A DNA stretch of 64,000 bases from Asanoa hainanensis. GTDB lineage: Bacteria; Actinomycetota; Actinomycetes; Mycobacteriales; Micromonosporaceae. Location: contig NZ_FZPH01000004.1 in assembly GCF_900188485.1 (NCBI RefSeq), forward strand, positions 5,304 through 69,303. Reading direction: 5' to 3'. Positions 1 through 64,000 of this stretch are shown here, one piece after another. The position numbers and the translations under genes are program-made. The notes under the pieces were generated by a model. The model was not told the origin of the DNA and ran no database searches. It was given only the letters and a program-made list of their open reading frames with translations. Positions within the stretch are counted from its first letter, which is position 1. Each line of letters opens with the position of its first letter.

Positions 1-90
1 CGCACTCCCGGCGTTGCCGCAAGCCCAGCGATGTCGCACTCCCGGCGTTGCCGCAACCCCGCAGTGCCGCAACCCCCGCCGTTGCCGCAA
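1..90. repeat. short direct repeats around a GTTGCCGCAA core
   Basis: A 22-bp unit beginning CGCACTCCCGG and ending in GTTGCCGCAA occurs at 1-22 and again, identical, at 35-56. Shorter relatives ending in GCCGCAA follow at about 64-74 and 81-90. The array is cut by the window edge, so its full size is unknown. It lies just downstream of the stop of the minus-strand gene at 113. Reading frames through it are low-complexity Arg/Pro-rich translations and I do not regard them as genes. Confidence 0.6.
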
Positions 91-112
91 CGCGGCCTTG
101 CCTCAGCCGCGG

Positions 113-439
113 CTAGATCGGGCGCAGGCGGAGGAGGTCCGAGGTGACCTCGACGATCTCGTAGCCGGTAGGGGCGCCCGCGGATCGGGCGCCAGGCGGA
201 TACGCCAGGGCGATCCGGCCCGCCGCCGGCAGGGTCCAGCGGCCGACCGACGCCACCGGGGCGTCGGTCGGGCCGGGGCGCAGGTCGGCGAACGTGCCAT
301 CCGAGCGGAACTCGATGCCGTCGCGCCCGCGGGCCGGCGGCAAGGGCTGGTCGGCCGGGCGGTAGACGCGTACGCCGGCCGCGTCTTCCTCCCGCACGTG
401 CACCCACCGCCGGAACAGGGCCGCGGGCGGTGCCGTCAC
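113..439 (-). CDS. small uncharacterised protein downstream of M43-type protease
   Basis: This 108-residue protein starts at a GTG that overlaps the stop codon of the metalloprotease by 4 bp (GTGA), so the two are almost certainly translated together. It has no signal peptide, membrane segment or cysteine. The sequence alternates short hydrophobic strands with polar turns: an N-terminal FRRWVHVREED stretch, a central RGRDGIEF and a C-terminal YEIVEVTSDLLRLRP. That pattern suggests a small all-beta fold of lipocalin-like type. I do not recognise a named family. Being coupled to a peptidase, it could be an inhibitor, chaperone or substrate-binding partner, but that is a guess from position only. 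Confidence 0.65.
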   Translation of the reverse strand: MTAPPAALFRRWVHVREEDAAGVRVYRPADQPLPPARGRDGIEFRSDGTFADLRPGPTDAPVASVGRWTLPAAGRIALAYPPGARSAGAPTGYEIVEVTSDLLRLRPI

Positions 440-1344
440 GACGTGGCCGCCGCCGCCAGCAGGCCCGAGCGCGGGCCGCGCAGCGCGGCCGCCATCCGGG
501 CCGCCTGGCCCAGCGTGAACATGACCATGGCCGCGTCGTCGGTGTAGTCCATGTAGTTGACGAACATGTCGCCGTGCGGGGCGTTGTTGCAGGACACCTT
601 CGGGTACGTCGGTCGACCGTAGTTGGGGCCCGCCTGGTTGGGGGTGTCGGCCACGAAGTCGTCGCCGCCGCAGCCGTCGCCGTCGTCGCCCCAGATGTGG
701 CGCAGGTTGAGCCAGTGGCCGACCTCGTGCGTCAGCGTGCGGCCGAGGTCGAACGGCGCCGTCGCGGTGCCCGACGAGCCGAACGCCGTGTGGGTGACCA
801 CCACGCCGTCGGTCTCCGGCGGGCCGCCCGGGAACTGGGCGTAGCCGAGCAGGCCGCCGCCGAGCTGGCAGACCCAGAGGTTGAGGTGGGTGTCGGTCGA
901 CACGGGGTCGACGCCGCCGGTGCGCGCCGACTTGACGCCGTCGTCGGTGTCGAAGGTCGCCACGTCGGTGCGGGTGCGGGTCACGTCGGCCAGCACGAAC
1001 TCGATGTCGGCGTCGGCGGCCAGCGGCACCCAGACCGGTGGCAGCACCGACAGGTCGGCGTTGCGCTTGCGGAAGTCGCGGTTGAGCGCCTCCAGCTGCG
1101 TCGCGATCTGGTCGTCGCCGATGTTCTGCGCGGCCTGTGACCAGACCACGTGCACGACGGTCGGGATGGTCACCAGGCCCAGCGGCGGCGGCTCCTCGCG
1201 GGCGGCGCCGAAGGTGAAGGTCTCGATCTCCTCGCGGGCCCGGGCGTAGCCGGGGTCGCTGTCCAGCAGCCGGCGGTGCACCGGCATCGTGCCGCACCAG
1301 TCCCGCGCCGCGCCGGGCGCGAGCCGCCCTCCGTCGAATGCCAT
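436..1344 (-). CDS. M43-type (pappalysin/cytophagalysin-like) zinc metalloprotease
   Basis: The 302-residue product carries the extended metzincin zinc site HEVGHWLNLRH at residues 206-216 and a Met-turn NYMDY at 263-267, with several cysteines (C226, C252) nearby. This is the arrangement of peptidase family M43. The N-terminal part contains the family-typical CGTMPVHRRLL segment (about 17-27) and a PTVVHVVW strand (about 61-68). The start at 1344 was chosen because MAFDGG follows a GGGAG Shine-Dalgarno; an ATG 11 codons upstream is possible. I see no signal peptide from either start. That is unusual because the family is normally secreted, so export could be by another route or the true start may be missed. 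It is divergent from the PP2C gene and is followed by a coupled small gene. Confidence 0.85.
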   Translation of the reverse strand: MAFDGGRLAPGAARDWCGTMPVHRRLLDSDPGYARAREEIETFTFGAAREEPPPLGLVTIPTVVHVVWSQAAQNIGDDQIATQLEALNRDFRKRNADLSVLPPVWVPLAADADIEFVLADVTRTRTDVATFDTDDGVKSARTGGVDPVSTDTHLNLWVCQLGGGLLGYAQFPGGPPETDGVVVTHTAFGSSGTATAPFDLGRTLTHEVGHWLNLRHIWGDDGDGCGGDDFVADTPNQAGPNYGRPTYPKVSCNNAPHGDMFVNYMDYTDDAAMVMFTLGQAARMAAALRGPRSGLLAAAATS

Positions 1345-1491
1345 CGCGCCATTCTCCCGGCCTTCGCCGCCGCGCACTATCTGATCTTGGACTCTTCGCG
1401 GTACCTCCGGATGGCCGGACGGTGCGAACCGGATGGCCGAGAAGGTGATCTACTAGAGACAACCGGCGCACATCCTGGCATCCTGCCTGCC

Positions 1492-2220
1492 ATGACGCTT
1501 CTGCTGCGGTCCGTCGCACTCACCGACCGCGGCCTGGTCCGGCGAGCCAACCAGGACGCGGTGTACGCGGGCGCCCGGTTGCTCGCCGTCGCCGACGGGA
1601 TGGGCGGCATGGCCGCCGGCGACCTCGCGAGCGCCATCACCATCGAGGCGGTGGTGGCCGCCGACACCGACCACCCGGCCGCCGAGCTCGTCGACGCGAT
1701 GCGCGACGTGATCGACGCCGCCGGCGACCGGATCCGGGCCGCGGTGGCCGAGGACCCGACCCGGGACGGCATGGGTACGACGCTGACCGCGCTGCTGTTC
1801 GCGCCCGACAACAGCGCCGTGGCGCTGGCCCACGTCGGCGACTCGCGGGCCTACCTGCACCGCGACGGACACACCCAGCAGATGACCAAGGACGACACGT
1901 TCGTCCAGATGCTGGTCGACGAGGGCGTGATCACCCCGGACGAGGCGCACGTGCACCCGCGCCGCGCGGTGGTCACCCAGGCGCTCCAGGGCGACCCGGT
2001 GCAGCCGGCCTTCACGACGCTCAAGCCGCTCACGGGCGACCGCTGGCTGCTGTGCAGCGACGGGCTGTCCAATGTGGTGCGCGAGGATACGATCTCGGAC
2101 GTGCTCCGCACCCACCCGGAGCGTGCCGCCTGCGCGGCCCGGCTGATCGACCTGGCCCGGCGGGCCGGCGGCCCCGACAACATCACGGTGATCGTCGCCG
2201 ATCTGGAGGAGACACCATGA
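1492..2220 (+). CDS. stand-alone PP2C-family Ser/Thr protein phosphatase
   Basis: The 242-residue product has the full PPM/PP2C motif series: RRANQD near the N-terminus (about 18-22), ADGMGG at 34-39, HVGDSRAY in the middle, LCSDGLSN and GGPDNITV near the C-terminus. The aspartates that hold the two metal ions are all present. The length equals a bare catalytic domain, without the membrane anchor of PstP-type enzymes. It should dephosphorylate Ser/Thr-phosphorylated proteins in the cytoplasm. Its stop overlaps the ATG of the next gene (ATGA), so it is co-translated with a polytopic membrane protein. No kinase gene is next to it. Longer in-frame starts upstream give a low-complexity extension and were rejected. 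Confidence 0.93.
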   Translation: MTLLLRSVALTDRGLVRRANQDAVYAGARLLAVADGMGGMAAGDLASAITIEAVVAADTDHPAAELVDAMRDVIDAAGDRIRAAVAEDPTRDGMGTTLTALLFAPDNSAVALAHVGDSRAYLHRDGHTQQMTKDDTFVQMLVDEGVITPDEAHVHPRRAVVTQALQGDPVQPAFTTLKPLTGDRWLLCSDGLSNVVREDTISDVLRTHPERAACAARLIDLARRAGGPDNITVIVADLEETP

Positions 2221-3518
2221 TCCGCCGCGTACTGGTGACCCTGGCCGCCTTCGCGGTCGGCATGGTCGCGCTCGGGCCGGCCGGCGAGGTCCTGTTCTAC
2301 GGCCTGGAGAGCTTCCCTGCCGAAGCCGACGCCAAAGGCGTGATGCGGGTCGTCTCCGCCACGGGCGCGGTCGTGTTGCTCCTCGTCGGCGCCGCAGCGG
2401 CCGCGCAGGTCCGGGGCCGGGCGCGCGGCTGGCCGCTGGTCGCGGCCGGGCTGCTGGTGGGCGGGCTGCTCGCCACCTACGCCCCGCTGGACGCCGCATC
2501 TGCCCTGGGCGAGCTGCACCCACTGGTCCGGCTGGTCGCCGCGCTGGTCGGCGGCGTCGTGCTCGGCGCGGCCATCGTCGCGGTGCTGCCAGCCGACCCG
2601 GCCGGCGGCGACCCCTGGCCGATCGCCGCGTTCACCGCCGGGGCGCTGGTGGGCCTGCCGTTGGCCCCGGACCTCCTGCCCAGCCTTCCCGAGCTGCGCC
2701 GGCTGGACTGGGCCGACGTCGCCGCGCTGGTGCTCGCTGTCGTGGCGGCGATCGTGGTCCGGTCGGCCGAGGGTGGCCGGATGCCGGGTCTCGCGGCGGT
2801 GAGCCGGATCGCCCTGCTCGGCGCGCTCGCCGGCGCCGCCTTCCACATGCAGTACGTCGACCGCGCCATGGACGGGGCGCCGTCGGCGGTGGCCGTCCTC
2901 GTGCTGCTGCTCACGCTCGCCGTCTGGGTCGCGCTGACCTGGTGGCTCGTCGGGTGGAGCGGCCGGGTGGCCGGCGCGGAGGCGGCCCGCTTCGCGCTGA
3001 CCTGCGCCGGCGCCACGGGTGCGATGTTCGTGGCCAGCGGCCGCAACCTCAACGTGGTCTGGGCGCACGACCTGGTGCCGCTGCTCGGCATCGCGGCCGC
3101 CGTTGCCGGCGTGCTGCTGGCGCGGCACCTCCCGGCGGTGCCCTGGGACGCGGCCGGGCTGGCCGCGGTCGCGGTGGCCGCACTGCTCATCGCCACGGCG
3201 CAGACCGAGATCGTCGCGCTCGCCATCGTGGGCCTGGCGGTTGCCGCCTTCGCACTCGGCGCGGCCCTGGCCCGCACCTCCTCCGCCGGCGCGCTGTGCG
3301 GGCTGGTCACGCTGGTGCTGACCGTGCCGGTCCTGTTCAGCCTCCTGAGCCAGCTCGGGTGGCTGGTCGCCGACCCGCGGGCCGAGACGACACCCGCGCG
3401 TTTCCAGCTAGCCGTCCTGTACGCGCCGATGTGGCTCGTCGGCCTCGCGACCGCGGCACTGCTGGTCTGGCGCGCCCGGCCGGCGCGCTCCGCCCCGACG
3501 CCGCTAGCGGTCGGCTGA
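2217..3518 (+). CDS. polytopic membrane protein coupled to PP2C phosphatase
   Basis: The 433-residue protein is made almost entirely of hydrophobic segments; I count roughly 11-12, starting with the N-terminal RVLVTLAAFAVGMVALG. Charged residues sit in short loops only, and I see no catalytic or transport motif. The start ATG overlaps the stop of the phosphatase gene, the strongest contextual clue. The protein may be the membrane partner or a target that the phosphatase acts on. No family is recognised. The 3' end overlaps the convergent MFS gene by 15 bp, so the two transcripts run into each other without room for a terminator. Confidence 0.85.
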   Translation: MIRRVLVTLAAFAVGMVALGPAGEVLFYGLESFPAEADAKGVMRVVSATGAVVLLLVGAAAAAQVRGRARGWPLVAAGLLVGGLLATYAPLDAASALGELHPLVRLVAALVGGVVLGAAIVAVLPADPAGGDPWPIAAFTAGALVGLPLAPDLLPSLPELRRLDWADVAALVLAVVAAIVVRSAEGGRMPGLAAVSRIALLGALAGAAFHMQYVDRAMDGAPSAVAVLVLLLTLAVWVALTWWLVGWSGRVAGAEAARFALTCAGATGAMFVASGRNLNVVWAHDLVPLLGIAAAVAGVLLARHLPAVPWDAAGLAAVAVAALLIATAQTEIVALAIVGLAVAAFALGAALARTSSAGALCGLVTLVLTVPVLFSLLSQLGWLVADPRAETTPARFQLAVLYAPMWLVGLATAALLVWRARPARSAPTPLAVG

Positions 3519-5096
3519 CGCGTACGCGCGGAGCAGCTCCTGCTCCTTCTCCTGCTTGGGGAACGCGAAGAACACCAGCAGCGCGCCGATCGCGATCGCG
3601 CCGATGCCGGCGGCGTAGGTCCACCGGTCGCCGTCCAGGAACGCCGACCGGGCGGCGCCGACGATCTGCTCCGCGTACGCCGGATAGCGCTGCGCGGTGT
3701 CGACGGCGCTGGCGAACGAGTTCTCGAGCTCGGTCTGGGTCGCGTCGATCTCCGGCTGCAGGGCGGCCGGAGCGCCGGCCAGCTCGCGGGCGAACGCGGC
3801 CGAGTAGCCGGCGGTGAGCAGCGCGCCGAACACCGACTGGAGCACCGCCCCGCCGAGGTCGCGCTGGAGGTCGGCGGTGCCGGAGGCCATGCCCGCCCGG
3901 CGCACCGGCACGGAGCTCGTCAGCGCGTGCGACGCGGGCGTGCCGGCCAGCCCGACGCCGATGCCGATCAGCCCGTACGCCAGCGCGACCCGCCAGAACG
4001 CGATGTCCTCCTTCCAGAGCAGCAGCATCGCGACGAAGCCGAGCAGGCAGAACACGTAGCCGAGCAGCAGGGTCACCCGGGAGCCCCGGCGCCGGACCAG
4101 CACCGCCGACCGGGGCGCGACCAGCACCATCAGCGCGGCGGCCGGCAGGATCGACAGGCCGGCCTTGAGCGTCGAGTAGCCGAGCACGTTCTGCAGGAAC
4201 TGCTGGCCCACGAACATCGCGCCCATCAGCGAGCCGAACACGATGATCCCGGCGCAGGCCGCGACCCAGAACAGCCGCCGCCCGGCGTAGTGCAGGTCGT
4301 AGAGCGGGTTGGCGGCCGCGCGCTGGCGCAGCACGAACAGCACCGCGGCGACCACCGCGATCACGCCCAGGACGATCGCGCGCAGCCCGGCCCCGGGCAC
4401 CGCGGCGTCGTTGATCGAGAGCACCAGCGCGCCGACCAGCAGGATGGACAGCACGCCGCCGAGGTTGTCGACCCGCCCGCCGCCCTCGTTGACGTGTCCG
4501 GGCACCAGCACGGCGGCCAGCACCAGCGCGACCGCGGCCAGCGGCAGGGTGACCAGGAAGACCGCACCCCACCAGAAGGCCTCGAGGACCGCGCCGGCGA
4601 TGGTCGGGCCCAGCGCCGCGACCGCGCCGCCCACGCCGGACCAGAGAGCGATGGCCTTCGTCCGCGCCGGGCCCGACCAGAGCGCGGTGATCAGGGCGAG
4701 CGTCGTCGGGTACGCCATGCCGGCGGACACCCCGCCGAGGATCCGGGCCACGATCAGCACGATGTCGGACGGCGACCACGCGGCCAGCACACTGATCGGC
4801 ATCGCCAGCGTCACGCCGATCAGCAACATCATCTTGCGGCCGTGCCGGTCGCCGAGCGCGCCGAGGTAGAGGACCGACGCGGCGAGCCCCAGCGAGTAGC
4901 CGATCGCGATCAGGTCGAGCCGGGTCTGCGACGAGTCGAACGCCCGGCCGATGTCGGGCAGCGCGACGTTGGCCACCGAGAGGTTGAGGTTGGCCACCGA
5001 GGCCACCAGGATCAGCGCGGACAGCACCAGGCCCGCCCGAGCCGGCGCGGACGGCGTGTCGCGCTCGCCGGTCCGGACAGAGGGTGCGGACGTCAC
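3504..5096 (-). CDS. MFS drug exporter, DHA2 (EmrB/QacA) type
   Basis: This 530-residue protein has about 14 hydrophobic segments, the number typical of the DHA2 proton antiporter family. The first helix contains NLNLSVANVALPDI, a motif-D1-like stretch found at this place in EmrB/QacA exporters. The motif A loop LGDRHGRKMMLL follows helix 2, and a motif C-like glycine/proline-rich helix is present. A soluble loop of about 60 residues (ELAGAPAALQPEIDATQTEL) sits near the last helices, as usual. It should export lipophilic compounds using the proton gradient. The GTG start at 5096 is preceded by a TAGGAT hexamer 7 nt upstream and no Shine-Dalgarno, suggesting a leaderless message. No dedicated regulator is adjacent. 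Confidence 0.9.
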   Translation of the reverse strand: MTSAPSVRTGERDTPSAPARAGLVLSALILVASVANLNLSVANVALPDIGRAFDSSQTRLDLIAIGYSLGLAASVLYLGALGDRHGRKMMLLIGVTLAMPISVLAAWSPSDIVLIVARILGGVSAGMAYPTTLALITALWSGPARTKAIALWSGVGGAVAALGPTIAGAVLEAFWWGAVFLVTLPLAAVALVLAAVLVPGHVNEGGGRVDNLGGVLSILLVGALVLSINDAAVPGAGLRAIVLGVIAVVAAVLFVLRQRAAANPLYDLHYAGRRLFWVAACAGIIVFGSLMGAMFVGQQFLQNVLGYSTLKAGLSILPAAALMVLVAPRSAVLVRRRGSRVTLLLGYVFCLLGFVAMLLLWKEDIAFWRVALAYGLIGIGVGLAGTPASHALTSSVPVRRAGMASGTADLQRDLGGAVLQSVFGALLTAGYSAAFARELAGAPAALQPEIDATQTELENSFASAVDTAQRYPAYAEQIVGAARSAFLDGDRWTYAAGIGAIAIGALLVFFAFPKQEKEQELLRAYASADR

Positions 5097-5103
5097 CGGC
5101 GTG

Positions 5104-5109
5104 ATCCTA
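5104..5109 (-). promoter_or_regulatory. -10 element for leaderless MFS gene
   Basis: On the minus strand TAGGAT ends 7 nt before the GTG at 5096. There is no Shine-Dalgarno between them, so transcription would begin at or next to the start codon. I find no convincing -35 at 17-19 bp. Confidence 0.5.
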
Positions 5110-5210
5110 ATCTGGACATTTAACCCATACGGTCGATTTGCCGTTTTGCGCCCGGACCCGTCGTAGGTTTGAAGGTGAGTGTCCCCCTCGTCCCGGCAAG
5201 GAGGCTCGTG

Positions 5211-5816
5211 ATGTTCGTCCAGATCATCCAGGGTCACGTGCGCGACCCCGGGCAGGTGAGAGCGGCCCTCGACGAGTGGGTGAAGTACCTGTCGCCCGGC
5301 GCCCAGGGCTGGATCCACTCGACTGGTGGCGTGACCGAGGAGAACGAGTTCATCGGCCTCGCCTGCTTCACCGATCTCAACTCGGCCCAGCGCAACAGCG
5401 AGCGGCCCGAACAGGACCAGTGGTGGCAGCGCACGTCGAAGCTCTTCGACGGCGAGGTCCAGTTCCACGACGCCGACGACGCGGTCGCCGACTACCCCGG
5501 CGATCCGAGCAAGGCCGGCTTCGTGCAGATCGTGCAGGGCCAGGGCAGCGACCGCGACCGGGCGCTGACGCTGCTGCTCGGCGACTCCGAGGAGTGGTCC
5601 AAGTTCCGGCCCGAAGTGCTCGGCACCATCGGCTGCTCGTACGGCGACGGCGAGTACACGATGGCCGTCTACTTCACCAACGAGAACGACGCGCGCGCCG
5701 GTGAGCGGAAGCCGCTTCCGCCCAAACTGGCCGAGGAGATGGCCGAGGTGCGGCGGCTCCAGGTCCGCGAGACCCGGTACTACGACCTGCGCACGCCCTG
5801 GATCGACGAGCCGTGA
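5211..5816 (+). CDS. duplicated dimeric alpha-beta barrel (ABM-like) protein
   Basis: The 201-residue protein starts at an ATG 6 nt after a strong AAGGAGG. It consists of two similar halves. MFVQIIQGHVRDPGQVRAAL opens the first, and GFVQIVQGQGSDRDRALTLL opens the second at about residue 103. Each is followed by a tryptophan-bearing segment (GWIHSTGGV, IGCSYGDGEY) and a phenylalanine-rich strand (FIGLACFTD, TMAVYFTN). This internal repeat matches the ferredoxin-like alpha-beta barrel of antibiotic-biosynthesis-monooxygenase-like proteins, here as a fused pseudo-dimer. No catalytic residue can be assigned. The stop overlaps the GTG of the DUF2252 gene, so the two are co-translated. Confidence 0.8.
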   Translation: MFVQIIQGHVRDPGQVRAALDEWVKYLSPGAQGWIHSTGGVTEENEFIGLACFTDLNSAQRNSERPEQDQWWQRTSKLFDGEVQFHDADDAVADYPGDPSKAGFVQIVQGQGSDRDRALTLLLGDSEEWSKFRPEVLGTIGCSYGDGEYTMAVYFTNENDARAGERKPLPPKLAEEMAEVRRLQVRETRYYDLRTPWIDEP

Positions 5817-7216
5817 GCGCCGCCGGCAACGGTCACGCCCACGCGGGGCGAGCCGAACGGATCGCCGCCGGTCGCGCGGTCCGCAACGAGGTGCCGCTGG
5901 ACGCGCACGCCGCGACCGGTGTCGAGAGCGGGCGCGACCCGATCGGGCTGCTGATGGGCCAGGCCGCGTCGCGTGTGCCCGAGCTCGTGCCGGTCCGGCA
6001 CGCGCGGATGGCGGTCTCGCCGTTCACCTACTTCCGCGGCGCCGCCCTGCCGATGGCCGCGGACCTGGCCGAGGGACCGCGTTCGGGCCTGGACGTGCAG
6101 CTCTGCGGTGACGCCCACCTGTCGAACTTCGGTGCGTTCGCGTCGCCCGAGCGGCGGCTGGTCTTCGACTGCAACGACTTCGACGAGACGCTGCCGGGCC
6201 CGTTCGAGTGGGACGTCAAGCGCCTGGCCGCCAGCCTCACGGTGGCCGCGCGGGACAACGGCTTCAAGCGCAAGGCGCGCAAGGACATCGTCCGGTCCGG
6301 GGTCGAGGCGTACCGGAAGAACATCCGGACCTTCGCCGAGCAGGGCCGCATGGCGGTCTGGTACGCGCACCTCGACGTCGAGTCGACCATCGCGCGGTTC
6401 CGCGACCAGATCCGGCCGAAGGCGTACAGCGAGGCGACCTCCGTGCTGGCCAAGGCGCGGGGCAAGGACAGCCGGCAGGCGCTGGGCAAGCTCACCGAGG
6501 TGGTCGACGGCCGCCGGCGGATCATCAGCCAGCCGCCGACCATCGTCCCGATCGAGGAGGTCTTCAGCGGGCTGGAGGCCGACGTCATCTACCAGCTGAT
6601 CGGTGGCGTGATCGAGTCGTACCAGCGCAGCCTGCCGACCGACCGCCGGCACCTGCTGGGCGAGTTCGACCTGGTCCAGGTCGCCCGCAAGGTCGTCGGC
6701 GTCGGCAGTGTCGGCACCCGCGCCTGGATCGTGCTGCTGGAGACCGGCGAGGGCGAGCCGCTGTTCCTCCAGGCCAAGGAGGCGCAGAAGTCCGTGCTCG
6801 CGCGGTACGCCGGTGCCAGCCGCTACCGCAACCAGGGCGAGCGGGTGGTCGCGGGCCAGCACCTGATGCAGGCCCTCAGCGACATCTTCCTGGGTTGGAC
6901 CAAGGCCCAGGCCCCGGACGGCACGACGCGGGACTTCTACGTCCGCCAGCTACGCGACTGGAAGTTCTCGGCGCCGATCGAGCGGATGCGCGCCGAGGGC
7001 ATGGCGTTGTACGCGCGGATGTGCGGCTGGACGCTGGCCCGGGCCCACGCCCGGTCGGGCGACCCGATCGCGATCGGTGCCTACCTGGGCGGCTCCGACC
7101 GCTTCGACAAGGCGATCGTGGCGTACGCGGAGGACTACGCGGACCAGAACGAGCAGGACTACGTGGCCTTCCGCGACCACGTCAAGGACCAACTGGTCGG
7201 CGTAAGCCCGAACTGA
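5813..7216 (+). CDS. DUF2252 family protein
   Basis: The 467-residue protein matches the DUF2252 family in length and in its characteristic segments: FTYFRGAALPMAADLA (about 64-79), LCGDAHLSNFGAFASPERRL (about 99-118), FDCNDFDETLPGPFEWDVKR (about 120-139) and QLRDWKFSAPIERM near residue 380. The GDAHLSNFG and FDCNDFDE pair resembles the catalytic loop (HxDxxxxN) and metal-binding aspartate of aminoglycoside-phosphotransferase-like kinases. This suggests a kinase-like fold with an unknown substrate. It is translationally coupled (GTGA) to the alpha-beta barrel protein upstream and overlaps the convergent membrane gene by 35 bp. Function is not established for the family. Confidence 0.9.
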   Translation: MSAAGNGHAHAGRAERIAAGRAVRNEVPLDAHAATGVESGRDPIGLLMGQAASRVPELVPVRHARMAVSPFTYFRGAALPMAADLAEGPRSGLDVQLCGDAHLSNFGAFASPERRLVFDCNDFDETLPGPFEWDVKRLAASLTVAARDNGFKRKARKDIVRSGVEAYRKNIRTFAEQGRMAVWYAHLDVESTIARFRDQIRPKAYSEATSVLAKARGKDSRQALGKLTEVVDGRRRIISQPPTIVPIEEVFSGLEADVIYQLIGGVIESYQRSLPTDRRHLLGEFDLVQVARKVVGVGSVGTRAWIVLLETGEGEPLFLQAKEAQKSVLARYAGASRYRNQGERVVAGQHLMQALSDIFLGWTKAQAPDGTTRDFYVRQLRDWKFSAPIERMRAEGMALYARMCGWTLARAHARSGDPIAIGAYLGGSDRFDKAIVAYAEDYADQNEQDYVAFRDHVKDQLVGVSPN

Positions 7217-7721
7217 GGGGGAACAGCCCGGCGAGGATGACGACCGAGGCGAACGGCAGCAGGTCGAGGTTGACGACGATCAGCATGAAGCCGAACAGCA
7301 TGACCAGCGGGCTCCAGATCGGCAGGCGCCGGGCCGCGACGAGCTGACCGAGCAGGGTCAGCATGCCGACCTGGAACAGCGCCGGCAAAGCGACCAGGGC
7401 CCAGTCGGGCAGCCCGATCGGGATCGCCGGCACCAGGTCGGTCAGCGTCACCCAGAGAAACGCGGCGGCACCGACCAGGGCGGCGGCCAGCGCACCGTCG
7501 CGCAGGTGCCGCTGCCAGCGCTCGGGCACCGGCACGACCCGGTGCAGGCTGACCGCGAGCACGGCGAACAGCACGAACGCGAAGAAGAACGTGGTGTGCC
7601 CGAGGTCCCAGGCGATCCCGTTGCCCCGGTCACCGTCGAGCCCGTCGACGTACCGGTTGATCCCGTAGAACAGCATGAGCAACGGCGCCGCGAGGGCGGT
7701 GAGCCTGGTTGTGGTGGTCAT
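7182..7721 (-). CDS. small integral membrane protein, unknown
   Basis: This 179-residue protein has five to six hydrophobic segments: an N-terminal ALAAPLLMLFYGINRYVDG, then TTFFFAFVLFAVLAVSL, LAAALVGAAAFLWVTL, ALVALPALFQVGMLTLL, IWSPLVMLFGFMLIVV and FASVVILAGLFPLSSG. Motifs for a known transporter or enzyme are absent. It ends inside the DUF2252 gene on the other strand. About 70 bp separate its start from the end of the Nramp gene upstream on the same strand, so they may share a transcript. No function is proposed. Confidence 0.75.
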   Translation of the reverse strand: MTTTTRLTALAAPLLMLFYGINRYVDGLDGDRGNGIAWDLGHTTFFFAFVLFAVLAVSLHRVVPVPERWQRHLRDGALAAALVGAAAFLWVTLTDLVPAIPIGLPDWALVALPALFQVGMLTLLGQLVAARRLPIWSPLVMLFGFMLIVVNLDLLPFASVVILAGLFPLSSGLRRPVGP

Positions 7722-7790
7722 GACCGAACACTTCCAAGCTCGCCGCCCTAGACGACATCGGGAAGATCCCCCGCGGCGCCCGTAGGGAGA

Positions 7791-9218
7791 TCACCCCAGC
7801 CAGTCGAGGAGCTTGGCTCCCTGTTCCTTGATGGTCAGCACGGAGAAGACGCCGAAGAGCAGGACGCCCCAGATCAGGGCCAGGACGCGGATGCCGCGCG
7901 GGCGTACGCGTTCCGGCAGGAACCTCTTGTTGATCAGCAGCAGCAGGCCCGAGTAGAGGAACATCATCAGGCCGCCGACGCAGGCGGAGATGACCAGCAG
8001 GACCAGGGGCTGGTCGAAGCCGCCCACCAGCACCAGGACGCCGATCAGGACCAGGCCCCAGACCAGCGCGAAGTAGATCCGGCTCTCCGAGACCCGGCGC
8101 AGGTAGCTGACCTTGAGCACGTCCGCGGCCAGCCGGCTGGTGTAGTCGACGATGCCCATCGCCGCCGCGAACAGCGAGACCGCTCCGATGGCCCAGAACA
8201 GGACGCCGAACCACTCGCCGACGAGCTCCTTGAGCCGCTCCCCCTCGACCTGCAGGAAGCTGACGCTGTTGGCCAGCCCGGGCACGCCGAACACGGTCGA
8301 GTAGGACAGCAGCGACATCAGCGTGATGGTCACGATGGTGATCAGCACGAAGGTGTAGAGCTGCTCCTTGTTGGCCAGCTTCCACCACTGCTTCCAGCGG
8401 GCCAGGTTGGCGTCGTTGTCCTCGAACACGAAGCCGGCCGAGTCGGGCGCCGCCTCCTCCTTGCCGGTGACCGGGCTGACCAGGCGCGGCACGTACGCGC
8501 CCATCCCGAAGCCCTTGTCCCGGATCCAGTTGCTCTGCACCAGGTTCTGGCCGCCGCCGGCGCCCGCGAAGACCAGCGCGGAGAGCATCAGCGCGAAGCC
8601 GAGCTCGGTCGGGAACTCGGGGCGGACGACGTCGTGCCCGAGCGCCGACCAGGCGTCGCTGGTCACCGCGAAGATCACCGCGACCACGATGAAGAGGATG
8701 ACGAGGCCGACCTTGAGGAACTCGACCCGCTCCAGCACGGTGTAGATCACCGGCGCCAGGGTCAGCGTGACGCCGATCAGCGCGAGCATGCCGACCGCGA
8801 TCCAGCGTGGCTCGCCGCCGAAGATGTAGGTCAGCATCGTGGCTGAGCTCGTCGCCCAGCCCGGCCAGAGGTTGGCGAAGTAGGTCAGGATCGCGAACAC
8901 CAGACCCCAGTGGCGCCAGGTACGCGAGAAGCCGGTCAGCGCGGTCTCGCCGGTGGCGAGCGTGTAGCGCTCGATCTCCATGTTGAGGAACCACTGGGTG
9001 ATCAGGCCGACCGCCGCCGCCCACAGGAAGACCAGACCGACCTGCGAGGCGATGTACGGGAACAGGATGAACTCGCCGGAGGCCAGCCCGACACCGGCGG
9101 CGATCACCCCCGGCCCGATGATCCGCCAGTGCGATCTGGGCGCGTCGGGCAGGTCACGGACCTTGACCTCGTGCGGTACGTGGCGGCTGCGGAAACGATC
9201 GGCGGCGGTCTGGGTCAT
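7791..9218 (-). CDS. Nramp-family divalent metal transporter-like protein
   Basis: The 475-residue protein has about 11-12 membrane segments and an N-terminal helix reading GPGVIAAGVGLASGEFILFPY. This corresponds to the TM1 region of Nramp proteins, where the DPGN metal motif normally sits. Here the canonical Asp-Pro-Gly-Asn is replaced by a glycine-rich ASGEF sequence. The protein therefore belongs to the divergent Nramp-related branch whose substrate is not known to be Mn2+ or Fe2+. A loop rich in charged residues (VTGKEEAAPDSAGFVFEDND, about 250-270) is also unlike MntH. A clear GGGAGG lies upstream of the ATG. I therefore avoid the name mntH. Confidence 0.8.
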   Translation of the reverse strand: MTQTAADRFRSRHVPHEVKVRDLPDAPRSHWRIIGPGVIAAGVGLASGEFILFPYIASQVGLVFLWAAAVGLITQWFLNMEIERYTLATGETALTGFSRTWRHWGLVFAILTYFANLWPGWATSSATMLTYIFGGEPRWIAVGMLALIGVTLTLAPVIYTVLERVEFLKVGLVILFIVVAVIFAVTSDAWSALGHDVVRPEFPTELGFALMLSALVFAGAGGGQNLVQSNWIRDKGFGMGAYVPRLVSPVTGKEEAAPDSAGFVFEDNDANLARWKQWWKLANKEQLYTFVLITIVTITLMSLLSYSTVFGVPGLANSVSFLQVEGERLKELVGEWFGVLFWAIGAVSLFAAAMGIVDYTSRLAADVLKVSYLRRVSESRIYFALVWGLVLIGVLVLVGGFDQPLVLLVISACVGGLMMFLYSGLLLLINKRFLPERVRPRGIRVLALIWGVLLFGVFSVLTIKEQGAKLLDWLG

Positions 9219-9351
9219 GCGGGCCTCCCGGGGCAGACTGGCGCCCCTCCTTCCCCATATCGACGGACGTCAAACCCGTAGAGTCCTCATCGTCCGGACT
9301 GTCCTTTATGTTACGAATAGGAGAGACCGGCTCGCTTACGAGGAGGCCCAG

Positions 9352-10530
9352 GTGCGCAGACGATCACTGTGGAGCGTCGTCGCCCTCGCGGCGGCCTCGC
9401 TGGCGGGCTGGTACGCGGTCACCGGCGGCGGCACCGGCGCGAACGCCGACCCGGCCGACGCGCGGTCCGAAGCCCGGTCCGCGGCCAGGGACGCGCCGAT
9501 CTTTCCCGGGCGGATGCCGCCGCTCGGGGTGAAGCTGCCCGCCTCGGAGGCGTCCGGGCTGATCGCCAGCCGGACCTATCCGGGCATGTACTACTGGCTG
9601 CGCGACGGCGGGTCCAGCAAGCCCGGCAAGCCGCGCGACGCGATCTGGGGCATGCGGATCTCCGCCGGCGGCATGCCGGAGCCGGTGCGCGGGGACGAGC
9701 TGTTCCCGTCGTACCCGGTGACGGGCGCGAAGAACGAGGACTGGGAGGACCTGACCGTCGACGACGCCGGCGCGCTGTGGATCGGTCAGCTCGGCGCCAA
9801 CAACTGCAAGGACCAGCAGCGGCTGCTCCGGGTGGCCGAGCCGGCACCGGGCGGTTCCGGTCCGTTGGAGGTTGTCGCCTCCTACACCCTGCGCTTCACC
9901 GACAACACCAAGCCTGGGTGTCGCACGTACAACTCGGAGGCCATGCTCTGGCTGGACGGGCACTTCTACGTGTTCGCCAAGACCAGCGGGACGCCGGTCT
10001 ACCGGGTCGACCTACCGTCCGGCACCTCGGGCGAGGCGAAGCTGACCCGGGTCGGCCGCTTCGGCCGCGACGTCGACAACATCTCGTCGGCGAGCATCTC
10101 CGACGACCGCACCCGGATGATGGTCCAGGACCACGAGCGCCTCTGGGTCTTCACCACGGACCCGGGCCGGACCGGCGACGACTTCATGAAGGATGCGACC
10201 GCCCACAAGGCAACGGGCACGGCCCGCTTCGAGGCCTCCGGCGGCGCGTCGGTCGAGGGCGGCACGTTCGTACGCGGCACCCACGACATCGCCTTCGTAG
10301 CAGAGGACGAAAACCTCTACTACGCCCGCCCGCAAACCTACGGCGAGCCGCCCTGGACCCCGTCCCCGACCATCCCGCCGGTGCCCACAGTGCCGCCGAC
10401 CCCGACGCTCCCGCCGATCCCGACGGACCCGCCGCTACCGACGATCCCGGTACCGACCATCCCACCGCTCCCGACGTGGCACGACCCGTTCTTCGACAAC
10501 CTACCCACGCTCCCAACGGAGCCCGGTTAA
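9352..10530 (+). CDS. secreted beta-propeller-like protein with Pro/Thr-rich tail
   Basis: The 392-residue product begins at a GTG 6 nt after GAGGAGG. Its N-terminus, RRRSLWSVVALAAASLAGWY, is a signal peptide or single membrane anchor. The body contains short repeated strand pairs of propeller type (DLTVDDAGALWIGQLGANN, SASISDDRTRMMVQDHERLW, HDIAFVAEDENLYYARP) and two cysteines (in NNCKD and KPGCRTY) likely to form a disulphide. The last 60 residues are a proline/threonine-rich repeat of the form PTxPPxPTxPPxPT, typical of a wall-spanning linker. It is probably an extracellular protein with unknown ligand. A strong intrinsic terminator follows the stop codon. Confidence 0.8.
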   Translation: MRRRSLWSVVALAAASLAGWYAVTGGGTGANADPADARSEARSAARDAPIFPGRMPPLGVKLPASEASGLIASRTYPGMYYWLRDGGSSKPGKPRDAIWGMRISAGGMPEPVRGDELFPSYPVTGAKNEDWEDLTVDDAGALWIGQLGANNCKDQQRLLRVAEPAPGGSGPLEVVASYTLRFTDNTKPGCRTYNSEAMLWLDGHFYVFAKTSGTPVYRVDLPSGTSGEAKLTRVGRFGRDVDNISSASISDDRTRMMVQDHERLWVFTTDPGRTGDDFMKDATAHKATGTARFEASGGASVEGGTFVRGTHDIAFVAEDENLYYARPQTYGEPPWTPSPTIPPVPTVPPTPTLPPIPTDPPLPTIPVPTIPPLPTWHDPFFDNLPTLPTEPG

Positions 10531-10534
10531 CCCG

Positions 10535-10570
10535 AAGGGGTGTCGCATCGCGACACCCCTTTCGGATTTT
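10535..10570 (+). terminator. intrinsic terminator
   Basis: A perfect 12-bp stem (AAGGGGTGTCGC at 10535-10546 paired with 10550-10561) closes a 3-nt loop. A T-rich stretch at 10561-10570 includes TTTT. It begins 4 nt after the stop of the secreted protein gene and should end that transcript. The convergent UBP gene lies beyond it. Confidence 0.9.
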
Positions 10571-10669
10571 CAACCAACGACGGACCTGGCAAGCGGAGCG
10601 GTCCCTCGCGGGAGGAACGGTCCGCACCACCGCGAACCCGAGTCATGATCTAGCTATTGATCTTGATCG

Positions 10670-10927
10670 TCATCCCAACGTTTCGTGGACGAAGCACCAT
10701 TTCCAGTTCTCGCCCGGCTGGAAGGACTTGATAACTGGATGGCCGGTCTCTTTGAAGTGTGCGGTGGCGTGGCGGTTGGGTGAGGAGTCGCAGCAGCCGA
10801 TATGTCCGCAGCTTTCGCAAAGGCGCAGGTGTACCCAGTCGTGCTCGCCCGCGGCCAGGCAGTCCTGGCAGCCCTCGGTGGTCTGCGGCTCCGGCGATTC
10901 GGCCAACGTGATGTCGTCGCAGGTCAT
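10670..10927 (-). CDS. UBP-type zinc finger protein
   Basis: The 85-residue protein is a single ZnF-UBP module. Its cysteines and histidines are spaced as GCQDCLAAGEHDWVHLRLC, then CESCGHIGCCDSS, then a histidine pair in NRHATAHF and a final TGHPVIKS segment. These match the zinc ligands of the family, and the C-terminal WKWCFVHE resembles the end of actinobacterial homologues. In eukaryotes the fold binds the ubiquitin C-terminal Gly-Gly. In bacteria the role is unknown. The ATG at 10927 was chosen over an in-frame start 35 codons upstream because that extension overlaps the antiporter gene. It lies 10 bp after the antiporter stop, likely the same operon. Confidence 0.85.
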   Translation of the reverse strand: MTCDDITLAESPEPQTTEGCQDCLAAGEHDWVHLRLCESCGHIGCCDSSPNRHATAHFKETGHPVIKSFQPGENWKWCFVHETLG

Positions 10928-10937
10928 TCGTCCCCCA

Positions 10938-12524
10938 TCAGTCTTCTTCGCGGCGGGTGAGCAGGGATTCCTCGAGGTCGAGATCGCGGTAGGCGCGGTT
11001 GAGCACCTCTTCCGGGATGCGACCCTCGTCACGGGCCGTCCGGAACACCTCGCGCTCGGCGTCGATCATCTCTTGCCGCAGTCGACCGTACGCCGCCGAC
11101 GGGGTCTCCCGCCCGTCCCCGCCCAGCCGTTCCCACGCGGTGTTGGTGCGGTCGACCACCTGCTGGCGGAGCCTGGTCACCACCGACTGCGGCGCGCCCT
11201 CGGAGTTGGCCTCCAGGCGCTCCTTGGCCGCCCTGGTCGCGGCCTGCTGCACCGCGGCCTCGGCCAGGAAGTCCTTCGTCGGGTCCTCGGGCGGCAGGCC
11301 GAGCTTGCGGGAGAACGTCGGCAGGGTCAGGCCGAACACCAGCAGCGTGAAGAGGATCACGGCGAACGCGATGAAGATGAACACGTCGCGCGGGTAGAGC
11401 GCCTCGTTCTTGCCGGTGCCGACGCTGGGCAGGGCGAGGGCGGCGGCGAGCGTCACCACGCCGCGCATGCCGGCCCAACCGATGATCACCGGGTGCTGCC
11501 AGGTGAAGGTGACCTCGCGGCGGCGGACGCGGGCCGACAGCCGGGGGATCCAGCCGCCGGGCAGGACCCAGATGTAGCGGGTGGCTATCAGCGTCCCGAT
11601 GACCGCGAAGGTCGCGCCGATCACGGTGCCCCAGGGTGTGCTGATCTCGTCGATGACGGTGCGCAGCTGGAGGCCGACAAGCAGGAAGACGAGGCCTTCG
11701 AGCAGGAAGCGGACCAACCGCCAGAACGCGTCCATCTGCAACCGCGAGCCGGCCGCCATCAGGGTCGGCATGCGGTGCCCGAGCGCGAGGCCGGTGACCA
11801 CCACGGCGACGACGCCGGAGGCGTGGATGGCCTCGGAGGGCAGTACGACGGCCCACGGGGTGAGCAGCGAGAGCGCGTTGTCGAGCAGCGGGTCCTTGAT
11901 CCGCTTGTGCAGGAAGCCGAAGACCGTCGCCCCCGCGATGCCGATCAGGATGCCGCCGCCGGCCGAGACGATCACCTCCCTGCCGACGTCGGTGAAGCCG
12001 ACCTCACCCGCACCACCGACCGCGGCGGCCGTGCCGACCCGGAGCAGCACCAGCGCGGTGGCGTCGTTGATCAGGCTCTCGCCCTCGAGGATCGTGACGA
12101 CCCGCCGCGGCAGGCCGATCCGGCGCGCGATCGCCGTCGCCGAGACCGCGTCGGGTGGTGCCACCACCGCGCCGAGCGCGACACAGATCGCGAAGGGCGC
12201 CTGCGGCAGGATCAGGTGCACGACGAAGCCGACCGCCAGCGCCGTGAACACCACCAGCCCGACGCCGAGCAGCAGGATCGGCCGGATGTTGAACCGGAAG
12301 GCGGGCACGGAGGTCTGCAGCGCGGCGACGTACAGCAGCGGCGGCAGGACGCCGATCAGCACGAACTCGGGTTCGAGGTGGAAGGTCGGGAAGCCGGGCA
12401 GGAACGACAGGGCAAGCCCGAGAATCATCAGCACGATCGGCGACAAAAAGCCGATCTTGCGGGCGAGCGCCGCACCGAACACGGCGACCGCCAGCAGAAT
12501 GACGATCTCGTTCATGCCTTCCAT
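10938..12524 (-). CDS. Na+/H+ antiporter, CPA1 (NhaP-like) family
   Basis: The 528-residue protein has about 12 membrane segments and a hydrophilic C-terminal tail of about 140 residues. Hallmarks are the N-terminal [20 protein letters not shown] helix, the [20 protein letters not shown] core with the conserved Asp, the [18 protein letters not shown] segment, and [15 protein letters not shown] late in the membrane domain. These are the signature stretches of CPA1 sodium/proton exchangers. It should expel Na+ or K+ in exchange for H+. The start at 12524 is supported by a TAGCAT hexamer 7 nt upstream; an internal ATG (MNEIVILL) lies 3 codons later. The cytoplasmic tail is rich in coiled-coil-like charged heptads. 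Confidence 0.92.
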
Positions 12525-12531
12525 GCGCGGA

Positions 12532-12537
12532 ATGCTA
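12532..12537 (-). promoter_or_regulatory. -10 element for leaderless antiporter gene
   Basis: TAGCAT on the minus strand ends 7 nt before the ATG at 12524. No Shine-Dalgarno lies between them, so the first ATG (not the one 3 codons later) would be used at the very 5' end of the transcript. The -35 is weak. Confidence 0.5.
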
Positions 12538-12562
12538 TGTGGGCGCGGCGGGCCGCGACCAG

Positions 12563-13519
12563 TCAGTCCAGTTGCGGCAGCACCTTCGCACCGAACGCGT
12601 CGATGAACGCGGACTGCTCCTGACCGACGTGATGCAGATAGATCCGGTCAAAACCGATCTCCGCGTACGAGCGCAGCCGGGCCGCGTGCCATCCGAGGTC
12701 GGCGGAGATGTCCACGGTCCGGGCGACCCGCTCCCGCGGCACGTCCTCCGAGACGGCGTCGAAGTGGTCGGTGAGCTCGAGGTCCCAGCAGACCGGCGGC
12801 GGGAACACGTTGGACCGCCACTGCTCGTAGGCGATCCGCTCGGCCTCGTCGTCGCTGCCGGCCCAACTGAGGTGCGTCTGAAGGCAGACGGGCCCACGCC
12901 CGCCGGCGTCCCGGTAGGCGGCGACCATGCGTCGGAGGTGCTCGTGCGGCGCGTTGACGGTGATGAGGCCGTCGGCCCAGTCGGCGCACCATTTGGCGGT
13001 CTCGACGCTGACGGCCGCGCCGACGAGCGCGGGTGGTTCCGCGGGCCGGGTCCACAACCGCGCCCGGTCGACGGTGACGAGCCCGTCGTGGCTGACCTCG
13101 TCGCCGGCAAGAAGTGCCCGGATGACGTCGACGCACTCCCGAAGGCGGGCGGCCCGCAGGTCCTTGCGCGGCCACCCGCCACCGGTGATGTGCTCGTTGC
13201 TCGCTTCACCGGTGCCGAGCGCGGTCCAGAACCGCCGGGGGTACATGGCCGCGAGCGTGCCGATCGCCTGGGCGATGATCGCGGGGTGATAGCGCTGCCC
13301 AGGCGCGTTGACGACGCCGAACTGAAGGTCGGTGGCCTGGAGGGCGGCGCCGAGCCAGGACCAGGCGAACCCGGACTGCCCCTGCCGCGCACTCCAGGGC
13401 GAGAAGTGGTCGGAGCACATAGCGGCCCCGAACCCGGCGTCCTGTGCCGCTACCGCGGCATCGAGAAGCGCGCGGGGATGGACCTGCTCGTGCGAGGCGT
13501 GCCAGCCATAGACCGTCAT
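12563..13519 (-). CDS. LLM-class flavin-dependent oxidoreductase, TIGR03885-like
   Basis: The 318-residue protein is a complete luciferase-like monooxygenase TIM barrel. It starts MTVYGWHASHEQVHP and contains AAMCSDHFSPWSARQGQSGF (about 34-53), FGVVNAPGQRYHPAIIAQA (about 67-85) and GTGEASNEHITGGGWP, which closely match the family annotated as a probable non-F420 flavinoid oxidoreductase. The substrate is unknown, and whether FMN or F420 is used cannot be decided by eye. The reading frame stays open for 95 codons upstream of the chosen ATG, through the 51-bp repeats and a duplicated piece of the MFS gene. The family start is clearly at 13519. It is transcribed in the same direction as the MFS gene. 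Confidence 0.9.
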   Translation of the reverse strand: MTVYGWHASHEQVHPRALLDAAVAAQDAGFGAAMCSDHFSPWSARQGQSGFAWSWLGAALQATDLQFGVVNAPGQRYHPAIIAQAIGTLAAMYPRRFWTALGTGEASNEHITGGGWPRKDLRAARLRECVDVIRALLAGDEVSHDGLVTVDRARLWTRPAEPPALVGAAVSVETAKWCADWADGLITVNAPHEHLRRMVAAYRDAGGRGPVCLQTHLSWAGSDDEAERIAYEQWRSNVFPPPVCWDLELTDHFDAVSEDVPRERVARTVDISADLGWHAARLRSYAEIGFDRIYLHHVGQEQSAFIDAFGAKVLPQLD

Positions 13520-13590
13520 GCGGTCGGTTACTACCCGGACGCGGGCGCCGCTACACGGGCGCCGCGCGGCCAACGCGGGCGGGCCGCGGC

Positions 13591-13712
13591 AACGCGGGCC
13601 GGGCGCGGCCAACGCAGGCCAGGCGCGCGCCGGGCGCGGCCAACGCGGGCCGGGCGCGGCCAACGCAGGCCAGGCGCGCGCCGGGCGCGGCCAACGCGGG
13701 CCGGGCGCGGCC
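13591..13712. repeat. perfect 51-bp tandem repeat, 2.4 copies
   Basis: The 51-bp unit starting AACGCGGGCCGGGCGCGGCC is present at 13591-13641, again identical at 13642-13692, and as a 20-bp partial copy at 13693-13712. Within the unit a shorter GGCGCGGCCAACGC motif recurs. Because 51 is a multiple of three, the frame on the minus strand stays open and would encode a 17-residue unit PRWPRPARAWPALAAPG. Identity of the copies indicates recent expansion by slippage or unequal exchange. More degenerate copies extend upstream to about 13560. Confidence 0.95.
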
Positions 13713-13714
13713 CA

Positions 13715-13843
13715 CAACGCTGCCGCAGGCTCACGGATTGGTTCCGGTGCCGGGTCCGCGATCTTGATCCGGGCTACCACCCAGGCCGCGGCAATCAACG
13801 CCACGCCAACCGCGCCGAAGGCGAAGGCGAAGGCGAAGGCCGC
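13715..13843 (-). pseudogene. duplicated 3' end of the MFS gene, in frame after its stop
   Basis: Directly after the TAG of the MFS gene (13844-13846), and in the same frame, the next 43 codons re-encode its C-terminus with some divergence. The segment FGAVGVALIAAAWVVARIKI (then ADPAPEPIREPAAAL) parallels the gene's own FGTAGAALVAAAWVVARIQV (then TDPAPEPLREPAAAL). In between, a run of four GAAGGC hexamers (13817-13840) encodes AFAFAFAF. The duplicate ends where the 51-bp repeats begin. It is a gene fragment rather than a gene: it has no start of its own. Either the outer copy is the older end and the inner copy with TAG is the insertion, or the reverse. Confidence 0.8.
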
Positions 13844-15130
13844 CTACAGCGCCGCCGCGGGCTCGCGGAGCGGCTCCGGTGCGGGGTCCGTGACCTGGAT
13901 TCGGGCCACCACCCAGGCCGCGGCGACCAAGGCCGCGCCGGCCGTGCCGAAGGCGAGGGCCGGGCCTCGGGCCGTGGCGAGCGCGCCGGAACCGACCGAG
14001 CCGAGGGCGCCCGCGGCCTGGAGCGCCAGTGACTGCACGGAGATCACTGTCGCGCGTTCGGTGGGGGCCACTCGGGCGTGCAGCAGCGCCGCCTGCGGTG
14101 CGGCGGTCACGCCCAGCCCGACGAAGAGCAGCAGGTAGGCCGCCGCGATCACCGGCACGCCGATCGTCGCCTCGCGCAGCGTTGGACCCGCGAGCGCGAC
14201 CGCGACCAGCGCCGCCGCGCCCAGGGCGATGCCTGCCACGCCCGCCCGGACGGCCGAGCCGAGGCGGCGCTGTGCCCACGGGCCGAGCAGGCTGCCCACC
14301 GCGCTCGCGCCGAAGCCGGCGGCCGCGACCACCGCGTAGGTCGACGCGCCCCGCTCCGGGTCGCCGACCAGGTCGGCCAGCCAGCCCGGGGTGAGCAGCT
14401 CGATCGCCGAGAGCGCCACCCCTACCCCGGCCCCGGCAAGCAGCAGGCGGGCCAGCACCCCGTCGCGCAGGCCGAGTCGGAGCCCGGCCGCGACCGTCGC
14501 CGGCACACCGCGTAGCACCGCGCCGACAGAGGTCCGCGGCCTGGGCGGCTCCGGCATGCCGAACACCGTGACCAGCAGGCGGACCAACTCGACGAGCGCG
14601 GCGATGGCCACCGGCACGGCCAGCGCCGACAGGCCGAAGGCCGCGCCTAGCGCCAGCGGCAGCGCGCCGCCCAGCAGCGTGCCGATGCCCAACCCGACCG
14701 ATCCGGCGGCCTCGCCGCGGGCCAGGCCCCGGGTCAGCGGCGCGTCCGGGCCCTCGACGGCATGCATCGTGTCGACGAACCAGGCCTCGTCGGGGCCGCT
14801 GGACAGCGCCCGGGCGATGCCGCGCAGCACCGCCGACGCCGCGAACAGCCAGAAGCCGTCGGCGACCGCCAGCAGGGCCAGGCCGGCGCAGCTGGCCACG
14901 GCCGAGGCGGCCAGCACCGTGCGCCGGCCGATGACGTCCGCGAGCCCGCCGGTCGGCAGCTCGAGCGCGGCGGTCGTCAGCGAGAAGATCAGCACGACCG
15001 TGCCGATCGCCGCGACGCTCAGGCCGCGGTCCAGCATGAGCAGGATCTTGGTCGCCAGGTAGAGCCCGGTCGGCAACCAGAACAGCAGGACCAGCAGCGC
15101 GTAGCGCCATTCGGCGCGGCGGCCGGTCAC
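13844..15130 (-). CDS. MFS transporter coupled to an ArsR-type regulator
   Basis: The 428-residue protein has 12 hydrophobic segments and MFS motif A in the loop GLADVIGRRTVLAAS (about 55-69). The N-terminus WRYALLVLLFWLPTGLYLAT and the GPDEAWFVDTMHAVEGPD segment before helix 5 are typical of a branch of MFS proteins found next to ArsR-type regulators in actinobacteria. The GTG start overlaps the regulator's stop by 4 bp, so both are made from one message. Efflux of an unknown compound sensed by the regulator is the natural reading. The 3' end has been duplicated (see the adjacent fragment). Confidence 0.88.
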   Translation of the reverse strand: MTGRRAEWRYALLVLLFWLPTGLYLATKILLMLDRGLSVAAIGTVVLIFSLTTAALELPTGGLADVIGRRTVLAASAVASCAGLALLAVADGFWLFAASAVLRGIARALSSGPDEAWFVDTMHAVEGPDAPLTRGLARGEAAGSVGLGIGTLLGGALPLALGAAFGLSALAVPVAIAALVELVRLLVTVFGMPEPPRPRTSVGAVLRGVPATVAAGLRLGLRDGVLARLLLAGAGVGVALSAIELLTPGWLADLVGDPERGASTYAVVAAAGFGASAVGSLLGPWAQRRLGSAVRAGVAGIALGAAALVAVALAGPTLREATIGVPVIAAAYLLLFVGLGVTAAPQAALLHARVAPTERATVISVQSLALQAAGALGSVGSGALATARGPALAFGTAGAALVAAAWVVARIQVTDPAPEPLREPAAAL

Positions 15131-15714
15131 GACTCGTCCGCCACGTCGGCCCAGCCCGGCGGGTCGATCCGCGGGAATCCGCCGAAGTGCAGGAGCACGG
15201 GACGGGCGTCGGGGTCGTCGGCGTCGGCCGCGACGCGCTCGTCGATCAGCTCGATGATCCGCGACTCCAGCTCGAGCAGCGACCGCGGCGACAGCCGGGC
15301 CCGCAGGTCGCTCATCCCCGCGGCGGCCACCCACTCCGCCGGCAGGTCGGCCTCGGCCGACTCGTAGGCCGAGACCGCGCGATCGAGCGCGGCCAGCTGG
15401 TGCCGGCGCATGACCGAGATCGCGGCCCGACCCTCGGCGGTCTTCGCCAGCGCACCGGTGTCCCACGAGGTCGTCGCGTGGCTGGCCTGCCAGCGCCGCT
15501 CCCGCCCGTCGCGCTGCTCGGCCTCCTCGACGAAGCCGTGCCGGGCCAGCTTGCGCAGGTGGTAGCTGGTCGTGCCGGTGTCGGTGTCGAAGCGCCGGGC
15601 CAGCTCGGTCGCCGTGGCCGGCCCGTCGGCCCGCAGCGCGCCGAGCATCCGCACCCGCAACGGGTGCGTCACCGCCTTCAGCTCATCGACCTCGGTGATG
15701 ATGCGATCCGCCAT
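15127..15714 (-). CDS. ArsR-type winged-helix transcriptional regulator
   Basis: The 195-residue protein opens with a helix-turn-helix of ArsR type: LKAVTHPLRVRMLGALRADG, ATELARRFDTDTGTTSYHLR as the recognition helix, then KLARHGFVEEAEQ and a wing ERRWQASHATTSW. The remaining 110 residues are an extra helical domain of the kind that binds small molecules in this branch; there is no metal-binding CxC motif. It probably represses its own operon with the coupled MFS gene. A TTGCAA/TACGGT promoter and a large palindrome lie immediately upstream, and the message would be leaderless. Confidence 0.9.
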   Translation of the reverse strand: MADRIITEVDELKAVTHPLRVRMLGALRADGPATATELARRFDTDTGTTSYHLRKLARHGFVEEAEQRDGRERRWQASHATTSWDTGALAKTAEGRAAISVMRRHQLAALDRAVSAYESAEADLPAEWVAAAGMSDLRARLSPRSLLELESRIIELIDERVAADADDPDARPVLLHFGGFPRIDPPGWADVADES

Positions 15715-15721
15715 GCGACGG

Positions 15722-15767
15722 ACCGTACCAATCGCAGAGATAATTTTGCAAACAGAATTCTGCGATT
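15722..15767 (-). promoter_or_regulatory. promoter and palindromic operator of the ArsR-MFS operon
   Basis: On the minus strand a -35 TTGCAA (15746-15751) is followed after 18 bp by a -10 TACGGT (15722-15727), which ends 7 nt before the ATG at 15714. The promoter is overlapped by an inverted repeat with perfect 9-bp arms (AATCGCAGA at 15730-15738, TCTGCGATT at 15759-15767). A second, 10-bp palindrome CAGAATTCTG lies at 15753-15762. The layout is what one expects for autorepression by the ArsR-type protein. The outer arm reaches 2 bp into the end of the upstream small membrane gene. Confidence 0.7.
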
Positions 15768-16041
15768 ACTCGAAGAGCGAGTGATGCACGCCTGGCTCGG
15801 CGCGGTGGCGCGCCCGGCGGCGGTGCTGGATGACCACCAGGTCGACAGCCGCGGTCAGCACGACCACGCCGCAGAGCACGGCGAGCACCAGCAGGTCGGC
15901 CCGGGCGGCGAGCCAGGTCAGCACGGCGAAGACGACCAGACCGAAGGCGGCGAGGACCAGACGGAGATTCAACGCCGTGTACGGGTGCCCGACAGTCCCC
16001 CGCGCCCCACGCGGCTGACCTCCGGGCCGGTTTCCGGTCAT
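15766..16041 (-). CDS. small two-helix membrane protein, DUF6343-like
   Basis: The 91-residue protein has a basic, proline/glycine-rich N-terminus (GNRPGGQPRGARGTVGHPYT), the segment ALNLRLVLAAFGLVVFAVLTW forming the first membrane helix, and LLVLAVLCGVVVLTAAVDLVV forming the second. A basic tail HRRRARHRAEPG follows. The ALNLRLVLAAFGL stretch and the closing AVDLVVIQHRRR resemble small actinobacterial membrane proteins annotated DUF6343; this is from memory and not certain. The role is unknown. The start codon sits at the base of a hairpin with the upstream gene's 3' end, and the stop lies inside the ArsR operator. Confidence 0.65.
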   Translation of the reverse strand: MTGNRPGGQPRGARGTVGHPYTALNLRLVLAAFGLVVFAVLTWLAARADLLVLAVLCGVVVLTAAVDLVVIQHRRRARHRAEPGVHHSLFE

Positions 16042-16064
16042 ACGGGACAGCTACCCGTCCCGTA
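16041..16064 (-). terminator. hairpin between lipoprotein gene and small membrane gene
   Basis: An 8-bp perfect stem (TACGGGAC at 16041-16048 with GTCCCGTA at 16057-16064) closes an 8-nt loop, 6 nt downstream of the lipoprotein gene stop. It includes the first base of the next gene's ATG and covers the region where its ribosome site would be. It has no T-run. It may weaken transcription or mask translation initiation of the small gene. Confidence 0.45.
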
Positions 16065-16070
16065 CCGGGG

Positions 16071-17321
16071 CTAACCCGGCGGCGGCGCAAATCGGAACAC
16101 GTTGCCCCCGAGGTCGTCGCTGACCAGCAGCGAGCCGTCGGCGAGCAGGGCGATGTCGACCGGCCGCGCCCACGGTGACTCCGCGCCGAGGAAGCCGGTG
16201 GCCAGGTCGTGCTGGTCGCCCGGGCGGCCGTCCACCCACGGGAAGTTGATCACCTTGTAGCCGGTCGGCTCGCTGCGGTTCCACGATCCGTGCAGGGCGA
16301 TCACCGCGCCCAGGTCCGGCACGAAGGTCAGCCCGAGCGGTGCCGAGTGGGCCTGGATGCCGACGTCGACCGGGGTCGCCGTCGCGCAGTCGGCCGCCGC
16401 GCCGTCGCGGTTGAGCTCGTGGTCGCGCTGGAAGGGCATGTCGCGCAGGCCGCCGTCCGGGTTCGGGTTGCAGAACGGCCAGCCGTAGAAGCCGCCCTGC
16501 CTGACCTTGATGAACTCCTCGGGCGGGTGGTTGTCGACGTACGCGGTGTCCTTGCGGCCCGTGGCGGGATCGATGATGTTGTCGCGGTTGTTGACCACGA
16601 CCCAGAGGTCGTGCGTGCCGGGCGCGATCGCCAACCCCTCGGCGTTCCGCAAGCCCTTTGCCACCAACGCTTTCCCGGCGTTGTGGCCGGCGGCGTCCCA
16701 GCGGTAGACAGCGCCGCGGATCGGATCGCTACGAGTGTCGGACGCGCAGGCGTTGCAGGTCGACGCGATCGAGACGTAGAGGGTGTCGCCGTCCACCGCG
16801 ATGTTCTTGAGCACGTGGCCGTACTTGCCACCGAGTTCCGGCAGGCTGTCGTCGGGCAGGCCGTCGACGATCACCTCGGCGGCACCGGCGGTGGCGGCGC
16901 CGGCCACGTAGGGATAGCGGACCACCCGGTCGACCGCGGACACGTAGATCCACTGCCGCCCGCCGACGGTGGCGAGCACCAGGTCGTGCGGGCGGTCCAG
17001 ACCGGACAGGAAGGTGGCCGGCTCTCCCCCACCGGCCGGGACCCGGGTCACCTGGCCGACCGACGGCTGGGAGACGAGCACGGCGCCGTCCGGCAGCGCG
17101 AGCAGGAAGCGAGCGTTGGACACCCGCGCGTACACGGCCGCGGTCCAGCCCTTGGGCAGGTTGACCGTGTGGTCGGCGCCCTCGATCGGCACCGGGGCCA
17201 GGCCGGTGCCGGGCGAGACGTTGCCGGTCGGCGCCAGCTCGGGCGGCGCCGGGGCCTTGGTGCAGCCGGCCAGCAGGGTGGCCAGCAATGCGAGCAGGGC
17301 TAAGGGTCCGGCCGGGCGCAT
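16071..17321 (-). CDS. PQQ-type sugar (sorbosone) dehydrogenase-like lipoprotein
   Basis: The 416-residue protein has a lipoprotein signal ending LLATLLAGC with the lipidated cysteine at position 20. The mature part is a soluble glucose/sorbosone dehydrogenase-like beta-propeller. Typical strands include GWTAAVYARVSNARFLLALP, LDRPHDLVLA, GLRNAEGLAIAPGTHDLWVV, and the late PLGLTFVPDLGAVIALHGSW followed by RPVDIALLADGSLLVSDDLG. Such proteins sit on the outer face of the membrane and oxidise sugars if PQQ is bound. No pqq biosynthesis genes are in the window, and many homologues lack proven activity. The gene has its own promoter-like TTGACA/TAGGTT and a leaderless start. Confidence 0.88.
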   Translation of the reverse strand: MRPAGPLALLALLATLLAGCTKAPAPPELAPTGNVSPGTGLAPVPIEGADHTVNLPKGWTAAVYARVSNARFLLALPDGAVLVSQPSVGQVTRVPAGGGEPATFLSGLDRPHDLVLATVGGRQWIYVSAVDRVVRYPYVAGAATAGAAEVIVDGLPDDSLPELGGKYGHVLKNIAVDGDTLYVSIASTCNACASDTRSDPIRGAVYRWDAAGHNAGKALVAKGLRNAEGLAIAPGTHDLWVVVNNRDNIIDPATGRKDTAYVDNHPPEEFIKVRQGGFYGWPFCNPNPDGGLRDMPFQRDHELNRDGAAADCATATPVDVGIQAHSAPLGLTFVPDLGAVIALHGSWNRSEPTGYKVINFPWVDGRPGDQHDLATGFLGAESPWARPVDIALLADGSLLVSDDLGGNVFRFAPPPG

Positions 17322-17327
17322 GGTTGC

Positions 17328-17359
17328 AACCTACCCGGCCGGACCCTCAACTCTGTCAA
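17328..17359 (-). promoter_or_regulatory. promoter of the sorbosone dehydrogenase-like gene
   Basis: On the minus strand a perfect -35 TTGACA (17354-17359) and a -10 TAGGTT (17328-17333) are separated by 20 bp, longer than the optimum. The -10 ends 6 nt before the ATG at 17321, implying a leaderless transcript. The -35 overlaps the stop codon of the DUF1707 gene. Confidence 0.55.
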
Positions 17360-17865
17360 TGCCCGTAGCGGCCGTGTCCGTACCAGTCGCGCCGCCCCCG
17401 CCAGTCGCCACGACCCTGCACGTCGCCCCGCGAGTACCAGTCACCACGGTTGGAGCGGGCGTAGTACGCGCGCCTCCCCCAACTGGCCCAGTGCAGGAAG
17501 AACAGCAGGACGATCAACGGGAAGACGGGGAAGAACAGCGCACCGTTGGCGATGAACAACGCGGCGAAGAGCACCCCGATGGCGGCCAGGACGCCCGCCC
17601 GGCGGCGCACGAACATCCGCATCTCGGCCTTGGCCTGCGCCTGCGCCTCGGGCGAGCGCGCGAGCGCCGCGCGGCCGCCGTCGGGCAGATCCGCCGTCAG
17701 CGGTCCGAGCTCGTCGCGGTACGTCGCGCCGTACGCCGCTGCCAGCCGCTTCTCGCCCTCGTCGAGGTTGAGCCGCCCCTCGGTCATGGCGGCACGCAGG
17801 ATGGTCGCGATCTGTTCGCGTTCGGCGTCCGAGGCTCGAAGCCGCGGGCCTGTTGGCGTGGTCAT
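17356..17865 (-). CDS. DUF1707 (SHOCT-like) membrane protein
   Basis: The 169-residue protein starts with the DUF1707 domain: LRASDAEREQIATILRAAMT, then EGRLNLDEGEKRLAAAYGAT and YRDELGPLTADLP (about 9-61). Two membrane helices follow (about 93-130), rich in F/L/I around GVLFAALFIANGALFFP and FPLIVLLFFLHWASWG. The C-terminal 30 residues are an unusual GDW/RGRG repeat (RGDWYSRGDVQGRGDWRGRR and DWYGHGRYGH). The N-terminal domain is common in actinobacteria, often near signalling genes, with unknown function. GGAGGG lies before the ATG. The divergent neighbour is a NarL-type two-component system, 199 bp away. Confidence 0.88.
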   Translation of the reverse strand: MTTPTGPRLRASDAEREQIATILRAAMTEGRLNLDEGEKRLAAAYGATYRDELGPLTADLPDGGRAALARSPEAQAQAKAEMRMFVRRRAGVLAAIGVLFAALFIANGALFFPVFPLIVLLFFLHWASWGRRAYYARSNRGDWYSRGDVQGRGDWRGRRDWYGHGRYGH

Positions 17866-18027
17866 GGCTCCCTCCGCTCATGTCGACCTCCTACAAGACT
17901 GCTCCTTTCCGCGACAGATTGCCTGCGGCCTGTGACGGCTATCCCGCTACCACGCAGGGAGTACACGGATGTGGCGCATGTGGCGTCAATACTCCCCACG
18001 CGGTACGCCGGGCGGGTCCGGCGGCGG

Positions 18028-18057
18028 ATGACCCGGGTGTGTTCCGTGCCCTACCGT
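18028..18057 (+). promoter_or_regulatory. promoter of the two-component operon
   Basis: ATGACC (18028-18033), 18 bp, then TACCGT (18052-18057), 7 nt before the ATG at 18065 with no Shine-Dalgarno. A leaderless start is likely. Further upstream an imperfectly spaced inverted repeat GGGAGTA (17957-17963) / TACTCCC (17990-17996) encloses two tandem ATGTGGCG units (17969-17986), a possible regulator site. Confidence 0.5.
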
Positions 18058-18064
18058 CGGTGCC

Positions 18065-19270
18065 ATGGAGGACGCCTGGCCTCGCGCGCCCTGGGTGCGA
18101 CCCGGGAGCGAGCGACGGTACGGGCGGCACGGCGCCGGCCTGGCCACGCTGCTCTCTCTGGTGCAGGTGATCGGCGCCGAGGCGGCGGCCCGCGACGTCG
18201 GCGCCGAGCTCGGCTACGCGCGGGCGGCCCCGCTCCTCGTCGCCTCGGTCGCGCTCGCCTGGCGGCGCCGCGCCCCGCTGCCGGTGCTCGCGGTCGTGCT
18301 CACCGCCACCCTCGGGTACGCGTTCTCCGGCCACCCCTACGGCCCCTTCTTCCTGGCCGCCACGGCCGCCTACTTCTCCGCGGTGGCGCAGGGCCGGCGG
18401 ACACCGGCGCTGGTGCTGTCGACAGTGGCCGTGACCGCGTACCTCTCGGGTGGCTGGTGGTTCCGAAGTGCGCTCGGCGTGCCGGACGTGTCGGCCGTGA
18501 CGCACCGGGACGCCGTGGTCGCCGGTGCCTGGCTCGTCGCCGTGCTCGCGGCCGGCGAGTTCAGCCGGGGGCACCGCGCCCAGCGCGCCGCGCTCGCCCG
18601 GATGCGGGCCGAACAGCGGCGGATACAAGAGGAACAGGAGCGGCGGCAGGCCAGCGAGGAGCGACTGCGGATCGCCCGCGAGCTGCACGACGTGCTCGGC
18701 CACCACCTGTCTTTGATCAACGTGCAGGCCGGGGTCGGGCTGCACCTGATCGACCAGCGGCCCGAGCAGGCCCGGGAGGCGCTCGCGGTGATCAAATCGG
18801 CGAGCGCGGAGGCGCTGCGCGAGGTCCGATCGGTGCTGGCCGCGCTGCGACCGGCCGAGGAGGCGGCGCCGCGCACACCGGCGCCGGGGCTCTCCCGGCT
18901 GGGCGAGTTGACCTCGGGCGCCGGGTTCCCGGTCGGCACGGCGGTGACCGGGGTCGTCCGGCCGCTGCCCGCCGAGGTCGACCGGGCGGCGTTCCGGATC
19001 GTGCAGGAGGCGCTGACCAACGTGCGCCGGCACGCCGGTCTGGGTGCGTCGGCCACGGTGTCGGTGGTCTACGAGCCGGGTCAGGTCACGGTGCGCGTCT
19101 CGGACGACGGCGCTCTGTCCGGCCCGGCCGCGGAGGGTGGCAACGGCATCGCCGGCATGCGGGCCCGGGCGGTCGCGCTGGGCGGCACGCTCACCGCCGG
19201 CCCGGACCCCGAGGGCAGCGGTTGGCGGGTCGAGGCGGTCCTGCCCGAGACGGGAGAATCCGACCGATGA
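18065..19270 (+). CDS. NarL-type sensor histidine kinase
   Basis: The 401-residue kinase has four to five N-terminal membrane helices (about residues 20-165) with hardly any extracellular domain. A cytoplasmic linker helix rich in Glu/Arg/Gln follows, then the HisKA_3 dimerisation domain with RIARELHDVLGHHLSLINVQ. The phosphorylated histidine is residue 208. The HATPase domain shows VQEALTNVRRHA (N-box), VRVSDDGA (G1) and GGNGIAGMRARAVALGGTL (G2). Short-loop NarL-type kinases usually sense membrane or intramembrane signals. It is translationally coupled (ATGA) to its response regulator. The trigger is unknown. Confidence 0.93.
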   Translation: MEDAWPRAPWVRPGSERRYGRHGAGLATLLSLVQVIGAEAAARDVGAELGYARAAPLLVASVALAWRRRAPLPVLAVVLTATLGYAFSGHPYGPFFLAATAAYFSAVAQGRRTPALVLSTVAVTAYLSGGWWFRSALGVPDVSAVTHRDAVVAGAWLVAVLAAGEFSRGHRAQRAALARMRAEQRRIQEEQERRQASEERLRIARELHDVLGHHLSLINVQAGVGLHLIDQRPEQAREALAVIKSASAEALREVRSVLAALRPAEEAAPRTPAPGLSRLGELTSGAGFPVGTAVTGVVRPLPAEVDRAAFRIVQEALTNVRRHAGLGASATVSVVYEPGQVTVRVSDDGALSGPAAEGGNGIAGMRARAVALGGTLTAGPDPEGSGWRVEAVLPETGESDR

Positions 19271-19935
19271 TCAGCGTGCTGCTGGCGGACGACCAGGCCC
19301 TCGTACGCGCCGGCTTCCGTGCCCTGCTCGACGCGGAGGCCGACATCACCGTGGTGGCCGAGGCCGGTGACGGCCTGGCGGCGGTGCGGGCCGCGGCGAC
19401 CAGTCGGCCCGACGTGGTGCTGATGGACATCCGGATGCCGGGCGTCGACGGCCTGGAGGCCACCCGGCGGATCACCACCGACCCGGCGCTGGCGGCCACC
19501 CGGATCGTCATCCTGACCACGTTCGAGCTCGACGAGTACCTGTTCGAGGCGCTCCGGGTCGGCGCGTCCGGCTTCCTGGTCAAGGACACCGAGCCGGTCG
19601 AGCTGATCCGCGGCGTGCGCGCGGTGGCGGCCGGCGACGCGCTGCTCTCGCCCGGCGTGACCCGGCGGCTGATCGCCGAGTTCGCGTCCCGGGACCGCCG
19701 GGCGGTGCCGCCGCTGCCGCCGGCCGACCAGCTCACCGACCGGGAGCGGGAGGTGGTCGCGCTGGTCGGTGCCGGCCTGTCCAACGACGAGATCGCGGCC
19801 CACCTGGTGGTCAGCCCGGCCACCGCCAAGACCCACGTCAGCCGGGCGATGGTCAAGCTCTCCGCCCGCGACCGCGCGCAGCTGGTCGTCTACGCCTACG
19901 AGGCTGGCCTCGTCCGACCATCGTGGACGGACTAG
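19267..19935 (+). CDS. NarL/LuxR-type response regulator
   Basis: The 222-residue protein has a receiver domain with acidic pocket LLADDQ, the phosphoryl-accepting Asp54 in VVLMDIRMPG, and the conserved Lys in GASGFLVKDTEPVEL. After a short linker comes a LuxR-type helix-turn-helix: LTDREREVVALVGAGLSNDE, IAAHLVVSPATAKTHVSRAM and VKLSARDRAQLVVYAYEAGL. It is the partner of the kinase gene that overlaps it by 4 bp. The target genes are unknown. Its 3' end overlaps the convergent EcsC gene by 4 bp. Confidence 0.95.
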   Translation: MISVLLADDQALVRAGFRALLDAEADITVVAEAGDGLAAVRAAATSRPDVVLMDIRMPGVDGLEATRRITTDPALAATRIVILTTFELDEYLFEALRVGASGFLVKDTEPVELIRGVRAVAAGDALLSPGVTRRLIAEFASRDRRAVPPLPPADQLTDREREVVALVGAGLSNDEIAAHLVVSPATAKTHVSRAMVKLSARDRAQLVVYAYEAGLVRPSWTD

Positions 19936-20687
19936 CCCTGCCGCGGCCCCGGTAGTTGGGGCGGGTCCGACCAGTACGCGGCGCGCGGCCGGTAGAGCTC
20001 GGTCGCCCGGCGGGCCAGGTCGGTGGTGGCCGACGAGTTGGCCCACGTGCCCAGGATGATCGCCGCGCCCGGCACGATCTTCGCGAAGATCCGCTTGGCC
20101 GCCCGGATGCCGGCCATCTGGGCCAGCTTGACCCCGAGCTTGACCAGCACCCGGTGCATGGGTGTGCCGTTGCCGCGCAGCAGCGCGCCCGCCCGCTCCC
20201 GGCCGGCCGCGACGCCGAGGGCGAGCCGGGCGGTCTCGGCGACCTTGTGGACCTTCTGCAACACCAGCAGGTCGGTGGCCCGCTCCGGTTCGCGCGGGTC
20301 GACGCCGTACGCGGCCGCCACGTGCAGCACCATCCGGGCCTGGTTCCAGGCGAGCACGCCGACGTCGAGCACGGCGCCCGCGATGCCGGTCGCGCCCGAG
20401 ACGGCGCCGGAGAGCCGAGCCAGGTTGACGAAGCGCTTCACGGCGAGGTCGGCCAGCGCGTCGGGCGGGATGCCAGGCCGCTGCGCGCGGGTGCGCTCCT
20501 GCCACGCGTGTGCCTCGGGGCCGAGCCGGCGCACCGCCTCCAGGGCGAGGTGCTCCGGCGCGTACTGCGGATCGGCCTTCATCTTCTCCCACAGGCCGGC
20601 CGGTGGCGCGGTGGCGCCGTCGACCTCCGGAGCGGGCGTTGGCGGCATGGGGGGCGGGGTGTCGGCACCCGTCTCTGGGTGGGTCAC
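19932..20687 (-). CDS. EcsC family protein
   Basis: This 251-residue protein has a proline-rich, disordered first 30 residues, then an alpha-helical EcsC-like domain. Recognisable parts are FVNLARLSGAVSGATGIAGA, VLAWNQARMVLHVAAAYGVD, a leucine-rich LGVAAGRERAGALLRG, and a C-terminal amphipathic segment RAAKRIFAKIVPGAAIILGT before NSSATTDLARRATELYR. EcsC was named from the B. subtilis ecs ABC transporter operon, but the biochemical role is unknown. No transporter is adjacent here. The GTG start follows GGAGG. The domain's hydrophobic helices suggest membrane association rather than true spanning. Confidence 0.8.
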   Translation of the reverse strand: MTHPETGADTPPPMPPTPAPEVDGATAPPAGLWEKMKADPQYAPEHLALEAVRRLGPEAHAWQERTRAQRPGIPPDALADLAVKRFVNLARLSGAVSGATGIAGAVLDVGVLAWNQARMVLHVAAAYGVDPREPERATDLLVLQKVHKVAETARLALGVAAGRERAGALLRGNGTPMHRVLVKLGVKLAQMAGIRAAKRIFAKIVPGAAIILGTWANSSATTDLARRATELYRPRAAYWSDPPQLPGPRQG

Positions 20688-20863
20688 TGCGTCCTCCGGG
20701 GGGGGATTCGGGAAGGCACTCTTTGTACCCCAGTCGCACCACCGTCACGCCCAGGCTCGTCCGGCCGGTCGAGTCGGATACCCGTTCCGCGCTTCACCGG
20801 TCGGGCCGAAATGCGGTAGCGTGCCCGCCTGACTGACCGTGATCAAGAACCGTGAGGGCGCGC

Positions 20864-21721
20864 ATGTCCACGGCCGGCGAGGAACCCGGCGAGCTGCGGA
20901 TCGGCGGCTGGCTGCCACCGACGGAGCTCTCCGCGAACGCTGACGACAACCAGGTCACCCAGCTGATCCCGGCCGTGCCGGCGCAACCGCGGCACGGCTC
21001 CGTGATCGGCGACGACGGTGGAGCACCGGTGTCCGGCCTGCGCCGGCCGGGCCGACGCGCGATGCTCGCCGTCGTGGCCTCGGTGACGACGATCGCGGTG
21101 GCGGCCGGCGTACCTCTGCTGATCTCGGCCATGGACCAGCCCGACCCGCCCAACCTGCTCGTGCTGCCCGCCCCGACCGCGTCGGCCGACCCCGACAGCA
21201 CGCCGAGCGAGCTGCCGACCGTCCGGCCGACCAAGCCGCCGGCCAGCCGGGGTGCGGTCCGGCCGCCGGAACACGCGCCGACGTCGCCCGCGAAGTCGAC
21301 CAAGGGGTCGACCCAGCAGGCCAGCGCCGGCCGGTCGACGACCCAGTCGCTGGAGGCCGAGGCCGCCGATCTCGACGGCTGGGCCCGGACGCGCCATGTC
21401 GACTCCGCCTCTGGCGGCCGGGTGGTCACGGGGGTCGGCTACCGCCGCGGCGAGCTGACCTTCCGTGGCCTGAACGCGCCGCGGGCCGGCCAGTACGACC
21501 TGGTCATCTACTACGTGGCCGACGACAGCCGCCGCGCCTCGATCGAGGTCAACGGCCAGTCCGTCGGGCGGTTCGACTTCCCGTCCACGGGCAGCTGGGA
21601 CTCGGTGAAAACGATGACGGTCCGGCTGCCGTTGGCAGCCGGACCGAACACCGTCGAACTCTCCAACTCGGATGGCTGGGCGCCGGACTTCGACCGGATC
21701 GCCCTCACCACCACCAGCTGA
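20864..21721 (+). CDS. membrane-anchored surface protein with C-terminal CBM6/35-like domain
   Basis: The 285-residue protein has a cytoplasmic N-terminus of about 60 residues, one membrane helix AMLAVVASVTTIAVAAGVPL, an extracellular Pro/Thr/Ser-rich linker of about 90 residues, and a C-terminal domain of about 120 residues. That domain begins QSLEAEAADLDG and continues with YRRGELTFRGLNAPRAGQYD, DSRRASIEVNGQS and GPNTVELSNSDGWAPDFDRI. Those are signature strands of the CBM6/CBM35 jelly-roll that binds sugars. The ATG at 20864 is preferred because GAGGG precedes it; an in-frame GTG at 20852 has no ribosome site. It probably binds wall or extracellular polysaccharide. Confidence 0.8.
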   Translation: MSTAGEEPGELRIGGWLPPTELSANADDNQVTQLIPAVPAQPRHGSVIGDDGGAPVSGLRRPGRRAMLAVVASVTTIAVAAGVPLLISAMDQPDPPNLLVLPAPTASADPDSTPSELPTVRPTKPPASRGAVRPPEHAPTSPAKSTKGSTQQASAGRSTTQSLEAEAADLDGWARTRHVDSASGGRVVTGVGYRRGELTFRGLNAPRAGQYDLVIYYVADDSRRASIEVNGQSVGRFDFPSTGSWDSVKTMTVRLPLAAGPNTVELSNSDGWAPDFDRIALTTTS

Positions 21722-21722
21722 A

Positions 21723-22796
21723 CTACTTCATCAGCGCGTCCACCACGGCGGTGGCGCGGTACTCGTGCTGGGCGTAGGCGTCCGGGAACGCCGACACCTG
21801 CACGGCCTGAGCGGCGGCCGTCAGCGGCATGTTCTGCCAGTTCGGCACGTTCTCGAGCGCGTCGAGGAAGGCACCCGCCGAGTACGACGGGGTCATCAGG
21901 TCCTTGACCGCGCCCCAGCCGGACGTCGAGCGCTGCTGGAACAGACCCACGGAGTCGTGGTCCGAGCCGCTGCCCTCGTGGTGGTAGTTCTCCGACTCCG
22001 GCACCGCGGTGCTGGCCAGGTTGAGCAGCTGGCTCTCCTGCATGGCCGTCGCGACCGCGATGACCGCGCCCCGCTCGCCCATGCCACGCTTCTCGGCGGC
22101 CTTGACGATCTGCAGAGCGTTGTTCATCTGGGTCTGGCTCAGGCCCATGACCGGCTTCGGCTGCACCGGGCGCACGGTCTTGGCCTTGTCGGCCTTCTTC
22201 GGAGCCACGGCCTTGTGCTCGGCCTTCGGCCGCTCGACGGACGGGACCGGCTTGTCGGCGCCCTTGGTGGCACCGCTGCCGTGACCGCCGCTGTTGCCGT
22301 GCTCCGTGCCGTGCCCGCCCGAGGTGGGAGGCGCGGTCGGGAACTGGCTGATCTCGGCCTTCTTGGCCGACTCGACCGCGGCGACCGCGGCGGTGGTGCT
22401 CTTGGTGTCGGTGTGGTTCTGGGTGGCAGCGGCCACGCCGCCGGCGGTGGCCACGCCGACCGCGGCCAGCATGCCGCCGGCGATCGCGATCCGCGCGGGG
22501 CCGCGCTCACCGAGGACGCTGCGCATCTTGTCGTACGCGGGCATGGCGGTCACGCGGTCGCGGGAAGCGGTCCACATGCCGGCGGCACGCTCGGCGTACG
22601 GGTTGGCCTTGATCGAGTCCGCCGTCCGGTTCAGCCGGTTCCGGGTCGAGTTGCTCATCTGCGAGGTCCGGAAGACCAGTCGCTCCTGAAGGCGGCGGGC
22701 GCCGGTCGGCCGGTCGATCGAGTCGTTGGTTTCGGGGGACCGGTCCGCGGGGGTAGCGGCGCCGGTCTCGGGCTCGAGGGTGTGGTCGTCACGCAT
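21723..22796 (-). CDS. membrane-anchored lysozyme/transglycosylase-like wall protein
   Basis: The 357-residue protein has about 105 N-terminal cytoplasmic residues, one membrane helix (IAIAGGMLAAVGVATAGGVA), an extracellular linker rich in Lys/Pro/Gly/His (about 130-220), and a C-terminal domain of about 130 residues. That domain reads IVKAAEKRGMGERGAVIAVA, then AMQESQLLNLASTAVPESEN and SVGLFQQRSTSGWG. The glutamate in AMQESQL followed by GLFQQR and a late AAQAVQVSAFPDAYAQHEY is the layout of goose-lysozyme/SLT-like folds. That suggests peptidoglycan cleavage, though the family is usually annotated as hypothetical. A TAGCCT hexamer 6 nt before the ATG implies a leaderless start, and a candidate Crp site lies upstream. 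Confidence 0.72.
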   Translation of the reverse strand: MRDDHTLEPETGAATPADRSPETNDSIDRPTGARRLQERLVFRTSQMSNSTRNRLNRTADSIKANPYAERAAGMWTASRDRVTAMPAYDKMRSVLGERGPARIAIAGGMLAAVGVATAGGVAAATQNHTDTKSTTAAVAAVESAKKAEISQFPTAPPTSGGHGTEHGNSGGHGSGATKGADKPVPSVERPKAEHKAVAPKKADKAKTVRPVQPKPVMGLSQTQMNNALQIVKAAEKRGMGERGAVIAVATAMQESQLLNLASTAVPESENYHHEGSGSDHDSVGLFQQRSTSGWGAVKDLMTPSYSAGAFLDALENVPNWQNMPLTAAAQAVQVSAFPDAYAQHEYRATAVVDALMK

Positions 22797-23210
22797 TGGA
22801 CGAGGCTAGGCAGGCCGACAGCCGATTACCCACTGTTATTTAGTGGCAGTTGCCACAAAAGCCGAATACCTAATCGGTCAGTCGATATCGGGCGCTCACG
22901 GTATGCACATAGCCTCGCGTAACCGGCAACTCGGAAAATAGCCAAATATGCGTAGCGGCCGGAGGTTCCGCCCTATTTTTACTCTACGTACGGTGACCCT
23001 TGGTGAGGCCCTCCGACCGGCCCCCAGACACCCTCCGGGGGTATCCCCCACACCCTCCGCACAGGGGTCAGTTGACTACTCTGCGTATAGAAATGGCCGA
23101 CAAACCAGGGGTCAGGCCTGCCTTCCGTCAGCCGCCGGTGGAATGCAGGAAGATGGACGCGTGGTTGCCCATACCGGTAACCCACCACAACTCAGGGAGG
23201 TAGGCCCGCG
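22797..23210. other. divergent intergenic region, 414 bp
   Basis: This region between the lysozyme-like gene and the PAC2 gene is clearly less GC-rich than its surroundings, especially 22830-22990. It holds the -10/Crp site of the minus-strand gene, a GGGGG-TAT-CCCCC hairpin at about 23036-23048, and a TATAG at 23086-23090 that may be a -10 for the PAC2 gene, whose leader would then be about 115 nt. I looked for a c-di-AMP or other riboswitch consensus on both strands and did not find one. No coding potential is evident. Confidence 0.6.
22803..22856 (-). promoter_or_regulatory. -10 element and candidate Crp site of the lysozyme-like gene
   Basis: The minus-strand -10 TAGCCT (22803-22808) ends 6 nt before the ATG. 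A perfect palindrome GTGGCAGTTGCCAC occupies 22843-22856. It fits the actinobacterial Crp pattern GTG-N6-GNCAC and lies about 53 bp upstream of the presumed transcription start. The -35 is not obvious, which is common for activator-dependent promoters. Confidence 0.5.
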
Positions 23211-24131
23211 GTGCTCGATCCGCACACGCTCTACGAGCTTTCCGGCGACCTGCCCGACATGGGCGAGCCGGTGCTGATCCAGACGCTGTCCGGCTTCGTC
23301 GACGCCGGCAACGCCACCCGGCTCGCCCGCGAACATCTCCTGGCCACGAGCGAGAGCCGCGTAGTCGCGACTTTCGACATCGACCAGCTGCTCGACTACC
23401 GGTCCCGGCGCCCCCCGATGGTCTTCATGGAGGACCACTGGGAGGAGTACGCCGATCCGGTGCTCGAGCTGCGCATGCTCCGCGACGACGCCGGCACTGC
23501 TTATCTCATGCTCGGCGGCCACGAGCCCGATCTGCACTGGGAACGGTTCACCAAGGCCGTGATGAGCCTGATCGACCGGTTCCGGGTCAGCACGACCATC
23601 GGCCTCAACTCGATCCCGATGGCCGTGCCGCACACCCGCCCGGCCGGCGTCACCGCCCACGCCACCCGGCGCGACCTGATCAGCGGCTACGAGCCCTGGC
23701 TCCAGCGGGTCCAGGTGCCCGGCAGCGTGGGCCACCTGCTGGAGTTCCGACTCGGGCAGGCGGGGCGCGACGCGATCGGTTTCGCCGCACACGTGCCGCA
23801 CTACGTCTCCCAGGCCGAATACCCGGCAGCGGCGGAAGTGCTGCTCTCCTCCGTCTCCCGCACCACCGGCCTCCTGCTGCCCACCGAGGGCCTGCGCACG
23901 GCGGCCGAGGCGGTCCGGGTCGACATCGACCGCCAGGTCGAGGAGACCAACGACGCGGCGGGCGTGGTCCAGGCGCTGGAGGAGCAGTACGACGCCTTCA
24001 ACCGCGGCCGGGCCAGCAACATGCTCGGCCAGCAGACCGGTCCCCTGCCCACCGCTGACGAGCTCGGAGCCGAGCTGGAGCGCTTCCTGGCCTCCCAGCC
24101 CCGCCCGGGCGACAACAACCCGGGGGCCTGA
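23211..24131 (+). CDS. PAC2 family protein
   Basis: The 306-residue protein belongs to the PAC2 (proteasome assembly chaperone 2-like) family. Typical segments are VLIQTLSGFVDAGNATRLAR at the start, ATFDIDQLLDYRSRRPPMVF, and VTAHATRRDLISGYEPWLQR in the middle. A C-terminal helical part follows (LRTAAEAVRVDIDRQVEETN). Actinobacterial members have been linked to the proteasome by fold only; the function here is unproven. The GTG start follows AGGGAGG by 8 nt. The stop overlaps the xthA start by one base, so the two are co-translated. The middle of the protein is acidic (EDHWEEYADPVLELRMLRDD). Confidence 0.92.
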   Translation: MLDPHTLYELSGDLPDMGEPVLIQTLSGFVDAGNATRLAREHLLATSESRVVATFDIDQLLDYRSRRPPMVFMEDHWEEYADPVLELRMLRDDAGTAYLMLGGHEPDLHWERFTKAVMSLIDRFRVSTTIGLNSIPMAVPHTRPAGVTAHATRRDLISGYEPWLQRVQVPGSVGHLLEFRLGQAGRDAIGFAAHVPHYVSQAEYPAAAEVLLSSVSRTTGLLLPTEGLRTAAEAVRVDIDRQVEETNDAAGVVQALEEQYDAFNRGRASNMLGQQTGPLPTADELGAELERFLASQPRPGDNNPGA

Positions 24132-24901
24132 TGCGCATCGCCACCTGGAACGTCAACTCGGTCAAGGCTCGCGAGCCCCGGCTGCTGGCCTGGCTCGACG
24201 AGAAGAAGCCCGACGTGGTCTGCCTCCAGGAGGTGAAGTCGACCACCGAGCTGTTCCCGACCGAGCAGGTCGGTGAGCTGGGTTACACCGCCGCCACGCA
24301 CGTCGACGGTCGCTGGAACGGGGTCGCCCTGCTGTCCCGGGTCGGCCTCGACGACGTGGTGCGCGGTTTCCCCGGCGAGCCCGGGTTCCCCGACCCGGAG
24401 ACCCGGGCGATCTCGGCGACCTGCGGCGGCGTACGCATCTGGTCGATCTACGTGCCGAACGGGCGCACTCCGGACGACCCGCACTATCAATACAAGCTGA
24501 CCTGGCTGGCGGCACTGCGCGACGCGGTCGCCGCCGACCTGGCCGGCCACACCGACCTGGCGGTCTGCGGCGACTTCAACGTGGCACCGACCGACGCCGA
24601 CGTCTGGGACCCTTCGGCCTTCGTGAACTCGACGCACGTGACGGCCCCGGAGCGGTCCGCCCTGACCGCTCTGCTGGACACCGGCCTGCGCGACGTGGTG
24701 CCCACCCCGATGAAGGGGCCGTTCCCCTTCACCTACTGGGACTACCGGGCCGGGATGTTCCACCAGAACAAGGGCATGCGGATCGACCTGGTGTACGCGA
24801 CCCCGGCAGTGGCCGACCGGGTCTCGTCGGCCGTCGTCGACCGGGAGGCCCGCAAGGGCAAGGGCCCGTCCGACCACGCGCCGATCATCGTGGATTTCTA
24901 G
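24131..24901 (+). CDS. xthA: exodeoxyribonuclease III
   Basis: The 256-residue protein is a complete AP endonuclease/exonuclease III of the EEP fold. It contains MRIATWNVNSVKAR (metal-binding Asn), VCLQEVKST (catalytic Glu), IWSIYVPNGR, CGDFNVAPTDADVWDP (Asp/Asn pair), FTYWDYRAGMF with NKGMRIDLVYA, and the terminal SDHAPIIVDF with the catalytic Asp-His. It cuts DNA 5' to abasic sites and removes 3' blocking groups in base excision repair. Coupling to the PAC2 gene (1-bp overlap) suggests co-regulation. The 3' end overlaps the convergent sortase gene by 17 bp. Confidence 0.95.
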   Translation: MRIATWNVNSVKAREPRLLAWLDEKKPDVVCLQEVKSTTELFPTEQVGELGYTAATHVDGRWNGVALLSRVGLDDVVRGFPGEPGFPDPETRAISATCGGVRIWSIYVPNGRTPDDPHYQYKLTWLAALRDAVAADLAGHTDLAVCGDFNVAPTDADVWDPSAFVNSTHVTAPERSALTALLDTGLRDVVPTPMKGPFPFTYWDYRAGMFHQNKGMRIDLVYATPAVADRVSSAVVDREARKGKGPSDHAPIIVDF

Positions 24902-25484
24902 CCTCTACCAGCGAGGCGAACACGATGATGTTGTCGACGTAGCCGATGCTGCCGCCCTTGAACTCGCCACCACAGGTGATCAGGCGCAGCGCCGGGCGGG
25001 TGAAGTCGCCGTAGATCCGCTCGATCGGCTGGTCGGCCTTCTTGAACTTCTCCACGGAGTTGACCTCGAAGATCGCCACCGAGTCGTCGCGTCTTTCGAC
25101 CTCGATGCGCGCGCCCGGCTTGACCTTGGACAGGTCGTGGAAGATCGACGGCCCGGTGCGCGTGTCCGCGTGCCCGACCAGCACCGCGGGACCGTACTGC
25201 CCCGGTGTCGGGCTGTTCTCGAACCACCCGGCCTGGTTGTGCTTCTCCAGCGCCGGCACCTCGATCGAGCCGTCGTCCGCCAGGCCCACGTCGTGCACGG
25301 GCGCGTCGAGCTTCAACGACGGAATCCGCAGCTCGACGGGCCGGCTCGGCTCCAGCACCGGGAACTGGCTCGGCGGCGGCACGTCGTCGGGCCCGAAGCC
25401 GCCCTTCTGCACGACCCCGGCGAACGTCGCGATGGCCCCGGCGGCGATCAACACGACCGCCAGCGGTCCGGACAGCTTGGCCAT
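24885..25484 (-). CDS. class F sortase
   Basis: The 199-residue protein has an N-terminal membrane anchor (GPLAVVLIAAGAIATFAGVV) and an extracellular sortase domain. Segments are RPVELRIPSLKLDAPVHDVG, then WFENSPTPGQYGPAVLVGHA with the catalytic His, then LRLITCGG with the catalytic Cys. Class F enzymes of actinobacteria lack the extra domains of class A-E and attach or process surface proteins. In many relatives a GHYRDN-type stretch after the Cys supplies the Arg; here the equivalent reads GYVDN, so the third catalytic residue is not where I expected it. The substrate is probably the protein encoded 4 bp upstream. Confidence 0.9.
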   Translation of the reverse strand: MAKLSGPLAVVLIAAGAIATFAGVVQKGGFGPDDVPPPSQFPVLEPSRPVELRIPSLKLDAPVHDVGLADDGSIEVPALEKHNQAGWFENSPTPGQYGPAVLVGHADTRTGPSIFHDLSKVKPGARIEVERRDDSVAIFEVNSVEKFKKADQPIERIYGDFTRPALRLITCGGEFKGGSIGYVDNIIVFASLVEARNPR

Positions 25485-25488
25485 GTTT

Positions 25489-26040
25489 CTAGGCGGTGCG
25501 CCGCCGGCGCAGGGTGACCACCGCGAGCACGAGGCCGGCGGCCAGCGCCGCCATGCCGCCGGTCAACACCAGCGTGCTGTCGTCGTCGCCCGCCGTGCCG
25601 CCGAAGCCGGTCGCCGGGCCGCGGCTGGGCTGGCTGTCGTTGAGCACGTTGAGCGTGGCCTCGGCGCTGCCCGCGAGGAAGCCCGGGCAGTCGAGCACGA
25701 CCCGGTAGGACCGGGCCCGGGTGTCGGCCGGGATCGTCACCGCGCCGGTCAGGTGGCCGAACTGCGGCTCCACGACGACGTCGTCGAAGGCGGTCGACTC
25801 GACGGTCGCGGTCTCGTTGTCTTCCGGCGGGTCGTCGTCGGCCTCCGTGCAGCTCGCCCGGATGCCCACGATGTAGCCGGCCTCGACCGTGCTCGGCGTG
25901 AGCTCGAGGAACTGCCCGTCCGGGACGTCGGCCACGGTCGGGGTGGGTGTGGGGGCGGGCGCGGCGAACGCCGGCGCGCCGCTCATGACGACGATCAGGG
26001 CCGCAACCGCGGCTGTGGCTAGCGCTCGACGACCGGACAT
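25489..26040 (-). CDS. secreted, C-terminally anchored protein next to class F sortase
   Basis: The 183-residue protein has a signal peptide (RRALATAAVAALIVVMSGAP AFAA with cleavage after AFA), a Pro/Thr spacer, and a central beta-rich domain of about 100 residues with two cysteines (RASCTEADDD and LDCPGFLAG). A C-terminal membrane helix LVLTGGMAALAAGLVLAVVT ends in RRRR. Just before the helix the sequence GPATGFGGTAG carries a PATG element that may serve as a variant sorting signal. Organisation and neighbourhood strongly suggest it is the sortase substrate. The start follows GGGAGG. Only 4 bp separate its stop from the sortase start. Confidence 0.82.
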   Translation of the reverse strand: MSGRRALATAAVAALIVVMSGAPAFAAPAPTPTPTVADVPDGQFLELTPSTVEAGYIVGIRASCTEADDDPPEDNETATVESTAFDDVVVEPQFGHLTGAVTIPADTRARSYRVVLDCPGFLAGSAEATLNVLNDSQPSRGPATGFGGTAGDDDSTLVLTGGMAALAAGLVLAVVTLRRRRTA

Positions 26041-26077
26041 CGTGACCTCCCTGCCGCCCGTGCGTCGATTGTCGCAT

Positions 26078-26107
26078 TTGGAGCGCCCACGCGACACCTG
26101 TCAAAAT
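26078..26107 (+). promoter_or_regulatory. promoter of leaderless trmB-helicase operon
   Basis: TTGGAG (26078-26083), an 18-bp spacer and CAAAAT (26102-26107) form a plausible housekeeping promoter. The -10 ends 6 nt before the GTG at 26114, so transcription would start at the initiation codon. Confidence 0.55.
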
Positions 26108-26113
26108 CGCTAA

Positions 26114-26800
26114 GTGAGTGCTATCGCTGTGTCGCATATCCGCACCTTCCACAACCGTGGGGGGCGGATGGGTGACCGGCATCACGATGCCCTGTCTCGG
26201 CTGTGGCCCCTGTACGGGTTGACGGTCTCGGACGACCCGCTCGACGCCCCGGCGTTGTTCGGTCGGTCCGCTCCCCTGGTCGTGGAGATCGGGTCCGGGA
26301 TGGGTGACGCGACGGCGGCGATGGCGGCGGCCGACCCCGACCGGGACTACCTGGCCGTCGAGGTGCACGTCCCGGGCATCGCGTCGCTGCTCAGCCACAT
26401 CGAGACGCGCGGGCTGCGAAACCTGCGGATCGCCCGCGGCGACGCTATCGAGCTCATGACGCACATGCTGCCCCCGGACCGGCTCGCCGCGGTGCACGTG
26501 TTCTTCCCCGACCCGTGGCCGAAGCTCAAGCACCACAAGCGGCGCATCATCCAGCCTTCTCACGTGGCTCTGCTGCGCTCCCGCCTGCTGCCCGGCACGG
26601 GTGTGCTGCACTGCGCCACCGACTGGGAGCCGTACGCTGCGTCGATGCTGTCAACCCTGTCGGCCGACCCCGAACTGGTGAACACCGCCGACGGCTACGC
26701 GCCCCGGCCCGCGTACCGCGCGGTCACACACTTCGAACGGCGCGCGGCCCGGCAGGGACGCGACGTGTTCGACCTCGTCTTCACCAGGCGCGCCGCGTGA
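26114..26800 (+). CDS. trmB: tRNA (guanine-N7-)-methyltransferase
   Basis: The 228-residue protein is a complete TrmB: HIRTFHNRGGRMGDRHHDAL at the N-terminus, the SAM-binding VVEIGSGMGDATAAMAAADP, the acidic DYLAVEVHVPG end of beta-2, HVFFPDPWPKLKHHKRRIIQ (catalytic/PDPWxK motif), and the closing RAVTHFERRAARQGRDVFDL. It methylates G46 in the variable loop of tRNAs. The GTG at 26114 has no Shine-Dalgarno and sits 6 nt after a -10-like hexamer, so initiation is probably leaderless. The stop overlaps the helicase GTG by 4 bp. Confidence 0.93.
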   Translation: MSAIAVSHIRTFHNRGGRMGDRHHDALSRLWPLYGLTVSDDPLDAPALFGRSAPLVVEIGSGMGDATAAMAAADPDRDYLAVEVHVPGIASLLSHIETRGLRNLRIARGDAIELMTHMLPPDRLAAVHVFFPDPWPKLKHHKRRIIQPSHVALLRSRLLPGTGVLHCATDWEPYAASMLSTLSADPELVNTADGYAPRPAYRAVTHFERRAARQGRDVFDLVFTRRAA

Positions 26801-29313
26801 ACCTCGCCGACCGGATCCCGGCCGACGTCACCCCCGACTCGCTCTTCGAGGCGTTCGCGGAGTGGGCGGGCGAGCGTGGACTGACCCTCTATCCGCACCA
26901 GGAAGAGGCGTTGATCGAGCTCGTCTCGGACGCCAACGTCATCCTGAACACGCCGACCGGCTCCGGGAAGAGCCTGGTCGCGACCGGTGCGCACTTCGCC
27001 GCGCTGGCCTACGGGCGACGCACCTTCTACACGGCGCCGATCAAGGCGCTCGTCTCCGAGAAGTTCTTCGACCTCTGCCGGATCTTCGGCGCGGAGAACG
27101 TCGGCATGCTGACCGGCGACGCCGCCGTCAACGAGACCGCGCCGATCATCTGCTGCACGGCCGAGATCCTGGCCAACATCGCGCTGCGCGACGGCTCGTA
27201 CGCCGATGTCGGTCAGGTCGTGATGGACGAGTTCCACTTCTACGCGGAGCCGGACCGGGGCTGGGCGTGGCAGGTGCCGCTGATCGAGCTTCCGCACACG
27301 CAGTTCCTGCTCATGTCGGCGACGCTCGGTGACGTGTCGCGGTTCGAGACGGACCTGACCCGGCGCACCGGCCGGCCGACCGCGGTGGTCAAGTCCGTCG
27401 ACCGCCCGGTGCCGCTGATGTACACCTACGCGGTCACCCCGATGCACGAGACGCTGCAGGAGCTGCTGGACACCCGGCAGGCACCCGTGTACGTCGTGCA
27501 CTTCACCCAGGTCGCCGCGTTGGAGCGGGCCCAGGCGCTGATGTCGGTGAACGTGGCCACCCGCGCCGAGAAGGACGCGATCGCCGCGGCCATCGGCAAC
27601 TTCCGCTTCTCGGCCGGGTTCGGGCGCACGCTGTCGCGGTTGGTGCGCCACGGGATCGGCGTGCACCACGCCGGCATGCTGCCCCGCTATCGGCGGTTGG
27701 TCGAGACGCTGGCCCAGGCCGGTCTGCTGAAAGTCATCTGCGGCACCGACACGCTCGGGGTCGGCATCAACGTGCCCATCCGGACCGTGTTGTTCACGGG
27801 ACTGTCCAAATACGACGGTGTACGGGTACGACTGCTCAAGGCGCGCGAGTTCCACCAGATCGCGGGCCGGGCCGGGCGGGCCGGGTTCGACACCATCGGC
27901 ACCGTGGTGGTGCAGGCGCCGGAACACGTCATCGACAACGAGCGGGCGTTGGCCAAGGCCGGGGACGACCCTAAGAAGCGGCGCAAGGTGGTGAAGAAGA
28001 AGCCGCCGGAGGGTTCGATCGGGTGGGGGCGGGCGACGTTCGACCGGCTGATCGAGGCCGAGCCCGAGCCGCTCCAGTCGTCGTTCCACGTCTCGCACGC
28101 CATGCTGCTCAACGTGATCGGCCGGCACGGAGACCCGTTCCAGGCGATGCGGCACCTGCTGACCGACAACCACGAGGAGCCGGCCGCCCAGCGCAAGCAC
28201 ATCAAGCGGGCGATCGCCATCTACCGGGCGCTGCTGGCCGGTGGCGTCGTCGAGCGGGTCTCACCGCCGGACGAGTCCGGCCGGACCGTGCGGCTGACCG
28301 TCGACCTGCAGGCCGACTTCGCGTTGAACCAGCCGCTGTCGCCGTTCGCGCTGGCCGCGATCGAGCTGCTGGACCAGGAGTCGCCCGACTACTTCCTCGA
28401 CGCGCTGTCCGTCATCGAGTCCACTCTGGACGACCCACGGCAGGTGCTGTCGGCGCAGCGGTTCAAGGCGCGCGGCGAGGCCGTGGCGGCGATGAAGTCC
28501 GAGGGGATCGAGTACGAGGAGCGGATGGAGCTTCTCGAGGAGGTCACCCACCCGCGTCCGCTGGCGGAGCTGCTCGAAGACGCGTACACGATGTATGCCC
28601 GTGGTCATCCCTGGGTCTCCGACCACGAGCTGGCGCCGAAGTCGGTGGTCCGCGACATGTACGAGCGGGCCATGACGTTCGGCGAGTACGTGTCGTTCTA
28701 CGGCCTGTCGCGGTCGGAGGGGCTGGTCCTGCGCTATCTGGCGGACGCGTACCACGCGCTGCGCCGCACGGTGCCCGAGGACTCGCGCACCGAGGAGCTG
28801 TCCGACCTGATCGAGTGGCTGGGCGAGCTGGTGCGGCAGGTCGACTCGAGCCTGCTGGACGAGTGGGAGCGGCTGCGCGATCCCGCGTCGGTGGACGAGG
28901 AGGTCGCGGACATCGAGCGGCCGCCGCCGGCGGTTACCCGGAACCGCCGGGCGTTCCGGGTGCTGGTGCGCAACGCGCTGTTCCGCCGGGTGGAGCTGGC
29001 TGCGTTGCGGGATTGGGAAGCTCTGGGCGAGCTCGACGGGGCGGACGGTTTCACTGCTTCGGAGTGGGCTGCGGCTTTGGAGCCCTACTTCGCCGAATAT
29101 GCCGATATTGGCGTCGGGCCGGATGCGCGCGGTCCGTCCCTGTTGCTGATCGACGAGAAACCCGACCGCTGGGACGTTCGGCAGATCTTCGACGACCCGG
29201 AGGAGGACCACGACTGGGCCATCGAGGCCACGGTCGACCTGGCCGCCTCAGACCTCGCGGGAGTGGCCGCGGTGACCGTAACCCGGGTGGGCACAGCGGC
29301 GAGTTTCGATTAG
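26797..29313 (+). CDS. Ski2-like DExH RNA helicase with DUF3516
   Basis: The 838-residue protein has an N-terminal helicase core: ALIELVSDANVILNTPTGSG with the P-loop Lys at 58, TAPIKALVSEKFFDL (motif Ia), DEFH at 144-147 (motif II), LMSATLGD (III), then ICGTDTLGVGINVPIRTVLF (V) and HQIAGRAGRAGFD (VI). A basic insert KKRRKVVKKKPPEG follows the core. The last 350 residues form the actinobacterial DUF3516 region. Ski2-like helicases unwind structured RNA, often in decay or ribosome maturation. Its GTG start overlaps the trmB stop, so the pair is co-translated. The 3' part uses noticeably more A/T-ending codons than the rest. Confidence 0.92.
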   Translation: MNLADRIPADVTPDSLFEAFAEWAGERGLTLYPHQEEALIELVSDANVILNTPTGSGKSLVATGAHFAALAYGRRTFYTAPIKALVSEKFFDLCRIFGAENVGMLTGDAAVNETAPIICCTAEILANIALRDGSYADVGQVVMDEFHFYAEPDRGWAWQVPLIELPHTQFLLMSATLGDVSRFETDLTRRTGRPTAVVKSVDRPVPLMYTYAVTPMHETLQELLDTRQAPVYVVHFTQVAALERAQALMSVNVATRAEKDAIAAAIGNFRFSAGFGRTLSRLVRHGIGVHHAGMLPRYRRLVETLAQAGLLKVICGTDTLGVGINVPIRTVLFTGLSKYDGVRVRLLKAREFHQIAGRAGRAGFDTIGTVVVQAPEHVIDNERALAKAGDDPKKRRKVVKKKPPEGSIGWGRATFDRLIEAEPEPLQSSFHVSHAMLLNVIGRHGDPFQAMRHLLTDNHEEPAAQRKHIKRAIAIYRALLAGGVVERVSPPDESGRTVRLTVDLQADFALNQPLSPFALAAIELLDQESPDYFLDALSVIESTLDDPRQVLSAQRFKARGEAVAAMKSEGIEYEERMELLEEVTHPRPLAELLEDAYTMYARGHPWVSDHELAPKSVVRDMYERAMTFGEYVSFYGLSRSEGLVLRYLADAYHALRRTVPEDSRTEELSDLIEWLGELVRQVDSSLLDEWERLRDPASVDEEVADIERPPPAVTRNRRAFRVLVRNALFRRVELAALRDWEALGELDGADGFTASEWAAALEPYFAEYADIGVGPDARGPSLLLIDEKPDRWDVRQIFDDPEEDHDWAIEATVDLAASDLAGVAAVTVTRVGTAASFD

Positions 29314-29332
29314 AATAGGTGTACGAAAATCG

Positions 29333-29346
29333 CCGCTGACCAGCGG
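29333..29346. promoter_or_regulatory. short perfect palindrome upstream of the 208-aa gene
   Basis: CCGCTG-AC-CAGCGG is a perfect 14-bp inverted repeat 25 nt before the GTG at 29372. A TAGAAT that includes the helicase stop codon lies just upstream and could be a -10. The palindrome could be an operator or a small stem in the leader. Confidence 0.35.
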
Positions 29347-29371
29347 AGATCTTGAGGCCTGGAGGGCACCC

Positions 29372-29998
29372 GTGACCTCACCCGCCGTCCCGTACGCCAC
29401 TCTTCTCGCGTTCGCCCGCTACGTCGACCGCATCGGCCCGGCCAAGGCCACGTTCGTCGGCGGCCTACGCAAACAGCGCGAGTCCCGCTCGGGCTTCAAC
29501 CCCCACGGCCAACTCATCAAGGCCCTCAAAAGCGACATCGCCTTCCACGGCGGAGGCCGCCACCTCCACGCGGTGGTCAACGAGGTCAAACCGCGCTGGA
29601 AGCCCCTCTACGAGGCCCTGCTACCGGGCGCCCTGACCTACCTGGGCACCCTGCCCAAAGACACGGACCTAGCCCAAACCCGAGACGCGATCGCCATGCT
29701 GGGCGACCTACCGGTAAAGATCAACCCCCACTTCGGCCTACGCCACGCGGACGGCCAGGCCGAAGCCGTGCGACTACACATGGACGAGCAGCCCCCCAGC
29801 CCCGAAACCGTGATGGCCACGCTGCACCTGATGGGCCGCCACATGGACCAGGTCCTCCCCCACGCCACCCCCACCCTGGTCGACCTCCGCCGCGGCATCG
29901 TCCACCGCCCCGACCCGTCGGTGAAGACCGCGCAGGTCGAGCAGTGGCTGGCCGGCGAAGCGGCCGCCTTCCGCGCGACCTGGTCGGTAGCGGCGTAA
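29372..29998 (+). CDS. uncharacterised cytoplasmic protein, 208 aa
   Basis: I do not recognise a family. The protein is soluble, basic at the N-terminus (FVGGLRKQRESRSGFNPHGQ) and helical, with no cysteine and no signal. Features that look conserved are AFARYVDRIGPAKATFVGGL, GGRHLHAVVNEVKPRWKPLY, PVKINPHFGLRHADGQAEAV, and the C-terminal VEQWLAGEAAAF. GGAGGG precedes the GTG by 6 nt, and codon use (strong third-position C/G) supports a real gene. It follows the helicase gene by 58 bp and could belong to the same transcript. A hairpin after the stop may terminate it. Confidence 0.75.
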   Translation: MTSPAVPYATLLAFARYVDRIGPAKATFVGGLRKQRESRSGFNPHGQLIKALKSDIAFHGGGRHLHAVVNEVKPRWKPLYEALLPGALTYLGTLPKDTDLAQTRDAIAMLGDLPVKINPHFGLRHADGQAEAVRLHMDEQPPSPETVMATLHLMGRHMDQVLPHATPTLVDLRRGIVHRPDPSVKTAQVEQWLAGEAAAFRATWSVAA

Positions 29999-30015
29999 GA
30001 GCACGCGCCGCCGGC

Positions 30016-30037
30016 CGGAAGCGCCCGCGCGCTTCCG
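30016..30037 (+). terminator. GC-rich hairpin after the 208-aa gene
   Basis: CGGAAGCGC (30016-30024) pairs perfectly with GCGCTTCCG (30029-30037) around a 4-nt loop. It lies 18 nt after the stop codon and has no T-run, as is common for high-GC actinobacterial terminators. Confidence 0.5.
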
Positions 30038-30282
30038 CCGGCGAGGGCGGCGCGCCGATCGGTCCCCGCGGCGGCAGCCCGACCCCGAACGCCGTCCGGC
30101 GAGACCGACAACGCCACGCCCTGCCAGTCATCGCAGACCGCTGCCACAACCCGAGCGGCGTCCGGCGAGACCGCGCCGCGCGAGCAGGGCGGCACCAGCC
30201 TGTCGCGTTCCGGCGCAGCACAAACCTGGCCGCCGCCAGGCTTTCCAGGCCACTCGATCAGGCCCCGAACCCAACAGACCGC

Positions 30283-30472
30283 ATTCACGATCGGATGCGA
30301 ATTCCGACCCAGCCCCGTTGCGCCCGTGACCGAGATCCGCCAGCCCAGAACCCACCCGGGGGTTCATGATCGGAATGCGAATCCCGAACCCAGCCAGCGC
30401 GTTCATGATCGGGTGCGCGAGATCTGGGATTCGGCCGGCCATGTTCATGATCGGGTGCGCGTGGTCTGGAGA
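30283..30472. repeat. four degenerate copies of a TTCATGATCGG element
   Basis: Copies start at 30283 (ATTCACGATCGGATGCGAAT), 30362 (GTTCATGATCGGAATGCGAA), 30401 (GTTCATGATCGGGTGCGCGA) and 30443 (GTTCATGATCGGGTGCGCGT). The first two are followed by a shared CCGA...CCCAGCC stretch, the last two by CTGG. Spacing is 79, 39 and 42 bp. The core TCATGA/TGATC overlaps small palindromes. Uneven spacing and divergence rule out CRISPR. It looks like a family of short interspersed intergenic repeats. Confidence 0.75.
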
Positions 30473-30881
30473 GCCGGCGGCGCGTCGCCCAGACCTGATG
30501 CACACGATCATCTGCGGACCGCGCCAGGCTGTCGGGGACAACACAGGATCAAGCACCCCACACCGCCTCTGCCACGGTCGACAACCGCCGAACGGTTCGC
30601 GTCGGCGACTGTCGGCGACGTGCTCCGGCGCCGCAGTCGGTGGGCCCGGGCGGATCCGTCGACAGGCCCGTCGGGGGCGGGACACCACCGCAGCGCGCGA
30701 TCGGGCTCGACACTTCGGAAAAGCGACCCAGCTGATCCGTCACGAGTGCGGCAGACCTTCAGCCGTAGGGAAACACCCGATTCGTAGGGGGTGCGGCCGG
30801 CCATAGCGTCGAGGTGTGTCGGTGACGGCCGCTCGGGGTGGGAGGCCGCATGGGCACGACCGAAACGACGGAGGCGTGGTC

Positions 30882-31394
30882 ATGCGGCGGGTTGTTGTGT
30901 CGTTGTTGCTGGTGGGTGCGTTGCTGGCGCCGGCGGGTTGCGGCAGTTCGGGCGACGGCGGCGAGACCTCGCCAGCCGCCGACAGCGCGGTCGCCGACGA
31001 GGGCGGCGCGGCCGGGGCGATGTCGACGACCGTGCCCGGCTGTCCGTTCACGGCGGCCCAGGTCACCGAGCTGGTCGGGCAGCCGATGAACGACGAGGGG
31101 AACTGCCTGTTCGGGGACGGCAAGGGTGTGGCCAGTCTGACCGTCACCGTGTCGTCGGCGTTGGCCGGTGAGACCACCTACGACTACCAGCGTGAGACCG
31201 CCGGCAAGTCGTTTCCGAAAGTCAGCGACCTCGGCAAGGGGAAGAAGTCCTATCTGGCCGTCAAGGACATCCAGGCCGAGGCGGCGCTGATCAGCGACCA
31301 GGGTGCGTACACCCTGATCATGAGTAGTTTCGGTTTCGACGAGGCCAAGTACGACCAGACCATGAACGCCCTGATTGACGTGATCCTCGGATGA
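30882..31394 (+). CDS. secreted lipoprotein 1 of a three-gene operon (DUF3558-like)
   Basis: The 170-residue protein has a lipoprotein signal ending GALLAPAGC with Cys20. After a 25-residue Gly/Ser/Ala linker, the domain starts with PGCPFTAAQVTELVGQPMND and has a second cysteine in EGNCLFGDGKG. The pair is spaced like the disulphide of DUF3558-type lipoproteins. Remaining strands include VASLTVTVSSALAG and QGAYTLIMSSFGFD. GGAGG lies 7 nt before the ATG at 30882. An in-frame GTG at 30816 would add a non-signal extension and was rejected. The stop overlaps the next gene (ATGA). Confidence 0.82.
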   Translation: MRRVVVSLLLVGALLAPAGCGSSGDGGETSPAADSAVADEGGAAGAMSTTVPGCPFTAAQVTELVGQPMNDEGNCLFGDGKGVASLTVTVSSALAGETTYDYQRETAGKSFPKVSDLGKGKKSYLAVKDIQAEAALISDQGAYTLIMSSFGFDEAKYDQTMNALIDVILG

Positions 31395-31888
31395 GGCGCC
31401 GCCTGGTCGTTCTTGCCCTCACGCTCACGACATTGGCCGGATGCGGCAACGAGCCGACACCAGCACCGCCGGCGCCCGCCGTGCCGCCGGTCACTACCGC
31501 GCCGCTGGTCGACGAGGCACCCGCCCTGCCCGACGCCTGCGAGCTGATCAAACAGGCCGACGCCGAGAAGCTGGCCGGCACGCCGCTCGACCCGCCGTTG
31601 CCTGTCAAGGACACCTGTACGTACACCGGGCCGGTGACCGGGCCCACCGCGCAGGTCGAGGTCTACGTCGGCGACGGCGCCAAGAAGTTTCTCGACATCG
31701 ATCGGGAGCTCGGGCACGCGTTCACCGAGCTGGCCGGCATCGGTGACGAGGCCCACCTCGAGGACGGGACCGTCTTCTTCGCCAAAGGTGGCGTCTGGGT
31801 GAGCATCCGGCTGGTCCGGCTGGTCGACCCCGCGGAGACCCGCGATCCGCTGGAGGCGGCCGCCCGCACCGCCGCGGGCCGCATGTGA
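31391..31888 (+). CDS. secreted lipoprotein 2 of a three-gene operon (DUF3558-like)
   Basis: The 165-residue protein has the signal RRRLVVLALTLTTLAGC with lipidated Cys18, a proline-rich linker, and a domain beginning LPDACELIKQADAEKLAGTP with a partner cysteine in KDTCTYTGPVTG. The layout C-x-L/F...A....L.G.P.......C.Y/F parallels lipoprotein 1, so the two are probably diverged paralogues. The middle part (AQVEVYVGDGAKKFLDIDRE, AGIGDEAHLEDGTVFFAKGG) resembles DUF3558 proteins. Both ends overlap neighbouring genes by 4 bp, so the three lipoproteins are made in coordination. Function unknown. Confidence 0.82.
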   Translation: MRRRLVVLALTLTTLAGCGNEPTPAPPAPAVPPVTTAPLVDEAPALPDACELIKQADAEKLAGTPLDPPLPVKDTCTYTGPVTGPTAQVEVYVGDGAKKFLDIDRELGHAFTELAGIGDEAHLEDGTVFFAKGGVWVSIRLVRLVDPAETRDPLEAAARTAAGRM

Positions 31889-33291
31889 GACGGACAATAG
31901 CGGCCGCGGTCGCCGGGCTGCTCCTGCTCGCCGGTTGCGCCAACGACAGCGCACCGTCCGATGAGGACCTCAGCTACGGTGCCGCGCCGAAGCCCGATGG
32001 CGTGACCCTCCAGCCGGACGTCGTCATCGTCGGTGGCGGCGGCCGGTCGGTGCGGTCCGTCACCGCCGACGGTCTGTCCTGGCGGATCGACGCCGACGCG
32101 CCGCACGCCGACGACCTCGCTCCCGGCAAGGTCATGTTCGTCACCGAGCGTGGGGTCGGCCGCGTGCTCGACATCGCTCCCGCCGGCGACGACCTGCTGG
32201 TCACCGTCGGGCCCGTGGACATCACCGAGGTGGTCCGGGACGGCACGTTCGAGCGCGCCGACGTCGCGCTGGAGGACCCGGTCGTCTATCCCGCCGGCGA
32301 GCCGTTCTGGGCCGACGAGCGACCGAAACCACCCAGCACGTACGGGCGGTCCGTGCCGGTGCAGCGCCGCACGGACCAACCCACCCAGCCGGGGCGGCAG
32401 CGCGGCGGCGAGGTCACGACGCGGGCGCTCGGCTACACCGTCTACCCGACCTGCTGCACCAACGGCGCCGGGGTTCATTTCAGTTACGACGACGGCGGTG
32501 TGCGCCTCGTCGGCACCGTCACGTTGACCAGCAAGGCGCCCAGGGCCGCGTTCCACCTGGCCATCGGCGGTGGCACGGTGACCCGCGCCGAGTTGGAGAT
32601 CAGCGGCGGGTTCGGCCTGAAGGCCGAGTTCGAGGCCGGGATCAAGGACGGGAAGAACCACAAGAAGGTCTTCCCGATCGCTGCCGACCTGTCGTTTCCG
32701 ATCGGCTCGCTGGCCGGCATCCCGCTGTCGTTCACCGTGAGCCAGACGCTGGGCGTCACCACCGCGTTCGGCGCCAAGGTCGGCACGGTCAAGGGATCCG
32801 GCGAGTTCTCGCTGGCGGGCTCGCTCGGCTTCGGGTACGCGAACGGCACGTTCGGGCCGCATGTCAAGCACGACTTCCAGCGCCGGTCGTCCCTGCTCAA
32901 CTCCCTGACCGGCGTACCCGTCGGCGTCATGGGTCTGGTCATCGCGCACGGAGTCAGGTTCACCGTCGGGATCGGCGCGTTCCTGTTCAAGGCGGGGGTC
33001 TACTTCGAACTGATCACCAGGTACGGGTCGACGCTGGGTTCCGCCCTCGGTGCGCCGTACGCCCAATGTCGTGGTGTCGCCATCGGGGTGGACGCGGCGT
33101 TCGGGGTCGGTTACACGATCCTGGACCCGGTGGTCAAAGTGATCAACTCGTTCCTGAGCCTGCTGAAACCGTTCAAAGTGGTCGACATACCACCGATCAA
33201 GAACTCGGGCGGCATCCGCTCGACGAGCGAGGTCTACACGAACGAGGAGGTCATCCCCGACGTCGCCGTCTGTGGGCACGTCCCGGCATAG
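31885..33291 (+). CDS. large secreted lipoprotein 3, beta-rich, unknown family
   Basis: The 468-residue protein starts at a GTG overlapping the previous stop and has a lipoprotein signal GLLLLAGC (Cys18). Residues 40-130 form a compact beta domain (LQPDVVIVGGGGRSVRSVTA, GRVLDIAPAGDDLLVTVG). A basic, Pro/Gln-rich linker follows (about 150-180). The C-terminal 280 residues are a long run of alternating hydrophobic/polar strands rich in glycine (VRLVGTVTLTSKAPRAAFHL, TVTRAELEISGGFGLKAEFE, SLAGSLGFGYANGTFGPHVK). A CC pair in YPTCCTNGAG and two late cysteines may form disulphides. The strands look like a sheet or barrel that could carry lipid. No family is recognised. Confidence 0.8.
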   Translation: MRRTIAAAVAGLLLLAGCANDSAPSDEDLSYGAAPKPDGVTLQPDVVIVGGGGRSVRSVTADGLSWRIDADAPHADDLAPGKVMFVTERGVGRVLDIAPAGDDLLVTVGPVDITEVVRDGTFERADVALEDPVVYPAGEPFWADERPKPPSTYGRSVPVQRRTDQPTQPGRQRGGEVTTRALGYTVYPTCCTNGAGVHFSYDDGGVRLVGTVTLTSKAPRAAFHLAIGGGTVTRAELEISGGFGLKAEFEAGIKDGKNHKKVFPIAADLSFPIGSLAGIPLSFTVSQTLGVTTAFGAKVGTVKGSGEFSLAGSLGFGYANGTFGPHVKHDFQRRSSLLNSLTGVPVGVMGLVIAHGVRFTVGIGAFLFKAGVYFELITRYGSTLGSALGAPYAQCRGVAIGVDAAFGVGYTILDPVVKVINSFLSLLKPFKVVDIPPIKNSGGIRSTSEVYTNEEVIPDVAVCGHVPA

Positions 33292-33312
33292 CCCCGTGAG
33301 ATCATCGCCCCT

Positions 33313-36009
33313 GTGGAGTGGGGCGTGGTCGGTCGCGACACCATCCTCGCCGACGCTCGGCAGACCCTGACCGAGGGCACGTCCGTGCTGCTCGAAGGCG
33401 ACGCCGGCATCGGCAAGACGGCGGTCTGGCGCGCCCTCGTCGACGACGCCCGGCGCCGCGACTGCCTGGTGCTCGCCTGCGCGCCCACCGAGGCGGAGGC
33501 GGCCCTGCCGTTCGCCGCCCTCGCCGACCTGATCCGGCCGCTGCGCGACCTCGTGCCGGCGCTGCCCCCACCGCAACGAGCCGCCGCCGACGCGGTGCTG
33601 CTCACCGACTTCCCCGAGGAGGTGGTCGACGAGCGCGCGATCGGCGCGGCCACCCGATCGCTGCTGGAACGGGCGGCCCGACCCCTGCTCGTGGCCGTGG
33701 ACGACGCGCCCTGGCTGGACCAGCCCAGCGAGCGGGCGATCCGGTTCGCGCTGCGCCGGCTGGCACCCCGGCCGCCGGCGCTGGTCGCCTGCCGCACCAG
33801 CGGCACCGCGCCGACCGCGGCCGCCCTCGACCTCGACGACGCCCGGCGGGTGGCCCTGGCCCCGCTCGGCGCCGGCGCCCTCCACCAGATCATCCGGGAC
33901 CGCCTCGGCGGCACGCTGAGCCGGTCGCTGCTGGCCCGCATCGCCCGCGACGCCGGCGGCAACCCGCTGCTCGCGATCGAGCTGGCCCGCGCGGTGCTGC
34001 GGCTGCCGCGACCACCCGGCCCGGGCGAGGATCTGCCGGTCGTGGCGTCGATGCGCCAACTGGTCGCGGACGCCACCCGCGCGCTCCCGCCGGCCGGCCA
34101 GGCCGCGGTGCGACTGGCCGCGCTGCTCACCGTGCCCACTGTGGACGATCTGGTGTCGGCCGGCGTAGTGGCGGCCGACCTCGATCCCGCCGAGGAGGCC
34201 GGCCTGCTCACGGTGACCGGCAACGGCATCTCGTTCGCCCATCCGGTCTACGCGAGCACGGTCCGCGCCGGTATCCCCGCCGCGACCCGGCGCCGGATGC
34301 GGCGGACGTTGGCCGGCGCGGTCGCCGACCCGGACGAGCGGGCCCGCCAACTCGCCCAGTGCACGACCGGGCCCGACCCGGCGGTCGCCGCCGAACTGGC
34401 CGCCGCCGCCCACCGGCAACGGGCCCGCGGCGCGCCCGCGGTTGCCGCGGACCTCTACGAGCGGGCCGCGGAGCTGGCCGGCCCCGACGCCGACGAATGG
34501 CGGTTGGCCGCGGTCAGGTGCCGGTTCGACTGTGGCGACTACACCGCCGCGGGCGTGGCCGCCGACGCCGCCGCGCGGGCGCTGACCGGCGATGCCCGCG
34601 CGGAGGCGCTGCTGTTGCGGGCGATGGTCGCCTGGGGCGCCGACGACCTGGGCGGCGCGGTCGAGGCCGCCGAGGCGAGCCTGGCCGCAGCCGGCACCGG
34701 AAGCCCGCTGGAAGGTCGGATCCAGGCCCACCTGAGCATGTTCCAGGAACTCCCGGAACGCGGCCGGGACCACGCCCACGCCGCGATCGCCTTACTCAGC
34801 GAGGAAGGCAGCGAGCGCCCCCTGCTCTGCGCGGCGTTGCTGAACCTCTTCTTCCACGAGGTGCGCGGCGGCGTGGCGCGCACCGATCTGCTCGACCGGG
34901 CGCTGGCCCTGGAGGACGGCACCCCTTCCTGGCTGTCGGGCACCATCCCCGCGATCTGGTGGAAGGGCGTCGACGACCACGGGCGGGCGCGCGACCGGTT
35001 GCACGGGCTGCTGGCCCACGCCACCGCGCTCGGCGACGAGCCGTGGCAGCACGAGGTGCTCACCCACCTCGGCGAGACCGAGCTGCTGGCCGGCCGGTTC
35101 ACCGCAGCGGAGAAGCACATCGCCGCCGCCCGCGAGCTCGGTGAGATGCTCGGCACCGGGTTGGTGGGCGAGACCTGGCTGGGCGGCACCCTGGACGCGT
35201 ACCGGGGCCGCCTCGACGCCGCCGACGCCGTCGTCGAAGCCGGCCTGACGCGCGGCCGGGCCAACGACGACCCCTGGTGCCTGCGCATCCACCTCCACCT
35301 CGCCGCTTTCGTGCAGCTGTCCCGGGGGCGACCGGCCGAGGCGGCGACAACCTACCGGGAGCTGGCCACGCTCCTCGGCGAGCTCGGCGTGGTCGAGCCG
35401 ATCACCCAACGCTTCGAGCCGGACTGGATCGAGGCCTGTGTCGGCGCCGGTGACCTGGACACCGCACGGCGCGTGCTACAGCGGTTGACCGACCGGCACG
35501 ACCGGCTGCCAAGGCCCTGGACGACGCTCGGCCTGGCCCGCAGCCGCGTCCTGCTCGACACCGCGACCGGCGCCGACCCCCTGCCCGCTCTCGCCGCGCT
35601 CGCCGATGCCCGCGCGGCGGTGCCCGCCGACGTGCTGCCGGTCGACCGGGCGCGGTGCCTGCTGGTCGCCGGGATGGCCCACCGCCGTGGCAGGCGCAAG
35701 CGCGAGGCCCGGGCGGCCCTGGAGACGGCGGCGGCCGAGTTCACCGCGCTCGGCGCGGCCGCCTTCGCCGACCGGGCCGCGGCGGAGCTGACCCGCACCA
35801 CCGGTCGGACCGCGTCGGCGACCGAGCTGACGCCCACCGAGCTGCGGGTGGCCCGGCTGGCAGCGCAGGGCCAAACCAACCGGGCGATCGCCGACGCGCT
35901 GTTCATCAGCCCGAAGACGGTGGAGGCCAACCTGGCCCGCGCGTACCGCAAACTCGGCATCACCAACCGCGCCCAGCTCGCGGTCACGATGACCCGCCTG
36001 CCGGACTGA
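33313..36009 (+). CDS. LAL-type LuxR regulator with AAA ATPase domain
   Basis: The 898-residue protein has an N-terminal ATPase: VVGRDTILADARQTLTEGTS, then Walker A GDAGIGKTAV (about 32-41) and Walker B-like PLLVAVDDAPWLDQPSERAI (about 121-140). The centre is a TPR-like run of alanine-rich helix pairs (about 330-800). The last 65 residues are a LuxR helix-turn-helix: LTPTELRVARLAAQGQTNRA, IADALFISPKTVEANLARAY and RKLGITNRAQLAVTM. Members of this group regulate carbon use or secondary metabolism. The gene follows the lipoprotein operon by 21 bp and might control it, but that is only proximity. Confidence 0.92.
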   Translation: MEWGVVGRDTILADARQTLTEGTSVLLEGDAGIGKTAVWRALVDDARRRDCLVLACAPTEAEAALPFAALADLIRPLRDLVPALPPPQRAAADAVLLTDFPEEVVDERAIGAATRSLLERAARPLLVAVDDAPWLDQPSERAIRFALRRLAPRPPALVACRTSGTAPTAAALDLDDARRVALAPLGAGALHQIIRDRLGGTLSRSLLARIARDAGGNPLLAIELARAVLRLPRPPGPGEDLPVVASMRQLVADATRALPPAGQAAVRLAALLTVPTVDDLVSAGVVAADLDPAEEAGLLTVTGNGISFAHPVYASTVRAGIPAATRRRMRRTLAGAVADPDERARQLAQCTTGPDPAVAAELAAAAHRQRARGAPAVAADLYERAAELAGPDADEWRLAAVRCRFDCGDYTAAGVAADAAARALTGDARAEALLLRAMVAWGADDLGGAVEAAEASLAAAGTGSPLEGRIQAHLSMFQELPERGRDHAHAAIALLSEEGSERPLLCAALLNLFFHEVRGGVARTDLLDRALALEDGTPSWLSGTIPAIWWKGVDDHGRARDRLHGLLAHATALGDEPWQHEVLTHLGETELLAGRFTAAEKHIAAARELGEMLGTGLVGETWLGGTLDAYRGRLDAADAVVEAGLTRGRANDDPWCLRIHLHLAAFVQLSRGRPAEAATTYRELATLLGELGVVEPITQRFEPDWIEACVGAGDLDTARRVLQRLTDRHDRLPRPWTTLGLARSRVLLDTATGADPLPALAALADARAAVPADVLPVDRARCLLVAGMAHRRGRRKREARAALETAAAEFTALGAAAFADRAAAELTRTTGRTASATELTPTELRVARLAAQGQTNRAIADALFISPKTVEANLARAYRKLGITNRAQLAVTMTRLPD

Positions 36010-36039
36010 ATCGGGTGGCGGCGCGGCCCGCCGCACCCG

Positions 36040-36045
36040 TAGGGT
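36040..36045 (+). promoter_or_regulatory. -10 element for leaderless GNAT gene
   Basis: TAGGGT ends 6 nt before the ATG at 36052 and no Shine-Dalgarno is present. This suggests transcription starts at the start codon. The -35 is unclear. Confidence 0.45.
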
Positions 36046-36051
36046 CCGCGC

Positions 36052-36786
36052 ATGCCCGACGAAGAACTGCGCGCCGGCGACGGCACGGTGCTGGCCCGGT
36101 TCCGGTCCAGGGACGACGAAGGCGTACGCGTCGCCGCCGAGCTGCGCCCCGAGCCCGGCGTGCCGGTGGCCCGGGTGGCCGCACAGGCGTTGCGGGACCT
36201 GGCCGGGCAACGGCTGGAGACGCCCGACGACGACCTGGCCGCCGCGCTCGGTGTCCCGCTGGAGCGGTCCGCGACAGAGCTGCGCCACGACCTGGCCGAC
36301 CTACCCGAGCCGGTGGCGCTGCCGGCCGGCTGGACCCTCGCGGAAGCCGGCTGGGACGACGACCTGGCCGAGGCGGCCGCGGCGGCCTATCCCCCGGGCC
36401 ACCCCGACGGCGGCTGGTCGGAGAACGACACCACGTCCGTCCGCGACATGTTCGAGCGGAACGACCCCGTGCCGCCGCTGGCATCGGCGTCGGCCCGGCT
36501 GGTCGACCCCGACGGGCGCAGCGCCGGCCACGTGCTGTGCGCCGGCCCGGTGCCGTGGACCGACAACACCTGCGCGTGGATGCTCAACATCGCCGTCGGA
36601 CCGCGGGCGCAGGGCCGCGGCTTCGGCCGCGCGCTGCTGACCTACGCGCTGCACGGCACCCGCGCCGCCGGCCTGCCGAGCCTGGACCTGTCCGTCGCCG
36701 ACGGCAACCCCGCCCGCCGCCTCTACGACGCGGCCGGCTTCCGACCCGTCGTCCGGGTGCTCACCGTGCACCTGCCGGAGGCCTGA
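36052..36786 (+). CDS. GNAT family N-acetyltransferase
   Basis: The 244-residue protein has a C-terminal GNAT domain (about 85-240). Markers are WTLAEAGWDDDLAEAAAAAY at the beginning, CAWMLNIAVGPRAQGRGFGR with the acetyl-CoA pyrophosphate loop (QGRGFG) and LLTYALHGTRAAGLPSLDLS, and NPARRLYDAAGFRPVVRVLT as the last strand-helix pair. The first 80 residues are an extra domain (LRPEPGVPVARVAAQALRDL) without a known match. It acetylates an unknown amine. The start is leaderless by inspection. The next GNAT-like gene begins 1 bp after its stop. Confidence 0.88.
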   Translation: MPDEELRAGDGTVLARFRSRDDEGVRVAAELRPEPGVPVARVAAQALRDLAGQRLETPDDDLAAALGVPLERSATELRHDLADLPEPVALPAGWTLAEAGWDDDLAEAAAAAYPPGHPDGGWSENDTTSVRDMFERNDPVPPLASASARLVDPDGRSAGHVLCAGPVPWTDNTCAWMLNIAVGPRAQGRGFGRALLTYALHGTRAAGLPSLDLSVADGNPARRLYDAAGFRPVVRVLTVHLPEA

Positions 36787-36787
36787 C

Positions 36788-37519
36788 ATGGAGATCGTGA
36801 CGCGGGCCGACCGGCCTGACCTCGACGAACAGGCCGCGGTGGTGTTCCGGGAGCGCTGGCCGGAGTTCATCTTCCACGACGACGTACCCAAGAAGTATCT
36901 GGCTCGGGTCGAACAGTTCTTCTCCCGCTACGACATCATGGTGCTCGACGACGAGGGCGCCGTGGTCGCCGGCGGCTGGGGCGTGCCGCTGGCCTGGAGC
37001 GGAAAGACCGAAGACCTGCCGTCCGGGTACGACGACGCGATGGTCCAAGCGGTCGAGGGCCACGAGGCCGGCACCCCGCCGACCACCCTGAGCTTCATGG
37101 CGGCCGCCGTCAGCTCCAAGCACGACAAGCGCGGCCTGGCCACCACCGTCCTATCCGGACTGACCCAGCGGGCACGCGAAGACGGCCTGACCCACGTCAT
37201 CGCGCCGCTGCGGCCGACCTGGAAACACCGCTACCCCCTGGTCCCGATGGCCGAGTACGCCGGCTGGACCCGCGCCGACGGCCTCTCCGTCGACCCGTGG
37301 ATCCGCACCCACCAACGCATGGGCGCCCGCATCCTCGCCCCGGCCGCCCGCTCGATGGTCATCGAGGGCACGGTCGCGGAATGGGAGAGCTGGACGGAGA
37401 TGGCGTTCCCTGTCACCGGCGACTACGTGGTCCCGGACGCCCTGAACCTGGTGCACATCGACCGCGAGACCGACCGAGGCAGCTACGTCGAGGAGAACCT
37501 CTGGGTCCAGCACGCTTAG
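36788..37519 (+). CDS. GNAT-superfamily acetyltransferase-like protein
   Basis: The 243-residue protein has a GNAT-like fold: EIVTRADRPDLDEQAAVVFR at the N-terminus, FSRYDIMVLDDEGAVVAGGW, and the SFMAAAVSSKHDKRGLATTV acetyl-CoA loop (degenerate Q/RxxGxG/A as KRGLAT). A helix LSGLTQRAREDGLTHVIAPL and a long C-terminal part (WIRTHQRMGARILAPAARSM) follow. The region after residue 150 resembles acyl-transferring relatives that act on larger substrates. It is almost certainly in one operon with the preceding acetyltransferase. The 3' end overlaps the convergent DUF427 gene by 4 bp. The substrate is unknown. Confidence 0.78.
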   Translation: MEIVTRADRPDLDEQAAVVFRERWPEFIFHDDVPKKYLARVEQFFSRYDIMVLDDEGAVVAGGWGVPLAWSGKTEDLPSGYDDAMVQAVEGHEAGTPPTTLSFMAAAVSSKHDKRGLATTVLSGLTQRAREDGLTHVIAPLRPTWKHRYPLVPMAEYAGWTRADGLSVDPWIRTHQRMGARILAPAARSMVIEGTVAEWESWTEMAFPVTGDYVVPDALNLVHIDRETDRGSYVEENLWVQHA

Positions 37520-38331
37520 CTGACGCCGAACTCGTCGCGTAGGGAGCGGACCACCGCGCCGCCTGGGCGGTCGCGGAGTTTGCCGTCTACCGTGACGTCG
37601 AGTAGGTCGTCGTAGAACGCGACCAGGCCTGCGATCGGCATCGCGTCCGGCAGGGGCGCGAGGTAGGACCAGACCACATTGGACCGCGAGTCCGTCGACC
37701 AGTACGACGCCTCGCCCTTGTAAGGGCAGTAGGACACCTGGTCGCTCGCCGTCAGTGGAGCGACCACGTCCTCCCGCGGCAGGTAGAACCGCACCGGCAG
37801 GTTCGTCTCGAACACCAGCACCGCGCGGGTGGTCTCGGCCAGCAGCGTGCCGCCGTCCTCGATCCGGATCCGCCGGGAGCTGGCCCGGGCGTCCACCCGG
37901 TGGTACGGATCGCGCGGGTGCGCGTGGATCCGCTCGTCCTCCTCGAACCACTCGAACGCGTCGAAGTCGAGGACGACGTAGTCGGTCAGGTCGGGGTCGG
38001 CGGGGCGGAACCCCGCGTCGGGTCGGGTCAGGCCGCCGGCCGCGATCGTCAGCGACCGGCCGGCGGTGGAGTGCACGGAGAACGGGATGCCGGGGTGCAG
38101 GAACCCCGGGCCGCCGGGCATCACCTCGTCGCCCGGGGTGACCGTCGCCCGCAGGTCGGTCGCCGGCACCGCGTACGTCGGGACGATCCGCCGGGGCTCC
38201 CAGACCAGCACCGCGTCGGTGGTGTCCACGATGGTCTCGCCGCCGAGGACGGCACGGACCCGCTTCTCGGTCGGTTCGTGGCGCAGCTCCTTGAAGCGCT
38301 GCGCCATGGCGTCACGCATCCGGGTACTCAT
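37516..38331 (-). CDS. protein with two DUF427 domains
   Basis: The 271-residue protein contains two DUF427 modules. The first (about 20-110) starts KRVRAVLGGETIVDTTDAVL and has VWEPRRIVPTYAVPATDL. The second (about 155-250) starts SRRIRIEDGGTLLAETTRAV and continues with LPVRFYLPREDVVAPLTASD and SYCPYKGEASYWS. Between them lies an acidic loop (DAFEWFEEDERIHAHPRDPY). The domain is a small beta fold frequent in actinobacteria and of unknown activity; the C-terminal copy carries the more typical CPYKG motif. The ATG at 38331 was chosen over one 6 codons upstream. It lies 18 bp after the DUF4331 gene, so the two share a transcript. Confidence 0.9.
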   Translation of the reverse strand: MSTRMRDAMAQRFKELRHEPTEKRVRAVLGGETIVDTTDAVLVWEPRRIVPTYAVPATDLRATVTPGDEVMPGGPGFLHPGIPFSVHSTAGRSLTIAAGGLTRPDAGFRPADPDLTDYVVLDFDAFEWFEEDERIHAHPRDPYHRVDARASSRRIRIEDGGTLLAETTRAVLVFETNLPVRFYLPREDVVAPLTASDQVSYCPYKGEASYWSTDSRSNVVWSYLAPLPDAMPIAGLVAFYDDLLDVTVDGKLRDRPGGAVVRSLRDEFGVS

Positions 38332-38349
38332 GTCACCACCTTGACCCAC

Positions 38350-39378
38350 TCAGGACGCCGGCACCACCCACGGGAACGCGTCGCGGCGCATGTCGGACGC
38401 CACCGACGGGGACAGCCCGGAGCTCGTCGCCGAGTCCAGGACCAGCGAGAACATCACCTCGGGCGCGTTGTCGGCCAGCGTGCGGCCGTTGATGCCGGTG
38501 AAACCGAAACTGGCCGGCGTGCCGACCGTGTACGGCATGACCTCCGGGAAGATCCGGCGCGCGACGAGTTGGCCGTAGCCGTCCGGATCGGCCGAGTTCC
38601 CACCGTTCGCGGACACCACCGCGGCGATCTTCTCCGCGATGTACTTGCCGTCCTCGTTGAAGTCCGCGGACGGATGCCGCTCGTTGGCCGGGTTCGAGAA
38701 GTCGGTGTCGTCCGGCCAGAAGATCGGCCACATCATCGGCAGGCCGAACCGGTTGACCTGGCGCCACCCGCCGGCGTCGGTGGCCAGCTTGGTCGTGCAC
38801 CAGACACCGATCTCGGCGCCCGGGCGCAGCCGGGGATGGTCGTGCGAGATCTCCAGGACGATCGCGTAGACCTGCGTACCGCCGAAGGTGTTCTTCGGTT
38901 TGCCCGAACGCCACTTCGACAGGTCGGCCTTCGTGCCGTCCTTGACGGCGGCGTTGATGACGAACAGCTCGTCGAGGTCGATGTAGAACGGGTCGTTGAT
39001 CCGGCCCGCGAACACCCGGACGTTGCCGCTGTCGACGGGTTCGCCGGTGTGCCCCGCCGCGACCCGGACCCCGGTCCCGTCGTCACCACGGGCCTCGGTG
39101 CCGCTCAGCTCCCACACCTCGTACGCCTGCCGCCCGTCGGACCCGGCCGGGTCGAACGCCACCCGGTAGGTCAGCTCCTCGGTGTCGGCACCGTCGAAGT
39201 GCACCCGGAACTCGTAGCGCGCCTGCGCGTGGAAACCGGGCGTGACGTTGGGCTCGGTGATGTTGGAGTTGACATCCATCATCAGCACCGTGCATCCGTC
39301 ACCACCGAAGACATAAAGATCGTCGATGAAGAGCTGACCGCTCTGCCGCGCCAGCGGCGTGTCGAGATGGTGAGACAT
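38350..39378 (-). CDS. DUF4331 family protein
   Basis: The 342-residue protein is a DUF4331 member: SHHLDTPLARQSGQLFIDDL at the start (conserved SxHxD element), YVFGGDGCTVLMMDVNSNIT, then FHAQARYEFRVHFDGADTEE, VRVFAGRINDPFYIDLDELF, FGGTQVYAIVLEISHDHPRL, and VNRFGLPMMWPIFWPDDTDF. There is no signal peptide, although many relatives are secreted. The family is beta-rich and has no known function. GGGGGAG precedes the ATG. It is followed on the same strand by the DUF427 gene, 18 bp away, and diverges from the wHTH-ABC operon. Confidence 0.9.
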   Translation of the reverse strand: MSHHLDTPLARQSGQLFIDDLYVFGGDGCTVLMMDVNSNITEPNVTPGFHAQARYEFRVHFDGADTEELTYRVAFDPAGSDGRQAYEVWELSGTEARGDDGTGVRVAAGHTGEPVDSGNVRVFAGRINDPFYIDLDELFVINAAVKDGTKADLSKWRSGKPKNTFGGTQVYAIVLEISHDHPRLRPGAEIGVWCTTKLATDAGGWRQVNRFGLPMMWPIFWPDDTDFSNPANERHPSADFNEDGKYIAEKIAAVVSANGGNSADPDGYGQLVARRIFPEVMPYTVGTPASFGFTGINGRTLADNAPEVMFSLVLDSATSSGLSPSVASDMRRDAFPWVVPAS

Positions 39379-39439
39379 CGCGTTCTCCCCCCGTGGACCG
39401 CGGAGCTTTCGACGCTACCCCCGCCTCTTCCCAAGCTCG

Positions 39440-39461
39440 ACTTTGTGTTTTAAAGTTCTTT
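39440..39461 (+). promoter_or_regulatory. operator/-10 region of the wHTH-ABC operon
   Basis: ACTTT (39440-39444), 7 bp, AAAGT (39452-39456), then CTTT (39458-39461) form an interlocked pair of inverted repeats. The -10 TAAAGT (39451-39456) lies inside, 7 nt before the GTG at 39464. Overlap of a palindrome with the -10 fits repression by the wHTH protein encoded second in this operon. The sequence is strikingly A/T-rich for this genome. Confidence 0.65.
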
Positions 39462-39463
39462 AC

Positions 39464-40117
39464 GTGAGTGAGAGCTTTGTCGACAACGATCAGCCGCCCG
39501 GCGACCCCGCCGAGGCGCTCCGGATGATCGAGGAGCAGCGCGCGTCTGCGGTGCGCCAGATCTACGTCGACGACCGGTGGTGGTTCTGGCCCTGGGGTTT
39601 CGCCTGGCTGGTCGGCTTCGGGCTGATCTTCCTGCGGTTCGGCCCCGACGGGCGGGTCTTCGTCGACCTGCCCGACTGGCTGCCGACGGCGGTGCTGGTG
39701 GCCCTGATCGTGGCGGCCGGCGCGATCTCCGGCGTCACGGGTGCCCGGGCCTACGGCCACCTCGCCGGCGAGTCGGCGAAACGCGGCGCCTACTACGGCT
39801 GGGCCTGGATGATCACGTTCACCACCATGACGGTGATCCTGGTGCGGATCAGCGACCGGCTCCCCGACGACCTGCAGATCATGGTCTGGTCCGCCACCAT
39901 GGTCGGCCTGACCGGCGCGCTGCACCTGGCCGGCGGGGCGATCTGGCTCAACCGCCAGCTCTTCACGCTCGGCGCCTGGATCTCGGTGGTCAACGTGGCG
40001 GGCGTCCTCGCCGGCCCGGGCTGGCAAGCCCTGATCATGTGCATCGCGGGCGGCGGCGGCATGCTCGCCTTCGGCCTGTTCGCCAGTCACTGGCACCGGC
40101 GCGGGCGCAGAGCATGA
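39464..40117 (+). CDS. membrane protein, first gene of a wHTH-ABC operon
   Basis: The 217-residue protein has a soluble N-terminus (about 35 residues, PGDPAEALRMIEEQRASAVR) and six hydrophobic segments: WFWPWGFAWLVGFGLIFLRF, LPTAVLVALIVAAGAISGVT, YYGWAWMITFTTMTVILV, IMVWSATMVGLTGALHLAGG, TLGAWISVVNVAGVLAG and ALIMCIAGGGGMLAFGLF. Transport motifs are absent. In relatives such proteins regularly precede a small winged-helix regulator and an ABC-2 transporter, as here. The GTG start is leaderless by inspection. Its stop overlaps the regulator's ATG by 4 bp. The role may be as a sensor or transporter accessory. Confidence 0.82.
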   Translation: MSESFVDNDQPPGDPAEALRMIEEQRASAVRQIYVDDRWWFWPWGFAWLVGFGLIFLRFGPDGRVFVDLPDWLPTAVLVALIVAAGAISGVTGARAYGHLAGESAKRGAYYGWAWMITFTTMTVILVRISDRLPDDLQIMVWSATMVGLTGALHLAGGAIWLNRQLFTLGAWISVVNVAGVLAGPGWQALIMCIAGGGGMLAFGLFASHWHRRGRRA

Positions 40118-40427
40118 GTGATACGCCGCTGGACCCGGTCATTCATGCCCAGGCCCGGTTGCGGGTGGTGGCGGCACTGTCCACATTGGGCCCCGGCGAC
40201 CAGATCGCCTTTCCGCGACTGCAAGAGATCCTCGGCATGACCGCCGGCAACCTCTCGGTGCACCTGCGCAAGCTCGAGGACGCCGACTACGTCGAGATCA
40301 CCAAGACCCACCGCGGCCGCACCCCGGTCACCCTCGTCGCGCTGACCCACCGCGGCCGAGGGGCCTTCGAGGAATACACGGCATCCGTACGCGCCCTGCT
40401 GCAACCCCCGGACATCAAGGAGAAGAC

Positions 40428-40431
<4 letters not shown>
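40114..40431 (+). CDS. small winged-helix transcriptional regulator
   Basis: The 105-residue protein is a single winged-helix domain: DPVIHAQARLRVVAALSTLG, FPRLQEILGMTAGNLSVHLR with the recognition helix, KLEDADYVEITKTHRGRTPV as wing strands, and a terminal helix AFEEYTASVRALLQ. This is the HTH_34/ArsR-like group commonly called transcriptional regulator in ABC-2 operons. It probably represses the operon through the ACTTT/AAAGT palindrome at 39440-39461. It overlaps both neighbours by 4 bp. Confidence 0.92.
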
Positions 40432-41318
<887 letters not shown>

Positions 41319-41352
41319 GCACGCTTGAGAACGCTTGAGAACGGAGCACCCC

Positions 41353-42093
41353 TTGACGACGCTCACCCTCGTACACGCCAGATATCAGCTCCTGGAGACC
41401 ATCCGGATCCCGATCGCCCTGATCGGCTCGGCGTTCTTCCCGGCCGCCTCGATGCTCTTCTTCGTCGTGCCGTTCGCCGGCGACGACCCGGTGGCCGCCA
41501 CCTACGCCACCGCCTCGATGGTCACGTTCTCCATCATGGTGAGCAGCCTGTTCACCTACGGCGTCGGCGTCGCCGACGACCGGTCCCAGCCGTGGGACGG
41601 CTACATGCGGACGCTGGCCGCCGGAGCGGCACCCCGGTTCGCCGGGCGGATCCTGGCCGGCATGGCGATGTCGCTGGTCTCGCTGGTGCCCGTCGTGCTG
41701 ATCGGCGCGCTGTTCACCGAGGCGACCACCACCGCGCTGGGCTTCCTGCTGGGGATCGCGACGGTGTTCGTCGGCGCGCTGCCGTTCACCCTGATGGGGC
41801 TGGCCATCGGCTACGCGCTCCCCCTCAAGGCCGCCCTGGTGGTCTGCCAGGTCATCTTCTTCCCCCTGGCCTTCGGCGGCGGCCTGATGTCGGCGCCCGA
41901 CCAGGCGCCCGGCTTCATCCAGACGATCGCGCCCTACCTGCCCACCCGGGGCGCGGTCGAGCTGATGTGGGCGGCGGTCGGCGACTACTCGCCGCACGCC
42001 ACCTCCCTCGTCGCGTTCGCGGCCTGGACGGTGGCGGCGGGCGCCGTCGCGGTCTGGGCCTACCGCCGAGACGAAGGCCGCCGCTTCCGCTGA
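41353..42093 (+). CDS. ABC-2 type exporter permease
   Basis: The 246-residue protein has six membrane segments in the ABC-2 pattern: an N-terminal amphipathic HARYQLLETIRIP, then IALIGSAFFPAASMLFFVVP, TASMVTFSIMVSSLFTYGVG, RILAGMAMSLVSLVPVVLIG, FLLGIATVFVGALPFTLMGL, VVCQVIFFPLAFGGGLMS and a C-terminal VAFAAWTVAAGAVAVWAYRR. It forms the exporter with the ATPase encoded just before. The TTG at 41353 was chosen because AACGGAG lies 7 nt upstream. A tandem ACGCTTGAGA decamer (41321-41340) lies between the two genes, and a TTG at 41335 in it is possible. Confidence 0.88.
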   Translation: MTTLTLVHARYQLLETIRIPIALIGSAFFPAASMLFFVVPFAGDDPVAATYATASMVTFSIMVSSLFTYGVGVADDRSQPWDGYMRTLAAGAAPRFAGRILAGMAMSLVSLVPVVLIGALFTEATTTALGFLLGIATVFVGALPFTLMGLAIGYALPLKAALVVCQVIFFPLAFGGGLMSAPDQAPGFIQTIAPYLPTRGAVELMWAAVGDYSPHATSLVAFAAWTVAAGAVAVWAYRRDEGRRFR

Positions 42094-42100
42094 ACCAGGA

Positions 42101-42132
42101 GCTGACCGGGGGTCACGGGGCCCCCGGTCAGC
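42101..42132. terminator. bidirectional hairpin between convergent genes
   Basis: GCTGACCGGGGG (42101-42112) pairs perfectly with CCCCCGGTCAGC (42121-42132) around an 8-nt loop. It lies 7 nt after the permease stop and 7 nt after the helicase stop on the other strand. It should serve both convergent transcripts although it has no T-run. Confidence 0.75.
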
Positions 42133-42139
42133 CCCAGCG

Positions 42140-44413
42140 TCATTTCAGGACCGTCAACCGCTGCGTCGCGCGGGTCAACGCCACATAGAGGTCGTTGACC
42201 CCGCGCGGCGACTCCGTCTCGATGCCGTCCGGGTCCGCGACCACCACCGCGTCGAACTCCAGCCCCTTGGACTGGCGCGCGCTGAGCACCGCGACCGGAC
42301 TCTCCAGGTCGGGCTCGTCACCGACCGCCACGGCGAGCGAAGGCAGCGCGGCCCGCACCTCGTCGGCCAGCCCGGCAACCCGGGCGGCGGGTGCGATGAC
42401 CGCCAGCCGGCCACCGCCGAGCATCGCGGCCTCGCCTGAAAGCACCGACGCCAGGTCGTCGAGCGAGCCCTGCACCGGCTGCTGGCCGGTCGACCGCACC
42501 GAGCGCGGCGGCGTCGCCGCAGGGTCGATCCGGGCCAGCACCTCGCCGGCCAGCGCCATCACCTCGGCCGGCGTGCGGTAGTTGACGCTCAGCTCGGCCA
42601 GCTTCCAGCGGTCGGTCACGTACGGGTCGAACACCTCCGACCAGGACGCCGCGCCGGCCGGGTCGCCGGTCTGCGCGATGTCACCGACCACGGTCATCGA
42701 CCGGCTCGGCGAGCGGCGCATCAGCACCCGCCAGGCCATCGGCGACAGCTCCTGCGCCTCGTCGACGATGACGTGCCCGAACGCCCACTTCCGGTCGCGG
42801 GCGGCCCGCTCGGCGACGCTCAGGTATTCGCCGTCCTCCTGCCGCTCCGCCAGCCGCGAGGCGTCCAGCAGGTCGGTGACCAGCAGCAGCTCGGGGTCGT
42901 CCTCGTCCTCGACGTCGATCGACGCCGACCCGCGGGCGATCTCGAGCGCGCCCTCCGCGTAGGAGAGCTCCGAACGGCGTACCCGCTCGGCCATGGTCTT
43001 CGCCGCGGCCTCGAGCTCGGGCAGCGGGCCGAGCTGCTCGGCGGCCTCGTCCAGCAGCGGCGCGTCCGCGGGTGTCCACGGCGAGCCGGCCGGCCGGACC
43101 AGGGCCGCCGTCTCGGCCAGGGTCAGCGACTCGCCCCGGGCGGCCGCCAGCCGCTCCGGCGAGGAGAACAGGTCGCGCAGCAGGCGCTGCGGGGTCAGCC
43201 GGGGCCAGAGGGTGTCCAGCGCCGCCCGCACACCGTCGTCGGCGGCCAGCTCCGCGCGGATGTCGGCCAGGTCGGCGGCACCCATGAGCTGCGGGTCGCC
43301 GGGCGCGTCATCCCCGCCGAGCGGGTCGTCGGCGTACGGGTCGGTGCCGATGATCGCGGCGGCCTGCTCGACCAGCCCGTCGATCAGCGCCTCCTGGAAG
43401 ACGTCGCGGGCCTGGTTGTGCACCTTGCCCGAGCGCCGGGCGCGGTCGCGCGCGGTCGCGGCCAGCTCCCGGTCGATGGTCAGCGGCTCCCGGTCGAGCT
43501 CGACGGCGATCGGCTCGGTGGGCAGCTCCTGGCGGTCGGCGATCGCCGCCGCGAGCACGTCGACCATGCCCAGACGGCCCTTGACGGCGGCCACCCGCTC
43601 CGGCTCCTCGCCGCGGGCGGTCACGCCCGGGAAGAGGTCGCCGAGCGTCCACAGCAGCACGCCGGTCTCGGCCAGCGAGGGCAGCACGTGGGAGATGTAG
43701 CGCAGGAACGTCGGGTTGGGGCCGACCACCAGCACCGCCCGCGTGGAGAGCTCGCGCCGGTGGGTGTAGAGCAGGTAGGCCGCCCGGTGCAGCGCCACCG
43801 CGGTCTTGCCCGTGCCCGGTCCGCCCTGCACGACCAGCACGCCGCCGAGGTCGGCGCGGATGATCCGGTCCTGCTCGGCCTGGATGGTCTCGACGATGTC
43901 GCGCATCCGGCCGGTGCGGTTGGCGTCGACGGCGGAGAGCAGCGCCGCCTCGCCGGCCAGCCCCTCCCGGGTCGCCGAACCGGCCGCGGCCGCCAGGTCG
44001 AGCACCTCGTCGTCGAGGGCCACGACCGTGCGCCCCTTGGAGCGGATGTGCCGGCGGCGCCGGATGCCCAGCGGGTCGGCGGCGGTGGCGAGATAGAACG
44101 GCCGCGAGGCGGGTGCGCGCCAGTCGAGCAGCAGCGGCTCGTAGTCGCCCTCCTCGTCGAAGATGCCGATCCGGCCGATGTAGAGCGGCGCGCCGGACTC
44201 GGGGTCGAGGCGGCCGAAGCACAGCCCACTCTCCACGGCGGAGAGCTGGGCGAGCTGCTCGGTGTACATGCCGACCGACGACTCGCGCTGCGACCGCGCC
44301 TGCGGTGTGCCCCCGGTCGAGGACAGGGCTCCGGACAGCCGGGTCTCGGCCAGCGCCCGCATCCCGTCGAGCCGGTCGTAAAGCGACGTGACGTGTTTTT
44401 GTTCAGCTTCCAT
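42140..44413 (-). CDS. helD: HelD-like UvrD/Rep-type helicase associated with RNA polymerase
   Basis: The roughly 757-residue protein begins with the acidic EAEQKHVTSLYDRLDGMRAL coiled-coil region that in HelD/HelR enters the RNA polymerase secondary channel. Then comes the GRLDPESGAPLYIGRIGIFD domain, P-loop VVQGGPGTGKTAVALHRAAY (about 205), a long insert, HVIVDEAQELSPMAWRVLMR (DExQ), VVGDIAQTGDPAG and the C-terminal VNDLYVALTRATQRLTVL. HelD-type proteins recycle stalled RNA polymerase, and actinobacterial members can protect it from rifampicin. The exact start is uncertain: an in-frame TTG 19 codons upstream is possible. A longer frame to 45070 is a shadow of the AlkZ gene. Confidence 0.9.
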   Translation of the reverse strand: MEAEQKHVTSLYDRLDGMRALAETRLSGALSSTGGTPQARSQRESSVGMYTEQLAQLSAVESGLCFGRLDPESGAPLYIGRIGIFDEEGDYEPLLLDWRAPASRPFYLATAADPLGIRRRRHIRSKGRTVVALDDEVLDLAAAAGSATREGLAGEAALLSAVDANRTGRMRDIVETIQAEQDRIIRADLGGVLVVQGGPGTGKTAVALHRAAYLLYTHRRELSTRAVLVVGPNPTFLRYISHVLPSLAETGVLLWTLGDLFPGVTARGEEPERVAAVKGRLGMVDVLAAAIADRQELPTEPIAVELDREPLTIDRELAATARDRARRSGKVHNQARDVFQEALIDGLVEQAAAIIGTDPYADDPLGGDDAPGDPQLMGAADLADIRAELAADDGVRAALDTLWPRLTPQRLLRDLFSSPERLAAARGESLTLAETAALVRPAGSPWTPADAPLLDEAAEQLGPLPELEAAAKTMAERVRRSELSYAEGALEIARGSASIDVEDEDDPELLLVTDLLDASRLAERQEDGEYLSVAERAARDRKWAFGHVIVDEAQELSPMAWRVLMRRSPSRSMTVVGDIAQTGDPAGAASWSEVFDPYVTDRWKLAELSVNYRTPAEVMALAGEVLARIDPAATPPRSVRSTGQQPVQGSLDDLASVLSGEAAMLGGGRLAVIAPAARVAGLADEVRAALPSLAVAVGDEPDLESPVAVLSARQSKGLEFDAVVVADPDGIETESPRGVNDLYVALTRATQRLTVLK

Positions 44414-44501
44414 CTCGGCAGGTGAGTCTGTGGGATCGAGGACGCGACTAGGATCAACGCGCTCAGACAACGACGTTCCTTCCGGAAGCGAACCGGGAAC
44501 T

Positions 44502-45653
44502 ATGCGAACTCCCCAAGATACCGCGACCGCGGCCGGGCTGAACCGTGCGCTGCTCGCCCGCCAGGGCCTCCTGGACAGGCACCAGGGCGGCGACCGGGCC
44601 CTGGTGTCGGCTATCGAACAGATCGGCGCCCTCCAGGCCCAGCAGTGGTCTTCGCCACCGGTCGGGCTCTGGAGCCGCCTGGACGGCTTCACCGCCGACC
44701 AGCTCTGGGCCGCCATGGACGCAGGCGACGTCGTCACCGGCATCCTCATGCGTCGCACCCTGCACCTGGTCAGCGCGGCCGAGCACCCGATGTGGGCCCG
44801 GATCGCGGCCGAGACCGGGGTCGGCGGCTGGCTGCTGCGCGGCGTCGAGACCCCGGAGCGGGCCGACGACATGCTGAAGGCCACCATCGCGTACGCGAAG
44901 CAGGCCCGCACCGGCGACGAGCTCACCGATTTCGCGGAGCAGTGGGTCGCCAAGCACCCCGAGGCGCTGCCGGCCAAGGCGGTCGAGGCCCAGCGGGAAT
45001 ACAAGTGGCGGCCGTTCCGGGCCCAGCCGGCGTTTGTGAAGGTGCCCGCCAACGGCTCCTGGGGCGCCAAGACGCCGGCCTGCTACCACGCCGGCCCGCC
45101 GACCCCACGCGGCCTGACCAGCGAAAAGGCCTGGGACACGGCGGTCACCCGGCACCTGGGCGCGTTCGGGCCGGCCGGCGCCGACGACATCGCGTACTGG
45201 CTGGGCTCGACGGCCGGTCCGGTCAAGGCGGCGATCGAGCGGCTCGACCTGGTCACCCTGGGCGAGGAGGGCGGCCGGCGGGTGCTCTACGACCTGCCCG
45301 ACGCGCCGCGGCCGGCCGCCGACACCCCCGCGCCGCCCCGCTTCCTGCCGGCGTTCGACAACGCGCTGCTGGCGTTCGCCGCCAACCGCCGGACCCGGAT
45401 CCTGCCCGACGAGCACAAGGAACGGGTCTATCTCAAGCGGAACCTGCGCTGGTTGCCCACGCTGCTGGTGGACGGCCTGGTCGCGGGCGTCTGGTCGGCC
45501 GAGACCAAGCGCGGCGTGGTGACGCTCACGGTGACCGCGTTCGGCAAGCTGGCCAAGACGGCGACCGCCGAGGTCGAGGCCGAGGGTGAGGCGCTGGCCC
45601 GGCTCGTCGAGCCGGCCGCCAAAGATCACGTCGTGCGGATAACCGCGAGCTGA
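44502..45653 (+). CDS. AlkZ/YcaQ-like winged-helix DNA glycosylase family protein
   Basis: The 383-residue protein belongs to the HTH_42 (AlkZ/YcaQ) family of tandem winged-helix proteins. The N-terminal GLNRALLARQGLLDRHQGGD is followed by SAIEQIGALQAQQWSSPPVG, where LQAQ is a Q-x-Q of AlkZ type. Later markers are RTLHLVSAAEHPMWARIAAE, LGAFGPAGADDIAYWLGST, and RFLPAFDNALLAFAANRRTR. AlkZ-type enzymes unhook DNA crosslinks, for instance azinomycin adducts. Many genomic homologues have unknown substrates, so this is a family call. The ATG at 44502 has only a weak ribosome site. It is divergent from helD with an 88-bp gap. Confidence 0.85.
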   Translation: MRTPQDTATAAGLNRALLARQGLLDRHQGGDRALVSAIEQIGALQAQQWSSPPVGLWSRLDGFTADQLWAAMDAGDVVTGILMRRTLHLVSAAEHPMWARIAAETGVGGWLLRGVETPERADDMLKATIAYAKQARTGDELTDFAEQWVAKHPEALPAKAVEAQREYKWRPFRAQPAFVKVPANGSWGAKTPACYHAGPPTPRGLTSEKAWDTAVTRHLGAFGPAGADDIAYWLGSTAGPVKAAIERLDLVTLGEEGGRRVLYDLPDAPRPAADTPAPPRFLPAFDNALLAFAANRRTRILPDEHKERVYLKRNLRWLPTLLVDGLVAGVWSAETKRGVVTLTVTAFGKLAKTATAEVEAEGEALARLVEPAAKDHVVRITAS

Positions 45654-45685
45654 TCCGGACCCGCCCGCCTATTCTTGGGCGCGAG

Positions 45686-48600
45686 ATGAACGCGCCCAAC
45701 CCGTCGTTGCAGACCCGCCTGTCGACCCTGACCCTGCGCGACGCGCATCGGCTGGGCCGGCGGTTGGAAGGCACCCGCAAGATCCGCGACGCCGCCAAGA
45801 AGGCCTCCGCCGTCGCCGCCATCGAGGCCGACGTGGTGGCCGCCGAAGCCCGGGTCGCGGCCCGCCAGGCCAGCGTCCCCGTGATCCGCTATCCGGCCGA
45901 GTTGCCCGTCAGCGAGCGGCGCGACGACATCGCCGCCGCGATCCGCGACCACCAGGTGGTGATCGTCGCCGGCGAGACCGGGTCCGGCAAGACCACCCAG
46001 ATCCCCAAGATCTGTCTCGAGCTGGGTCGCGGCGTACGCGGGCAGATCGGCCACACGCAGCCCCGCCGGCTGGCCGCCCGCACCGTCGCCGACCGGATCG
46101 CCGAGGAGCTGGGCACGCCGCTGGGCAGCACCGTCGGCTACAAGGTCCGGTTCACCGACCGGGGTGGCGACGACACCCTGATCAAGCTGATGACCGACGG
46201 CATCCTGCTGGCCGAGCTGCAGAACGACCGCGACCTCCTGCGGTACGACACGCTGGTGATCGACGAGGCCCACGAGCGCAGCCTCAACATCGACTTCATC
46301 CTCGGCTACCTGGCGCAGCTCCTGCCCCGCCGGCCGGACCTCAAGGTCGTCATCACCTCGGCGACCATCGAGACGGAGCGGTTCGCCCAGCACTTCCGCC
46401 AGCCTGATGGTGAGCCGGCGCCGGTGGTCGAGGTGTCGGGTCGGACGTACCCGGTCGAGTTGCGTTATCGGCCTTTGGTCCTGGAGGAGGACGTCGAGGA
46501 CGACGACGAGGAAGAGGTCGCCGGCGCTGTCGTGCGTGACCCGATCACGGCGATCGGCGACGCGGTCACCGAGCTCGCGGCCGAGGGCCCCGGTGACATC
46601 CTGGTGTTCCTCAGCGGCGAGCGGGAGATCCGCGACGCCGCCGACTCGCTGGGCCGGCTCGACCTGCCCCACCTGGAGATCCTTCCCTTGTACGCGCGGC
46701 TGTCCACGGCCGAGCAGCACCGGGTGTTCCAGCCGCACACCGGGCGCCGGGTCGTGCTGGCCACCAACGTCGCCGAGACCTCGCTGACCGTGCCCGGCGT
46801 CAAATACGTCGTGGACCCGGGCACCGCGCGGATCTCCCGCTACAGCCACCGGCTCAAGGTGCAGCGGCTGCCGATCGAGCGGGTATCCCAGGCGTCGGCC
46901 AACCAGCGCAAGGGCCGCAGCGGCCGCACCTCGCCGGGCATCTGCATCCGGCTCTACGACGAGCAGGACTTCCTGTCGCGGCCGGAATACACCGAGCCCG
47001 AGATCCTGCGTACCAACCTGGCCTCGGTCATTCTCCAGATGACCGCGATCGGCCTCGGCGACGTCGCGAAGTTCCCGTTCATCGACCCGCCGGACCGGCG
47101 CAACATCACCGACGGCGTCAACCTGTTGCAGGAGCTGGGCGCGCTCGACGAGGCGAAACGGCTGACCGAGGCCGGCCGCCGGCTGGCCCAGCTGCCCGTC
47201 GACCCGCGACTAGGCCGGATGGTGCTGGAGGCCGACCGCAACGGCTGCCTCGACGAGGTGAGCGTGGTCACGGCCGCACTGTCCATCCAGGACCCGCGCG
47301 AGCGCCCGGTCGAGCACCGCACCCACGCCGACCAGCTGCACGCGCGATTCACCGACCCGGACTCGGACTTCGTCACCTACCTCAACCTGTGGACGTACCT
47401 GCGGGAGAAGCAGCGGGAGCTGTCGTCCAGCGCGTTCCGCCGGCTGTGCCGGTCCGAATACCTCAACTACCTTCGGGTACGCGAGTGGCAGGACATCAAC
47501 GCCCAGCTCCGCCAGGTGACCAAGTCGCTGGGCCTCGTGCCGTCGTCGTCGACGGACCCGGCCCGGCTGCACCAGTCGCTGCTGGCCGGCCTGCTCTCCC
47601 AGATCGGGCTGCGGGAGGGCGAGAAACGCGAATACCTGGGTGCCCGCAACGCCAGGTTCGCCATCTTCCCCGGCTCTTCGCTGGCCAAGAAGCCGCCGCG
47701 GTTCGTGATGTCCGCCGAGCTGGTCGAGACGTCCCGGCTGTGGGCGCGGGTCAACGCCCGGATCGAGCCCGAGTGGGTCGAGCCGCTGGCCGGCCATCTC
47801 GTCAAGCGCAGCTACAGCGAACCGCACTGGGAGAAGAAGCAGGCCTCGGTGGTCGCGGTCGAGCGGGTCACCCTCTACGGCGTGCCGATCGTGGTCGGGC
47901 GCCGGGTCCAGTACGGGCGGATCGACCCGGTCCTGTCCCGGGAGCTGTTCATCCGCAACGCCCTCGTCGAGGGCGACTGGCAGAACAACCACCACTTCTT
48001 CCGTGACAACGCGGCGCTGCTGGAGTCGGTGGCCGCGCTCGAGGACCGGGTGCGCCGGCGCGACATCCTGGTCGACGAGGACACCCTGTACTCCTTCTAC
48101 GACCAGCGGATCCCGGCCGACGTCGTGTCCGGGCGGCATTTCGACACGTGGTGGAAGAAGGCCCGGCACACCGATCCGCGCCTGCTGACGTTCACCCGCG
48201 AGTTCCTGGTCAACGCCGGCCGCGGCGACGTCAGCCCCGAGGCCTATCCCGACGTGTGGCGGTCCGAGTCGGCACCACTGCCGCTGTCGTACGAGTTCGC
48301 CCCCGGGACCACCTCGGACGGTGTCACGGTCGACGTGCCGCTGCCGATGCTCGGCCAGGTGACGCCCGAGGATTTCGACTGGCAGGTGCCGGGGCTGCGG
48401 GAAGACCTGGTGGTCGCGCTGCTCCGCTCGCTACCGAAGGCGATCCGCACCAACTTCGTGCCCGCGCCCGACTTCGCCCGGGCGGTGCTGACCCGGATCG
48501 CGCCGGCACCGGGGCTGTCGCTGGTCGAGGCCGTGACCCGGGAACTGCGCCGGATGACGGGCGCGACGGTGCCGCACGACGCCTGGGACCTGTCGCGGGT

Positions 48601-49606
48601 GCCCGACCACCTGCGGCTCACCTACCGGGTGGTCGACGGCGACCGCGAAGTTGCCCGAGGCAAGGACCTGGCGGCGTTGCAGGCGCAGCTCAAGGCCGAG
48701 GTGCGCGCGACGGTGACCGCCGCGGCGCCGGGGATCGCCCGCACCGGGCTGACCGCCTGGGACTTCGGCCCGCTGCCGCGCACCCTGGAGCAGGACCGGG
48801 CCGGCTTCCGGGTCACGGCGTACCCGGCGCTGGTCGACGAGGGCGCGACCGTCGGGGTCGAGGTCTTCGACAGCGCCGGTGAGCAGGCGGCCGCGATGAT
48901 CGCCGGCACCCGGCGCCTGCTGCTGCTCTCGCTGCCCAACCCCGCGACCTTTCTCCAGGGGCGGCTGACCAACCAGCAGAAGTTGGCGCTGTCCCGCAAC
49001 CCGCACCGCAACGTCACCGACCTGCTGCGCGACTGTGCCGGCGCGGCCGTGGACCGGCTGGTCGAGCAGGCCAGCGGCCCGGCCTGGGATCCCGCGGGCT
49101 TCGCCGCCCTGCGCGACGCGGTCCGGGGCGACCTGGTCGACACGGTGGAAGCGGTGGTCAGCCGGGTCGAACGCGCGCTGGCCGCACAGCACGCCGTGGA
49201 CCAGCGGATCTCCCGGATGTCGGCGCTGGACGCGCTGTCGACGCTGACCGACGTGAAGGCCCAGGTCGCCGGGCTGATCTATCCCGGCTTCGTGACCGCG
49301 ACCGGCTGGACCCACCTCGGCGACCTGCCCCGCTATCTGGCGGCCATCGAACGGCGGCTGGACCGGCTGGGCCAGGACGTCGCCCGTGACCGCAACGGCC
49401 AGGCCCGGATCGCCCAGGTGCGCAAGGAGTACGACGCCATGCTGGCCGCGTTGTCGCCGAGCCGCCGCCGCGCCGAGGCGGTCACCGAGATCCGCTGGAT
49501 GATCGAGGAGCTGCGGGTCAACGTGTTCGCGCAGGCCCTCGGCACGCCGTACCCGGTGTCGGAGCAGCGCATCTACAAGGCGATGGACGCCGCCGAAGCG
49601 GCGTGA
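45686..49606 (+). CDS. hrpA: ATP-dependent RNA helicase HrpA
   Basis: The 1306-residue protein equals the usual HrpA length. Motifs are GETGSGKTTQIPKICLELG (P-loop 96-103), GHTQPRRLAARTVADRIAEE, DEAHERSLNIDFILGYLAQL (DEAH at 193-196), ITSATIETERFAQHF, LATNVAETSLTVPG, and RKGRSGRTSPGICIRLYDEQ. HA2, OB-like and the long HrpA-specific C-terminal domain (about 600-1300) follow. HrpA acts on mRNA and, in E. coli, rescues stalled ribosomes; it may also affect fimbrial mRNA. An internal acidic stretch EEDVEDDDEEEVAG lies near 270. A TATTCT 10 nt before the ATG may be its -10. The next gene starts about 80 bp after the stop. Confidence 0.95.
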   Translation: MNAPNPSLQTRLSTLTLRDAHRLGRRLEGTRKIRDAAKKASAVAAIEADVVAAEARVAARQASVPVIRYPAELPVSERRDDIAAAIRDHQVVIVAGETGSGKTTQIPKICLELGRGVRGQIGHTQPRRLAARTVADRIAEELGTPLGSTVGYKVRFTDRGGDDTLIKLMTDGILLAELQNDRDLLRYDTLVIDEAHERSLNIDFILGYLAQLLPRRPDLKVVITSATIETERFAQHFRQPDGEPAPVVEVSGRTYPVELRYRPLVLEEDVEDDDEEEVAGAVVRDPITAIGDAVTELAAEGPGDILVFLSGEREIRDAADSLGRLDLPHLEILPLYARLSTAEQHRVFQPHTGRRVVLATNVAETSLTVPGVKYVVDPGTARISRYSHRLKVQRLPIERVSQASANQRKGRSGRTSPGICIRLYDEQDFLSRPEYTEPEILRTNLASVILQMTAIGLGDVAKFPFIDPPDRRNITDGVNLLQELGALDEAKRLTEAGRRLAQLPVDPRLGRMVLEADRNGCLDEVSVVTAALSIQDPRERPVEHRTHADQLHARFTDPDSDFVTYLNLWTYLREKQRELSSSAFRRLCRSEYLNYLRVREWQDINAQLRQVTKSLGLVPSSSTDPARLHQSLLAGLLSQIGLREGEKREYLGARNARFAIFPGSSLAKKPPRFVMSAELVETSRLWARVNARIEPEWVEPLAGHLVKRSYSEPHWEKKQASVVAVERVTLYGVPIVVGRRVQYGRIDPVLSRELFIRNALVEGDWQNNHHFFRDNAALLESVAALEDRVRRRDILVDEDTLYSFYDQRIPADVVSGRHFDTWWKKARHTDPRLLTFTREFLVNAGRGDVSPEAYPDVWRSESAPLPLSYEFAPGTTSDGVTVDVPLPMLGQVTPEDFDWQVPGLREDLVVALLRSLPKAIRTNFVPAPDFARAVLTRIAPAPGLSLVEAVTRELRRMTGATVPHDAWDLSRVPDHLRLTYRVVDGDREVARGKDLAALQAQLKAEVRATVTAAAPGIARTGLTAWDFGPLPRTLEQDRAGFRVTAYPALVDEGATVGVEVFDSAGEQAAAMIAGTRRLLLLSLPNPATFLQGRLTNQQKLALSRNPHRNVTDLLRDCAGAAVDRLVEQASGPAWDPAGFAALRDAVRGDLVDTVEAVVSRVERALAAQHAVDQRISRMSALDALSTLTDVKAQVAGLIYPGFVTATGWTHLGDLPRYLAAIERRLDRLGQDVARDRNGQARIAQVRKEYDAMLAALSPSRRRAEAVTEIRWMIEELRVNVFAQALGTPYPVSEQRIYKAMDAAEAA

Positions 49607-49686
49607 GCCGTCAGGATTTCCTCCGTCCGCGTAAAGATCGTGGCAAGACGGTCGACGCGGGCGGCCGCCAGGTCCATGCTTGGCCG

Positions 49687-50172
49687 ATGCGATCTCGGAT
49701 CGTGGTCGGCGTCAGCCCTTCGCTGGCCGGCCTGCAGGCGCTGCGCTACGCGGTGAAGGTGGCCCGCGAGCGCGGCGGCACCGTCGACGCGGTGCGGGTG
49801 TGGCTGTTCCGGCCGCTCTGGCGCGACACCACGGCGACGTTCGAACGCCGGGTGCATCTCGCCGAGGCGGAGCTGCTGATCCCGCACGCGTTCGACGCCG
49901 CGATGGGCGGCCCACCGACCGGCGTCAAGATCGAGCCGGTGGTGCTGGAGGGCCTGACGGTCCAGAGCCTGGTCGAGCACGCCGGTGACGACGCGGACCT
50001 GCTGGTGGTCGGCGGCGACCGGCGCGGCTCACACCTCCTGGGCAGCGGGCCGGTCACCCGCTACAGCGTCCGCCACGCCCGCTGCCCGATCGTCGTCGTG
50101 CCACCCCCGGCCCTGGCCCAGCGCCAACCGGTCGACGCTCTCCTGCGCGAACTGGACCGGGAGATCCGCTAA
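49687..50172 (+). CDS. universal stress protein
   Basis: The 161-residue protein is a single UspA domain. RSRIVVGVSPSLAGLQALRY is the first strand and helix, HLAEAELLIPHAFDAA the middle helix, and LLVVGGDRRGSHLLGSGPVT with RHARCPIVVVPPP the nucleotide-binding G-x2-G-x9-G-S/T region. Here it reads GGDRRGSHLLGSGPVT, so ATP binding is plausible. The ATG at 49687 was chosen. A GTG at 49603 overlapping the HrpA stop would add 28 residues with no similarity to the family. CATGCT 6 nt upstream may be a -10. The stop overlaps the convergent bL37 gene by 3 bp. Confidence 0.85.
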   Translation: MRSRIVVGVSPSLAGLQALRYAVKVARERGGTVDAVRVWLFRPLWRDTTATFERRVHLAEAELLIPHAFDAAMGGPPTGVKIEPVVLEGLTVQSLVEHAGDDADLLVVGGDRRGSHLLGSGPVTRYSVRHARCPIVVVPPPALAQRQPVDALLRELDREIR

Positions 50173-50252
50173 CCGCGGCCGGCGTTGGGCCGCTTGCCGT
50201 GGTTGGCCTTGCGGCGGCGACGCTGGCGCTTACGGCTGGAACGGTGAGACAT
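50169..50252 (-). CDS. 50S ribosomal protein bL37
   Basis: A 27-codon gene encodes an extremely basic peptide starting MSHRSSRKRQRRRRKANH and continuing GKRPNAGRG. The KANHGKRPNA core is characteristic of bL37, the small actinobacterial large-subunit protein first seen in mycobacterial ribosome structures. The ATG is preceded by GGAGG with 4 nt spacing. It is too short for normal gene finders and overlaps the universal stress protein stop by 3 bp and the 3' end of the YbaB-like gene by 23 bp. The overlap with its upstream neighbour suggests translational coupling. Confidence is high for the ORF, slightly less for the family name, which is recalled rather than searched. Confidence 0.85.
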   Translation of the reverse strand: MSHRSSRKRQRRRRKANHGKRPNAGRG

Positions 50253-50538
50253 CGAACCTCCGGGTCTGTGCTTTCACCACCGCCTCCAGACACGCGGTGG
50301 CGAGCTGGTCGGCGGTGAGGTCATACATGGCGTGTGGACTGACGTAGAGCGCGTGCAGCCGGCCACCCGGCAACACGGTGGCCTGCACGTAGCCGGCGCC
50401 GTCGGTCGCGGTAGCGGAAGCCGGGCCGTCCGGCGGGTCGACAGCCGGGAAGCCGGGTTCGAACATGGTGCCCGTCCAGGATGGTAGGACCGCCAGTATG
50501 TCCATGATGGACGCAGCAGGCGGCGGATCACCAACCAT
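50230..50538 (-). CDS. YbaB/EbfC-like small protein
   Basis: This frame of up to 102 residues shows a YbaB-like pattern: DGAGYVQATVLPGGRLHALY, then VSPHAMYDLTADQLATACLE and AVVKAQTRRF. It matches the beta-strand/GxLxxLxI/P...L....LA..I..AV..A layout of nucleoid-associated YbaB/EbfC proteins. Its N-terminal half (DILAVLPSWTGTMFEPGFPA) is unlike typical coiled-coil starts, and the start codon is unclear (50538 or 50505). Third-position GC is moderate. The 3' end contains the ribosome site and start of the bL37 gene. I consider it probably real but not proven. Confidence 0.5.
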   Translation of the reverse strand: MVGDPPPAASIMDILAVLPSWTGTMFEPGFPAVDPPDGPASATATDGAGYVQATVLPGGRLHALYVSPHAMYDLTADQLATACLEAVVKAQTRRFDVSPFQP

Positions 50539-50591
50539 TACAAGGGTTTCCGGCCACCGCCGTCCAGCGTCTTGACGAAACCCCTACGACG

Positions 50592-51380
50592 CTAGAGCGC
50601 GAGGCGCGCGGTGAGGAAGTCCTCCCACGTGAGGTGGCCGACCGCGTGCTCGGGAGTCAGGTTCGCTCCGGCGCGGAAGGCCCGGGCCGCACCGCCCGGC
50701 GCGGGCACCGAGAGGATCGGCCGGCGGCGGCCCGTCGCCCGCAGGTACGAGCGCGCCAGGTCCGCGAACGGGTAGATCCGCGGGCCGCCGAGGTCCGCCA
50801 CGAGGCCCTGTGGCTCGCCGAGCGCGAGCTCGACCAGCCGGGCGGCCACCTCGTCGGCGGCGATCGGTTGCAGCTTCGTGCCGCCCGGTGCGAACACCAC
50901 CGGCAGTTTCGCCATCGCCGCGACGGCCTGGAACGCGAGCTCGTGGAACTGGGTGGCGCGCAGCGTCGTCCAGGGAACGCCGGAGCTCGCCACGATCTCC
51001 TCGGCCGCGCGCTTCGCCGCGACGTAGCCGAACATCGCGCGGTCGACGCCGCTCGTCACCGGCGTGCGGTCGGCGCCGACGACGGAGATGTAGACCACGT
51101 GCCGCACGCCGGCCCGGGCCGCCGCGGCCATCAGGTGACGGGCCTTGACGTCGTCGCCCTTCTGGCTGCCGGCGCAGTGCACGACGGTGTGCACGCCCTC
51201 GACCGCGGCCGCGGCACCGGCGCCCGTCTCCAGGTCACCGGCCACGTAGGTGACCCCGTCGGCGGCCGGCTTCGGGTGCCGGGTCAACACCCGCACCTCG
51301 GCGCCCCGCGAGCGCAACCGGGCGACGACATACCGCCCGAGGGTCCCGGTGCCGCCGGTGACCAGAATCGGAGTGTTCAC
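50592..51380 (-). CDS. NmrA/SDR-type NAD(P)-binding protein linked to ECF41 sigma factor
   Basis: The 262-residue protein is an atypical short-chain dehydrogenase. It begins NTPILVTGGTGTLGRYVVAR with the GGxGxxG cofactor loop, then EVRVLTRHPKPAADGVTYVA, VHTVVHCAGSQKGDDVKARH, VYISVVGADRTPVTSGVDRA with FGYVAAKRAAEEIVASSGVP (degenerate Y-x3-K as YVAAK), and QLQPIAADEVAARLVELAL-like C-terminal strands. It is divergent from the sigma factor gene with 79 bp between starts. NAD-binding epimerase/oxidoreductases are typical partners of ECF41 sigma factors, so it is likely their target. The GTG start follows GGAGG. Confidence 0.9.
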   Translation of the reverse strand: MNTPILVTGGTGTLGRYVVARLRSRGAEVRVLTRHPKPAADGVTYVAGDLETGAGAAAAVEGVHTVVHCAGSQKGDDVKARHLMAAAARAGVRHVVYISVVGADRTPVTSGVDRAMFGYVAAKRAAEEIVASSGVPWTTLRATQFHELAFQAVAAMAKLPVVFAPGGTKLQPIAADEVAARLVELALGEPQGLVADLGGPRIYPFADLARSYLRATGRRRPILSVPAPGGAARAFRAGANLTPEHAVGHLTWEDFLTARLAL

Positions 51381-51459
51381 GAGTTTCCTCCCGCTGTGTG
51401 GGCATTGGTAGCTTCGCAGTTCTACCGGTATGACACGCGGTGGCGAGAGGATGTGACCG

Positions 51460-52332
51460 GTGGACGAAAACGAGTTGGCCCGGCGCTTCGAGGAGCACCG
51501 CGGCCATCTGCGCGCGGTGGCGTACCGGATGCTCGGCTCGTTCGACGAGGCCGACGACGCGGTGCAGGAGGCCTGGCTGCGGCTCGCCCGCACCGACGCG
51601 GCCGAGGTGACCAACCTCGGCGGCTGGCTGACCACCGTCGTCGGCCGGATCTGCCTCAACCTACTGCGGTCCCGCTCGACGCGTCCACTCGAAACCCACG
51701 TGCCGGACCCGGTGGTGAGCCCCGCCGACGGGGTCGGCCCCGAGGACCAGGCGCTGCTCGCGGATGCCGTCGGTCTCGCCCTGCTGGTCGTGCTCGACAC
51801 GCTGAACCCGGCCGAGCGGCTCGCCTTCGTGCTGCACGACCTGTTCGCCGTGGCCTTCGACGAGATCGCGCTGATCGTCGACCGGTCACCGGCGGCCACC
51901 CGGCAGCTCGCGAGCCGGGCCCGCCGCCGCGTCCAGGAGGCCGCTCCGGCGCCGGACACCGACCTGGCCCGCCAGCGCGCGGTGGTCGACGCGTTCTTCG
52001 CCGCCTCGCGGGCCGGCGACTTCGACGCCCTGCTCGCGGTGCTCGACCCGGAGGTGGTGCTGCGCGCCGACGGCGGCACGTCCCGGCCCGCGTTCTCCGC
52101 GATCATCCGTGGCGGCCACGAGGTGGCCGGCCAGGCCCGCACCGCGCGCCAGCTCGCACCGTTCGTCAAGCCCGCGCTGGTCAACGGCACGCCGGGCGCG
52201 GTCGTCGCACCGCGCGGCGAGGTCGTCTCGATCATGTCGTTCGTGGTCCGCGACGGGCGGATCACGCAGATCCACGTCCTCGGCGACCCGCACCGCTTGC
52301 GCGCGCTCGACCTCGCGGCTTGGGTGGGCTGA
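51460..52332 (+). CDS. ECF41-type sigma factor with SnoaL-like C-terminal domain
   Basis: The 290-residue protein has sigma region 2 (RRFEEHRGHLRAVAYRMLGS and DEADDAVQEAWLRLARTDA), region 4 (LNPAERLAFVLHDLFAVAFD, SPAATRQLASRARRRVQ) and a C-terminal SnoaL-like domain of about 120 residues (QRAVVDAFFAASRAGDFDAL). These three parts define group ECF41. The expected DGGGK-like motif of the group reads DGGTS here. The C-terminal domain controls sigma activity in characterised members, so no separate anti-sigma factor is required. It is divergent from the SDR and followed by a phosphotransferase with a 1-bp overlap. Confidence 0.92.
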   Translation: MDENELARRFEEHRGHLRAVAYRMLGSFDEADDAVQEAWLRLARTDAAEVTNLGGWLTTVVGRICLNLLRSRSTRPLETHVPDPVVSPADGVGPEDQALLADAVGLALLVVLDTLNPAERLAFVLHDLFAVAFDEIALIVDRSPAATRQLASRARRRVQEAAPAPDTDLARQRAVVDAFFAASRAGDFDALLAVLDPEVVLRADGGTSRPAFSAIIRGGHEVAGQARTARQLAPFVKPALVNGTPGAVVAPRGEVVSIMSFVVRDGRITQIHVLGDPHRLRALDLAAWVG

Positions 52333-52970
52333 TGGAGTTGATCGCTTCGGGCCGGGACTGCGACGTGTACGCGCTCGGCCCCGACCGGGTACTACGCCGG
52401 TCCCGGCACGGCCGCGCCGCCGCGCCGGAGGCCGAGCTGATGAGCCACCTCGCGGCGGCCGGCTATCCGGTGCCGCTGGTGTACGACGCCGACGGCGCCG
52501 ACCTGGTCATGGAACGCCTCGAGGGCCGGACACTGCTCGCCGCGGCGATCGAGGGATCGGCGGGCCCGGAAACCGCCGCCGCGATCCTCGCCGACCTGCA
52601 CCGGCGGCTGCACGCGCTGCCGGCCCGCACCAAGAACGACAACGGCGACCGGATCCTGCACCTCGACCTGCACCCGGACAACGTGATGCTGACCCCGCGC
52701 GGCCCGGTGCTGTTCGACTGGGCGAACGCGGCCGAGGGCCCACCGGACCGGGACGTCGCGATGACGCTCCTGATCATGGCGCAGGTGACGCTCTGGGAGC
52801 ACGAGCCGACACTGGCGACGGTCGCCAAGGCGGGCTTCGCCGAGCTCCAGGCACAGCTGCCACGCCCGTCGGCCGCGGCGCTGGCCTGGGTGCTGGACCA
52901 GCGCCGGGCCAACCCGACGATGAGCGCCACGGAGCTGGCCCAACTGGACCAGGCCGCGGCCCTCGTCTAG
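52332..52970 (+). CDS. aminoglycoside-phosphotransferase-like kinase (APH/ABC1 fold)
   Basis: The 212-residue protein has an APH-like fold: MELIASGRDCDVYALGPDRV (degenerate P-loop), RGRAAAPEAELMSHLAAAGY-like alpha-C region with the Glu, then ADLVMERLEGRTLLA, and the catalytic loop ILHLDLHPDNVMLTPRGPV with metal-binding FDWANAAEGPP. These are Brenner-type HxDxHxxN and D motifs. It is shorter than typical APH enzymes. The substrate is unknown; antibiotic resistance cannot be inferred. The ATG shares one base with the sigma factor stop, so expression is tied to it. The 3' end overlaps the carbonic anhydrase by 4 bp. Confidence 0.88.
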   Translation: MELIASGRDCDVYALGPDRVLRRSRHGRAAAPEAELMSHLAAAGYPVPLVYDADGADLVMERLEGRTLLAAAIEGSAGPETAAAILADLHRRLHALPARTKNDNGDRILHLDLHPDNVMLTPRGPVLFDWANAAEGPPDRDVAMTLLIMAQVTLWEHEPTLATVAKAGFAELQAQLPRPSAAALAWVLDQRRANPTMSATELAQLDQAAALV

Positions 52971-53671
52971 AGGAGCGTGACCGCCGCGGTGTCGAGGTCG
53001 TAGCGGGCGCCGACCACGCGCAGCGTGCGGGCGGCGACCGCGTCGCGGACGATCGCGCTGCCGGCCAGCAGCCGCGCGACCTGGTAGCGGATGTTGGCCC
53101 GCACCCCGTTCTCGACGACGTCGCCGGGCTGGTGCAGCACCGGCTCGATCGCCGGCCGCAGGGCCTCGACGAGCGCACCGATCGAGCCGGGCGGCGTACC
53201 ACCGCTCTCGATGGTCTCGACCGTCGCGGCCACCGCGCCGCAGCGCTCGTGACCCAGCACGACCAGCACCGGCGGGGCGAACTCCGCCACGGCGTACTCG
53301 ATGCTGCCCGTCACGACCTCGTCGACGATGTTGCCGGCGACCCGGTTGTCGAAGATGTCGCCCAGGCCCTGGTCGAACAGGACCTCGGGCGACACCCGGG
53401 AGTCGGCGCAGCCCAGGACGATCGCGAACGGGTGCTGCCCGGCCGCGAGCCGGTGCACGTCGGCGACGCCCTGGTGCGGGTGGCGCGAGTGGCCGGACCG
53501 GAAGCGGGCGTTGCCGGCGAGCAGGCTGGCGAGGGCGGCGCCGGGCGTGGTCGGGGTCGAGGCGGCCGCCGGCGCGGCGGACCCGACCGTCAGGCCGGCG
53601 ACACCGGCCACCCCGATGCCGGTCAGCACGCCACGACGGCTCAGCACATGCGAATGCGTGGATTCAGTCAC
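52967..53671 (-). CDS. Tat-exported beta-carbonic anhydrase
   Basis: The 234-residue protein is a beta-class carbonic anhydrase. The zinc ligands are Cys88 and the Asp90-Arg92 dyad in LGCADSRVSPEVLFDQG, and His141/Cys144 in VVLGHERCGAV. The fold also shows NRVAGNIVDEVVTGSIEYAV. The N-terminus reads SHVLSRRGVLTGIGVAGVAG then AAPAAAST, a twin-arginine signal with AxA cleavage. It should therefore convert CO2 and bicarbonate outside the membrane. The GTG at 53671 is preceded by TACGGT 5 nt upstream. An in-frame upstream start was rejected because it adds 15 residues before the signal. It is convergent with the kinase gene. Confidence 0.92.
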   Translation of the reverse strand: MTESTHSHVLSRRGVLTGIGVAGVAGLTVGSAAPAAASTPTTPGAALASLLAGNARFRSGHSRHPHQGVADVHRLAAGQHPFAIVLGCADSRVSPEVLFDQGLGDIFDNRVAGNIVDEVVTGSIEYAVAEFAPPVLVVLGHERCGAVAATVETIESGGTPPGSIGALVEALRPAIEPVLHQPGDVVENGVRANIRYQVARLLAGSAIVRDAVAARTLRVVGARYDLDTAAVTLL

Positions 53672-53734
53672 GCCCGACCGTAACCCGCGAACACCTCTCG
53701 GAAGTGTCGCAGACACGCCAGTGTGGTGAAGCGC

Positions 53735-54217
53735 TTATCGCCAGCCGTAGTCGCTGCGCAGCCGGGTGGCGATCCGGTCGAACCGCGAACGGTCCAGGAT
53801 GGACCCCTCGCGCCGGATGCCGCGCTCGTCGACGGTCAGCACGCGGTCGAGCCGCACCCAGCTCGGCCGGGACGAGCGGTCCCACGAACCGGCGCCGAGG
53901 GCGAGCCAGGTGCGTTCGCCGTCCCGCCGGTCGTTGCTGGAGAGCATGAGGCCGAGCATCGTGCGGCCACGGCGGCCGACCACCAGCACCGGCCGATCCT
54001 TGCCCTGGCGCGGGTCCTCCTCGTAGGGCACCCAGGTCCAGACGACCTCGCCGGGATCCGCGCGGCCGTCCAGCTCGGGCGAGTATTCGAGCATCCGGTC
54101 GGACCGCCGCCGCAGCGGAGCCGGCATGCGCCGCTGCCGGACCGAAGCGGTGGGCACCACCCGCGCCGGTGTGGGACGTCCGAGCATGCGGGCCGCTACA
54201 TCGCGCCAAGGTTTCAC
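53735..54217 (-). CDS. PemK/MazF-like family protein
   Basis: The 160-residue protein has a PemK/MazF-like beta-barrel in its C-terminal 110 residues. PGEVVWTWVPYEEDPRQGKD and RPVLVVGRRGRTMLGLMLSS form the first strands, RDGERTWLALGAGSWDRSSR a loop, and PSWVRLDRVLTVDERGIRR the strand before the last helix. Typical MazF residues (GEV.W...P, G..RP.LV) are visible. No antitoxin gene is adjacent, so whether it is an RNase toxin is doubtful; such longer solitary PemK-like proteins are common in actinobacteria. The GTG at 54217 is used with an upstream TAACAT at 8 nt. It follows the LysR gene by 11 bp. Confidence 0.78.
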   Translation of the reverse strand: MKPWRDVAARMLGRPTPARVVPTASVRQRRMPAPLRRRSDRMLEYSPELDGRADPGEVVWTWVPYEEDPRQGKDRPVLVVGRRGRTMLGLMLSSNDRRDGERTWLALGAGSWDRSSRPSWVRLDRVLTVDERGIRREGSILDRSRFDRIATRLRSDYGWR

Positions 54218-54228
54218 GTTGGCTGATG

Positions 54229-55104
54229 TTAGCGGCCGACCTCGGCCAGCAGGACGTCGCGCAACGCCGACGCGGCGTGGGTCAGCGTGACGCCGCGCCG
54301 CTGCGCGACCGCGATGGTCCGGCGCAGCGGCGGCGCCAGCGGCACGGCCCACAGGCCCGGGCGGTTGGCCAGCACCATCTCGGGCACGACGGCCAGGCCG
54401 AGCCCGGCCTCGACGAACCCGAGCACCGCGTCGAGCTCGCCGCCCTCGACCGCGAAGGTCGGCTCGAAACCGGCCTGCCGGCACGCCGCGAGCACGTCGT
54501 CGCGCAGCGTGTAGCCGGGCCGGAACATCACCAGCGGCCGGTCGCGCAGGTCCTCGACGAGCATCGGCTGGGGCAGCGACGTGCCCACCGCGGTCGCGAC
54601 GACGAGGTCCTCGTCCAGGATCGGCGCGGCTTCCAGCGCCGGGTCGATGCCGGTCTCCGGCAGCACCACCAGGGCCAGGTCGAGCTCGCCGTGCGAGAGC
54701 GCGTTGACCAGCTCCTGCGAGCCGCCCTCGGCCACCCGCAGCTCGATCTCGGGGTGGGCGGTGTGGAAGCGGCGCAGCACCCGCGGCGCCAGCGAGGTGC
54801 ACAGGCTCGGTGTCGCACCGAGTCGGACCCGCCCGCGGGTGAGCCCGACCAGGTTGCGGACCTCGCGGTGGGCGGTCTCCGCGTCGGCGAGGATCCGTTG
54901 GGCCAGTGGCAGCAGGGTCTCGCCGGCCGGGGTCAGCTCGACCTCCGACGGCAGGCGGGTGAACAGCGGCGCTCCGAGCTCGGCTTCGAGGCTGTGAATC
55001 TGCTTACTGAGTGAGGGTTGCGCCACACCGACCGCGACGGCCGCCTGGGTGAAATGTCGTAGTTCCGCTACGGCCACGAAGGACCGGAGCTGCTCCAGAC
55101 GCAT
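54229..55104 (-). CDS. LysR-family regulator divergent from sdhCAB
   Basis: The 291-residue protein starts RLEQLRSFVAVAELRHFTQA with the LysR helix-turn-helix (AVGVAQPSLSKQIHSLEAEL), then GAPLFTRLPSEVELTPAGET (about 45-65). The C-terminal effector domain has LGATPSLCTSLAPRVLRRFH, ELDLALVVLPETGIDPALEA and EGGELDAVLGFVEAGLGLAV. It lies head-to-head with the sdh operon, 78 bp apart, and a perfect palindrome between them overlaps its own -10. It probably represses itself and activates sdh in response to a metabolite. Start ATG at 55104 follows TAAGCT by 6 nt, a leaderless arrangement. Confidence 0.93.
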   Translation of the reverse strand: MRLEQLRSFVAVAELRHFTQAAVAVGVAQPSLSKQIHSLEAELGAPLFTRLPSEVELTPAGETLLPLAQRILADAETAHREVRNLVGLTRGRVRLGATPSLCTSLAPRVLRRFHTAHPEIELRVAEGGSQELVNALSHGELDLALVVLPETGIDPALEAAPILDEDLVVATAVGTSLPQPMLVEDLRDRPLVMFRPGYTLRDDVLAACRQAGFEPTFAVEGGELDAVLGFVEAGLGLAVVPEMVLANRPGLWAVPLAPPLRRTIAVAQRRGVTLTHAASALRDVLLAEVGR

Positions 55105-55107
55105 TTC

Positions 55108-55136
55108 GATAGCTTACAGCTATCAGCACTGCTATC
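55108..55136. promoter_or_regulatory. LysR operator: palindrome plus third half-site
   Basis: GATAGCT-TAC-AGCTATC (55108-55124) is a perfect 17-bp palindrome with the T-N11-A form of LysR sites. A third half-site GCTATC follows at 55131-55136, 12 bp from the second. The centre lies 67 bp upstream of the presumed sdhC transcription start, a standard activation position. The same palindrome includes the minus-strand TAAGCT -10 of the LysR gene. Confidence 0.8.
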
Positions 55137-55144
55137 GCCATGCA

Positions 55145-55175
55145 TTGGACGCATCAGAACAGCTCAACCTAGCGT
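55145..55175 (+). promoter_or_regulatory. sdhCAB promoter
   Basis: TTGGAC (55145-55150), 19 bp, then TAGCGT (55170-55175), which ends 7 nt before the ATG at 55183. No Shine-Dalgarno is present. A leaderless start is likely, with the LysR sites just upstream of the -35. Confidence 0.65.
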
Positions 55176-55182
55176 CAAACGC

Positions 55183-55920
55183 ATGGTGGCATCGGGTACG
55201 CGCGACCGCGCGGTGGTGGCGACGAAGGAATCCTCGGCGCCTCGGCGGAACGCGTCCTACCGCTCGACGGTAGGGATCAAAGTGGTCATGGCGGTGACCG
55301 GCCTCCTGTTCCTGACCTTCCTCGTGCTGCACATGGCCGGCAACCTGAAGATCTTCTTCGGCGCCGAGTCGTTCGACCACTACGCGCACTGGCTGCGCGA
55401 CATCGGCGCACCCGCGCTCCCCCACGAATGGTTCCTCTGGATCCAGCGCGGCGTGCTGACCCTCGCGCTGGTCGGCCACGTCTGGGCAGCGGCGACCCTG
55501 GCTCTGCGGGCCAAGCGGGCGCGCCCGGTCGGCTACGCGCACCGCCCCAAGGTGCAGGGCAGCTATGCGGCCCGGACGATGCGCTGGGGCGGCGTGATCA
55601 TCTTCCTGTTCCTGGTCTGGCACCTGCTCGACCTCACGGTCGGCGTCGTCAACCCGGTCGGCAACCCGGCGACCCCGTACGCCAACGTGGTGGCCGGTTT
55701 CGCGCCCAGCCGCTGGCCGGTGACCCTGTTCTACGCGCTGGCCGTGGTCGCCGTCGGCTTCCACGTGCGGCACGGTCTGTTCAGCGCGCTGCGCACCCTC
55801 GGCCAGCGCACCGCGAACGGCGAGCGGTGGGCCCGGGTGGCCGCCCTCGGCTTCGCGATCCTCCTCTGCGTCGGCTTCCTCGTGGTGCCGTTCGCCGTGC
55901 TCGTCGGATGGGTGGGCTAA
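55183..55920 (+). CDS. sdhC: succinate dehydrogenase cytochrome b subunit (type B)
   Basis: The 245-residue protein has five membrane helices: [80 protein letters not shown] and [20 protein letters not shown]. Histidines in [18 protein letters not shown] and FHVRHG are placed to bind two haems. The single fused anchor subunit and its length match type B enzymes (Bacteroidetes, Bacillus and actinobacteria). It passes electrons between SdhB and menaquinone. The ATG at 55183 is leaderless by inspection. SdhA starts 2 bp after its stop. Confidence 0.92.
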
Positions 55921-55922
55921 CC

Positions 55923-57859
<1,937 letters not shown>

Positions 57860-57863
<4 letters not shown>

Positions 57864-58606
57864 AACTGACCCTGCGCATCTGGCGCCAGTCGGACCGCGA
57901 GGCTCGCGGCAAGATGGTGTCCTACAAGCTCGACGACGTCTCGGCGGACATGTCGTTCCTCGAGGTGCTCGACGTCCTCAACGAGCAGCTGACCACGGCC
58001 GGCGAGGAGCCGGTGGCGTTCGACCACGACTGCCGCGAGGGCATCTGCGGCGCCTGCGGCATGGTCATCAACGGCGTGGCACACGGCCCGCAGAAGCTGA
58101 CCACGGCCTGCCAGCTCCACATGCGACACTTCAAGGACGGCGACACGATCGACGTCGAGCCGTGGCGCGCGCGGGCCTTCCCGGTGGTCAAGGACCTGGT
58201 GGTCGACCGCGGCGCGTTCGACAAGATCATCCAGGCCGGCGGCTACATCTCGGCACCGACGGGCAGCGCCCCCGACGCGCACGCCACCCCGGTGCCGAAG
58301 CCGGCCGCCGACGCCGCGTTCGAAGCGGCGGCCTGCATCGGCTGCGGCGCCTGCGTGGCGGCGTGCCCGAACGGCTCGGCGATGCTCTTCACGGCCGCGA
58401 AGGTCGCCCACCTGGGCGCCCTCCCCCAGGGCCAGCCGGAACGCGCCTCCCGCGCGGCAGCGATGCTGCACGCCCACGACGAGGCCGACTTCGGCGGCTG
58501 CACCAACGCGGGTGAATGCACCGCGGTCTGCCCGAAGGGCATCCCGCTGACCGTGATCGGCTCGCTGAACCACGACATCCTCGGCTCGACGATCCGCGGC
58601 CGCTGA
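57860..58606 (+). CDS. sdhB: succinate dehydrogenase iron-sulfur subunit
   Basis: The 248-residue protein has the [2Fe-2S] cluster ligands Cys58, Cys63, Cys66 and Cys84 ([16 protein letters not shown] and TTACQL) and the C-terminal [4Fe-4S]/[3Fe-4S] ligands in [16 protein letters not shown] and [20 protein letters not shown]. It transfers electrons from SdhA FAD to the cytochrome b subunit. GTG start overlaps the sdhA stop by 4 bp. The next gene is convergent and begins 5 bp later, with no room for a strong terminator. Confidence 0.96.
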
Positions 58607-58610
58607 CGGG

Positions 58611-59501
58611 TCAGCCTTTGACGTAGGCCAGCTTCTCGGCGACGAGCCCACCCCGGACACGCAACAGGTCCACGCCGCGTACGTGGCCGGCGGGCCAGTC
58701 GTACCGCCAGCGCACGACGACCCGGTCGCCGGCCACGATCGTCTCCTCCGTGGTGAAGCGGTGCTCGCCGGCCTCGGCGAAGAACCGTTGCCACGCGGCC
58801 CGCACCGCGTCGGCGCCGCTGTGCCGCTCGCCGCCCGGTGGTGCGGTCGACTCGAACACGCAGTCGCCGGTCATCGCGGCCATGACGGCGTTGACGTCCC
58901 GGGTGTCGAACGCCGCGCCGAACCGTTCCGCGGCGGCGAGCGCCTCGCTGCGGCCGAACATGGCGAGCAGGAGCTCCTGGGGTTCGGCGTCGGCCGGCAC
59001 CAGCGGGCGAGGGCCGATCATGCCGTGGACCCGGTACGCGTCCTCCACGGGCGCGAACCAGCGGCTGACCGCGGCGACGAGATCGCTGTCCAGGCGTAGG
59101 TTCGTGCCCGCGGCGGTGGCCAGGTCCCAGGCGTGCACCAGGTGGTCGGCGGCGAGCTGGCGCAGGTACTCGTCGACCGGGGTCGGTCCGGCCGACAGTG
59201 CCACGACCGCGTCGTCGGCGACGTCGGCGAGCGCCTTTCCGGCGGCCTCCGCCGCGACGGACCACGTCTCGAGCGGCGCGTCACCGAGCAGATCCCCGTC
59301 GAACGCGGTGCCGACGCCGGCGATGGTGCGGCCGGCGAGCAGCTCGGCGGCCCAGAGATCCTCACCCACCACGTGGTTGACCAGCGCCCGCACGTCCCAG
59401 CCGGCGCATGGGGTCGGGGCCGCCTGGCGGTCGGCTGGCACCGCTCGCAGGACTCCGTCGAAGACCGACACGGCACGCGTGTAGAGCAGCGCGGCGGTCA
59501 T
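58611..59501 (-). CDS. TIGR03086-type DinB-fold protein fused to SnoaL-like domain
   Basis: The 296-residue protein has two domains. Residues 1-195 are a TIGR03086/mycothiol-dependent maleylpyruvate isomerase-like DinB fold: PTPCAGWDVRALVNHVVGED, DEYLRQLAADHLVHAWDLAT and the histidines H39, H137 and H140 as probable metal ligands. Residues 200-296 are a SnoaL-like domain: AAERFGAAFDTRDVNAVMAA, MTGDCVFESTAPPGGERHSG and DRVVVRWRYDWPAGHV. Both halves are seen separately in actinobacteria. Fusion may bring an isomerase or transferase next to a ligand-binding cone. The ATG overlaps the upstream cupin stop by 4 bp, so the cupin and this enzyme are co-translated. Confidence 0.85.
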   Translation of the reverse strand: MTAALLYTRAVSVFDGVLRAVPADRQAAPTPCAGWDVRALVNHVVGEDLWAAELLAGRTIAGVGTAFDGDLLGDAPLETWSVAAEAAGKALADVADDAVVALSAGPTPVDEYLRQLAADHLVHAWDLATAAGTNLRLDSDLVAAVSRWFAPVEDAYRVHGMIGPRPLVPADAEPQELLLAMFGRSEALAAAERFGAAFDTRDVNAVMAAMTGDCVFESTAPPGGERHSGADAVRAAWQRFFAEAGEHRFTTEETIVAGDRVVVRWRYDWPAGHVRGVDLLRVRGGLVAEKLAYVKG

Positions 59502-59857
59502 TTCGCGTAGCCGCTCGCGCCGAACCAATCCACCACGACGACCGGCTCGTCGCCGACCACCCAGGCGTCGTGCCCGGCCGGCAGCGAGGTCACGTCGCCC
59601 GGGTGGGCGTCGAACGTGGAGCCGTCCGCCATCGCCACGCGCAGCACGCCCGAGACGTGGTACTGGAAATGCGGCGCCTCGCACAGCGTCGTACCCGCGA
59701 TCGGCTTGACGTCGTTGGACCAGCGCCATCCCGGGTCGAGCACGAGCCGCCCGATGTCGGCCCCGCCGACGCTCAGCAGCTCGAGTCGTCCGTTCGTGAA
59801 CGATCGGGTCTCGTCGGGGGTGGTGAACGTACGATGCTCGGTGGTCTGCTCGGACAT
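59498..59857 (-). CDS. cupin-domain protein
   Basis: The 119-residue protein is a single cupin barrel: RLVLDPGWRWSNDVKPIAGT, CEAPHFQYHVSGVLRVAMAD with a histidine pair, DGSTFDAHPGDVTSLPAGHD and AWVVGDEPVVVVDWFGAS. The motif 1 histidines are reduced to HFQYH, and motif 2 reads PAGHDAWV, so metal binding is plausible with His and possibly Asp. The function is unknown. It precedes the TIGR03086-SnoaL gene with ATGA overlap and is divergent from the BTAD regulator (99 bp). The start follows GGAGG. Confidence 0.88.
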   Translation of the reverse strand: MSEQTTEHRTFTTPDETRSFTNGRLELLSVGGADIGRLVLDPGWRWSNDVKPIAGTTLCEAPHFQYHVSGVLRVAMADGSTFDAHPGDVTSLPAGHDAWVVGDEPVVVVDWFGASGYAK

Positions 59858-59956
59858 CGGGGCCCTCCAGGGTGCTTCGTTCGATTCCGTCGGCCCGACG
59901 TTAGGAGCGCGCGCTTGCAGCTTGCTGGCGGTTATCTAGCGGCCCCTCCGACCCCC

Positions 59957-62900
59957 GTGGAGCTGCGGCTGATGGGCCGGTTCTCGGTGCTGTGCGACGG
60001 CCGGGAAGTCAGCGAGACGGCGTTCCAGGGCCGGAAGGTCCGTACCCTGCTGCGCGTCCTCGCGACCCGGCAGGGGCGGTTCGTGCCCAACGACGTGCTC
60101 GCCGAGGCGGTGTGGACGCAGCGGCCGCCGGCCAGCCCGGCCGCCAACCTGCAGGTGCTGGTCAACCGGGCCCGGCGCGCGATCGGCCGCGCCGAGCTGA
60201 TCCGCACCGGCCCGGGCGGTTACACCCTGGCGGGACCACCCGAGTGCGTCGTCGACACCGAGGTGCTCCTCGCCGCGCTCGTGGCCGCCGAGCGGCTGGC
60301 CGGGTCCGCGGCGCTGGCGGCCTACCGCTCGGCCCTCGCCGGGGTCGCCGAGCCGCTGCCCGAGGAGGCGTACGCCGACTGGGCGCAGCCGTATCGCACG
60401 AAGGTGTTCCAGGCCCGCCAGCTCGCCTGGGAACGAGCCGCCTTCCTGGCCGTGGAGCAGGGCGAGCCGGCCCTGGCCGTGCAGTACGCGGCGGAGGCGG
60501 CGGCCGCCGAGCCCTTGCGGGAGGCGGCCGCACTGGCGCTCGTGCGGGCCCTGGCCGCCGCCGGCGACCGGGCGGCGGCGCTGGAGGAGTTCGACCGGTA
60601 CCGGCGCGCCGTCGTCGACGAGCTGGGTATCGAGCCCTCGGCGGCGGCGACGGACGTGCAGCGCATGGTGCTGGCGACCGGCGAGGTCAGCCCCGCGGGG
60701 TTCGGGCTCCTGCGCTTCGTCGGGCGCGACGAGGTGGTCGGCGCGATCCTGTCGGGGCTCACCGGCGGCGTGGTGCGGGTCGCGGGGCGGTCCGGGACCG
60801 GAAAGTCCCGGGTGCTGGAGGCGGTCGGTGCGGCGGTGCCGGCGATCGACCTGGCCGCGTACTGGGCCGAACGCGACGAGCCTTACTCCCTCGTGCGTAC
60901 GCTGCTGCGCCGGCTGTTCATCTCGGACCCATCCTCCTGGCAGGCGTTGCCCCGCCGGCTCGGGTCGGCGCTGGCCCACCTGGTGCCCGAGCTCGACGCG
61001 CCGCCCACCGCCTTCGACGCCGAGACGCGCAACGCCCTGGTGGCCGAGGCGGCGCGCCGGCTGCTGGACGCCGCTCCGCAGCGGGTCGTCATCGTCGACG
61101 ACCTGCAGTGGGCGGACCCGAGCAGTCTCGGGTTGCTCGGGTCCCTCGCCGGGCGGCGTGGCGGTCCCGCGTTCGTCGTCGCGTACCGACCGGACGAGCT
61201 GACCGCCGACACGAAGCAACTGCTGCGCCGGCTGCCCGGACCGCCGGCAACCAGCCTTGGCGGGCTCACCAGGTCCGCCCTGGCCGAGCTGGTCGACGAT
61301 CCCGGTCTGGTCGCCGCGCTCGCCGCCGACACCGACCGCACGCCGATGGCGGTGGGCGAGGTGCTCCGGGTGCTGCACGCCGAGGGCCTCGTCCGGATGG
61401 ATCCGGGCTCCGGTCGCTGGCGGACGGTTGCTTCCGCCCCGCGCGCCTTGGTCGCTTTGGCCGAGCGGGCCCGGCACGTCGGCCGGAACGGGCAGCGGCG
61501 GGCCATCGCGGACCGGGCGGCCGCCCACGACGGGCCGGCGGCCACCGCGCTGAGCCTGCTCTCGCTGCTGGGCCGGGAGGCCTCGGCCCGGACCGTGGGA
61601 GCGGCGGCCGAGCTCAGCGAGACGGCTGCCCTCGGCGCGCTCGACGAGCTGGCCGCGGCCGGCCTGGCCCGCCTCGGCGAGCACGGCTGGCGCACCACGC
61701 ACGACATGGTCGGGGAGGTCGTCGTCGCGGACCTGAGCGACGGCACGCGGGCCCGGCTGCACGCCCGGCTCGCCGGCGTGCTCGAGCAAGAGGGTGGCGA
61801 GTCCGCCGAGCAGGCCCGGCACTGGCGCGGCGCCGGCGACGGCGCGCGGGCGGCCGAGGCCTGCGCCCGGGCGGCGGCGCGCGCCCTCGACCAGGTCGCC
61901 GACGCCGAGGCGGAGCGCCTGGCCGGTGCCGGCCTCGCCGACTGCGCCCCCGACCACCCGGTGCGGGTGCGCCTGCTGGAGGCCCGGGCCCAGGCCCGCC
62001 GCCGGCACGGTGACATCGGCGCCGCCCGCGACGACCTCCGCGCCGCACTGGCCGCCTGCTCCGGCGGCCCCCGCCGGGCGACGCTCCTGGCGCAGCTCGC
62101 CAGCCTCGACTCCGGCGCCGACGACCTGCGCCGGGCGGCCGAGCTCGCCGAGCTCGCCCTCGTCGAAGCCGGCGACAACGATCCGGCCCGGGCGGCCGCG
62201 CTGGAGGTCGCGTCCGTGATCGACATGAACCTCGACCGCCCGGCCCGCGCCGAGACGCGGGCCGCCGAGGCCCTCGCCCGCTACACCCGGGCCGGCGACT
62301 CGCGTGGCGCCGCCCGCGTCCTCGACGCCCAGGCCATGGCGCGATTCCTGCACGGCAACATCGCCGCGGCGGTCGACGAGCTCGACCGGGCCGCCCACCT
62401 GTTCGAGAGCTCCGGCGACCTCGTGCACGCGGTCACGCCCCGCTCCACCTGCGGGCATGGCCGGGTCCTGCTGGACCGGGCGGCCGAGGGCCTCGCCGAC
62501 ACCGAGCGCGCACTCGACGTGGCCCGCACCCTCGGCCACCCGGAAGGCGAGACCTACGCACTGTGGCACCGCGCCGAGGCCTCGGCCGCACTCGGCCGGT
62601 CCGCACCGGCCCTGACCGACGGCCGCGCGGCGCTGGCCATCGCGCAGCGGCTGGGGCACCGCGGCTGGACGGCCACGGCCTGGCGGGCGATCGGCATCGC
62701 CCAGCAGAGCGCCGGTGACCTGCCCGCCGCACTGGAGGCGTTCCGCGAGTCCCTGCGCCTGTCGACCAACCTGGACCTGTTCGGCTGCTGGGCGGCGGCC
62801 CGGGCCGCCCTGGTCTGCGTCGCGCTCGGCCGACTCGACGAAGCGGCGCCCCTGGTCGCCCAGGCCCGCGCGGCTGGGCCGGCGCTGGGCCAGCACGAGG

Positions 62901-63058
62901 CGCGGTGGGCAGCGGCGGCGCTCGCCGTGGCCAGGGGTGACGCGCGCGCCGCGGAGGTGGTCAGCGAGGCCACGCAGGCGGCCAGGGCAGCGGACGCCCG
63001 GATCTACCTGCCCCCGCTTGCCGAACTAGCGCTGCGCTTCGAAATGGGCCTTCATTGA
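59957..63058 (+). CDS. BTAD/AAA ATPase transcriptional regulator (SARP-like)
   Basis: The 1033-residue protein starts with an OmpR-like winged helix (VELRLMGRFSVLCDGREVSE, LAEAVWTQRPPASPAANLQV) followed by a BTAD helical domain (AALAYRSALAGVAEPLPEEA-like, ALALVRALAAAGDRAAALEE). Then comes an ATPase with P-loop VVRVAGRSGTGKSRVLEA (about 275) and VVIVDDLQWADPSSLGLLGS (Walker B, about 380). A long C-terminal TPR region follows (about 600-1030). Such large SARP/LAL hybrids often activate secondary-metabolite or catabolic genes. No LuxR domain is at the C-terminus. The GTG at 59957 was chosen over an in-frame TTG at 59915. The target may be the divergent cupin operon. Confidence 0.9.
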   Translation: MELRLMGRFSVLCDGREVSETAFQGRKVRTLLRVLATRQGRFVPNDVLAEAVWTQRPPASPAANLQVLVNRARRAIGRAELIRTGPGGYTLAGPPECVVDTEVLLAALVAAERLAGSAALAAYRSALAGVAEPLPEEAYADWAQPYRTKVFQARQLAWERAAFLAVEQGEPALAVQYAAEAAAAEPLREAAALALVRALAAAGDRAAALEEFDRYRRAVVDELGIEPSAAATDVQRMVLATGEVSPAGFGLLRFVGRDEVVGAILSGLTGGVVRVAGRSGTGKSRVLEAVGAAVPAIDLAAYWAERDEPYSLVRTLLRRLFISDPSSWQALPRRLGSALAHLVPELDAPPTAFDAETRNALVAEAARRLLDAAPQRVVIVDDLQWADPSSLGLLGSLAGRRGGPAFVVAYRPDELTADTKQLLRRLPGPPATSLGGLTRSALAELVDDPGLVAALAADTDRTPMAVGEVLRVLHAEGLVRMDPGSGRWRTVASAPRALVALAERARHVGRNGQRRAIADRAAAHDGPAATALSLLSLLGREASARTVGAAAELSETAALGALDELAAAGLARLGEHGWRTTHDMVGEVVVADLSDGTRARLHARLAGVLEQEGGESAEQARHWRGAGDGARAAEACARAAARALDQVADAEAERLAGAGLADCAPDHPVRVRLLEARAQARRRHGDIGAARDDLRAALAACSGGPRRATLLAQLASLDSGADDLRRAAELAELALVEAGDNDPARAAALEVASVIDMNLDRPARAETRAAEALARYTRAGDSRGAARVLDAQAMARFLHGNIAAAVDELDRAAHLFESSGDLVHAVTPRSTCGHGRVLLDRAAEGLADTERALDVARTLGHPEGETYALWHRAEASAALGRSAPALTDGRAALAIAQRLGHRGWTATAWRAIGIAQQSAGDLPAALEAFRESLRLSTNLDLFGCWAAARAALVCVALGRLDEAAPLVAQARAAGPALGQHEARWAAAALAVARGDARAAEVVSEATQAARAADARIYLPPLAELALRFEMGLH

Positions 63059-63505
63059 CGGGTGGTAGTCGTCGAACGTCGGTAGTGGGCGGTCCTCGCG
63101 GGCGGCCACCAGGGCGTCCAGATAGAACTCCCAGCCCGGCCCGATGTCGCCGACGCCGGCCGTGTCGGTCAGGCGCTGTGTGAAGCGCAGTTCGGTCACG
63201 CCGTCGGCCTCCGCCAGCACCAGGTCGAGGTGCCAGTCGCCGTGCTCGTCGACCGCGGAGACGGCCAAGCGGCGCTCCGGCTCGCACGCGTCGATCCGGA
63301 AGTCCATCCAGGGCTGGGTTTCCTCCTGGACGAGCTGGACCTGGATCGTGGCCCCCGGCGCCGCGTCACCCTTCCACGGGCCGAACCAGCGGGCCGTGCG
63401 GTCGGGGTCGGTCAGGCTCGCCCACACGTCCGCCGCGGGTGCGCGGAACGTGCGGGTGAGCACGAGGTCGTTGCCGAACAGTCGTCCCGTCGGTGTCGGG
63501 CTCAT
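63026..63505 (-). CDS. SRPBCC (AHSA1-like) domain protein
   Basis: The 159-residue protein is an AHSA1-type SRPBCC fold: NDLVLTRTFRAPAADVWASL, TDPDRTARWFGPWKGDAAPG, FRIDACEPERRLAVSAVDEH, VTELRFTQRLTDTAGVGDIG and GWEFYLDALVAAREDRPLPT. These form the helix-grip hydrophobic cavity. It is co-translated with the ArsR-type regulator (ATGA overlap), a pairing frequent in actinobacteria. The ligand is unknown. The 3' end overlaps the convergent BTAD regulator gene by 33 bp. Confidence 0.9.
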   Translation of the reverse strand: MSPTPTGRLFGNDLVLTRTFRAPAADVWASLTDPDRTARWFGPWKGDAAPGATIQVQLVQEETQPWMDFRIDACEPERRLAVSAVDEHGDWHLDLVLAEADGVTELRFTQRLTDTAGVGDIGPGWEFYLDALVAAREDRPLPTFDDYHPSMKAHFEAQR

Positions 63506-63864
63506 GCGGTCTTCTCCTCGGATCGGTCGGGGCCGGCGGCCGTGCGCCGCTCGCGCCGGGTGCGGTAGACCTCGGTCTCCAGCGCGTCGAACCGGTGCTG
63601 CCAGGCGGACGGCCGGGTCAGCTCGGCCAGCCACCCCATCAGCTCCTCGATCGGCGCGGTGACCAGCGCGTAGACGCGATGCCGTCCGTCGGCCGCGTCG
63701 CTGACCAGGCCGGCCTCGCGCAGCACGCGGAGGTGGCGGCTGACGGCCGGGCGGCTGATCGCGAACCGGTCGGCGATCTGGCCGGCCGTGAGCGGGCCGT
63801 CCCGGAGCATCAGCAGGATCTCCCGCCGCACCCGGTCGGCGACCGCCCCCGCCACCTCGTCCAC
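63502..63864 (-). CDS. ArsR-type winged-helix regulator
   Basis: The 120-residue protein is an ArsR/SmtB winged helix: DRVRREILLMLRDGPLTAGQ, IADRFAISRPAVSRHLRVLR (recognition helix) and EAGLVSDAADGRHRVYALVT (wing). A C-terminal helix ELMGWLAELTRPSAWQHRFD follows. There is no metal-binding cysteine pair. It probably represses its own operon with the SRPBCC gene. The GTG at 63864 is 6 nt after TACGCT, so translation is leaderless, and an inverted repeat covers that hexamer. It is divergent from the partial gene at the window end. Confidence 0.92.
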   Translation of the reverse strand: MDEVAGAVADRVRREILLMLRDGPLTAGQIADRFAISRPAVSRHLRVLREAGLVSDAADGRHRVYALVTAPIEELMGWLAELTRPSAWQHRFDALETEVYRTRRERRTAAGPDRSEEKTA

Positions 63865-63870
63865 GCCGGA

Positions 63871-63890
63871 AGCGTAACACGTCGGTTACG
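63871..63890 (-). promoter_or_regulatory. operator and -10 of the ArsR-SRPBCC operon
   Basis: CGTAAC (63873-63878), 6 bp, GTTACG (63885-63890) is a perfect inverted repeat. The minus-strand -10 TACGCT (63871-63876) overlaps its left arm and ends 6 nt before the GTG at 63864. Binding of the ArsR protein here would block RNA polymerase. Confidence 0.65.
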
Positions 63891-63924
63891 CGTCAGCCGG
63901 GCCGGCCGTGGGCCCGGACACGTT

Positions 63925-63955
63925 TTGACCTAGAGCGCACTCCAGCTCCTAGCGT
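63925..63955 (+). promoter_or_regulatory. MerR-type promoter with 19-bp spacer
   Basis: TTGACC (63925-63930) and TAGCGT (63950-63955) are separated by exactly 19 bp, the elongated spacing of MerR-family promoters. The spacer carries the near-palindrome CTAGAG-CGCA-CTCCAG (63930-63945). The -10 ends 7 nt before the ATG at 63963, implying a leaderless message. The MerR-type regulator itself is not in the window. Confidence 0.75.
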
Positions 63956-63962
63956 TGGTCGC

Positions 63963-64000
63963 ATGAGTGAAGCGCAACAGGACCGGTTCGAGCAGGGGAT
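63963..64000 (+). CDS. start of a gene cut by the window end
   Basis: Only the first 12 codons are visible: MSEAQQDRFEQG. That is too short for assignment. It follows a MerR-type promoter with no Shine-Dalgarno, so it is probably a leaderless gene controlled by a MerR-family protein. In many actinobacteria such promoters drive oxidoreductase or regulator genes, but nothing in this fragment proves that. Confidence 0.6.
   Translation, partial: MSEAQQDRFEQG

Follow-up and report, generated by a model that had tools for sequence, protein, structure and literature searches.

The window (the whole stretch of 64,000 nucleotides analyzed here) came from an Asanoa-type genome of Micromonosporaceae, with the nearest named homologues in Asanoa siamensis and A. 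iriomotensis. Four genes followed one another on the plus strand: gene A (30882..31394; ATG start), for a 170-amino acid lipoprotein distantly related to the product of the next gene; gene B (31391..31888; ATG start), for a 165-amino acid DUF3558-like lipoprotein; gene C (31885..33291; GTG start), for a 468-amino acid lipoprotein with a conserved N-terminal β-domain and a large amphipathic β-domain; and, starting 21 nt downstream of C, a gene for an 898-amino acid large ATP-binding LuxR (LAL) regulator (33313..36009). The first-pass annotation had described three secreted lipoproteins whose genes overlap by 4 bp each, and its coordinates were matched exactly (ATGA at 31391 for A/B; GTGA at 31885 for B/C). 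A, B, and C each open with a lipoprotein-type signal peptide and a lipobox cysteine (...LLAPAGC, ...TLAGC, and ...LLAGC, respectively), features also found in homologues, and are therefore predicted lipoproteins; the proline at position -3 in A is unusual and recurs in many A homologues. Since homologues were present in named species, the three frames were regarded as real genes. Further upstream, a DEAD-box helicase with a DUF3516 domain (26515-29313) showed no sign of belonging with these genes.

B matched DUF3558 (PF12079) with an E-value of 1.5e-4 (22.2 bits), below the gathering cut-off of 34.1, and DUF3558 was matched by 52 of the 62 A/B-type relatives (window B included) at E ≤ 0.01, with a best E-value of 7.3e-11; no other sequence family was matched at E ≤ 0.01 among these 62 members. 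Because B itself fell under the cut-off while its relatives reached 7.3e-11, we refer to it as DUF3558-like and not as a filed member of PF12079. On the other hand, no Pfam family over cut-off was found for A, and no PF12079 match was listed at E ≤ 5. A profile-profile comparison between A and B (P = 2e-4, prob 46, 108 columns) pointed weakly to a remote relationship of the two, and A-type homologues adjoin B in many relatives. Thus, "two DUF3558-like paralogues", as the pair had been called, was appropriate for B and generous for A. Similar to DUF3558 lipoproteins, the A/B-type relatives are short and have two further conserved cysteines, whereas the window genes differ in that their group is linked with C and, in many cases, with the LAL regulator. 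Cys18 of B was invariant in alignment A5, from which 10 of 18 A-type matches (whose start could not be placed by the filter) and several, mostly weak, B matches were absent. Two DUF3558-like domains were also found fused in a single lipoprotein directly upstream of C, at L084 (3764-4855; 363 amino acids) and L090 (6493-7656; 387 amino acids).

The AF2 model of B (pLDDT 90.3, pTM 0.75) was superimposed by VIA-align on the sensor domain of PknH (4esq) with a Z-score of 10.0 (110 aligned, rmsd 2.9), on TiME (7cu8) with 9.1, and on Mog1 with 7.4, while Foldseek alone gave no match at E ≤ 0.001 (best, TiME: E 0.029, prob 0.97). B is accordingly predicted to have the PknH-sensor/Mog1-PsbP fold shared by PknH, TiME (Rv3705c), and Mog1-PsbP proteins. 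Unlike PknH, B carries no kinase domain, and its only family match at the sequence level is DUF3558. A PknH-like sensor domain in Rv3705c and several lipoproteins of Mycobacterium tuberculosis is mentioned in PMC4118811.

Every row of alignment A1 (28 rows) had the lipobox cysteine of C (Cys18), and its conservation was at least 90% in alignment A2 (61 rows). A2 included 60 of the 64 extracted C proteins; four further loci were without the anchor and four were skipped. A pattern search found no lipobox in 9 of the 81 C ORFs of one set and 5 of the 64 of another, including proteins from Gammaproteobacteria and Gemmatimonadales metagenome-assembled genomes (MAGs). The N-terminal domain (residues 28-124; 31966..32256), delimited in alignment A3, was the best conserved part of the protein, and AF2 secondary structure, strand alternation, and alignment A4 outlined a C-terminal β-domain (residues 182-464; 32428..33276) with long amphipathic strands and one late helix. 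The window protein matched neither Pfam nor NCBIfam families above their cut-offs, the best Pfam E-value among 61 homologues was 0.014, a PDB sequence search gave nothing better than E 0.035, and 30 C N-terminal domains had no match in PHROGs. The view that C belongs to no recognized family was therefore upheld, none of the Pfam matches among the 61 members being convincing.

The AF2 model of C (pLDDT 86.1, pTM 0.85) was mostly β, with the signal helix, short helices, and the late helix. None of its 438 Foldseek matches against the PDB reached E ≤ 0.001. The best VIA-align matches were the outer-membrane barrels TamA, BamA, and LptD with Z ≤ 6.7, a level that the tool calls common, and a β-barrel identity is not claimed. 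A known enzyme fold, named beforehand in the first-pass annotation as the structural outcome that would speak against it, was not found by structure prediction, and this candidate was dropped because no Pfam, NCBIfam, PDB sequence, or Foldseek match was convincing. The long amphipathic β-region that had been proposed was borne out by the model: 13 of the 19 C-terminal strands alternated by at least 2 Kyte-Doolittle units (61 homologues; no null model), an alternation that is expected for any β-sheet. This alternation fits a predicted hydrophobic face and is no proof of lipid binding; since the fold of C was unmatched, we infer a cavity rather than see one.

Neighborhoods of C were compared in two sets that share genomes. 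The first comprised 81 loci: the window itself, a single region from outside the family (G054), and 79 regions of family members, which represent 78 of the 96 further family genomes with a match (one genome contributing two regions). The second comprised 72 named loci, from which L179, lacking a C profile match, was left out. An A/B-type gene lay at most 2.5 kb from C in 60 of the 81 and 49 of the 72 loci, and was upstream in 55 cases and elsewhere in 5 (first set), or upstream in 36 and elsewhere in 17 (named set). In distant relatives (Pseudonocardia, Catenulispora, Streptomyces, Planotetraspora, and Chloroflexi-labelled MAGs), B was found upstream or downstream of C; B matches were weak (1e-6 to 1e-9) in the Gemmatimonadales MAG and were absent within 2.5 kb in the Gammaproteobacteria MAG, and such MAG labels may be wrong. 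This variation in gene order argues against mere hitchhiking. C lay away from A/B in the remaining 21 of the 81 loci, 19 of which belonged to genomes with a strong B elsewhere (exceptions, G207 and G135).

Beyond C, A/B, the LAL regulator, and one small protein, neighbor clusters were each found in at most 6 of 73 loci; ten neighbor clusters were annotated by Pfam, one of which had no family. Because neither an enzyme nor a permease was a constant partner in the neighborhoods of C, a binding or signalling device appears more likely than a catalytic or transport system. The small protein (core of approximately 80-100 amino acids, weakly SCO4226-like) was conserved at 18 named loci, L144 (4476-4772) among them, where it usually immediately precedes the first lipoprotein gene and lies close to the LAL gene; its best match in the source genome had an E-value of 0.15.

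Among 354 genomes of the family, C was present in 95 and the B group in 96, with both in 91 and neither in 254. The cut-offs were E ≤ 1e-10 for C (the weaker matches in G068 and G259 are outside the 95), and E ≤ 1e-40 for B and for a segment of the LAL protein. Neighborhoods of C supplied the sequences for the B profile, which was then scanned genome-wide, and its cut-off was set after seeing a gap in the scores between the weakest member (2.4e-46) and the next match (2.5e-30). Fisher p-values for the co-occurrence of C and B ignore shared ancestry and are unsafe as probabilities. Four genomes had C without B (G029, 80% complete; G135; G207; G251), and five of the 96 had B without C (G194, G195, G225, G287, and G367). 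Grouped by genus label, C occurred in 15 genera, 14 of which also had B, and B was found in no genus that lacked C. In Asanoa, four of six genomes carried C, B, and LAL, while G001 and G004 had none of the three at the cut-offs used. The proposal that these genes belong together was strengthened by the B group in 91 of the 95 C genomes; rare co-occurrence in other genomes, which had been named as the contrary outcome of a phylogenetic profile, was not observed. Since the three lipoprotein genes and the LAL gene tend to be present or missing together in related soil bacteria, they probably work as one unit.

Outside the family, C was sporadic: an N-terminal domain match at E ≤ 1e-6 was found in only one of 296 phylum-wide genomes, the source genome itself, and a wide distribution of C was rejected, although several further genera of actinobacteria include named relatives. 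The C homologue of G207, one of the genomes without a strong B, was split into three frames (L103, 4961-6467), reflecting either a decaying module or a sequencing error. A conserved motif of B was considered as a C-binding interface and was unsupported: its persistence in the five genomes with B and without C speaks against such a surface.

The 898-amino acid LAL protein resembled MalT-type regulators in its N-terminal AAA_16 domain (55.2 bits against a cut-off of 32.6) and C-terminal GerE helix-turn-helix (58.9 against 23.5), and qualified as an LAL by both domains. It differed in that its orthologue group travels with secreted lipoproteins; known LALs sit with catabolic or antibiotic genes. 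A 301-residue segment gave one match each in 72 of the 354 genomes, all at least 57% identical, and of these 72 genomes, 71 had B and 67 had C. Among the named loci, members of the LAL cluster directly followed C at nine, at distances of 12-48 nt, and preceded it in the same orientation at 14 (L161 is shorter and may not be an orthologue); where C was elsewhere, a strong LAL match adjoined A/B at 12 of 15 loci, and LAL adjoined B in four of the five genomes without C. Thus, the three genes previously described as an operon did co-occur, but an orthologous LAL regulator accompanies the lipoproteins, which makes the unit larger than these three genes. The orthologue was absent from 28 of the 95 C genomes and 25 of the 96 B genomes, and BTAD/TPR regulators were found in 7 of the 72 named loci. 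Since BTAD/TPR proteins occur beside the same lipoproteins, the unit is best described as A/B, C, and often LAL, with a seemingly exchangeable regulator. At L177 (1396-5779), a BTAD/TPR regulator stood in a row with C and B, with a gap of 3 nt between B and the regulator.

Coupling of the three lipoprotein genes was less conserved than their joint occurrence. In three other Asanoa genomes, the 4-bp overlap between B and C was kept, whereas A and B were separated by 3, 7, and 9 nt, so that translational coupling of all three genes is not a conserved design. "Stoichiometric" export, as had been suggested from the overlaps, was weakened by these gaps and by the separation of C from A/B at 21 of 81 loci. 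In the long gap upstream of A (30283-30459), a 17-nt motif, GTTCATGATCGGNTGCG, occurred three times, with a looser fourth copy near 30363. As many matches were given by 3 of 100 shuffles, three of the five matches in the genome lie here, and an exact search did not find the 11-nt core in the other Asanoa loci compared; as an operator the motif is a weak candidate, and it may have arisen by chance. Rfam had no match in 29900-37600.

These features bear on the alternative that the lipoproteins belong to one regulon and act independently, with no common complex. C sometimes lies far from A/B, the A-B overlap is unconserved within Asanoa, and there are five genomes with a strong B and no C, four of which have LAL beside B; because C is missing from these 5 of the 96 B genomes, B and LAL can evidently exist without it. 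The joint presence of C and B in the 354 genomes was nevertheless near-complete in both directions, also where LAL was missing, and we consider independent action unlikely.

In our main reading, to which we assign a probability of roughly 0.45, A, B, C, and LAL would form one functional module, in which a ligand-binding complex anchored to the membrane is under LAL control. That A/B, C, and LAL function together is well supported by the comparison of genomes, on which it rests, whereas we infer the physical contact among A, B, and C and the hydrophobic nature of the ligand. The LAL protein, an activator of the MalT kind, would sense an intracellular signal and switch on the lipoprotein genes. 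After export and lipidation, A, B, and C would stay attached to the outside of the plasma membrane, which is at best what the "surface" location proposed earlier can mean. C would be the core, its large β-domain, with one hydrophobic strand face, providing a hydrophobic binding surface or cavity, and B and A (the PknH-sensor/Mog1-PsbP fold being predicted for B only) may be accessory subunits, with a sensor or adaptor role, that dock on C or on the ligand of C. The ligand that the unit would capture or present would be external and probably hydrophobic.

Alternatively, C may be a stand-alone lipid carrier, in which a divergent N-terminal MCE domain and a lipid groove formed by the β-sheet shuttle lipids without a YrbE permease or ATPase. 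A PDB profile search with the N-terminal domain gave sub-threshold matches to the MCE protein YebT (E 0.05-0.09), and comparison by hhalign with MCE domains from 29 loci gave a P-value of 5.2e-5 (prob 67) over 47 ungapped columns (C residues ~62-109), or 1.6e-4 when the full C alignment was used. Controls remained at P ≥ 0.053 (34 other alignments), P ≥ 0.0035 (60 column shuffles), and 0.36 and 0.74 (reversed). MceE proteins are lipoprotein-anchored, and C is similar in this respect. On the other hand, because MCE was picked after a weak PDB match, the P-value would be insignificant over a whole database, and only half a domain was aligned. Pfam MlaD (PF02470) matched none of the 61 C proteins at E ≤ 1 and had no match in the source genome, and no MCE chain was among the 50 VIA-align matches listed. 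The likeness of C to MCE proteins (MlaD, YebT, and MceA-F) is thus a suggestive profile match and no more than a lead, and C differs from them in having no Pfam match and a large further β-domain attached; a carrier of this type appears improbable. It is more doubtful still that C founds a new family, combining a divergent MCE-type domain with a new, large β-domain in a lipid-anchored protein, which together with two PknH-sensor-fold lipoproteins would act as a permease-free lipid carrier or receptor on actinobacteria with a single membrane, under the control of a dedicated LAL. An envelope sensor, in which A, B, and C perceive an outside cue and the signal reaches LAL via some membrane step, is quite unlikely: the predicted fold of B is that of an extracellular sensor domain and a large regulator (LAL, or BTAD/TPR) recurs near the lipoproteins, but no membrane transducer was found among the ten neighbor-cluster proteins searched with Pfam, MalT-type activators respond to cytoplasmic ligands, and a quarter of the B genomes (the 25 of 96 given above) have no LAL orthologue.

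No earlier description of the A-B-C-LAL module, and no paper with a title related to DUF3558, was found in the literature searched, which covered few subscription journals. Under the reading as a ligand-binding module, an anonymous operon becomes a defined, testable unit inherited across many Micromonosporaceae, composed of two genes so far labelled merely as encoding a "domain of unknown function", a protein (C) without a Pfam family or matched fold, and a regulator. If this is true, DUF3558-type lipoproteins would gain a partner and a regulator, and the module may represent a new way of handling lipids or other ligands outside the cell.
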